This document shows, piece after piece, positions 1 to 31,836 of a DNA stretch of 31,836 nucleotides. Position numbers and translations under genes: made by a program. The notes beneath the pieces are model-generated. The model saw nothing but the letters and a program-made list of their open reading frames with translations. It did not search any database and was not told the DNA's origin. Position 1 is the stretch's first letter, and every line of letters starts with the position of its first letter. The stretch is taken from IMG/VR virus record IMGVR_UViG_3300032323_001713, positions 1 through 31,836 of that record, one strand, 5' to 3'. This DNA is from a virus.

Positions 1-92
1 AAATCAAACTTAAAGACTGGGATCCAGCTTTGTGAGCTAACAAAATGTGTCTTACCTGACTTTCTAGCTCCTTCTACAACAAAAAGGGACAT
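1..92 (-). CDS. P-loop NTPase/kinase, N-terminal fragment (runs off window)
   Basis: An ATG at 92-90 opens a frame that stays open for 30 codons to the window edge. The product begins MSLFVVEGARKSGKTHFVSS. A hydrophobic strand (LFVVEG) followed by GARKSGKT is a textbook Walker A loop (GxxxxGK[ST]) for binding nucleotide phosphates. The FVVEGxxxxGKT arrangement is typical of the thymidylate/deoxynucleoside kinase group, but other P-loop families start similarly and the diagnostic parts lie outside the window. A TAnnTTTG box and a GATATAAAA box lie just upstream, and the start codon falls inside a predicted RNA hairpin. A real, truncated-by-window gene is likely; its substrate is unknown. Confidence 0.72.
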   Translation of the reverse strand, partial: MSLFVVEGARKSGKTHFVSSQSWIPVFKFD

Positions 93-114
93 AAAATTTA
101 TATTTTATATCCCC
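86..114 (-). promoter_or_regulatory. RNA hairpin enclosing a start codon
   Basis: In minus-strand RNA, GGGAUAUAAAAU pairs with AUUUUAUGUCCC across an AUAA loop. This gives 12 pairs including one U-G wobble. The AUG of the P-loop gene lies in the 3' arm and five U residues follow the stem. Read-through transcripts from the upstream gene could hide the start. The U run also gives it a terminator-like look. Confidence 0.45.
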
Positions 115-121
115 AAATGTA
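103..121 (-). promoter_or_regulatory. Overlapping early-type and late-type promoter boxes
   Basis: On the minus strand TACATTTG (121-114) matches the Bacteroidota -7 consensus TAnnTTTG. It is followed at once by GATATAAAA (111-103), a variant of the GATATATA box seen before the late genes here. Predicted start points for both fall in the 5' arm or loop of the hairpin at 86-114. No convincing -33 TTTG was found. Confidence 0.4.
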
Positions 122-126
122 CTTAT

Positions 127-138
127 GTTTCGCGAAAC
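127..138. promoter_or_regulatory. Perfect 12-bp palindrome, possible operator
   Basis: GTTTCGCGAAAC is a perfect inverted repeat. It lies just upstream of the TACATTTG box, in the expected spacer to a -33 element, and three bases beyond the stop codon of the preceding gene. Its position suits a repressor site, but no protein partner can be named. Confidence 0.3.
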
Positions 139-140
139 TT

Positions 141-2321
141 CTATGAAAGAACCGAAGCAAATTTCTTTCTAAAAGCGTCTATATCATCATTTACTGATCC
201 GTACCAAGTTGAAAGCTTATTAGCTAGGTGCTTATCTAGGCTTTTATTATATGTAATCTTAAATGCTTTGTTTAGAATAGATACTGTGCCTGTACTCCAC
301 CCTTTATAGTCCTTACACGCTTTTGCTGGGTCGTATTGAAATTGAGAAAATGCATTAGAAAACTTAAAAGGAATTCCGCTTTTCGCCAAAGCGGTTATTT
401 TATCCTTGCTGCCGTCATCTCCTATAAATTCGTCTTTTGCAACATCATAAGTCCCCATCACGGAATCGAATTGTCTTAAAGCTAATCCGTTAGCGTAAAA
501 TCTCATACCATTAACTGTTGCTACCGCCAGCTGTCCATCTTTTCCATAATTTGGGTTTGGAATAGCTCCTAAGGTCTTTAATTCCTTTATAGCTGATTCC
601 TTGTTCCATTCTTCTTTTGCTTTACTTATTGCATCGTCGATTTGCTTTTTAACCTCTTCCTGCGGTAACTTGGGTTTATCTTTTGTTATCTCCTCAGCTG
701 CGTCTTTTAATGCCGCTTTACTTTTGCTAATGTCCTCTTTTGTTACTTTTCTTGGACTTGAACTTCCTCCGCCGCTTATAATTTTATTATAAGCTTCCAT
801 ATTAAACTCCTGTTCAAAAACGAAAGACTCTTTAATTGCTGACAGTTTATCTACAAATTCTTGTGTGATATCAGACGATGTATCAGTTAATCCTAATCCT
901 CCTTTTATTGCTGAAATCACTGTCGCTGTTCCACCACCAAACTTACCGTCCGCTCCAAATTTAGCAAACTTCTTATATGATGGATCATCTTTTAATTTAT
1001 CCTTCATCTTAGTCATGATCAATGTTTGAACCTCTTTAACTTGATCACCTTTAGCACCTTTTTTAAGCGTGGATGTAAGTTTAATCGGACTTGCAGCTCC
1101 GGTTGCTCCGGTTGCACCAGTTGCCCCTGTACCTCCTGTACCACCAGTAGCTGGTTTTGGTTTCTTAGCTTCCTCAGCTGCTAAATTTGCTGCCTTTTGA
1201 GCAAGAATAGAAAGCTGCCCGAATTGAACATCGCCATCTGTAAGATATTTAGTTACCTCTGGTGTTGCAACCTCTAGGGTCTTAAAACTTCTTGTATTTT
1301 TTTCTTCCTCTGCATAAGTTGACTCGAATGATTTTTTCTTATCAGCAAACAGGGTTTTTAAATTTGATATTTGTTTATTAATCTCGTCAAAATTAACATT
1401 CTTTAATTCGCTATCATCGACTGATAATTCTGTTTGAATCTGGGATAGATTTGTAGCAATTGACATAAACTGGTCCTTCATTGCTAAGGATTTAAACTTT
1501 GCTTTGTTTGGATCTGATAATCTAGATCCGATCACTGAAAGCACACCATCAATCTGTGCCCCTAAATTTTCTCCCTCAATTCTTGCTCCCTTTGCTGCTC
1601 TTCTTGCTACTCTATCTTCTTTAGCCTCGTTAATTATTTTATTATAGGTATTAAAATCTACGCAAATTTTATTTGATATTAATTGTTCAATTGCTGGAGT
1701 AGATTCGTTCATAGAAGTAGAAACCTCTTTATATGAATAACCTTCGTTGCTTCCCCAATCATCTTTTAATGTTGACTCAATCTGCGTTGATTTTTTATAT
1801 CCCTCAATAGAAGCAGCAACTGCTTTTGATATCATTTCAAATTCTGCATCAGACATCTTAGCACTGCCTGCAGCTTCCTGCTGCTTAACATATTCCATAG
1901 CAGAATTTACTGCTTGTTGGTAAGCGTTAAAACCGGCTCTAAAGGATTCTCTCCAAGGTTTTAAAAATTTAACAACCTCAGTGTCGCCTTCTCCCAATTT
2001 AAAGAAAGAAGTTGCTTCTGCTTTAACTGCTTTAAAAAGTGAATCTACCTGGATCCCGACAGTTTTAGTTTTATCAACTGAAGCAAGAATAGCTGCCAGC
2101 TTATCTGGAAGACTTTTTTCGTATTCTTTTTTAATTTTAGTGTCTGGATAAGACTTAATTGCTGCTATATACTGGTCAACTAATTTTGTACCAATCTGTG
2201 CAAGTGACTTAACAAAATCTGAAAATACCGTTCCTTTTGGCGGTGTTGTTTGCTCTGACATCTGTGGATTTTCGTAGGTTTGAACTTTTCTTATCAAACT
2301 TTCAAATAATGGATTCTGCAT
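141..2321 (-). CDS. Probable head-associated protein with peptidoglycan-binding-like domain (726 aa)
   Basis: Unassigned late protein of 726 residues. Residues 1-390 are mostly helical and charged. Residues 391-409 are a flexible Gly-Thr-Ala linker with repeated GAT units. Residues about 413-497 resemble a peptidoglycan-binding (PGBD) fold: LKKGAKGDQVKEVQTLI followed by FGADGKFGGGT, the usual layout of that domain. The rest is Lys-rich and helical. The N-terminus (MQNPLFESL) holds LFE|S, a match to the (L/I)xE consensus of T4-type prohead protease, so it may be processed in the head. The 850-residue protein at 8302-10854 has the same linker and domain pairing. It is last in the late head block and has its own GAATATATAA box. 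No catalytic cell-wall hydrolase motif is visible, so binding rather than cleavage is inferred. Confidence 0.6.
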   Translation of the reverse strand: MQNPLFESLIRKVQTYENPQMSEQTTPPKGTVFSDFVKSLAQIGTKLVDQYIAAIKSYPDTKIKKEYEKSLPDKLAAILASVDKTKTVGIQVDSLFKAVKAEATSFFKLGEGDTEVVKFLKPWRESFRAGFNAYQQAVNSAMEYVKQQEAAGSAKMSDAEFEMISKAVAASIEGYKKSTQIESTLKDDWGSNEGYSYKEVSTSMNESTPAIEQLISNKICVDFNTYNKIINEAKEDRVARRAAKGARIEGENLGAQIDGVLSVIGSRLSDPNKAKFKSLAMKDQFMSIATNLSQIQTELSVDDSELKNVNFDEINKQISNLKTLFADKKKSFESTYAEEEKNTRSFKTLEVATPEVTKYLTDGDVQFGQLSILAQKAANLAAEEAKKPKPATGGTGGTGATGATGATGAASPIKLTSTLKKGAKGDQVKEVQTLIMTKMKDKLKDDPSYKKFAKFGADGKFGGGTATVISAIKGGLGLTDTSSDITQEFVDKLSAIKESFVFEQEFNMEAYNKIISGGGSSSPRKVTKEDISKSKAALKDAAEEITKDKPKLPQEEVKKQIDDAISKAKEEWNKESAIKELKTLGAIPNPNYGKDGQLAVATVNGMRFYANGLALRQFDSVMGTYDVAKDEFIGDDGSKDKITALAKSGIPFKFSNAFSQFQYDPAKACKDYKGWSTGTVSILNKAFKITYNKSLDKHLANKLSTWYGSVNDDIDAFRKKFASVLS

Positions 2322-2343
2322 CTTTATTTTTTATTTTATGTAC

Positions 2344-3183
2344 TTATATATTCCTAAGGCGACTCTTTAGTACAGACACCTTATTATCAACAGATTGTAT
2401 TGCTACTCTGTATTTATTTTTTATTTCTGCTATTTTTTCTTTTGCGAAATTGTAGCTTGCCATATCTCCGCTTCTGTATGATCTTGTTTTAAGTTCCTTT
2501 AAGCCACTATCCTTGATTCTTAGATCATCTGCTAATTTCCATCTTAGATCCGAACCATCCTCTACAAGATCTAATATATCAGCTTTTGGTAAACCCATTA
2601 TCTGATTTGTAAATTCTCTTAAAGAAAGATCCCACATACCGTTATTTTCACCTATCGTGTCATCTTCTAAATCTGGCGAATCGTATTTTATTTTTTTAGC
2701 GGAGCTTTCTAGATTTTTCCATTGATCATAAAACTCATTCTCATATTCGGAATCCTTGAATTTTTTTGCCTTCTCGTAAGCATATTGTGCTATTTCAGCA
2801 TCAGCTGATGCTTTTTCCTGATTATAAAGAGCTATGAGTTTTGGGTTATCTTTACATATTCTGGAAATGTTCTTTACTATAAGATTTATTTCACCATCCT
2901 TTGATATTCTTAGAGCATCTAATGCTCTTTTACTCATTAGTGATTTTTGTTTAGCAGCAGCGGTAATATCTGAAGTTTGGCCTCTTTTAGTTTCTGCATA
3001 GAATATATCATAACTAAGTTCATCAGATTTATTTATAAAATCCTTTTCTACCTCTTTCATTTTTTCTACATTGTCCACAATAGAGCTCTTATCGCCTCTT
3101 ATAAATGATGTAATTCCTCCGATAAGATTTTTTATAAATCCTTCATTGACATTTTCTGTTATGAACTCTGAATACTTTTTCAT
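2344..3183 (-). CDS. Internal head protein with T4-like capsid-targeting leader (279 aa)
   Basis: The N-terminus MKKYSEFITE|N closely parallels the capsid-targeting leader of T4 internal proteins (MKTYQEFIAE|A). In T4 this leader directs proteins into the prohead and is cut after Glu by gp21. That family behaviour is established; its use here is inferred. The rest is a charged, Lys/Glu-rich helical protein with no recognised enzymatic motif, as expected of core or internal proteins. It starts five bases after the stop of the 372-residue gene and is probably cotranscribed with it from the box at 4324. Alternative: a prohead-core protein like T4 gp67/gp68. Confidence 0.6.
   Translation of the reverse strand: MKKYSEFITENVNEGFIKNLIGGITSFIRGDKSSIVDNVEKMKEVEKDFINKSDELSYDIFYAETKRGQTSDITAAAKQKSLMSKRALDALRISKDGEINLIVKNISRICKDNPKLIALYNQEKASADAEIAQYAYEKAKKFKDSEYENEFYDQWKNLESSAKKIKYDSPDLEDDTIGENNGMWDLSLREFTNQIMGLPKADILDLVEDGSDLRWKLADDLRIKDSGLKELKTRSYRSGDMASYNFAKEKIAEIKNKYRVAIQSVDNKVSVLKSRLRNI
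2345..2353 (-). promoter_or_regulatory. Late-type promoter box
   Basis: GAATATATAA reads toward the 726-residue gene, about 23 bases before its ATG, and is embedded in the 3' end of the upstream gene. It is followed by GTACATAAAATA, similar to the fibre-gene box at 18678 (GATATATAAGTA). Confidence 0.5.
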
Positions 3184-3188
3184 CTATA

Positions 3189-4307
3189 TTATGCAGCAAC
3201 TTCTATTTGCTTGTTCACCTTACCCAGTATAGTGAAAAGGTTTTCTTTTTCAACTTCTAAATCCGATGCTGGCCAAGTGAAATATTTAAGATTACTAACC
3301 TGTCTTTCTAGACTTAAAAGATTAGTTATGGCTTTGTTTGTTTCTAACGATTCCTTATCATCGGAGGTTGAATCAACTTGCGAAAGTTTACTCTTAAATG
3401 TTTCTATTACATTAGATGCTCTTTTTACTTTAGCATCAAATGCTTTTTGCATCATATTAAAAGTACCCCTGTTTATCTTTTTTGATTCCTCTTTATTCTC
3501 AAACTTGCTTAAAGATCTTTTCGTGTAATCCTCTATATCTTTAATCGTTGCTCTTATTTCTTTATAGAAGTCCTCATTCTTTTCTTCCAGGTCTGGTTTA
3601 ACCAAAGAAGATGTCTCACCTCCAGCTCCCAGTTTATCTTTTTCTTTCGCTAAATTCTCCTTGGCTTTATCTAGATCTTTTTCAGCATCTTTTGGATTGC
3701 CTAGTATTTTTTGTATATCATTTAAATATTCCGAATCTTCTGCTTGTGTAATAAGCTTCTTTTTATAATCAGCTCTTAATTTTTTAGTTTCTACCGAATC
3801 TTCAGCTCTTTTAAGATTGTAATAATCTGCTTTTCTATTATTTTTTTTAGTGATTATATCAACCTGTTTTTCTAATTCGTCCATAATTGAATTATGAGAC
3901 GACATTAAATCTTTAATAAGCTTTTTTAATTTGTTTAATTTATCTACATACTGGGATACCTCGCTAGAATCTGCTTTGTCTTTTTTAAGCTGAGATAAAG
4001 CTGCACTTAGTTTATAAAATTTAGATTCAGATTCATGTTCATCCTTAACAAATTTAATTTCTTCGGACCTCATGTCTTGTAGTATTTTTGATATCTTAGA
4101 AATGTCTCCACCAAGATTCTTAGAAAAGAAGTTAATAATTTTATCCCCTAATGATTCCTTAATTGAAATTAGTGTTTCTTCCAGATCATCATTATTTTCA
4201 TAGCCTTTGTGTGCTAATTTGTTTTTTGCTATTTCAACATCACCGAAAGATTCTAGAAGAGAATTCTTACAATCATTGTAAAATTTAAAATCATTGATAA
4301 TACCCAT
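3189..4307 (-). CDS. Coiled-coil probable prohead core or internal protein (372 aa)
   Basis: No named family is recognised. The protein is almost wholly Lys/Glu/Ser-rich with long predicted coiled-coil stretches, for example about residues 85-175 and 205-260, as in phage scaffold or core proteins. Its leader contains LLE19|S20, a prohead-protease-type site, in a position like the other proteins of this block. It follows gp23 after a strong terminator and has its own GATATATAAAG box, so it heads a separate late unit with the 279-residue gene. A role inside the head is inferred from position, composition and leader. Confidence 0.5.
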   Translation of the reverse strand: MGIINDFKFYNDCKNSLLESFGDVEIAKNKLAHKGYENNDDLEETLISIKESLGDKIINFFSKNLGGDISKISKILQDMRSEEIKFVKDEHESESKFYKLSAALSQLKKDKADSSEVSQYVDKLNKLKKLIKDLMSSHNSIMDELEKQVDIITKKNNRKADYYNLKRAEDSVETKKLRADYKKKLITQAEDSEYLNDIQKILGNPKDAEKDLDKAKENLAKEKDKLGAGGETSSLVKPDLEEKNEDFYKEIRATIKDIEDYTKRSLSKFENKEESKKINRGTFNMMQKAFDAKVKRASNVIETFKSKLSQVDSTSDDKESLETNKAITNLLSLERQVSNLKYFTWPASDLEVEKENLFTILGKVNKQIEVAA

Positions 4308-4323
4308 GATACTACTTTTTCTT

Positions 4324-4331
4324 TATATATC
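4324..4331 (-). promoter_or_regulatory. Late-type promoter box
   Basis: GATATATA, followed by AAGAAAAAG, lies 16 bases upstream of the ATG at 4307 and just downstream of the gp23 terminator, so it restarts transcription for the following head genes. Confidence 0.6.
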
Positions 4332-4354
4332 CCGCCTTCAGTATAAAAGGCAAT

Positions 4355-4384
4355 AAAAAAAGCCTCCGATTTCTCAGAGGCTTT
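4355..4384 (-). terminator. Rho-independent terminator after major capsid gene
   Basis: AAAGCCTC (4359-4366) and GAGGCTTT (4377-4384) form an 8-bp stem with a 10-base loop. On the minus strand the stem is followed by a run of T residues (positions 4360-4355). T residues on the other side make it potentially bidirectional. It lies 25 bases past the gp23 stop codon. Confidence 0.85.
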
Positions 4385-4409
4385 TTATTAAAGGTTAACT
4401 TAATTAAGA

Positions 4410-6167
4410 TTAAGCGATACCAGTTGCAGGTACAGTAACTTTTAAAGTTAAGTACATTGTTTGAGGGTGGTGACCAGCCTCTACTAGAGCGTATCTAGAT
4501 TTAACTGCAATTTTAGGTGACATTGTACCTTCAGAGATAGTCTGAATTGATTCAGCCATCATGTAAGGCATAAATTTCATACCTGGTTCGTCATCAGCAC
4601 CTTTTCTTCCAACCAATACTCTCGTATCGCCGAAAGACATGTTTTGATCAACATAAACGGTCATACCAGCGATTGAACCAACTGGATATAAAGTACCGTT
4701 ATTTTGAGTTAACGTGTTTGTGAAAGGAGCAAATGTGAATTGAGAGATATCTTGTAAAGCAGAAGCTACTTGAGAGTTAGTAACGATGAAGTTAGCAGGT
4801 CCTCTTCTTCCTCTGTTTGCTACTACGTTAGCAGCAGCCAAGATTCTTGAGAATAATCTTCTTTGTATAGTTGATTGATTCTCGTATCCGCCTGTAGCGA
4901 TGTCGCCAGGAGTATAGATTGTTAAAGATCCATTATCCTTACCGATGAAAGCTGCAGTTGAAGCTCCACCAGAACCAAGTTTTAAGTTGATGTTCAAGGA
5001 AGCAGCAGATGCACCACCTAATTCAGTGTTTGCAAATTCATAGTGGTTAGACCATCCTAAAGCAAATGCTCTAGATAAGATGTGCTTGTTGATCGCCTGA
5101 GAAACCTCATTAACAAGTGCGTTTTCGATCATAGAAACTACGTCGATACCGAATTGCTTGTTAAGATCTTGGATTTGCTCAGTTGTAACAGAAGCAGCAA
5201 CTTGGAAAGTACCAGCTTCTACAAATTTAGTAAATGTAGAAAGACCTAATGATTTGTAGTAAGTAGTTTCAGCAGTTCCTCTTGACATAGGATCGTAAGC
5301 TTTAGTACCGTCTACATAAGGACCAGACCATGTACCGTCGTTAGCAACGCCAGAACCAGTGAATCCTTGTACGTGATCTTCTAAAGTTTTAACTAATTGA
5401 GCAGCTCCGTTTGCATAACCTACTGTTGAAGAGATTGTGTAAACGTTTGTTGATGTTACGAATGAACCAGAGTAGATAACTGCATCAGCATCGATAGCTG
5501 CAGCAATTGAGAAACCAGTTGTTACTGCTACTACTTGGAAAATTGGGAAACCGTCAATTCTTGAGTTACCAACGAATTTACCAGCTACTAAAGCACCTAC
5601 ACCTGCAGAGTCTAGATCTTTTGTTGAAGAAAGACCAGCAGCACCTAAAAGGTAAGTAGTTCCTACTGTTAAGTTAACAACTGGAGAAGCTGTTGATGTT
5701 GGAACTTTGATTAAGTCTGGAGTGTTTGCAGTGTATGGAGATACAGAGTCAGTACCAGATAATTTACCACCAGCGTAAACATAGTCTAAGTATGATAATA
5801 CGCCTGTAGGACCGCTCATTGGGATAACTGGAACGATGTCAAAACCTACTGTTTTAGCAGCTACCTGAATAGCTAAAGGTAAAAGAGAAGGGAATTTATC
5901 GCCAGAACCAAGACCAGTTCCTGCATAAGAACCACCTGCATAGAAACCAGCAGGACCGCCAGATAAACCTACGTTAGAAGCAGGAGATACTTGGCCCATA
6001 CCGTTTAATACGCCTAAAGAGTTATACGCTCCGGCAGATTCGTTTAATGAGTGGTAATGACAGTATTTAGTTAACCAGTCTAATTTACCTCTCTCTTGAA
6101 TACCTGTTTTGCTTTCCAAGATTGGTGCCCAGGTTTCATAAATTTCATGTTGATTGATAAGTTGCAT
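4410..6167 (-). CDS. 23: Major capsid protein, gp23-like
   Basis: A 585-residue homologue of T4 gp23, the HK97-fold hexamer subunit of the head. The N-terminal segment (WAPILESKTGIQERGKLDWL) parallels T4's WKPLLEG delta region. LNE43|S44 is the likely maturation cut, matching the (L/I)xE rule. Further matches are FDIVPVIPMSGPTG (T4: FDICGVQPMNSPTG), the ELAQDL-type region around EQIQDLNKQFGIDV, and the C-terminal KSRYALVEAGHHP. It is longer than T4 gp23 (521 residues). The extra length falls in the region of about residues 165-300, rich in Gly, Ser, Thr and Val, which could be a surface-exposed insertion. It starts 13 bases after the protease-scaffold gene with no box of its own, so it is probably transcribed from 8281. 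A strong terminator follows. Confidence 0.95.
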   Translation of the reverse strand: MQLINQHEIYETWAPILESKTGIQERGKLDWLTKYCHYHSLNESAGAYNSLGVLNGMGQVSPASNVGLSGGPAGFYAGGSYAGTGLGSGDKFPSLLPLAIQVAAKTVGFDIVPVIPMSGPTGVLSYLDYVYAGGKLSGTDSVSPYTANTPDLIKVPTSTASPVVNLTVGTTYLLGAAGLSSTKDLDSAGVGALVAGKFVGNSRIDGFPIFQVVAVTTGFSIAAAIDADAVIYSGSFVTSTNVYTISSTVGYANGAAQLVKTLEDHVQGFTGSGVANDGTWSGPYVDGTKAYDPMSRGTAETTYYKSLGLSTFTKFVEAGTFQVAASVTTEQIQDLNKQFGIDVVSMIENALVNEVSQAINKHILSRAFALGWSNHYEFANTELGGASAASLNINLKLGSGGASTAAFIGKDNGSLTIYTPGDIATGGYENQSTIQRRLFSRILAAANVVANRGRRGPANFIVTNSQVASALQDISQFTFAPFTNTLTQNNGTLYPVGSIAGMTVYVDQNMSFGDTRVLVGRKGADDEPGMKFMPYMMAESIQTISEGTMSPKIAVKSRYALVEAGHHPQTMYLTLKVTVPATGIA

Positions 6168-6180
6168 TTTGTAAAAAATG

Positions 6181-8262
6181 TTATTTTTTAAATCTAGCGC
6201 CTAAAGCTTCTGAAAGATTATCTAGATATTCTCTAGAAACTCCTTTTGGCTGAGGTGCTGAGATTGTTTGATTTTGGGATTCGTCTATTCTTTCGACGTT
6301 TGCCTTTGTAACTGTGATACCTCTTGTAGCCCAGAAATTCTGGATTTGGTAAGGGGTGTCTAGTTTATGGAACTTGCTTTGAGCGATAACTGAAGCCTTT
6401 TGTGACTCTGTCATCATTTCCCACGAAGCTCTATATTTTTCTGGCATTAGATCTAGGAATTTTTCTCCGGATTGATTTTGTTCAACCAAAGCTTTACCCA
6501 TAAGGTCAATTACCTCTTTTTCGGATGAGTAATTGTTTTCATTTAAGGATTTAGCGACCTTTTGTTTTTGGCCTTCGTGCAGTGATAAGAATTCTCTTTG
6601 TCCTTGTTCGCCCATAAGCTTTAAGAAAGGATAGTTCTTATTTTCTGCTATTTGATCTGTCTTTTGTTTACTGACAGTATTTAATAAATCGTCTATTTTG
6701 TTAGAAATTCCAGTGTAGTTACCAGCAAATCCTGAGGTATTTGTGCTCTCGGAAACTGCTTTAACCACTGCTTCTTTAACTTCTTTAGTTCCTGAAGATG
6801 CATTTACAGATTCTGCAATGTATTCTGCATAACTAATATTGTTAGAAAGTTTTTCTGCAATATACTCGCTGTAGTGTACAGTCTTGTCTAAATTTTCTCC
6901 TAGGTAGTCAGAATAAGCTAAACCTTTGTCTAGGTTTTCTGCTAGGTACTCAGAGTAAGAAATGTTCTTGTCTAGGTTTTCTGCTAGATACTCAGAGTAA
7001 GAAATATTTTTATCTAGATTTTCTGCTAAGTATTCTGCATAAGAAATATTCTTGTCAACATTTTCTGCTAGGTACTCAGAGTAAGAAATGTTCTTGTCTA
7101 ATTTTTCAGCTAGGTATTCGCTGTATCTAATATTCTTGTCTACGTTTTCTCCTACATATTCTGCATAAGCAATAGATTGATCAACCCTTTCTGTCAATCC
7201 TTTAACTGCTGTCATGTTCGTGTCTACATTTTCTGCAATATATTCGGAATAAGAAATGTTATTGTCTAAGTGTTCTGCTAGATATTTGCCATAAGAGATA
7301 GACTTGTCTAGGTTTTCTGCTAGATATTTTGAGTAAGAAACAGAGTCTTCTAGGTTTTCTGCCAAATATTCACCATATTTAATAGAAGCTTCTAGATTCT
7401 CTGCTAAATAGTCAGCATATTTTTCTAATTTTAATACTCTTTCCTCAAGAGAAGAAGATTCTGTTATTTTGGAAGATTCTTTAACCCCCTTCAAAGATTC
7501 AATGGATCCTTTAATAGTATCCATTTCTTTTTTGATTAGTCTAGAATATCCATTCATTTCTTCCGCTGTAACGAAATTATTTTCCATGATTAAACTCTTA
7601 TTTGGCTCCTTATCTAGAAGCTTTTGTATTTTTTCTTGATCGTTAATTCTATATATCTTAAAATTAGAATCATTTTCTAATCCTAAGCTTTCGTTCATAA
7701 GAGGAAGACCTTTTAGAATAGATTCCGCCATGCTCTTTTCTTCTAGATTGTAACCAAGACTTTCATAAACTCTTTCTAGTTGTGCATTCTCAAATCCAGG
7801 ATCAGCTACTAGATCGTAAGTAAAAATCTTTTTGATCTGTACTTTTTTGTTTTCCATTACGTTACCTGCTGCTCTTGAAGAGATAGAAACTGGAATACCA
7901 GCATCAACTAAAGACTTAGCAATTTTACCTGCAGGGGTATCTAGAAGCTTTACCTTGATTCTTAGGGTTCTATCCCCTTGATTGTATGCTAACTCCTCAA
8001 CTAAGTGAGAAATATTTTTAAGGGAAACGTCGAATTCTTTAGGGTGGTCTAACTCACCTACTAATCTTTTCTGTTCGATCTTTTCTTTCAAATATTGAAG
8101 ATGAGGAAGATATTCTCTTTCCTCGTATATTCTTTGATTAGAGTTTTCTTTACCAAAAACTGCTGCAATACCTTCCAGATAGTATTCGTTACCACTTTTC
8201 TCGGTCTTCAGATTATGTGAAGATTTTTCCAAGACTAAAACGAATTCGGGATTAAGACTCAT
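6181..8262 (-). CDS. 21: Prohead core protease fused to repeat-rich scaffold (gp21-gp22-like)
   Basis: Residues 1 to about 175 match T4 gp21, the serine protease that matures proheads. There is an N-terminal YYLEGIAAVFGKENSNQRIY segment, the His motif GELDHP (H73) and the Ser motif PVSISSRAAG (S128/S129). VADPGF (D154) is a candidate third residue. Residues about 185-280 are a linker containing ITE268|S269, a self-cleavage-type site. Residues 282-491 are 15 tandem 14-residue repeats of the form YSEYLAENLDKNIS. Residues 492-693 are helical and Gln/Lys/Glu-rich. T4 makes protease and scaffold (gp22) as separate proteins encoded side by side before gp23. Here one frame spans both and is followed at once by gp23, which fits a fusion. 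The protease call is firm; scaffold is inferred from position, helical composition and repeats. Confidence 0.88.
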   Translation of the reverse strand: MSLNPEFVLVLEKSSHNLKTEKSGNEYYLEGIAAVFGKENSNQRIYEEREYLPHLQYLKEKIEQKRLVGELDHPKEFDVSLKNISHLVEELAYNQGDRTLRIKVKLLDTPAGKIAKSLVDAGIPVSISSRAAGNVMENKKVQIKKIFTYDLVADPGFENAQLERVYESLGYNLEEKSMAESILKGLPLMNESLGLENDSNFKIYRINDQEKIQKLLDKEPNKSLIMENNFVTAEEMNGYSRLIKKEMDTIKGSIESLKGVKESSKITESSSLEERVLKLEKYADYLAENLEASIKYGEYLAENLEDSVSYSKYLAENLDKSISYGKYLAEHLDNNISYSEYIAENVDTNMTAVKGLTERVDQSIAYAEYVGENVDKNIRYSEYLAEKLDKNISYSEYLAENVDKNISYAEYLAENLDKNISYSEYLAENLDKNISYSEYLAENLDKGLAYSDYLGENLDKTVHYSEYIAEKLSNNISYAEYIAESVNASSGTKEVKEAVVKAVSESTNTSGFAGNYTGISNKIDDLLNTVSKQKTDQIAENKNYPFLKLMGEQGQREFLSLHEGQKQKVAKSLNENNYSSEKEVIDLMGKALVEQNQSGEKFLDLMPEKYRASWEMMTESQKASVIAQSKFHKLDTPYQIQNFWATRGITVTKANVERIDESQNQTISAPQPKGVSREYLDNLSEALGARFKK
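6790..7419 (-). repeat. Fifteen 42-bp coding repeats (14-residue units)
   Basis: In-frame tandem repeats encode units like YSEYLAENLDKNIS. The central copies (such as YSEYLAENLDKNIS and YAEYLAENLDKNIS) are nearly identical, the outer ones are diverged, and unit 6 (AVKGLTERVDQSIA) is the most degenerate. Most units contain LAE, IAE or a near form, matching the prohead protease consensus (L/I)xE. Confidence 0.95.
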
Positions 8263-8280
8263 TATTATTATTTATTTTTG

Positions 8281-8288
8281 TATATATC
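8281..8288 (-). promoter_or_regulatory. Late-type promoter box
   Basis: GATATATA, followed by CAAAAATAAA, lies 18 bases upstream of the ATG at 8262. It probably drives the protease-scaffold gene and gp23. Confidence 0.6.
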
Positions 8289-8291
8289 TAT

Positions 8292-8320
8292 AAAATCAAC
8301 CTTAATATGTTGATTTTTTT
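8292..8320 (-). terminator. Stem-loop terminator between 850-residue gene and protease gene
   Basis: AAAATCAAC (8292-8300) pairs with GTTGATTTT (8309-8317) around an 8-base loop that holds the TAA stop of the upstream gene. On the minus strand the T run is only the end of the stem. On the plus strand it is longer (seven T). It is probably a modest or bidirectional terminator. Confidence 0.5.
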
Positions 8321-10854
8321 GCTGAACCTGTTTCTTCTCCTCCTTCTTCACCTTCTTTACCAACTTCTTCTCCATTTTCATCTATTTCCTGATAGGTTCC
8401 TTCTACGTGTGCTGTAACATAGGATCCAGGAAGTTTAGCTAGGTTTTGTGATAGGATACTCTCGTTTCTTTCTAGTACATCAACAAATCTTAGTGTTTCT
8501 GCTTTAGCAAGATCCCAATCAACGTCGTTTAAACTTGATAACGGGGAAACTGATTTCATATTAGGGAATCCTTCAACGTCTCCCATTTTAGCTCTAACAC
8601 TTTGTATATCTGCTACAAGATCTTCACCTTCAGATTCAACATAAAGTCTTTTAAGTTCTGCCCATGCAGATACTTGTTTATCGCTATCATCTACTGTCCA
8701 ACCTCCTTTAATTACTGCAAGAGTTTGAGAAATAGATGCCCAATCATCATCACTAACGTATCCATCTAATGTATTAACCAATCCCTTTGCTACACCAAGT
8801 AATAGATTTCTTTCTATAAATCCTTCAACTGTTGTTATAACAAATGTGTCTCTTCCTGATAGAAAGTCTAGTGCTGCACCACCAACTGCTCCTCCTATTA
8901 ATCCCCCAGCAACTCTCTTTGCGATAGGAATTGCTCCATATTTAGCAAAATATCCAGCGGAAACTGCGCTTAATCTCGATGCTGTTGTTACTGTTGCCTT
9001 TGCTGCAACTTTACCTACTGCTCCTGCTCCAATTTTCTGGGCTAGTTTGGTCAATCCCAATTTAGTTGCTCCTTTAATACCTAAGGATCTAAGACCGGTT
9101 GATCCTGCTTTTAATAAGTAACCTGATCCTGGTATGGCAAAACTTAATGCAGTAATTGCTACCTCTTTAGACCAGAAGCTTAGTAAGCTTTCGTCGAAAG
9201 AAATAGGATATGATCCAGTATTTACATATTTAAGACCTTTCCAATCATCTCTTGTTGGTACTGGTTCTTCTGTACCGCCGGTTGCTCCTGTTGCTCCTGT
9301 TGCTCCGGTTCCACCTGTTGGATTTGGAACAGGAACTATAGAACTTAAACATGCTGCATCCATCTGTCCTGAAGCATAGGTTGCACAAATACAATCTGCG
9401 ATAGACTTGCCGCTTCCAGCAACGTTTTCGTCGATAACATATCCTGCTTCTGATAGTACACTAGAAAAATCTGAGAATGATAAAACAGGCATACCGGTTT
9501 TATATTCTCTTTCGAAGATTCTATTCTCTAGTACTTTAGAATTTTCTTCAGAATTTAAGGATTCTTTTGTTGCTGGTGGGGTAGGAACCATCTGTCCTCC
9601 TGCCATTATTGTGTTATAAATATCAAGTGTTAAATCTCCAGTAGGATTAAAAGCTGAAGATTTAGTAAGATATGCATATGCTATATTTGCTAACTTTGCT
9701 GTTACCTTACCATATTTACCGTCTGCTCCACCTGCTTTATTGATAATATCAGCGATACATCCTCCCATACTCATCAACTTGCCCTGAAGCTGTGCAACCT
9801 CAGAACATTTTTTTGCTGTAATCTGGATAGGAAATTGACATCCAGTTGTTGGAACTGGTGGGGTTGGTTTTGGAGGTCTAGGTGGTTGTCCTTCACCTTG
9901 ATTTACTACAGGTGCTGGAATATTAACATACACGCAAGCATTTTTAGATGCATCAAATGTCATACCAGTAGGGCAAACCGTAACTGCTGGTGGGGGAGCA
10001 GGAATGTTTGAAAGTCTATATTTTAATTTTTGGAATTCTTCTCTTTGTCTAATTATTTCATTAATAAGATTTTTAACTTGAATTCTATAATCTTTCCCTT
10101 TTATATCACCGCTGGCAGTCTTAACCTTGCCCATAACGATAAATCCTTTTCTTCCACCGACAACTGATAATGATTTAGCCTTTGCAAGATAGTCTTGTCC
10201 ATCCTGTGCAAATTTTTGAATTCCTGCGTCACCTGATAGAGATTTATTAGAAAGTGCAGCTGTTGTTTCACCAGCAAATGAAGTAGCAGTATCCAATACA
10301 TTTTTAGATAATTGAAAATACCATTTGTCATTTTCACCTTCTTCTGAATTTGCTTCTTCTCCGGTTCTTGTTTCGGATTGCTCTGAAATGTATCTGGAGA
10401 TTAAGCTTTCGTTCTGTTGCATCTGTGTCTTAACCGCCTGTAAACCACCAATTGTAGTCCCAGTAAATTCTGACATTTTATCTATAACAGTCTTTATTGC
10501 TTTGGCGTCTTCCCCAGTAGCACTTTTTAAAGTGTCAAATAACGTGCTAAGGTAAGATTTTGTTTGATTTAATGGCTGAGCTTGATTTTTATCAAGTTTA
10601 GCAAGCTCATCTATTTTACCATTCAATTCGCTTTTAAGAACTTCTAGAGAACTAGACTGAAGTGCCTTATCCATGAATAATTTAAAACCATCTGGTGTTC
10701 TTATAGCTTCATCGGATCCATTCATTAATGTATTAACGAAAGTATCATAAATAGCTCTTAAAAGAGCATCAGTGTCTACCTTATTTTGGGCTTCAAATAG
10801 ATCTTTTTTAAGAGATTCGTAGATTGGATTATATCCTTTGTAAATTCCTGACAT
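8302..10854 (-). CDS. Large probable virion protein with PGBD-like domain and hydrophobic core (850 aa)
   Basis: No named family. Visible parts are as follows. The N-terminus has IYE13|S14 and LFE21|A22, both prohead-protease-type sites. Residues 1-280 are helical. A Pro-rich stretch lies at 284-336. A peptidoglycan-binding-like unit lies at about 350-418 (VAQLQGKLMSMGG, then ADGKYGKVTAKLA). A GATGATGATG linker lies at 513-527. A Gly/Ala-rich hydrophobic region at about 565-670 could be membrane-active. The tail is acidic. Several Cys residues (294-356 and 488-503) may form disulfides. The linker and PGBD-like unit recur in the 726-residue protein at 141-2321. It sits between a nucleotidyltransferase and the prohead protease and has its own late-type box. 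A virion protein that meets the cell envelope during DNA entry is an inference; tail lysozyme or tape measure are less likely because catalytic motifs and a long uninterrupted coiled coil are missing. Confidence 0.6.
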   Translation of the reverse strand: MSGIYKGYNPIYESLKKDLFEAQNKVDTDALLRAIYDTFVNTLMNGSDEAIRTPDGFKLFMDKALQSSSLEVLKSELNGKIDELAKLDKNQAQPLNQTKSYLSTLFDTLKSATGEDAKAIKTVIDKMSEFTGTTIGGLQAVKTQMQQNESLISRYISEQSETRTGEEANSEEGENDKWYFQLSKNVLDTATSFAGETTAALSNKSLSGDAGIQKFAQDGQDYLAKAKSLSVVGGRKGFIVMGKVKTASGDIKGKDYRIQVKNLINEIIRQREEFQKLKYRLSNIPAPPPAVTVCPTGMTFDASKNACVYVNIPAPVVNQGEGQPPRPPKPTPPVPTTGCQFPIQITAKKCSEVAQLQGKLMSMGGCIADIINKAGGADGKYGKVTAKLANIAYAYLTKSSAFNPTGDLTLDIYNTIMAGGQMVPTPPATKESLNSEENSKVLENRIFEREYKTGMPVLSFSDFSSVLSEAGYVIDENVAGSGKSIADCICATYASGQMDAACLSSIVPVPNPTGGTGATGATGATGGTEEPVPTRDDWKGLKYVNTGSYPISFDESLLSFWSKEVAITALSFAIPGSGYLLKAGSTGLRSLGIKGATKLGLTKLAQKIGAGAVGKVAAKATVTTASRLSAVSAGYFAKYGAIPIAKRVAGGLIGGAVGGAALDFLSGRDTFVITTVEGFIERNLLLGVAKGLVNTLDGYVSDDDWASISQTLAVIKGGWTVDDSDKQVSAWAELKRLYVESEGEDLVADIQSVRAKMGDVEGFPNMKSVSPLSSLNDVDWDLAKAETLRFVDVLERNESILSQNLAKLPGSYVTAHVEGTYQEIDENGEEVGKEGEEGGEETGSAKKSTY

Positions 10855-10864
10855 TTTATTTTTT

Positions 10865-11611
10865 TTATTCGTTATATATTTTTTCGTAGGATCTCGATAT
10901 AAGATCTATTAGATTCTGTATATATCCTTCGTTTCTTAATTTTTTAAAGACTAGATTCTCTACCGAAAATTCTCCTCTTTCTGCAAGTCCATCTTTTCTC
11001 ATTTTCATGATCTTCGATTTAACCCTTTCTGCATGATTGTGCAGATCTCTAGCATCCATCTGGGGGTTATTTGTTAGTAATTCGGAGTTTAATTGATCAA
11101 TATCGTTGACTATACCGTCGAATTTGGACTGTACATCCCTTTCGTCTATTTGTGGGGGGTTATACTTTGGTATTCTGATCCATTCGTTATTAAGGAGGGA
11201 GAAAAGACCCGAAGCAACATGGGGCTCGTTAATGTCCTGAAGATAAAGTTCTACGTCATATCCCCTTATCACTATATTATGTCTAAGATTCCAGATAAAT
11301 CTCTGTCCGTCTAGGCTTTTTTTAACTAAAGTAAGATCTGGATTAATTTTAGAAAAATCGATTAAAACATGGACGTCAAGATCTGATTTAGGTGTCCAGT
11401 TGTAATTTGCCAGAGATCCTGTTAACTGTATATCACTGATAGGAATCTCTAATTTAAAAGTAGCATAAAACTCCTCGGCTATTTGAAGGAGTTTTCCCCT
11501 GATGGATGGGTCAAATTGCTGATCCCTCCAGAAAGATGAGTTCAATTCCTCTTGGTAGAATTGATCCTCGTTTAAAACCCAATCATTAAATTTTTTGATA
11601 CGACTAGCCAC
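10865..11611 (-). CDS. Nucleotidyltransferase with possible capsid-targeting leader
   Basis: A 248-residue protein of the Pol-beta-like nucleotidyltransferase fold, which transfers NMP to a protein, RNA or small molecule. The signature is GSLANYNWTPKSDLDVHV: G65-S66, then the metal-binding pair D77 and D79. A likely third acid is D119 or E121 in GYDVELYLQ. The substrate cannot be told. The start is GTG at 11611: no ATG exists in the first 150 codons and an in-frame stop lies 12 bases upstream. The leader IKKFNDWVLNE|D resembles the capsid-targeting sequence of T4 internal proteins (KTYQEFIAE). A consensus late box lies 15 bases upstream, and it precedes head genes. This hints at a packaged enzyme, like T4 Alt, but that is inference. 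Confidence 0.8.
   Translation of the reverse strand: MASRIKKFNDWVLNEDQFYQEELNSSFWRDQQFDPSIRGKLLQIAEEFYATFKLEIPISDIQLTGSLANYNWTPKSDLDVHVLIDFSKINPDLTLVKKSLDGQRFIWNLRHNIVIRGYDVELYLQDINEPHVASGLFSLLNNEWIRIPKYNPPQIDERDVQSKFDGIVNDIDQLNSELLTNNPQMDARDLHNHAERVKSKIMKMRKDGLAERGEFSVENLVFKKLRNEGYIQNLIDLISRSYEKIYNE
10873..10880 (-). promoter_or_regulatory. Late-type promoter box (variant)
   Basis: AATATATAACGAATAAAA lies 18 bases upstream of the ATG at 10854, inside the end of the nucleotidyltransferase gene. The first base differs from the GATATATA form. Confidence 0.45.
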
Positions 11612-11626
11612 CTGGATATTTTATTA

Positions 11627-11634
11627 TATATATC
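11627..11634 (-). promoter_or_regulatory. Late-type promoter box
   Basis: TCGTGGATATATATAATAAA lies about 15 bases before the GTG start of the nucleotidyltransferase gene. The TCGTGGATATATA core is identical to that at the fibre-gene promoter (18678). Confidence 0.6.
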
Positions 11635-11650
11635 CACGACTTCTATTAGG

Positions 11651-12346
11651 CTATTCAAAAGAGAATGACTCGTAGCACTTCATAAGGTACTCAACATCTA
11701 ATTCGCAGTATTTTTTAATCTCTTCTATCCTTCCCTCGTAAAAATACGGATGAACTAAAGATCCATCCATTTCGTCTTTAGGAGATTCGTATCCAAACAC
11801 AGAACACATTAGATCTAATGAAGAATGTGTTTGGCCATATCCACCGAATGCAAAAACCTCTGAAATATCAATGACCGGCGAATCCCATGGTTTTCTGTTT
11901 AATTGACCAATGAGCGGTGATGGATCAATCTTATTGATTATCATTCTTTTACCAACGAAAGGAATGTCAAAATTTTTAATTGTGTGGCCTCCAAGTTTCC
12001 ACCCTTTGGAAACTGCATTGTTAAATATTTTATTTGAATTAGATAGTATCTCATGCTCTTCTCCTATTAGAGATTGTATTTTAATATCATCACCTTGGTA
12101 TGCTCCAAAGCTAATACATACGATTTTAGCAAATTCTGGATGAAGAGAAGATTTCTCAGTCCATAGCTGGTCTGGGGTAGCGTCTTTATATTCTTCCCCC
12201 GAATTTTTTCTGAGCCAAACACATCTTTTTTCCCAGATCTTTGCAAGTCTGGGGTCTGCTAAAACTAGGTCTGAAAACGTTTCGTGTATCCCTGCGGTTT
12301 CTATATCAAAATATAGAATTTTTTTAAGTGTGTCTTTACTTATCAT
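11651..12346 (-). CDS. DEDDy 3'-5' exonuclease (PolB-exonuclease-like)
   Basis: A 231-residue exonuclease of the DnaQ-like fold, related to the proofreading domain of family B polymerases. All three motifs are present: Exo I ILYFDIET, Exo II GGHTIKNFDIPF and Exo III YCELDVEYL (Tyr-x3-Asp, the DEDDy type). It has no polymerase domain, so it acts alone, probably in repair or end trimming. A longer in-frame reading back to 12505 exists, but the ATG at 12346 is preferred. It follows the glycosylase stop by one base, and the extra 53 residues are Lys/Gly-rich, unlike the family, and overlap the glycosylase's C-terminus. It is cotranscribed with the glycosylase. Confidence 0.88.
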   Translation of the reverse strand: MISKDTLKKILYFDIETAGIHETFSDLVLADPRLAKIWEKRCVWLRKNSGEEYKDATPDQLWTEKSSLHPEFAKIVCISFGAYQGDDIKIQSLIGEEHEILSNSNKIFNNAVSKGWKLGGHTIKNFDIPFVGKRMIINKIDPSPLIGQLNRKPWDSPVIDISEVFAFGGYGQTHSSLDLMCSVFGYESPKDEMDGSLVHPYFYEGRIEEIKKYCELDVEYLMKCYESFSFE

Positions 12347-12347
12347 A

Positions 12348-13172
12348 TTATATCCATTTTTTATCCATCCAGAAAACCCTCCCGTTGGAATCTTTAATTG
12401 GTGTACATCTTTCTTTATTGAAATAAAATTGCATCCATTCCTGAAATGATTTCCATTTTTCCCCCTCCTGATCTTCTTGGTTATACCAGTCTTTAAACTG
12501 ACCACCTCCTAAAATATAAGATTCTTCTGATACCCTTCTTAAAATATTGAAAAATTCATCCCCCGCTTGAGACACATAATCATCCGTGGGTGTGTTAGGA
12601 TTTATGTTTATTCTCCCTAGGATTTCTGCTCTTAGATAATTTCCTATTCCGTTAAAATATTCCTGATTTAAAAGTGTCTCGTATATAGGTTTTTTAAATG
12701 CTGCCTTTTTAGGGAATTTGTGAAGCTTGGTTAAAAATTGGATTTTAAAATTTTCAAAATCCCTAACCGGATCGGGACTTCTATCCGGATTCCAATCCCT
12801 CCATTCCCATCTTGCAAATCTCCTAACGTCATAAAGGCCAAGAACTCCTCCGTTGGATGCTAAAATCATCAAATGTGTGTGTTTGGGAATATTAAAAACA
12901 TTTTCTGAATAATTCCAATTGCTACTCATACCCATAGTAAGAACCATCTCTTTACTTAAGGATTCTTCGTATTTAAGGTCTAAATCAATGAATCTGATTT
13001 TTAATTCCTTTCCTCTCGAGGTTGCCTCTAACTGAAATTTTGTAAATGGGAGGGATAAGTTGGTTTTACTTTTTTTCTCCGGACTTTTGTCCATAGAAAC
13101 AAAATGATCAACGCTAGAAGCAACCTTATTGATATACTCTGACATGATCCTTATCTCGCTTATTTCTGGCAT
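12348..13172 (-). CDS. Fpg/Nei-family DNA glycosylase with lost zinc finger
   Basis: A 274-residue base-excision glycosylase/AP lyase. It begins MPEISE, with the catalytic Pro2 and Glu3 of the family. SRGKEL gives the conserved Lys (K55). The helix-two-turn-helix is NQEYFNGIGNYLRAEIL (169-185), matching the family GIGN signature. The C-terminus keeps the finger scaffold with the catalytic-loop Arg (NGRVFW, R265), but only one of the four zinc-binding Cys remains (C256). The others read as I259, M269 and K272, so this is a zincless finger, as known in NEIL1 and some giant-virus enzymes. It is preceded by a TATATTTG box typical of host-type early promoters and leads a two-gene unit with the exonuclease, so early expression is likely. 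Substrate preference (oxidised purine or pyrimidine) cannot be told. Confidence 0.9.
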   Translation of the reverse strand: MPEISEIRIMSEYINKVASSVDHFVSMDKSPEKKSKTNLSLPFTKFQLEATSRGKELKIRFIDLDLKYEESLSKEMVLTMGMSSNWNYSENVFNIPKHTHLMILASNGGVLGLYDVRRFARWEWRDWNPDRSPDPVRDFENFKIQFLTKLHKFPKKAAFKKPIYETLLNQEYFNGIGNYLRAEILGRININPNTPTDDYVSQAGDEFFNILRRVSEESYILGGGQFKDWYNQEDQEGEKWKSFQEWMQFYFNKERCTPIKDSNGRVFWMDKKWI

Positions 13173-13189
13173 ATTCGTGTTTGTTTTTA

Positions 13190-13197
13190 CAAATATA
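13190..13197 (-). promoter_or_regulatory. Host-type promoter box (TAnnTTTG)
   Basis: TATATTTG matches the Bacteroidota -7 consensus, 17 bases upstream of the glycosylase ATG, in a 51-base intergenic gap. The -33 TTTG is not clear (a TTTTA lies near the expected distance). Confidence 0.45.
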
Positions 13198-13223
13198 GAA
13201 GAAATACCCGGAAGAATAAAATG

Positions 13224-13994
13224 CTAAGGCTCTGGGAGTCTATTATCAAATACGAAATCAAGCTCAAGTCCAAATGGTCTGGTCTCTTCACTCCCGATAT
13301 TCGTATTACCTGGAAGATATAAAAATATAGGATTCACAGTTCTCTTCCAGGTAGATGCTGCTAAAAATAAAGATTCATTAAGGGTTAAATTACCCTGATT
13401 TGTTGGATACGATGTTGATCTAAAAACTATAGGAATTTTAATTCTATAAAAAACCCCAGGGAGTAAATCCTTTACAGAGAATAAACTTGGTTTTTCATCG
13501 TTCACTACTGCAAGTCTTTTAATGTCATCCTGTTGAAACCAACATTCAACTTTTTTACAAAAGTCCTCCATGGTTCCTCTTCTGTCACCCTTTGCCCCTC
13601 CTATGTGTAAGATAATAGGAACCTCCTGAAAGTCTTTAACTTGAAGTTTTTTTATAAAATCCAAACAGGATACAATCTGCGTATGTGCGCATAAAATTTC
13701 ATCTTCTGAATCTGAAGTTAGATATTTTTTACCTTTTATGTATAAGGCTATTCTAACTCCTAAATTATTAATGTAATGGTTAAGTGATTCTTCAGCGCTT
13801 TCTGTTACGTTAAATTCTAGGGAATCAAAATCATCATCTACTATTTCAAAAACAAAACATTTGTACCCTATATTTAATCCTTCACTGATCTTTCTCGACA
13901 TAAAATCCCCAAAGGAGACCTGATATCCTGGTTTTTTACCCTTTTTCTGTACTAAAGGAAATCTTACTAAAATACCGTTTTTCTGGTTACTCAT
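13224..13994 (-). CDS. UvdE-like TIM-barrel protein, metal site apparently degenerate
   Basis: A 256-residue protein resembling UV damage endonuclease UvdE. The order of motifs fits: VPIILHIGG (family LVLHPG; H130), then LAVVNDEKPSLFSVKDLL (family LVLENDD..YSV.DLL), then KIPIVFR (family GIPVVFD). Several metal ligands of UvdE look replaced: the Glu of LENDD is V164, the Asp of VFD is R192, and the following His positions are Ser/Thr/Tyr. If the alignment holds, it is probably not a normal metal-dependent nuclease. It ends a run of five genes after the fibre and lies next to two repair genes. Assignment rests on motif reading only; another TIM-barrel family is possible. Confidence 0.5.
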   Translation of the reverse strand: MSNQKNGILVRFPLVQKKGKKPGYQVSFGDFMSRKISEGLNIGYKCFVFEIVDDDFDSLEFNVTESAEESLNHYINNLGVRIALYIKGKKYLTSDSEDEILCAHTQIVSCLDFIKKLQVKDFQEVPIILHIGGAKGDRRGTMEDFCKKVECWFQQDDIKRLAVVNDEKPSLFSVKDLLPGVFYRIKIPIVFRSTSYPTNQGNLTLNESLFLAASTWKRTVNPIFLYLPGNTNIGSEETRPFGLELDFVFDNRLPEP

Positions 13995-14015
13995 CCTTAT
14001 TATAACTAATAAATC

Positions 14016-14726
14016 TTAGAGAGTTTCGAATTGATCTAAAGTCATCTTAGGCCAGGATTCAATTAGACTAGTTTGAGAAAGATTAGCTATCCTAATTCCC
14101 TTTTCGGTTAAAGCCTTTCCTAATTTTGAATATTGTTCTTTTACCCTTTCTATTTCTCTCATAATGATATGATTCCCCGTCTCTGCAAAGAAATGATTTG
14201 GGGTAAAATCAACACCCACTAAAGCTATTTTTCTAGCCCCCATTTGATAAGCTATAATAATAGCCATGTAAGGAGAGTTTGTTGTGTAATCTATAAATCC
14301 GTGATTATCAAGATCTAATCCTTCATACTTCCCTAGATTTACCACTATTCTTCTTCCTTCAGGATTGTCTATTGGTAAATCTGAAAGGTGTGTAAAAACA
14401 AAATCAGAATTGTTAGATCTAACCGACGGCCATCGGTTCCATTTAAACGTCTTAGGCTCGTTAACTACAACAAGATACTTACACCAGACTTTAGTTCCAG
14501 CATCATTAACTCCTATAGTTATATGGTTGTTAAAATTTGTATAGTCATTTAGAGAAGATCCACATGCGCATACTACAAAGGAATCTCCCTTATGAAGTCC
14601 TATAAATTGTTTATAATCCTCCGTCGTTCTGTTTCTGTATTTTTGTGGGGGTATAGAAGCCTGTTGTTTTTGCGGAAAATCCTCCGGCATTTGTATTCTC
14701 CTTCTTCTTATTCTTTCTATCGACAT
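14016..14726 (-). CDS. Sialyltransferase/DUF115-like protein, putative glycosyltransferase
   Basis: A 236-residue protein with the layout of the GT42 sialyltransferase/DUF115 (MptE-like) group. An N-terminal nucleotide-binding loop VVCACGSSLNDY corresponds to NGPSL in GT42 enzymes. The middle segment TTNSPYMAIIIAYQMGARKI is followed by ALVGVDFTPNHFF, matching the family's S(G)xYM...ALxxGYKEIxLxGxDFY. The end is ANLSQTSLIESWP (family CxNSLL). The family uses CMP-activated sugars or related substrates. A role in modifying the fibre or host surface glycans is inferred from its place downstream of the fibre gene. It overlaps the preceding stop by one base (TAATG). It has no membrane segment. Confidence 0.55.
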   Translation of the reverse strand: MSIERIRRRRIQMPEDFPQKQQASIPPQKYRNRTTEDYKQFIGLHKGDSFVVCACGSSLNDYTNFNNHITIGVNDAGTKVWCKYLVVVNEPKTFKWNRWPSVRSNNSDFVFTHLSDLPIDNPEGRRIVVNLGKYEGLDLDNHGFIDYTTNSPYMAIIIAYQMGARKIALVGVDFTPNHFFAETGNHIIMREIERVKEQYSKLGKALTEKGIRIANLSQTSLIESWPKMTLDQFETL

Positions 14727-15652
14727 TATTGTTTTCTTTCTGGTAAATACTGCTTCATTGAAGGAATAAATTCATCTGCACATTCTCCGTAAGATGTTCC
14801 ATATTTCTTAAGAAAATTAGAAGCTATTATCTTATACGCTTCTTTAAGTCCTTTGTTTCTTAAAATCTGAGCAGCTAAAACGTCGTTATATTTTTCGTCC
14901 ATAGCGTCTCTTTTACAAGAAAGCATTTTTGCTATTTCTACTGCTTCTATTACAATGAGATGATTATCATTAAACTTTGAAAAAGATGGATCTTTCTTAT
15001 GAATATAGATTGATTTATTCTCGGGTATTGTATAGATAGATCCTAGTTTTTTAAAATTTTCTATGTGCGTTGCATAGTCTGGATGTGTGTCATCAATTAA
15101 GACTACATTTATAGCAGGATCTATAATGCTTGGTCTTTCCATTACAGAGTCACCTTCTTTAAGAAGCATATCTGATTTCATATTAGTTTTTTTAGATTCT
15201 AAAGATCCCCAGATAAAATTACCATTATTATACTTAAGGGAATTTAACCACTTTTCTTTATTTGCTATTGTACTTCCGTTTACTCCTTTTTTTGTTATCG
15301 CGTTACCGTTATCCTTTAAAAATTCAATAGCATAAGAAGGGACTGCATATATTTTATTGGTTGATATACTTTTAACCTTGAATCTTGTATTCTTCCCATC
15401 TTCTGTTCTGAAAGCCGATATTATTTCTGCTTTCATCTTCTTCTTGGTTTTAGATCCTAAATTAACTAATACCAAATCACCCACTTGAAATTCCTCTCCC
15501 TTAACATAATCATACGGGTGTATTTCTCTTCCCTTAGCCTGTGATAAATCATCGTATGCTTTATATCTAACTCTAAAAACTCCATTAGAACTATTAAATC
15601 CGTCCCCCGAAAAAGTCTGGGAAAATTGCTCGTTTAGCTTTTTAATTTTCAT
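14726..15652 (-). CDS. Hypothetical protein, SH3/KOW-like segment and possible decayed metallopeptidase helix
   Basis: No family is recognised with confidence (308 residues). Residues about 50-110 (FQVGDLVLVNLGSKTKKK and following strands) look like a small beta-barrel of the SH3/KOW type. Residues 231-265 read HLIVIEAVEIAKMLSCKRDA then MDEKYNDVLAAQIL. This resembles the phage metallopeptidase pattern VIEAHEIAH...EADxLA, but with V238 and K242 where the zinc-binding His residues would be. If that is right, the domain is non-catalytic. It overlaps the 176-residue gene by ATGA and the glycosyltransferase-like gene by one base, so the three are translationally coupled. Confidence 0.6.
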   Translation of the reverse strand: MKIKKLNEQFSQTFSGDGFNSSNGVFRVRYKAYDDLSQAKGREIHPYDYVKGEEFQVGDLVLVNLGSKTKKKMKAEIISAFRTEDGKNTRFKVKSISTNKIYAVPSYAIEFLKDNGNAITKKGVNGSTIANKEKWLNSLKYNNGNFIWGSLESKKTNMKSDMLLKEGDSVMERPSIIDPAINVVLIDDTHPDYATHIENFKKLGSIYTIPENKSIYIHKKDPSFSKFNDNHLIVIEAVEIAKMLSCKRDAMDEKYNDVLAAQILRNKGLKEAYKIIASNFLKKYGTSYGECADEFIPSMKQYLPERKQ

Positions 15653-16179
15653 TTTTTTCTTTTGTTAAGTTCTTCGATAACGTCTCTTATCTTACCTGCC
15701 AAAACATAATCTTCCTGCTCAATACAGGTTTTAAGTCTTCCCTCTAAAATAATAGTATCGTCCATTTCAAAAAAGTCTTGAGGAATATCAATATCCTCCT
15801 TCATTGTAACACTCTGCGGTATAAAATGAACTTGAAGCTTAGATTCCATTATAGGGATCTGTACTTCTTCTTGTGGTTCATCTAAACTTGCTTGTATGCT
15901 TTCTACTATTTCCCATTCCCCATTAGTCCAAATGATTAACCAAGGACCATAAGACATCTCCGGAAGATCGTTATCTATGACGTATTCCAAAACCCTTGAT
16001 AATTCATCTTTTAAAGAATCTGTTGTGATCTTATCGTTTCTAATTATTCCCTTGATTTTTACCTGCTCGTATCCTATTTTCTTATTGAGTACCTTATAGA
16101 ACTTAGCTATTTGATCCCAATCGATAGATGATATGATACCTTCGATTAATCTTTTATCTACATCGGATAATTTTGACAT
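15649..16179 (-). CDS. Conserved-type hypothetical protein with C-terminal UVR-like motif (176 aa)
   Basis: Not recognised as a named family. The C-terminal helix pair at about 143-172 (LEGRLKTCIEQEDYVLAGKI, then RDVIEELNK) matches the UVR motif pattern (L...L..Ai..EdfE.AA.lRD.I..L), a protein-protein interaction hairpin first known from UvrB/UvrC and also seen in unrelated proteins. The N-terminal part (WDQIAKFYKVLNKKIGYEQ; then YGPWLIIWTNGEWE) is compact alpha/beta. It starts four bases after the fibre gene stop and is probably cotranscribed with it. The motif alone does not imply excision repair. Confidence 0.6.
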   Translation of the reverse strand: MSKLSDVDKRLIEGIISSIDWDQIAKFYKVLNKKIGYEQVKIKGIIRNDKITTDSLKDELSRVLEYVIDNDLPEMSYGPWLIIWTNGEWEIVESIQASLDEPQEEVQIPIMESKLQVHFIPQSVTMKEDIDIPQDFFEMDDTIILEGRLKTCIEQEDYVLAGKIRDVIEELNKRKK

Positions 16180-16183
16180 AATT

Positions 16184-18658
16184 CTATCCCTTCTTTATTA
16201 TTGATTCTAATTCTTCTATCTTAATCTGTTGCTCCTTAATAGCTTGTATTAATAGAGAAGCTAGGTTCCCGTATGAAACCATTAATGTTCCATCCTCCTT
16301 TTCAGTTATAACTTCAGGGAGAACCTTTTGAACCTCCTGTGCAATAACCCCCGCTCTTCTTGATTTATCTTCAGAGTCTTTTCTGGTAAAGGTTACACCC
16401 CTTATTTCCTTTATTTTTTCTATAGCATTCTCTATTTCTTCTACGTTTTCTTTAACTGAAATATCGGAGAAAGCAGCAATATCATAATCTGCATAGATTG
16501 AAATATTAGATACTTGACCTTCTATTTCTAAAGGATATGCTGGATTTGTACCTGCCCCTATACTTAATCTCTTGTTGGTATTGTCCCAGTATAATCCAGA
16601 ATCAGAACCTAAGGTTGTTGACCCGGTAAAAAATGCAACTTGTGTTGAAGTACCGTTTGCACCACCTACACCAGAAGTCCCAGATGATCCAGCATTTCCG
16701 TTAGCTCCTGAAGTTCCTGAAGATCCTGCATTACCATTAGCTCCTGAGGTTCCTGATGATCCAGCATCCCCGTTAGCTCCCGAAGTTCCTGACGATCCAG
16801 CATTTCCATTAGCTCCTGAGGTCCCCGACGATCCTGAAGATCCTGATGATCCTGCCGATCCAGCATTTCCATTAGCTCCTGATGTTCCTGATGACCCATT
16901 AGCTCCCGAGGTTCCTGAGGATCCGGAAGATCCGGAAGATCCAGAAGAACCCGATGATCCGGAAGATCCAGAAGAACCTGAGGATCCAGAAGAACCAGTT
17001 CTTCCACTTGATCCTGCTGATCCGGAAGTTCCAGATGTTCCTGAAGATCCTGATGGACCAACTGCACCGTCTAGATTCATTGCTAGAGATTCGCCTGCTG
17101 GATATACTCCTGTCCCTTCTACATCGGTCACCAAGATTGACATTTCCCCAGCTAGACCATCATACGATAAAACAGTTCCTGCTATATAATTAGACTCGTC
17201 TACCGCTATAATGACACTTTGTGCTATTGTATATGCAAGTTCTAATTCTTCAGTGTTAAAATAAATAGTACTTCCCAACGACACACCACCAAGATTTAAT
17301 GATAATTGTGTTGCATGTCCGCTGTCAACATAAAATGCTATTGTATAATATCTATCCCCAGAAAGACCTGAAGAACCGGACGTTCCAGTACTTCCACTTG
17401 ATCCTGAGGTTCCATTAGTTCCTGAAGAACCTGAAGTTCCTGAAGAACCCGAAGTTCCGCTCTGTCCAGAAGATCCAGATGACCCAAAAGTTCCATTTAC
17501 CCCAGAGGTACCGCTCGATCCCGAAGTTCCCGAAGAACCTGACGAGCCAGAAGTTCCTGACGATCCCGAAGTTCCTGTACTTCCTGACGATCCCGAAGTT
17601 CCGTTTATTCCAGAAGTTCCTGCTGCTCCTGTCACACCCCTTGGCCCCTGAGATCCTGAATCACCCGTTGCACCGGTAGGACCCATACTTCCCGAAGTAC
17701 CCGAAGATCCTGATATCCCGCTAGATCCACTTAATCCGCTAGATCCTGATGTACCAGAGCGTCCGGAGGATCCACTAGTTCCTGAAGGACCTGTTGGTCC
17801 GTTAGGAGGACCAGTAGGTCCGGTTGAACCGGTATTTCCCGTAGGACCAGTTGGCCCGGTCGATCCGATATATCCACTGAAATCTACCCAAGATTTAGCT
17901 CCTTCTATTCCTCCTAGCATTTCGCCCGAAGTTGGTGTAACCGAAATATTGGACGTAGTTAATCCTATTGTTTCGCCATTAAGTTCAGCAGAATATCCAG
18001 GTAAAGACTCTATAGTTACTGTTGTTGCATCAGAGGATGCTTTAATTGGATATAAAGTAGTGTCTATTGCAAGTATATCAGAAACTATTTTTTGTCCAGT
18101 TTGATAAACTGAACCCTGCCATGTTGTTGTTGTGATTGTAGTACCGTTAAATACTATACTTATAGTTCCCCCTGATGTACCTGAATTTATCGAAAAAACA
18201 AATCTAGAAGGAACATCACCCTGATACACGTAACCCTGGAATGCATTACCTACGAATCTAACATCCCCTGGTTCTGGTGGTTTGGTTATCTCTGTGTTTC
18301 TATCAACTCTAAATTTTACTCTACCCCCTGTTCCTATTCTATTATAAAGAACTAAATCACCGCCAACGTAACCATTATTTAAAATGCTAAAAGAAGATCC
18401 TGTAATACCTCCATTAGTTCCATCCAGTCCAATTTTAACCGGTCCTGTGGCTGGAAGCTTTATACCATTTGATTTTACTGTGTTTAGTAAAAAGTTTGAA
18501 TTTTGAGAATCGAACCCGGGTATTTCTATGGTTATACCAAAAGTAGACTGCAGAAGATTTATTGCATCTTTTATTTGACGAAAATTTTCATCAATTATTA
18601 GGTCCTGGTTTCCCTGGTTAGATACAGGGTTTATATTTAAATCTGTTAGTTCTTTCAT
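16184..18658 (-). CDS. Collagen-like tail fibre with S74 intramolecular chaperone
   Basis: An 824-residue trimeric fibre. Residues 1-260 are a beta-rich N-terminal region, with an early helix at 20-40 that may attach to the tail. Residues 262-434 and 534-668 are Gly-x-y collagen-like repeats, mostly GSSGTSG and GANGNAG, split by a globular insert (about 435-533). A beta-rich head (669-720) precedes the C-terminal Peptidase_S74 chaperone (731-824). There SDISVKENV supplies the Ser-Lys dyad (S731, K736) that in this family self-cleaves after the trimer folds. GVIAQEVQKVLPEVI and a C-terminal coiled coil are typical. It has a consensus late box and leads a five-gene run. Confidence 0.93.
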   Translation of the reverse strand: MKELTDLNINPVSNQGNQDLIIDENFRQIKDAINLLQSTFGITIEIPGFDSQNSNFLLNTVKSNGIKLPATGPVKIGLDGTNGGITGSSFSILNNGYVGGDLVLYNRIGTGGRVKFRVDRNTEITKPPEPGDVRFVGNAFQGYVYQGDVPSRFVFSINSGTSGGTISIVFNGTTITTTTWQGSVYQTGQKIVSDILAIDTTLYPIKASSDATTVTIESLPGYSAELNGETIGLTTSNISVTPTSGEMLGGIEGAKSWVDFSGYIGSTGPTGPTGNTGSTGPTGPPNGPTGPSGTSGSSGRSGTSGSSGLSGSSGISGSSGTSGSMGPTGATGDSGSQGPRGVTGAAGTSGINGTSGSSGSTGTSGSSGTSGSSGSSGTSGSSGTSGVNGTFGSSGSSGQSGTSGSSGTSGSSGTNGTSGSSGSTGTSGSSGLSGDRYYTIAFYVDSGHATQLSLNLGGVSLGSTIYFNTEELELAYTIAQSVIIAVDESNYIAGTVLSYDGLAGEMSILVTDVEGTGVYPAGESLAMNLDGAVGPSGSSGTSGTSGSAGSSGRTGSSGSSGSSGSSGSSGSSGSSGSSGSSGTSGANGSSGTSGANGNAGSAGSSGSSGSSGTSGANGNAGSSGTSGANGDAGSSGTSGANGNAGSSGTSGANGNAGSSGTSGVGGANGTSTQVAFFTGSTTLGSDSGLYWDNTNKRLSIGAGTNPAYPLEIEGQVSNISIYADYDIAAFSDISVKENVEEIENAIEKIKEIRGVTFTRKDSEDKSRRAGVIAQEVQKVLPEVITEKEDGTLMVSYGNLASLLIQAIKEQQIKIEELESIIKKG
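16655..17059 (-). repeat. Collagen-like coding repeat, distal block
   Basis: Tandem Gly-x-y codons coding GSSGSSGSSG then GTSGANGNAG units. The 15-residue unit NGNAGSSGTSGA recurs almost identically several times, pointing to recent expansion or slippage. Confidence 0.92.
17357..17875 (-). repeat. Collagen-like coding repeat, proximal block
   Basis: Gly-x-y codons start as GPTGPTGNTGSTGPTGPP, then turn to GTSGSSG units. The block is separated from the distal block by a globular insert of about 100 residues. Confidence 0.92.
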
Positions 18659-18677
18659 TTCAAATGGATACTTTACT

Positions 18678-18685
18678 TATATATC
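18678..18685 (-). promoter_or_regulatory. Late-type promoter box
   Basis: TCGTGGATATATAAGTAAAG lies about 19 bases upstream of the fibre ATG, in the 47-base gap after the replication block. Confidence 0.6.
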
Positions 18686-18705
18686 CACGAAAAAAAGAAC
18701 CTAGA

Positions 18706-19104
18706 TTAACCAACCAGTTCCTCTATACCTTTAGAAAATTCTTTAAATTCTTTGGGGAAGTATTTGCCCAATTCTGCTATTTCTCGATTTGAGATCTCGT
18801 ATTTATTCTTTATGAAGTTTGCAGCATTCTCAGAAGGCAAAAAATTCTTAATTTTTTCTTTTTTCGCAGTCGGGGTGAAAAACCAACCCGGAGGGGTTTT
18901 ATATGATCTATTAAGTGTTGTCTTCCAAAAATCTACAACTGGGACAGGATCTATCTTTGTGTTATTAAATGCTTGGGCCTGAAGAGGGAATGATATACTC
19001 ATCATTCGATTTATCATAAAGAAATTTCTAGATTTATCTACTTTAGAGACATCCTCCCACTTCTTTTCCGAAAAAAATGCTTTTAAAATATCAAATAGTT
19101 CCAT
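18706..19104 (-). CDS. 62: Probable clamp loader small subunit, gp62-like
   Basis: A 132-residue protein, shorter than T4 gp62 (187). It follows the pattern of short gp62 versions in T4-like phages of environmental bacteria: LFDxLxAFF....W at the start, then FFMINRMMSISFPLQAQ (family YMINRFLS), a central KTPPGWFFTPT segment and a basic helical end. In T4, gp62 joins four gp44 subunits to load the gp45 clamp. Its ATG overlaps the nuclease stop by one base, and it closes the replication block that includes gp44. Identity is inferred from the INR motif, size and context. Confidence 0.6.
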   Translation of the reverse strand: MELFDILKAFFSEKKWEDVSKVDKSRNFFMINRMMSISFPLQAQAFNNTKIDPVPVVDFWKTTLNRSYKTPPGWFFTPTAKKEKIKNFLPSENAANFIKNKYEISNREIAELGKYFPKEFKEFSKGIEELVG

Positions 19105-20234
19105 TATCTAAAACTCTTAAATGGGTTAAATGCTGAAGGTGCTTCGTAGGTGTCCCATCGGGATCTTCCTATCAAATTTTTCTTATCTATTAAAACTGGC
19201 TTAATAGTAAGGTTGGTGTTTTTAAATGAGAATTCCATATCAGCTAAAACTTGTTCTGGTATAACCTGATCAGAAAGCCAAACTAGCTGGGCATTTTCAT
19301 GGTAATTATCCGCAACTTCTTTTCTGTTAACTGAGTTATCCGTATAAGACATGGATCTTAATACATATCCAGAGATCCAATCTTTAAATTCTTCTTCTTT
19401 CCAGATTTCTTCTAGTCTAGAATTTCCCCATCCAGATTGCATAAAGCTTTCGTAAATAGATTTTGCTTTTGTTGGGGTTAGCTTAAATACCTTTCCGGGG
19501 GTTTTTTCATATGAAAATACACTAGGAACGTCATCGCCTTTATCACCGGTTAAAATCTTTTCAAATGTTAATCTTAATGGATCAGTAAATTCCAATGTTG
19601 CAGATGCTGATATGTTAAGCATTTTCTCTTTTTCAGTGTCCCCTGCAAAGTCTAAATTGAATATAGATGTTTCTCTTTCCTTATCAAGGTAATCCTGCTT
19701 CCAGTTTGGAGAACAAAATATCTTGTTATTCTTTGAATTTGCATTCCAACAAACTGTCCAGGTAGAATCACAGCCAACTAGCTGGTGACTATCTTTATCT
19801 CCCGAATAGATAACAACATTATGCCCAAGATTTCTAAGTTTTTGATTCCAAAACCATAACAGATCATCCCCCTCTGCACCCTGAGCTGTAGAATAGATGT
19901 ACCCGTTCGTTTCTAAGAATTTTCCAAACTCATCCATTAGTTCAAAAAATGAACCCCAGTCTACTTTTTCGTTTTTAATTCTTGATCCTTTGTATTCTGC
20001 TCTTTTTATTTCTAGATTCTTTCTCCAGGATCTTGAATCCTTACAAAAGATAACATGTCCGTTTATTGGCAATTGATTTAAGGAATAGCAAAGATCTGTT
20101 ATGATCTTTCTCATAAACATTCCCTGGTCTGCACTTTGCGAAAGGACCTCTGCTGGTTGCTTAGAACCAAAGTCTGAAAATATTGCGAACGTCTTATGAA
20201 ATAAGTAGTTCCCATCAACGATAACTGAAACCAT
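19104..20234 (-). CDS. rnh: FEN-family 5'-3' exonuclease (T4 RNase H-like)
   Basis: A 376-residue structure-specific 5' nuclease that removes RNA primers and flaps. Acidic metal sites appear in order: IVDGNYLFH (first Asp), AEGDDLLWFW, YSGDKDSHQL, and TGDKGDDVPSV, which opens the helix-hairpin-helix DNA-binding region continuing with PTKAKSIYE. It is somewhat longer than T4 RNase H (305 residues). It starts one base after the kinase stop and overlaps the gp62-like start, so it is coupled with the replication block. Partnering with the ligase of the same block in Okazaki-fragment processing is the natural reading. Confidence 0.88.
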   Translation of the reverse strand: MVSVIVDGNYLFHKTFAIFSDFGSKQPAEVLSQSADQGMFMRKIITDLCYSLNQLPINGHVIFCKDSRSWRKNLEIKRAEYKGSRIKNEKVDWGSFFELMDEFGKFLETNGYIYSTAQGAEGDDLLWFWNQKLRNLGHNVVIYSGDKDSHQLVGCDSTWTVCWNANSKNNKIFCSPNWKQDYLDKERETSIFNLDFAGDTEKEKMLNISASATLEFTDPLRLTFEKILTGDKGDDVPSVFSYEKTPGKVFKLTPTKAKSIYESFMQSGWGNSRLEEIWKEEEFKDWISGYVLRSMSYTDNSVNRKEVADNYHENAQLVWLSDQVIPEQVLADMEFSFKNTNLTIKPVLIDKKNLIGRSRWDTYEAPSAFNPFKSFR

Positions 20235-20235
20235 A

Positions 20236-20724
20236 TTAAAAGTCTGAATTTGTTACTCTCATATCATAGTTAGAAAACTCGAAAAAATCCTTGTCGTCTG
20301 CTTCTATTCTTCTCTCCGCGGAGTCAGCATCTTTTCTTTGTGTCAATCTTTCTTTTATAACCTCTCTCGGCGGATCTATAAATATAACAAAACACTTTTT
20401 ACGATCCTCTTCTTTAATATTATTAACACCTCTTGGTGTCATTATAAAAAGATTAGAATCCATAAAATCTGTAGTTAGCGTACCATACCTCCACCCGTTG
20501 AATTCGTCTATCTCATAGAAATCGGAAAGGTTACTATCAAAGTATTCTATCGAAGTAAATCTATAATCCTTTCCATCTTTTTCCCCATCTCTTATAGGTC
20601 TGCTCGTATAGGATACGCAATATTTAAATCCTTTTTCTTCAAATTTTTTTCTTAAAAAGTCTTTACCGGATCCTCCTCTTCCTACTAAAACTATTTTTCC
20701 GGTATTAAGTGTTTGTTCTAACAT
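20236..20724 (-). CDS. Guanylate kinase-like (d)NMP kinase
   Basis: A 162-residue P-loop kinase. The loop is VLVGRGGSGKDFL (GRGGSGKD). It is followed by the guanylate-kinase signature SYTSRPIRDGEKDGKDYRF, whose Ser/Arg/Glu residues bind the nucleoside monophosphate. The lid-type segment RLTQRKDADSAERRI contains the expected Arg residues. It is shorter than bacterial Gmk (about 205). It probably raises dGDP/GDP supply for phage DNA synthesis; T4's own dNMP kinase (gp1) is a different branch. It sits between the clamp loader ATPase and the flap nuclease. Confidence 0.85.
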   Translation of the reverse strand: MLEQTLNTGKIVLVGRGGSGKDFLRKKFEEKGFKYCVSYTSRPIRDGEKDGKDYRFTSIEYFDSNLSDFYEIDEFNGWRYGTLTTDFMDSNLFIMTPRGVNNIKEEDRKKCFVIFIDPPREVIKERLTQRKDADSAERRIEADDKDFFEFSNYDMRVTNSDF

Positions 20725-20729
20725 AATCT

Positions 20730-21674
20730 TTACTGTGTCAATTTTTGTATCGAGTAAAACAGTGACAATAAACTAACAACGGGATCTATGACCTGCGTTC
20801 TCTGCGCTTGGTGTTGTGCTACAAGTATTAGAACCGCAGGAATAATTTGGACCTTATCCGACTTTTTCTCTCTGATCCATTCAATCAATTCCCTTCCCAT
20901 AGATTCCATCACCTCTCCAACTGAATTTGAATATTGTCCAGCTATGATCTGATAGCTTTTAATTGGATCTAATTTTTGAAAAAGCATTTCGTACAGTTCC
21001 TCGTAATCCCATGCAGTTTCGGATACCTTCTGTTCATTAATCTCTGATATTTCTTGAATCTGCCATCTTTGGATACAGTTCAATGCAGATCTTAAATCTG
21101 GATAATATCTTTTTACAAAGGAATTCAAAGCTTTATCTTCTATAGTGATTCCTAGTTTGGATAAAATTAAAATTATTCTTTTTTGCCATTCGTCCTTTAA
21201 TTCCTGTTCTTCTTCCTTGTTTATAGGATCAAAAACAAAAACTTCAAATCTGCTTTTCATTGGATCTGGAACTTTATTGATCCAATTACAGGTAGCTACG
21301 AACCTAGTGTTCTTAGCAAACTTTTCCATTGTTCCTCTTAGAGCTTTATAGAATTGATCAGAAGCTCCGTCAAACTCATCCAGTACCACAACCTTCATTG
21401 CATTCTCTTCGTTCATTATCGATATTGTAGAACAAAATCCTGTGATTTTCTCCCTAACAGTATCAACAGAGCTTTCGTCAGAAACGTTAATGAAAAGTCT
21501 AGGTGAATCGTTTGATAAAATTTTAGCAAGCGAAGTTTTACCAGATCCTGGAGATCCTGTTAATAAAACATTTTGCTGTAACCCATTCTGAAAAGCATCT
21601 TTGATCCTTTTGGGAAGGATCATATGCTTAAGTTCTTTAGGTCTTAACTTTTCCGTTAATAGATTATTGATCAT
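20730..21674 (-). CDS. 44: Sliding-clamp loader ATPase, gp44-like
   Basis: A 314-residue AAA+ ATPase of the RFC/gp44 type, which opens the gp45 clamp and closes it on primed DNA. Motifs: TEKLRPKEL at the start (family EKYRP), Walker A GSPGSGKT (40-47), Walker B VVVLDEFD (95-102), sensor 1 ATCN (127-130), and the arginine-finger motif as SRF (141-143; usually SRC). Length matches T4 gp44 (319). ATGA overlaps the ligase stop. The clamp gene itself (gp45) is not in the window. Confidence 0.92.
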   Translation of the reverse strand: MINNLLTEKLRPKELKHMILPKRIKDAFQNGLQQNVLLTGSPGSGKTSLAKILSNDSPRLFINVSDESSVDTVREKITGFCSTISIMNEENAMKVVVLDEFDGASDQFYKALRGTMEKFAKNTRFVATCNWINKVPDPMKSRFEVFVFDPINKEEEQELKDEWQKRIILILSKLGITIEDKALNSFVKRYYPDLRSALNCIQRWQIQEISEINEQKVSETAWDYEELYEMLFQKLDPIKSYQIIAGQYSNSVGEVMESMGRELIEWIREKKSDKVQIIPAVLILVAQHQAQRTQVIDPVVSLLSLFYSIQKLTQ

Positions 21675-22993
21675 TTCTTTTTGTTAAATCTTGTTACTAA
21701 ATTTTCAGGCTCTGTTTTATCAGATCTTACTTCTATAAATCTGGGAAGAAATAGGGATTTGTTCCCGGTCTTATCTTCTATAGGAACGTTATATTGAATT
21801 GTTACAATTCTACCTATTATATCATTAGGGTCCTTAGAAAGTTCGATTAAATCTTTTTCAGTAAATCCAGATCCAACTTTAACCTGATATTCACCCGAAG
21901 AATCCATACAAGTAAATCCTCCGATAAAACCCTCTCTTTTGCCCTCTCCCGGATACCATCCAGTAACTACCAGATCGCAGTCCTCAACTTCTTTAAATTT
22001 AATCCATGACTTAGATCTTTTGCATTCGTATACGTGTGACGGATCTTTCATAATGACACCTTCCCCGCCATCAGCAACTATTTGTTCGTAGATTGGCATT
22101 AGCTCTTCTTTTGTTTTTGCCTCCCATTTTCTTGCTAGAACAACGTTTGGGGTTTCACCACCACATTCAAAAACCCTTTCGAGTGTCTGTCTTCTGATCG
22201 TATATGGGGCTTCGCCCTTGCCGGTCTTAATAGAAGCCATTCCGTCAATATCAAACGTGTTAAAAAGTAAATCGTCACCAATAGATTCTTTTGGTGATCC
22301 CTTTAAAATCTGATTGACTTTTCCGCTTACACTTTTCCTGTCTTTGTCTGTTAGTTCTCCGTCGAAGAAGATATCCCCAAGATCTCTACTTAGATGCAAA
22401 AGCTGTTCTGCAATCTTGGTTAAATATTTGGTGTCAAGTTCATTAAATGCTCTCGTGTAGAATTTTGCTTTGCTTCCTTCGATGGCGCAGATAACGCGGA
22501 CACCGTCATATTTTTCCTCACAAACAATTGAATCCCATTTATCGATTGCCTTATGGTCATCCTCGGCTAACATTAAACTAGGATCTGGAATTAATTCTTT
22601 CCCAACTGCTTTATTGATCAGCTTTGCCCCTATCCCTATGTTCATTCGCTTTGTAAGCACCTTAGCGAAGACTTTTTTTAATTCTATATGATAACCAGTG
22701 GATTCGATTAAACGTGCAGCCTTGGCCCTTAAATTGTCGTTTATTGCAGGTGCTTTCTTTAGTTCCTCACATAAGCTAACAAATTCTGTGTAAAGATTAG
22801 GATTTTCACCACATTCTTTATCCTCGAATTCAATTTTATGAAGCTTTGTTGTGACAAACGGATCAAAACATATAGCTAGAATATATTCCAGTTCCTGGGA
22901 TAGATTTTCTGATATTAGCTGCTGTTTTTTCTTTTGTGATCCTTCCCCCGCGGATCTTTCTATTTCAAGGAGTAATTCAAGTTCTTTTTTCAT
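21671..22993 (-). CDS. 30: ATP-dependent DNA ligase (T4 gp30-like)
   Basis: A 440-residue ATP-dependent ligase. The adenylated Lys lies in EEKYDGVRV (K161). Further motifs are FFDGEL (motif III), GEGVIMKDP (motif IV) and KSWIKFK (motif V), followed by an OB-fold region. The start is set at the ATG at 22993. An upstream TTG at 23014 stays in frame, but it lies inside the TACATTTG promoter box and adds only seven residues. It begins the replication block and is coupled to gp44 by ATGA. The final residues are basic (RFNKKK). Confidence 0.93.
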   Translation of the reverse strand: MKKELELLLEIERSAGEGSQKKKQQLISENLSQELEYILAICFDPFVTTKLHKIEFEDKECGENPNLYTEFVSLCEELKKAPAINDNLRAKAARLIESTGYHIELKKVFAKVLTKRMNIGIGAKLINKAVGKELIPDPSLMLAEDDHKAIDKWDSIVCEEKYDGVRVICAIEGSKAKFYTRAFNELDTKYLTKIAEQLLHLSRDLGDIFFDGELTDKDRKSVSGKVNQILKGSPKESIGDDLLFNTFDIDGMASIKTGKGEAPYTIRRQTLERVFECGGETPNVVLARKWEAKTKEELMPIYEQIVADGGEGVIMKDPSHVYECKRSKSWIKFKEVEDCDLVVTGWYPGEGKREGFIGGFTCMDSSGEYQVKVGSGFTEKDLIELSKDPNDIIGRIVTIQYNVPIEDKTGNKSLFLPRFIEVRSDKTEPENLVTRFNKKK

Positions 22994-23011
22994 ACATTTA
23001 AATTTACAATC

Positions 23012-23019
23012 CAAATGTA
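23012..23019 (-). promoter_or_regulatory. Host-type promoter box (TAnnTTTG) before ligase
   Basis: TACATTTG lies 19 bases upstream of the ligase ATG. The same eight bases occur before the P-loop gene at 92. No clear -33 element is seen. Confidence 0.45.
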
Positions 23020-23054
23020 CGTGGAAAACTCGTTTATAAAAAATGTTTCGGATA

Positions 23055-24773
23055 TTACGGTGCTACCTCTTCTGCTGCGGGTGCTTCTGCTGCTGGTTCT
23101 GCTGCAGGTGCTTCCGCTGCTGGCTCTGCTGCTGGGGTTTCTGCTGCTGGGGTTTCTGCTGCTGGGGTAGCTTCTGTGGTATCAGAAGGTGTAGTGCTAC
23201 CTGCTGCAGCTTCTGTTGAAGCAGCTGCCTCTTTACCTTCTTCCTCTTCCTTCTTTTTATAGATATCATTAACTCTTTTATCCTCATTAGTTAATCCGAG
23301 GAATTTGTTAATTAGGAATTCTTGACTAAAATAAGGGATTTCTTCGTCGCCCTTCTTTTCTTTTATCTCAGATAAACCTGATATAAAATCGATCTTTTTA
23401 ATAAGTTGTTCTATTTCTTTAGATTCCCCAAATTGATTATCGGAGTTAAACTTAACCCCTAGTTGTGATCTAAAAACCGGATCATTATCTAATTCTGGAT
23501 AGTCTAGAGTCATTTGTATCCACAGAGGCTTCAATAGGATCTCTTGATATATGGATCTAATTCTATTAATGAATTTATTATATCTAATCTCGTCTCTTTC
23601 CGCGGATTCAGCTCCTATTTTATAAGTACCTACTGTTCCACCAGATCTAGCAGCAAATCTGTTAAATGGTATTTTAGAATCTGCCTTTAACTTATTAAAG
23701 AAATAAACAACAGCATCTATCACATTTAAATTAGGTCCTCCACTATTGATCGTTTCGATTTTAGGGGATTCTCCACCTTGTACAGGGAAAAGATAGTTTT
23801 TATAGAATTGAAGATTAGGTCTTCCGTTAACACTTAATTCTCCGGAGTCTGTATTAAGTTTTATATCCTCTTTATACATCGTCATTAATTCACCAAGTGT
23901 TTCTTTGGCCTTTTGAGGAGATCTTGATCCTACAGGAATTGTCATCTTAAGACGAAAAGATGCATTCATAACGTTCCAGATAATTCTGGTATGCTCCATG
24001 ATCTTTAGAAGATTATGGGATCTTATTAATCTTTCAACGTAACTTGTTCTTGATGTTGTATTACCTTTCGCAAAAGAAATGTATATTACCTGTGCATCAT
24101 AAAGTTTTCTTTCTCTAACGCTGTCATTAAAATATTGATACCAGATCTGGACTGCTTGCCCTCCTGGATTTTTTTCTATAGAAGGCGTTAATGAAGTCGG
24201 ATCTAATTCTTTAAATCCAACTATCTGTTTTCCGTCATCAGAATAAACAATTTCAAACGATAAAAATCCGTCTATTAAGAATTGTCTGAAGTATTGCCAT
24301 GCTGAAATACCGTTATTAAATCCGTGTGAAACGTAGATCTTTCTAAAATTTTCTCTTAGAGCATCTGCTATTTCATCTTTTAGATCTAAATTAACTAAAG
24401 AAAGATTGCAACAAAAATTTCTATCATCATAAACAATAGCTTCGTCTGCTAAAATATCTAAGATCCATTCAATCTCTGCATTTAGTGCAAAGCTTCTTAA
24501 AAAATCTCTTTTAAATGGATAGTCTTTATCGAAATAAGCAATATACTTCCTGTTTGAAGTATCCTGTGCAGCCAAATTAAAAACAAAATCCTCGTCTGAA
24601 TCAGTCAGAGCTAATCTTTGTCTCATAGCAGCTTCGGAAACGCCTATGGCTTGAGAATTTTTCACAACAAGATCTTTATACTCCATACCGAAAGATCCGA
24701 TTTTACTCACGGTCCTCAGTATGCGACCTATATTAGGGTTTTTCTGAGAAAAATTATCAATGAATCCTGACAT
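23055..24773 (-). CDS. 20: Portal vertex protein, second gp20 paralogue
   Basis: A 572-residue gp20-type portal. The T4 landmark DNAVSEIVSDAIVYED appears as WILDILADEAIVYDDRN. Further shared landmarks are GFKELDPTSL, YISFAKGNTTSRTSYVERLI, HTRIIWNVMNASFRL, the SGELSVNGRPNLQF segment and FLGLTNEDKRVND (T4 MTDEEI region). It differs from the upstream copy throughout but aligns almost end to end. Its C-terminus ends in about 60 residues of Ala/Pro/Glu repeats (AAETPAAEPAAEAP) that the other copy has only in short form. It starts three bases after the first portal's stop, so they are cotranscribed. Both copies keep the core landmarks, so neither looks like a decaying copy. Confidence 0.92.
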   Translation of the reverse strand: MSGFIDNFSQKNPNIGRILRTVSKIGSFGMEYKDLVVKNSQAIGVSEAAMRQRLALTDSDEDFVFNLAAQDTSNRKYIAYFDKDYPFKRDFLRSFALNAEIEWILDILADEAIVYDDRNFCCNLSLVNLDLKDEIADALRENFRKIYVSHGFNNGISAWQYFRQFLIDGFLSFEIVYSDDGKQIVGFKELDPTSLTPSIEKNPGGQAVQIWYQYFNDSVRERKLYDAQVIYISFAKGNTTSRTSYVERLIRSHNLLKIMEHTRIIWNVMNASFRLKMTIPVGSRSPQKAKETLGELMTMYKEDIKLNTDSGELSVNGRPNLQFYKNYLFPVQGGESPKIETINSGGPNLNVIDAVVYFFNKLKADSKIPFNRFAARSGGTVGTYKIGAESAERDEIRYNKFINRIRSIYQEILLKPLWIQMTLDYPELDNDPVFRSQLGVKFNSDNQFGESKEIEQLIKKIDFISGLSEIKEKKGDEEIPYFSQEFLINKFLGLTNEDKRVNDIYKKKEEEEGKEAAASTEAAAGSTTPSDTTEATPAAETPAAETPAAEPAAEAPAAEPAAEAPAAEEVAP

Positions 24774-24776
24774 TTA

Positions 24777-26417
24777 TTATAGTTTAAATTCTTCTTCTTC
24801 GCCCTCTGCCGCTGGTGCAGCTTCTTCTCCCTCAGCAGGCGGGGTTTCTGTTCCTGCAGCTTTAGCTGCTTCTTCTTCCTCCTTCTTTTTCTTTTCTAAA
24901 GCAGCTTTCTTTGCATTCTCGTTAGCTAATCTGTCATCATCTGTCATTCCTAGATATTTGTCCAATACATATTTAATGGAAAAATACGGTTTACCGTCAG
25001 CATCCAAAAGTCCTGCAATCTTTGTTACCTGGTCTTTTCTTGCATTTAGTATCTCCATATACCTAGTTTCTGCAAATGAGTTATCTTTAACATAATCTAA
25101 ACCAAATTGGCTTTTAATCATGAAGTCTTTTCTGTGTTCTGGATAATCTAAGCAGAACTGAACCCAAAGAGGTTTAAGTAATATGTCTTGGAAAATAGAT
25201 CTTAGTCTTGTAATAAACTTAAAAAACCTAATTTCTTCCTGATCTAGGCCTTCTGCATTTCCGCTAAACGTTCCTTGTGTTCCTCTATCTTCTCGATCAA
25301 ATCTAGAGTATGGAATCTTAGAATCCAATTTTAGTTTATCCGCAAAGTATGCTAATGCTTTTAAATCGCTAAAAGGAGTGGCATCACCGCTACCTGTTAA
25401 AGGTGTTATATCTGGGGTTCCGTTCGGGGTAGAAGGCATTAAATAATTCTTGAAGAACTGGATGTTAGGTCTTCCGTTTACAAATAATTCCCCGCTGTCA
25501 GAGTCTAATCTAATATCTTCCTTATAGATACTCATTAACTCTGCAAGGCTTTGTTTTGCTTTTTGTGGAGATTTAGTACCAACTGGAACAGTCATTGTTA
25601 ATCTGTACGATGAGTTCATCACGTTCCAGATTACTCTTGTGTGCTCCATGATTCTTAGTAGGTTAAAAGACCTAATTAATCTTTCAACATAACTTACTCT
25701 AGTCGTAGTATTTCCCTTTGCGTATGAAATGTAAATAATCTGAGAATCATATAATTTTCTTGATAGAGAAGGATTATCAGGGTATTGAATCCAACACTCG
25801 ATAAAACTGCCATCTTGTTGTTTTTCCACAGAGGGTAATAAAGACGAAGGATCTAATTCTTTGAATCCTATAATATTTTTACCCCTTGTATCAAATACTA
25901 TCTCAAATGCTAAAATACCATCGATAAGAAAACTTCTAAAGAAGTGCCAAGCAGAAATTCCCTCGTTAAATCCAAAAAGGTTGTAAATTTCCTTGTACCT
26001 ATCCTGTATTTTGTTTTCTATTTTTTCCCCGATGCCCATAACATCGACTGAGGTAAAATATGAGAAAAAATTCTTATCATCATAAACTATAGCCTCATCA
26101 CAAACGGTATCTAAAATGAATTCTATTTCGGGATTAATTGAAAAATTCCTAAGATATGTTTTTTTGTTAATATAATCCCTGTCAAAATATGCTATGTATT
26201 GTTTGGCTGTAGTATCTGCCTTTCGGATTGAATATAAAAAATTTTCATCTTGTATTCCCCCGTTTTTAAGAAATAGAGCCTCAGTTGTACCTACGGCTTG
26301 GGAGTTTTTAACAACCATATCCCCATAGCTCATTCCGAACGATCCTATCTTTCTAAGATTACTCATCATGTTGCTAAAAAAAGGATTAACCCTGTTGTCT
26401 CCTAAAAATCCGGCCAT
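24777..26417 (-). CDS. 20: Portal vertex protein, first gp20 paralogue
   Basis: A 546-residue gp20-type portal, the dodecameric ring through which DNA enters and leaves the head and on which the terminase docks. Landmarks: FILDTVCDEAIVYDDKNFFS, GFKELDPSSL, YISYAKGNTTTRVSYVERLI, HTRVIWNVMNSSYRL and SRFDREDRGTQGTF. The C-terminal YLGMTDDDRLANENAKK precedes an acidic Ala/Pro/Glu tail. Length is close to T4 gp20 (524). It has a GATATATACAATAAATA box 15 bases before its ATG, within the end of the upstream gene, and a TAATG overlap with that gene. Confidence 0.95.
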   Translation of the reverse strand: MAGFLGDNRVNPFFSNMMSNLRKIGSFGMSYGDMVVKNSQAVGTTEALFLKNGGIQDENFLYSIRKADTTAKQYIAYFDRDYINKKTYLRNFSINPEIEFILDTVCDEAIVYDDKNFFSYFTSVDVMGIGEKIENKIQDRYKEIYNLFGFNEGISAWHFFRSFLIDGILAFEIVFDTRGKNIIGFKELDPSSLLPSVEKQQDGSFIECWIQYPDNPSLSRKLYDSQIIYISYAKGNTTTRVSYVERLIRSFNLLRIMEHTRVIWNVMNSSYRLTMTVPVGTKSPQKAKQSLAELMSIYKEDIRLDSDSGELFVNGRPNIQFFKNYLMPSTPNGTPDITPLTGSGDATPFSDLKALAYFADKLKLDSKIPYSRFDREDRGTQGTFSGNAEGLDQEEIRFFKFITRLRSIFQDILLKPLWVQFCLDYPEHRKDFMIKSQFGLDYVKDNSFAETRYMEILNARKDQVTKIAGLLDADGKPYFSIKYVLDKYLGMTDDDRLANENAKKAALEKKKKEEEEAAKAAGTETPPAEGEEAAPAAEGEEEEFKL

Positions 26418-26989
26418 TATCTGTATTTATTGTATATATCGTTTATAGTAGCCCCCTCGATAGATTTGGTATTTAAATAAACTAAATGCTTCCATTCGTC
26501 CCTTGGTATTTCTTTTAGTCCTTTAATTTTCTCCATCTTGTAGCCTGTATATGCATGATTATACTTGATACCACCCATTAAAGTTTCTAATAATTGGGGA
26601 TCGAATCTTAAAGGCATCTGTGAAGATTTCTCTTTTCCCTCATTTTGATCCATTATTTTACCATAAATGGAGTGAAGTCTAATAAAAAAATTTATTCTGT
26701 CTATTGGTGTTATTAGAATTAAATCTAATCCTTTAATGATGCTTTTAGTGGGGGTTATTTCCCTGGAGTCTAAAAAAATAACGGGTCTTCTGTTTATAAA
26801 TCCTCTTTCTGCTCTTATGTCTGAATCGTAATAAAATGTATAAACCTTACCTTGTATTAGGCTTCTAATAGAATCCGATGATTTAATAACAGAATAATTT
26901 TTGCTGTAGTTAATAAAACTTTCCTCCGATAATTTTGCGGGGGATCCTGCTTTTTCTATAGCATCCCTTATTTCCTTTTTAAAGTCCAT
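26417..26989 (-). CDS. Unassigned conserved-type phage protein (190 aa)
   Basis: No confident family. The central pattern GKVYTFYYDSD...RRPVIFLDSRE, then GLDLILITPIDRINFF, resembles a small-protein pattern (GxxYxFxYxPxx...YDxxPLVI...GLNLxYL...R) that I associate with T4-like and other tailed phages, usually left without function. The first 40 residues are helical and the end is basic. It lies between the head-completion nuclease and the portal, overlapping both by one base (TAATG), so a role in head or neck assembly is plausible but unproved. It does not look like T4 gp2, gp3 or gp53. Confidence 0.6.
   Translation of the reverse strand: MDFKKEIRDAIEKAGSPAKLSEESFINYSKNYSVIKSSDSIRSLIQGKVYTFYYDSDIRAERGFINRRPVIFLDSREITPTKSIIKGLDLILITPIDRINFFIRLHSIYGKIMDQNEGKEKSSQMPLRFDPQLLETLMGGIKYNHAYTGYKMEKIKGLKEIPRDEWKHLVYLNTKSIEGATINDIYNKYR
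26433..26440 (-). promoter_or_regulatory. Late-type promoter box before portal
   Basis: GATATATA, followed by CAATAAATA, lies 15 bases before the first portal ATG, embedded in the 3' end of the upstream coding region. The CAATAAA tail is shared with the box at 30367. Confidence 0.55.
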
Positions 26990-27483
26990 TATCTAAAAAT
27001 AAAATTTTCGTCTATTGCACCAAATTTGTAACCATTAAATTTAGCAAACTTCATAGCAGCATCAAACTTAGCTCTGTTTACTATCCACGTTTGCATCTGT
27101 TCGTTATGGGATCTAATTCTTTTTTCTGTCAATCTCCCGGTTAATACCGGTTTTTTATCTAATTGGTATTGTGCAGATGGTTTAATCTCTAATATCCAAT
27201 CCTCTGTGCTTCCGTCACCCTTTTTTGTTTTAATATAATAATCAGGGTGGTATGTGTGGTTTTTCTTATCTATTGGGTTCCAATACTCTATCTGTACTGG
27301 TTCTGATGACCATTTAATGATGTTAGGGTTTTGGTCACAGTATAAACAGAATCTTCCTTCCCAAGAAGACCTATAAATTATATTATGGATGTCTCCAATA
27401 TATTTTTCAGGATTCCTGGGAACGAATTTTCCGGATTTGTATCTTCCGTTAGGTTTAACATTCTTTATATTTGTCTTAGACAT
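26989..27483 (-). CDS. 4: Head completion protein, gp4(gp50)-like nuclease fold
   Basis: A 164-residue homologue of T4 gp4, needed to finish heads before tail joining. Matches run from GRYKSGKFVPRNPEKYIGD (family SPKNPQKYKGDP) through IIYRSSWEGRF, IIKWSSEPVQIEYW and HPDYYIK to DWILEIKP. E in SSWE, D in HPDYY and the ExK of LEIKP form a TnsA/PD-(D/E)xK nuclease-like site. The ATG at 27483 is preferred because it begins MSKTNIKN next to the homology. An ATG at 27501 would add six residues and overlap the sigma gene by 26 bases rather than eight. Confidence 0.88.
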   Translation of the reverse strand: MSKTNIKNVKPNGRYKSGKFVPRNPEKYIGDIHNIIYRSSWEGRFCLYCDQNPNIIKWSSEPVQIEYWNPIDKKNHTYHPDYYIKTKKGDGSTEDWILEIKPSAQYQLDKKPVLTGRLTEKRIRSHNEQMQTWIVNRAKFDAAMKFAKFNGYKFGAIDENFIFR

Positions 27484-27832
27484 TATAATTTTGATTATCA
27501 TCCCTAACCAACCTAGAAAAAGGTATAGTTTTTATCGATCTTGTGGAGTGTATTTTCTTCCATCCCTTCTGCATTCCGTTTTTTGCAATCTGTGAAATAA
27601 AAGCGAAAGGATTATCTGATTTATTAGGATCGAATCTATCCCAATATTTGATAAGATCTTCCATTCCAAATGCTATACAGTCTTCTTTATCCTCTATATC
27701 ACGATACGATTTAGTCTTTGATAGCCCGTTTACTATCAATGTAAACATTTTAACAGTTTCTGGGGTTAATCTTCCTTTTTCTTTTGATTCCAATAGCGCT
27801 CTCTTTAGCTCTTTGTTTTTAACATACTCCAT
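27476..27832 (-). CDS. 55: Late sigma factor, short gp55-like
   Basis: A 118-residue protein matching the first two-thirds of T4 gp55 (185 residues), the sigma factor that directs RNA polymerase to late promoters. YVKNKELKRALLESKEKGRL parallels T4 YVNNKELLQAIIDWK. IVNGLSKTKSYRDIEDKEDC, MEDLIKYWDRFDPNKSDNPF and AFISQIAKNGMQKGWKK parallel T4 [28 protein letters not shown] and ITQACFNAFVQRIKK. It ends soon after that (SRLVRDDNQNYNV) without the SLDFL clamp-binding tail of T4 gp55. TAATG links it to the preceding small gene. It probably reads the GATATATA boxes listed here. Confidence 0.85.
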   Translation of the reverse strand: MEYVKNKELKRALLESKEKGRLTPETVKMFTLIVNGLSKTKSYRDIEDKEDCIAFGMEDLIKYWDRFDPNKSDNPFAFISQIAKNGMQKGWKKIHSTRSIKTIPFSRLVRDDNQNYNV

Positions 27833-28047
27833 TAGTTTTGTTGTGAATTATTTTCGTTTGTAAAGCTATTTTCTAGTTTTTCCATTTGTCTAGAAATATC
27901 TTCCCCTAAAGCTTCAAGTTTCTTAATGGTTTCTTGAATAGTCTTTAATCCTATTTTACTGTTAGAGTGGCTGGATGTTTCTAATTCTTTTAACTTACCT
28001 ATTGTTTGTGCTAGATCATCCACAAAAAAAGAGAGTTCGCTTCCCAT
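27832..28047 (-). CDS. Small coiled-coil protein upstream of gp55 (71 aa)
   Basis: A 71-residue acidic helical protein with heptad-like Leu/Ile spacing across residues 10-62 (for example LAQTIGKLKELE and IQETIKKLEALGEDISRQME). No family is recognised. Its only usable ATG (28047-28045) lies in the loop of a terminator hairpin. Its stop overlaps the sigma-factor start by one base (TAATG), so translation is likely coupled. The position next to gp55 allows a guess at a transcription accessory protein, in the place where gp33-type co-activators might be sought, but sequence alone does not support that. Confidence 0.6.
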   Translation of the reverse strand: MGSELSFFVDDLAQTIGKLKELETSSHSNSKIGLKTIQETIKKLEALGEDISRQMEKLENSFTNENNSQQN

Positions 28048-28066
28048 TCCTTCGGAAACGAACTCT
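28024..28066 (-). terminator. Rho-independent terminator overlapping start of small gene
   Basis: On the minus strand AGAGTTCG (28066-28059) pairs with CGAACTCT (28039-28032) around a 19-base loop, then C and seven T (28030-28024). It lies about 22 bases past the stop of the 751-residue gene. The ATG of the 71-residue gene is in the loop. Confidence 0.75.
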
Positions 28067-28088
28067 TCTCTATGTTCAGAAATTGTAC

Positions 28089-30344
28089 TTAGTTTTTTTT
28101 TGTAGCAGGAGCTTTAGCTAGTGTAGCTCTGCTCAAAGGCTCATGGTCTTTTTTACCATTCTTTTTGTGATTTCCCGGTGCAACTGCCAAATGTCCCTTT
28201 TTACCTTTAACCACACCTTTTACTTTTTCTTTCTTTCCAGCAGGAGCTTTAACAAGCGGTAAATTCTTTTGAGATTCTACCATTGCTAAATTGTGATCGT
28301 TCAAATCTTCAATAAATTTTGGGGATGATTTTGATGATCCACCTGGTGCTTCTGCTAAATCGTGTTTACCACTTACCCCTTTAGGGTCTTTAGAAGTTGA
28401 AGATGTCTTTGATGGTGCTTCAGCTAATTCGTGATCTGCTAGATTTTCTATGTCACTAACTGATCCTCCTGAATTAGATCCCGGTGCTTTAGCTAAATTA
28501 TGATTCTTTAAGTTTTGTATAAATTTACCAGATCCACCTGTTGTTTTTACTGGTGCCTGTGCTAATCCCATATCGGATTCTAATCCTTCATTAGTCTCAT
28601 CAAGATCTTCGTCCATATCATTAACTCTGCTTAATTGAATATTTTTAATTTCGTCAGAGATATCAGTAACGTCGTTGAAGAAAAATTCTCCGGTTCTTCC
28701 ATTTTCAAACATAACTGTGTATGTTTTAGAATTTCCGTTTACACCTACAACTTTACCCTTTTCGCCGTTTCTATTGATTTTAACATCGGTATTTATACCA
28801 TATCCTTCACTCTCAGTAATTACTTTTTTCTTAGCTCCTTTTTCAAATCTTTCAATTTCTACTGAGATCTGATTCCATTTTTCTTTCAATAGATTAGATT
28901 CTGAAGAAAGCATTTTTTGTGCCTCTTTAATTTCATCTGAACTTTGAAGAGATGGATTTGTTTCTAGTGCTTTGTTTATCTTATTGATTTCACTTTCTAC
29001 TATCTCTAAATTCTTTTTAATCTCGTTTCTATCGTTTTTCATAATAGAAAGAATTTGGTCTTCCTTTTCTAAAAATTGTGTCATTGACTCAGAAAGATCA
29101 AATCCTAAGAATTCTTTTACTAGATTAACTGCTTGACTTCCGTTTCCTTCGAAAAGCTCGTTTTTCTTCATAGCAGGATTTACCTTATGTACGAAAACTC
29201 TATTTTCAAATTTAAATACGTTAGCCTCTACTCCTTCGTATATTTTAGAAACGATTTTTTTTCCAAAATCAATCTCTGAAAGATAGTTAGCAGCTTCTAC
29301 TACTTGTACTGCATGCTCTATTGCATTAGCAGATCCTTGAAATCCATTTCTTAATTCAAAAGATAGAGTAAATCCTAATTTATCTTCTGCTACTCTTTTA
29401 CCATTAAAGAAAATATTTTTAGTGTCTGTTTCGCTTTCAAATACAACGGATAATTTGTTTTTACCCATATAAAGATCCAATCCGCTTTCGTTGATTTTAA
29501 CATTAGGATTAGAAAGTGCTAGTACAGATTTTAGAAATTTACCAGAAAGTCTTCCGGCTTCTTCTCTTTCCATGATTCTTACGCCATCTTCTGTTGCTCT
29601 GAAGAATCTGTTTGATGTTACAAAAACTGAAGAGTTTTCGGTAACTAAACTAGGAGCGATGATTGATTTAACATCGCAGTTAGAAGAATTAACTTTAACA
29701 TTAAATTTATTTCCAGTTTCGTTCTGCAAATTAGATACTCTCTCAACAAGGGATCTAACCGATGGATTGAATGCCCATTTCTTAAGATCTACCAAAAGTT
29801 TTTCGGAAACTCTATCTTCGGATGCTAACCAATTTCTCATAGTTTCAACAATAGAAGAGTATAAGTCTCTACCACCAGATCCGTTGATTTCTTCGATTGC
29901 TTTAGCAACCTCGATCTCTTTTCTGTTGCTTTCAAATGCTTTTTTCAGATTAGACAAAGCTGGTTTTACGTTCTTTTCCCATGCAAAGTTTTCTAATTCT
30001 GAGATCATTGCCTCTATAAGGAATGCCTCGGAAAGACCTTTGATTGATACGTGATTAATATATTTGTCAACCAGGATTTTAGCTTCTGCCAATTCAACAA
30101 AAGAGGTATTATTTAAAGCCATTGCAGTCTCTAAAACTCCAACAGAAAAAGAAGATTTTATTGCTTTTCTGTGTTCTGTAGACATGTTTTCAATCTCTTT
30201 TTGTAAACCATCTGTATATGAGCCAGCAGCACCTGGAGTAAAACCGCCATTGCCACCCCAGCTTTCGTTTAAAAGAGCAGCTGCAGCTTTCGCTTTTTCC
30301 ATTTTTATCTGTGACAGATTATCGTCGAAATTAATTCTATCCAT
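28089..30344 (-). CDS. Large probable internal head/virion protein with C-terminal LAxAP repeats (751 aa)
   Basis: No named family. The N-terminal leader ends LLNE27|S28, the same LNE|S as in the major capsid protein, so prohead-protease processing is plausible. Residues 40-400 are mixed helical and beta. Residues about 420-505 form a coiled coil. ITE511|S512 offers another cleavage-type site just before a small SH3/KOW-like barrel (about 517-560; GEKGKVVGVNGNSKTYTVMF). Residues 590-751 carry seven LAxAP-like motifs (such as HNLAKAP and HDLAEAP) spaced mostly by 23 residues in a Gly/Ser/Lys-rich basic tail that could touch DNA. It has two late-type boxes upstream and a terminator downstream, so it is a single-gene late unit. 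Function unknown. Confidence 0.6.
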   Translation of the reverse strand: MDRINFDDNLSQIKMEKAKAAAALLNESWGGNGGFTPGAAGSYTDGLQKEIENMSTEHRKAIKSSFSVGVLETAMALNNTSFVELAEAKILVDKYINHVSIKGLSEAFLIEAMISELENFAWEKNVKPALSNLKKAFESNRKEIEVAKAIEEINGSGGRDLYSSIVETMRNWLASEDRVSEKLLVDLKKWAFNPSVRSLVERVSNLQNETGNKFNVKVNSSNCDVKSIIAPSLVTENSSVFVTSNRFFRATEDGVRIMEREEAGRLSGKFLKSVLALSNPNVKINESGLDLYMGKNKLSVVFESETDTKNIFFNGKRVAEDKLGFTLSFELRNGFQGSANAIEHAVQVVEAANYLSEIDFGKKIVSKIYEGVEANVFKFENRVFVHKVNPAMKKNELFEGNGSQAVNLVKEFLGFDLSESMTQFLEKEDQILSIMKNDRNEIKKNLEIVESEINKINKALETNPSLQSSDEIKEAQKMLSSESNLLKEKWNQISVEIERFEKGAKKKVITESEGYGINTDVKINRNGEKGKVVGVNGNSKTYTVMFENGRTGEFFFNDVTDISDEIKNIQLSRVNDMDEDLDETNEGLESDMGLAQAPVKTTGGSGKFIQNLKNHNLAKAPGSNSGGSVSDIENLADHELAEAPSKTSSTSKDPKGVSGKHDLAEAPGGSSKSSPKFIEDLNDHNLAMVESQKNLPLVKAPAGKKEKVKGVVKGKKGHLAVAPGNHKKNGKKDHEPLSRATLAKAPATKKN
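28107..28565 (-). repeat. 23-residue coding repeat with LAxAP motifs
   Basis: Motif Leu residues fall at 594, 617, 640, 663 and 686 (constant 23), then 697, 719 and 742. Well-kept copies read KFIQNLKNHNLAKAP, DIENLADHELAEAP and KFIEDLNDHNLAMVE. Confidence 0.8.
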
Positions 30345-30366
30345 TTTGAGGGATTTATTTTTATTG

Positions 30367-30374
30367 TATATATC
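30367..30374 (-). promoter_or_regulatory. Late-type promoter box
   Basis: AGATATATACAATAAAAATA lies about 22 bases upstream of the ATG at 30344. Confidence 0.6.
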
Positions 30375-30426
30375 TATGTTCTAAAACCATTTCTAAGGTT
30401 TGGGTATTTAAACTCAGCATATCTAT

Positions 30427-30434
30427 TATATATC
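30427..30434 (-). promoter_or_regulatory. Second, distal late-type box
   Basis: TTTGATATATAATAGATATG lies 83 bases upstream of the same ATG, further than the 15-23 bases seen elsewhere. It may be a tandem promoter or chance in an AT-rich gap. The 134-base gap 30345-30478 otherwise holds one proximal box and one weak hairpin. Confidence 0.35.
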
Positions 30435-30447
30435 AAAAATTTGGAAG

Positions 30448-30467
30448 GGATTCAATTAATTAAATCC
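30448..30467 (-). terminator. Weak AT-rich hairpin after LamG gene
   Basis: On the minus strand GGATTTAA pairs with TTGAATCC around TTAA, including a T-G wobble. It starts about 11 bases past the stop codon, with a T run only about nine bases later. A poor terminator at best. Confidence 0.3.
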
Positions 30468-30478
30468 TATGTAATATC

Positions 30479-31822
30479 TTACTGATACTTCCATTTGTCT
30501 GCATTATAATTTCTTAAAACCTCAGCAGAGGTAAGTGCTTTGTTATAAAATCTAACTATACCCATTTTTCCATTAACCCATTGACCAAAAGTTGCTCCCC
30601 CATCAAAAGATCCGAAAGAAACCGGTCTTGTTGTGTCCTTAATACTTGCAAATGAATGTGAGCTGCTTCCTTGACTAATTCCATTAACATAAAATTCTAT
30701 TGAATTGCTTGCAACGTTAGTCCATACTCCTACCAATTGATACCAAGTGCCGGTAGACAGCGTAGAAGAAGGAGATGTGATCGAAGTAGTCCCATTGCCT
30801 ACTTCCATATATGTAGATCCAGAAGAGGCAGTTCTAATTCCATATCCCCAATCGGCTGCATTACCCCCGTTAGTTTTACTTATAATGCATCTGCTAGCTC
30901 CTGTTATTACTGAGTGATTTACCCAAACTTCTAATGTCCAATCACCGCTTCCTGGTTCTAATAATGCATTATCTGCAACTGAAGTTGTTGAACTTGATCC
31001 GTTATAAGTCAAATGTGGACTTGTATAGGTTGTGTTACTCAGTGTTCCATTTAAACCGTTACTAGTCAAATCATACACCGTTGCACCAGCCCCAGCATAG
31101 CTAGGCTTTTGATATGGATCGTAATGTAAAACTAGATTAGAAGTAACTGGGGTTACAAATCTTGGTGCTAAGTGGTTATACATTCCTATGATTTCTTCAA
31201 CAGATAATTTTCTATCATAAAGAAATAAATTAGCAACGTGCCCCCAAGGTTGACCTGCAGTATCGTTATTACCCCATCCCCAATGTGTTCTTCCGCCTGA
31301 ACCTGCATTGATTGTACTTCCTACCTGTGAACCATTTATATAAAATATTTGGGACGAACTATCTCCAACTACTGCAAATTGAACCCACGTATCCGAGGAA
31401 GATGAGACATCATATTCAGAAGTCTTAAATGAGCTGTCCCAATATCCCAACGTACCTGTCCCATTAGGGATAGTAATCGGTGTGTACTTAGGAGAGTTTG
31501 TGTAAAGTAATGTTCTAAATCCGGAATTACTACTCATTAATCTAGCCCAAGTGATATATGTATATCCTGTTGTTGGTAGTGTAGGTCCGGTTCCATTTAC
31601 AACAACCCTGTTATTTCCTGTCGTGCAAGCAAAACATCTAATTCCATCAAGAATTGTGAATGAAGCACCAGTTAAAGTGTGTGTATACGAACCTGTTATA
31701 TCATTAACTGTGCTGCCAGATCCAGAATAACTTGCCCTATCATAAGCATCCAATTGCATAATCAGTCCTGACGTTACAAAAGAAGTTGATCTTGATATAA
31801 ATGCTAATGGATATAGTATCAT
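30479..31822 (-). CDS. Double LamG/concanavalin-like adhesin
   Basis: A 447-residue protein with two lectin/glucanase-like (LamG) beta-sandwich domains, about residues 15-220 and 222-447. Each opens with the same pattern: VTSGLIMQLDAYDRASYSGS and VTSNLVLHYDPYQKPSYAGA, followed by TVxDxT. Later come YINGSQVGS and FYVNGISQGS strands, and LFLYDRKLSVEEIIGMYN versus VRFYNKALTSAEVLRNYN, the usual closing helix. Such domains bind glycans or surface proteins and are common in phage fibres. The ATG at 31822 is the first possible start, as an in-frame stop lies six bases upstream. No tail-attachment or trimerisation segment is visible. Upstream sequence is outside the window. Confidence 0.85.
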   Translation of the reverse strand: MILYPLAFISRSTSFVTSGLIMQLDAYDRASYSGSGSTVNDITGSYTHTLTGASFTILDGIRCFACTTGNNRVVVNGTGPTLPTTGYTYITWARLMSSNSGFRTLLYTNSPKYTPITIPNGTGTLGYWDSSFKTSEYDVSSSSDTWVQFAVVGDSSSQIFYINGSQVGSTINAGSGGRTHWGWGNNDTAGQPWGHVANLFLYDRKLSVEEIIGMYNHLAPRFVTPVTSNLVLHYDPYQKPSYAGAGATVYDLTSNGLNGTLSNTTYTSPHLTYNGSSSTTSVADNALLEPGSGDWTLEVWVNHSVITGASRCIISKTNGGNAADWGYGIRTASSGSTYMEVGNGTTSITSPSSTLSTGTWYQLVGVWTNVASNSIEFYVNGISQGSSSHSFASIKDTTRPVSFGSFDGGATFGQWVNGKMGIVRFYNKALTSAEVLRNYNADKWKYQ

Positions 31823-31836
31823 ATTTGATTAGAAGT

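Follow-up and report, generated by a model that had tools for sequence, protein, structure and literature searches.

What does a phage gene encode when it begins as a prohead protease and continues, in the same frame, into an array of what could be the protease's own cleavage sites? The question is raised by a 31,836-base virus record (the whole stretch analysed here, called the window), in which a preliminary description had placed such a gene at positions 6181-8262. We confirmed the open reading frame on the minus strand, running from an ATG at 8262 to 6181 and encoding 693 amino acids; it consists of a gp21-type protease and a scaffold part in one frame. Its features and those of its neighbors are collected in Table 1.

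Table 1. Coordinates in the window of the fusion gene's parts and of neighboring genes
Feature	Position	Strand	Basis or remark
S77 (T4 gp21-type) prohead protease domain, residues 1-166	7765..8262	-	Pfam, phrog_207, Foldseek, H/S spacing
Junction, predicted autocleavage sites VYE167/S (7759-7770) and MNE191/S (7687-7698)	7687..7770	-	would release the protease
Conserved internal ATG (Met226), predicted second start, scaffold-only form of 468 aa	7585..7587	-	Met in 47/52 clusters
Array, 15 x 14 residues, consensus YSEYLAENLDKNIS, [LI]xE in 14/15 units	6790..7419	-	predicted long alpha-helix
C-terminal helical domain, residues 540-650 (FLxLL...MPxxxxxxWExLxESQK...YQIxNFWxTR)	6313..6645	-	alignment of 42 relatives
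gp23-type major capsid protein, predicted other substrate, LNE43/S	4410..6167	-	Pfam Gp23, E 2.4e-39
Two tandem gp20-type portal genes	23055..26417	-	Pfam Portal_T4, E 1.1e-65 and 6.8e-67
751-aa protein, [LI]xE-enriched	28089..30344	-	21 vs 10.1 expected, z 3.8

A protease and a 14-residue array in one frame

Four lines of evidence agree with the proposed gp21-type protease. Pfam Peptidase_S77 (PF03420, the T4 gp21 family) matches residues 22-140 with an E value of 2.7e-8, which passes the cut-off, and phrog_207 (head maturation protease) matches residues 16-209 (E 1.5e-35). T4 gp21 (5jbl) is the top solved structure for the AF2 model of the protease part (Foldseek E 8.7e-9), and the predicted catalytic residues His73 and Ser128, which lie in the GELxHP and SSR motifs, correspond to His85 and Ser140 of T4 with a spacing of 55 in both proteins.

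The fusion is widely conserved. IMG/VR scans with the window protein returned 41 loci, and scans with the versions from a 642-kb and a 462-kb phage returned 80 and 22 more; clustering at 85% identity gave 52 fusion clusters of viral contigs. The fusion is in one frame in all 52, including phage records of 462-735 kb, and no split version was found among them. Apparent split genes in loci L117-L126 were rejected, being merely low-complexity acidic linkers. Annotated collections add LR756500-LR756504 and LR745206 (462-735 kb), the Lak phages, PTm1, pT24, and Flavobacterium phage MaF61. In the last, what looks like a far longer fusion (L048 7863-12077) is a protease-led protein of 1404 aa; LNE[SNA] sites are numerous in it, and PHROG offers no match. 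Some of these fusions are stored in public protein databases under protease names, and the fusion has already been seen as a name, since annotations of the kind "prohead core scaffolding protein and protease" already exist, among others for PTm1 and pT24; our literature search found no description of the repeat array or its meaning. Repeats are common in tail fibers, and the window does contain a tail-fiber-like ORF with long collagen-like GTSGSSG/GPTG repeats (16184-18658, minus strand), so an external or tail-associated repeat protein, or else a misassembled ORF, might be considered. We find either scarcely credible, given the fusion to a prohead protease in a single frame that is always whole in 52 independent clusters.

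The repeats themselves are as first described: residues 282-491 correspond to exactly 15 tandem units of 14 residues, LAE or IAE occurs in 12 of them and [LI]xE in all but one, and the P1' residue is Asn in ten units, Lys in two, and His, Arg, and Ser in one each. AF2 places helices at residues 270-385 and 395-488, which would make the repeat region a long helix, with a pLDDT of about 40 over the array, that is, at low confidence. To describe the unit, we used 630 units from the 52 relatives, with the phase anchored on the aromatic positions alone and the Glu not required. The putative P1 residue, Glu7, is present in 94% of the units and has the lowest entropy of all unit positions; position 5 (P3) holds L, I, or V with few exceptions, while P1' is loose, with Asn in 62%. 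This looseness resembles the T4 motif, which is L/I-X-E with few other determinants and at which gp21 breaks gp22 into multiple fragments (PMC9026906). Tyr1 and Tyr4 are nearly as conserved as Glu7 (88-91%), and many huge phages carry one diverged unit lacking the Glu (ENKSLKSTT), which indicates that helix packing also shapes the unit. The conservation of the array is thus partly structural.

Could it be wholly structural? In that case the array would be a helical rod in which LxE follows from the needs of the helix; cuts would be confined to the junction and possibly to further sites beyond the array, and the rod would leave the head or stay in it whole. The single long helix predicted by AF2 fits such a rod, as does the strong conservation of Y1, Y4, and the hydrophobic positions. 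It also fits that the P1' residue of the array is unlike that of most other candidate sites in the window: it is mostly Asn, compared with Ser in the window's major capsid protein (MCP), although several relatives' MCPs have Asn. However, a Glu as the lowest-entropy position is not what a purely structural rod leads one to expect, and the distribution of the motif beyond the array, described below, also speaks against it. We consider a purely structural array unlikely.

Distribution of the (L/I)xE motif

We counted the motif as Leu or Ile at position i with Glu at i+2 and took the expectation from shuffled sequence. The idea that the T4 gp21 motif, (L/I)xE, is densely distributed in the scaffold was borne out, with 24 sites in the scaffold region of the window protein against 9.8 expected (P 0.0005). 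Outside the array, the scaffold region still has 10 sites against 5.3 (P 0.03). The excess in the fusion, about 2.5-fold, is equal to that in scaffolds of gp22 type or at the gp22 position: the observed and expected numbers are 16 and 5.7 for T4 gp22, 13 and 5.2 for D479, 17 and 7.4 for Va1, 19 and 8.9 for PA5oct, and 23 and 7.5 for Munch. The fusions of two cultured phages, whose scaffold sequence is unrelated, gave 21 against 8.0 (PTm1) and 18 against 7.6 (pT24), and MaF61 gave 32 against 17.0. Since the counts exceed expectation in all those compared, scaffolds without common sequence share the [LI]xE excess. Among offsets from -7 to +7, the +2 offset is leading or near-leading in the scaffolds counted, and leading in the nonrepetitive ones.

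The excess is also specific to few proteins. In the window, the whole fusion reaches z 4.5 and every other protein stays below 3, with the exception of the 751-aa ORF (Table 1). In five huge-phage neighborhoods, z exceeds 3 only in the fusions (3.5-5.0) and in a 617-aa homologue of that ORF. In ten relatives the array is degenerate or short, yet the scaffold excess is retained (z 2.8-5.4). The enrichment outside the array, in relatives whose arrays have decayed, and in gp22 scaffolds of unrelated sequence, together with its absence from neighboring proteins, is difficult to reconcile with a motif dictated by the helix alone. As to the 751-aa protein, it has an LNE/S at residue 27 and, toward its C terminus, LAEAP/LAKAP repeats, its homologue in the 462-kb phage record (L045 5129-6979) has a z of 3.6, and it is possibly a further prohead core protein.

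Cutting in silico at every site gave pieces with a median length of 14 residues for the window, 15 for T4 gp22, 14.5 for D479, 14 for Munch, 15 for PA5oct, 16 for PTm1, and 12 for pT24. Shuffled window sequence gave 9.8 pieces with a mean maximum of 151. The array thus regularizes what other T4-type scaffolds have irregularly. On motif distribution and conservation, the protease of the fusion is predicted to cut after (L/I)xE.

Gene position, junction, and predicted internal start

The position of the gene likewise agrees with a scaffold role. In the window, the gp23-type capsid gene follows immediately downstream of the fusion gene, and five huge-phage records have these genes arranged as portal, fusion, MCP; the T4 order is 20-67-68-21-22-23. 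Four other phages (PA5oct, Munch, Va1, and D479) have a protease gene that stops short of a scaffold part, and the scaffold position before the MCP gene is taken by a gene of its own. From this synteny, and from the separate gene in these four phages, it follows that the C-terminal 500 residues of the fusion occupy the place of gp22. The window's two portal genes are adjacent and both full-length, while a single portal gene is found at that place in the five huge-phage relatives. Gene position also bears on whether the repeats might be an internal head protein or an injected one, packaged because the fused protease targets it into the head, and no scaffold at all. T4-type phages do package many cleaved internal proteins, and giant-phage proteases trim them (PMC5694885). 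Still, such proteins usually have one N-terminal site and not one per 14 residues, the fusion sits at the 21-22 position, and there is no other scaffold candidate between portal and MCP; we therefore give a packaged protein very little weight.

Resemblance to gp22 does not extend to sequence. The C-terminal domain (mean AF2 pLDDT 67) is alignable in the Lak, PTm1, and pT24 phages, but it belongs to no Pfam family and its family profile found no sequence match in the PDB. Compared with the gp22 profile by hhalign, it scored a probability below 1%, and the fusion has no phrog_237 match, while gp22 of T4, D479, and Va1 does match phrog_237. A kinship of the scaffold part with gp22 families, which the preliminary description had left to a homology search, was thus not supported. 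Since sequence homology is undetectable, the scaffold part would act like gp22 without being identified as gp22. The C-terminal domain may bind the shell.

Candidate cleavage sites are conserved in neighboring proteins as well. The complete MCP relatives shown have [LIM]xE/[SN] at residue ~43. Ser follows the site in the window clade, while the huge-phage MCPs have Asn (INE/N, IHE/N, MNE/N, LYE/N), the residue that also follows LAE in the array. Four neighboring families of candidate head proteins have a conserved N-terminal [LIV]xE/[SGNQ] (LFE/S, IYE/S, LIE/S, LNE/G); these proteins of no known family are encoded at 141-2321, 2344-3183, 3189-4307, and 8302-10854 of the window (minus strand), and their site resembles T4 capsid-targeting propeptides.

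At the junction between protease and scaffold, an ITE/S had been named as the site that could release the protease. It is present at residues 266-269, but it is not conserved, and such a site occurs in only 8 of the 52 relatives. The conserved sites predicted to be cut lie earlier than ITE268/S, at VYE167/S and MNE191/S. N190 and E191 are invariant in 27 aligned sequences, and a [LIVM][NYH]E[SAQDG] site within 75 residues past the TYD motif is found in 52/52 clusters. T4 gp21 has an ITE/S near its own C terminus.

Further downstream, Met226 is flanked on both sides by variable, indel-rich residues and is followed by [FY]VT-E in the 47 clusters that have it, and in the remaining five, Met-[ED]-[NK] lies a short way upstream and the junction bears an INE/[GSA] site. 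We read Met226 as a conserved internal start whose product would raise the amount of scaffold above that of protease. Separate scaffolds that serve this purpose are lambda Nu3 and herpesvirus UL26.5. The earlier picture of a scaffold tethered to its own protease is accurate as to the one-frame fusion, but it is probably true of part of the product only, because the conserved internal Met predicts free scaffold too. Synonymous-codon constraint around Met226 is suggestive, with few comparisons behind it. We looked for an internal promoter before Met226; there is no GATATATA there, and no promoter or ribosome-binding signal is shown at this place. The same GATATATA is conserved ~10-30 nt before the fusion starts (window 8262 and L001-L052) and also before other late-looking genes, and it is a candidate late promoter. 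The sequence AAATAA, 15-21 nt upstream of the MCP gene, was rejected as a motif; it belongs to the Phe-Lys-Lys-stop with which the fusion gene ends.

Proposed assembly pathway and comparison with known systems

Taken together, these results lead us to propose that the fusion is probably the gene for the prohead core in a large phage of T4 type, encoding a protease and a scaffold that would undergo self-release and then shredding at (L/I)xE; cleavage, the order of events, and dual translation are what we infer. The full-length protein would join the core along with the scaffold-only form translated from Met226. The rods of helical repeats, together with the C-terminal domain, would form a core on which the gp23-type shell assembles, as gene position and the analogy with gp22 suggest. 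After assembly, the protease would release itself at VYE167/S and MNE191/S, and the freed protease would trim the capsid protein at LNE43/S and cut the scaffold after (L/I)xE. Because a site recurs in the array every 14 residues, or every few helical turns, the scaffold would fall into peptides of ~14 residues, which would exit the head before DNA entry.

In the huge-phage lineage, a scaffold peppered with (L/I)xE may have become an exact 14-residue polymer, in which the unit is both a building block of the core rod and a cleavage unit and which one gene yields in two forms, with and without protease; we regard this view as evenly poised. If it is true, the number of units could tune scaffold length and perhaps head size. 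The analysis names a scaffold candidate for a clade reaching 735-kb genomes, at the top of the known size range for phages, and it offers a general computational signature for cryptic scaffolds, namely (L/I)xE about every 14-15 residues with flanking proteins that lack the excess. Peptide mass spectrometry could now test scaffold removal directly, also in PTm1 and pT24, which are in culture. An internal start is predicted as well, as in the strategy of lambda and herpesvirus.

A protease fused to scaffold in one frame is known from lambda gpC/Nu3, P2 gpO, and herpesvirus UL26/UL26.5, and in lambda and herpesvirus a separate scaffold is also made from the 3' part. The proteases of lambda and P2 belong to other families, and none of the three systems is known to have an array of cut sites. 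T4 gp21 and gp22 (with gp67/gp68) are like the present system in protease family and fold, position beside gp23, the (L/I)xE motif, site density, and fragment length. T4 differs in having two genes where one frame is found here and in a gp22 without a tandem array, and gp22 sequence homology is undetectable here.

Closer likenesses are found among the fused forms. The Prevotella Lak phages have the same fused protease and an alignable C-terminal domain, but an acidic disordered linker replaces the array. The Tenacibaculum phages PTm1 and pT24 have a one-frame protease and long acidic LxE-rich scaffold beside the MCP, with a C-terminal domain that aligns, but neither has the YSEYLAEN array or a Met at the scaffold start. 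The scaffold of PTm1 (L051 4579-6273) has an independent repeat of other sequence and length, and its units, longer and irregular compared with those of the window, contain LSE/S or LSE/G. In LR756500-LR756504 and LR745206, an acidic linker follows the array, unlike in the window, and the array of the 462-kb phage has decayed, but these phages have the same fusion, the same 14-residue unit, and the same portal-fusion-MCP order.
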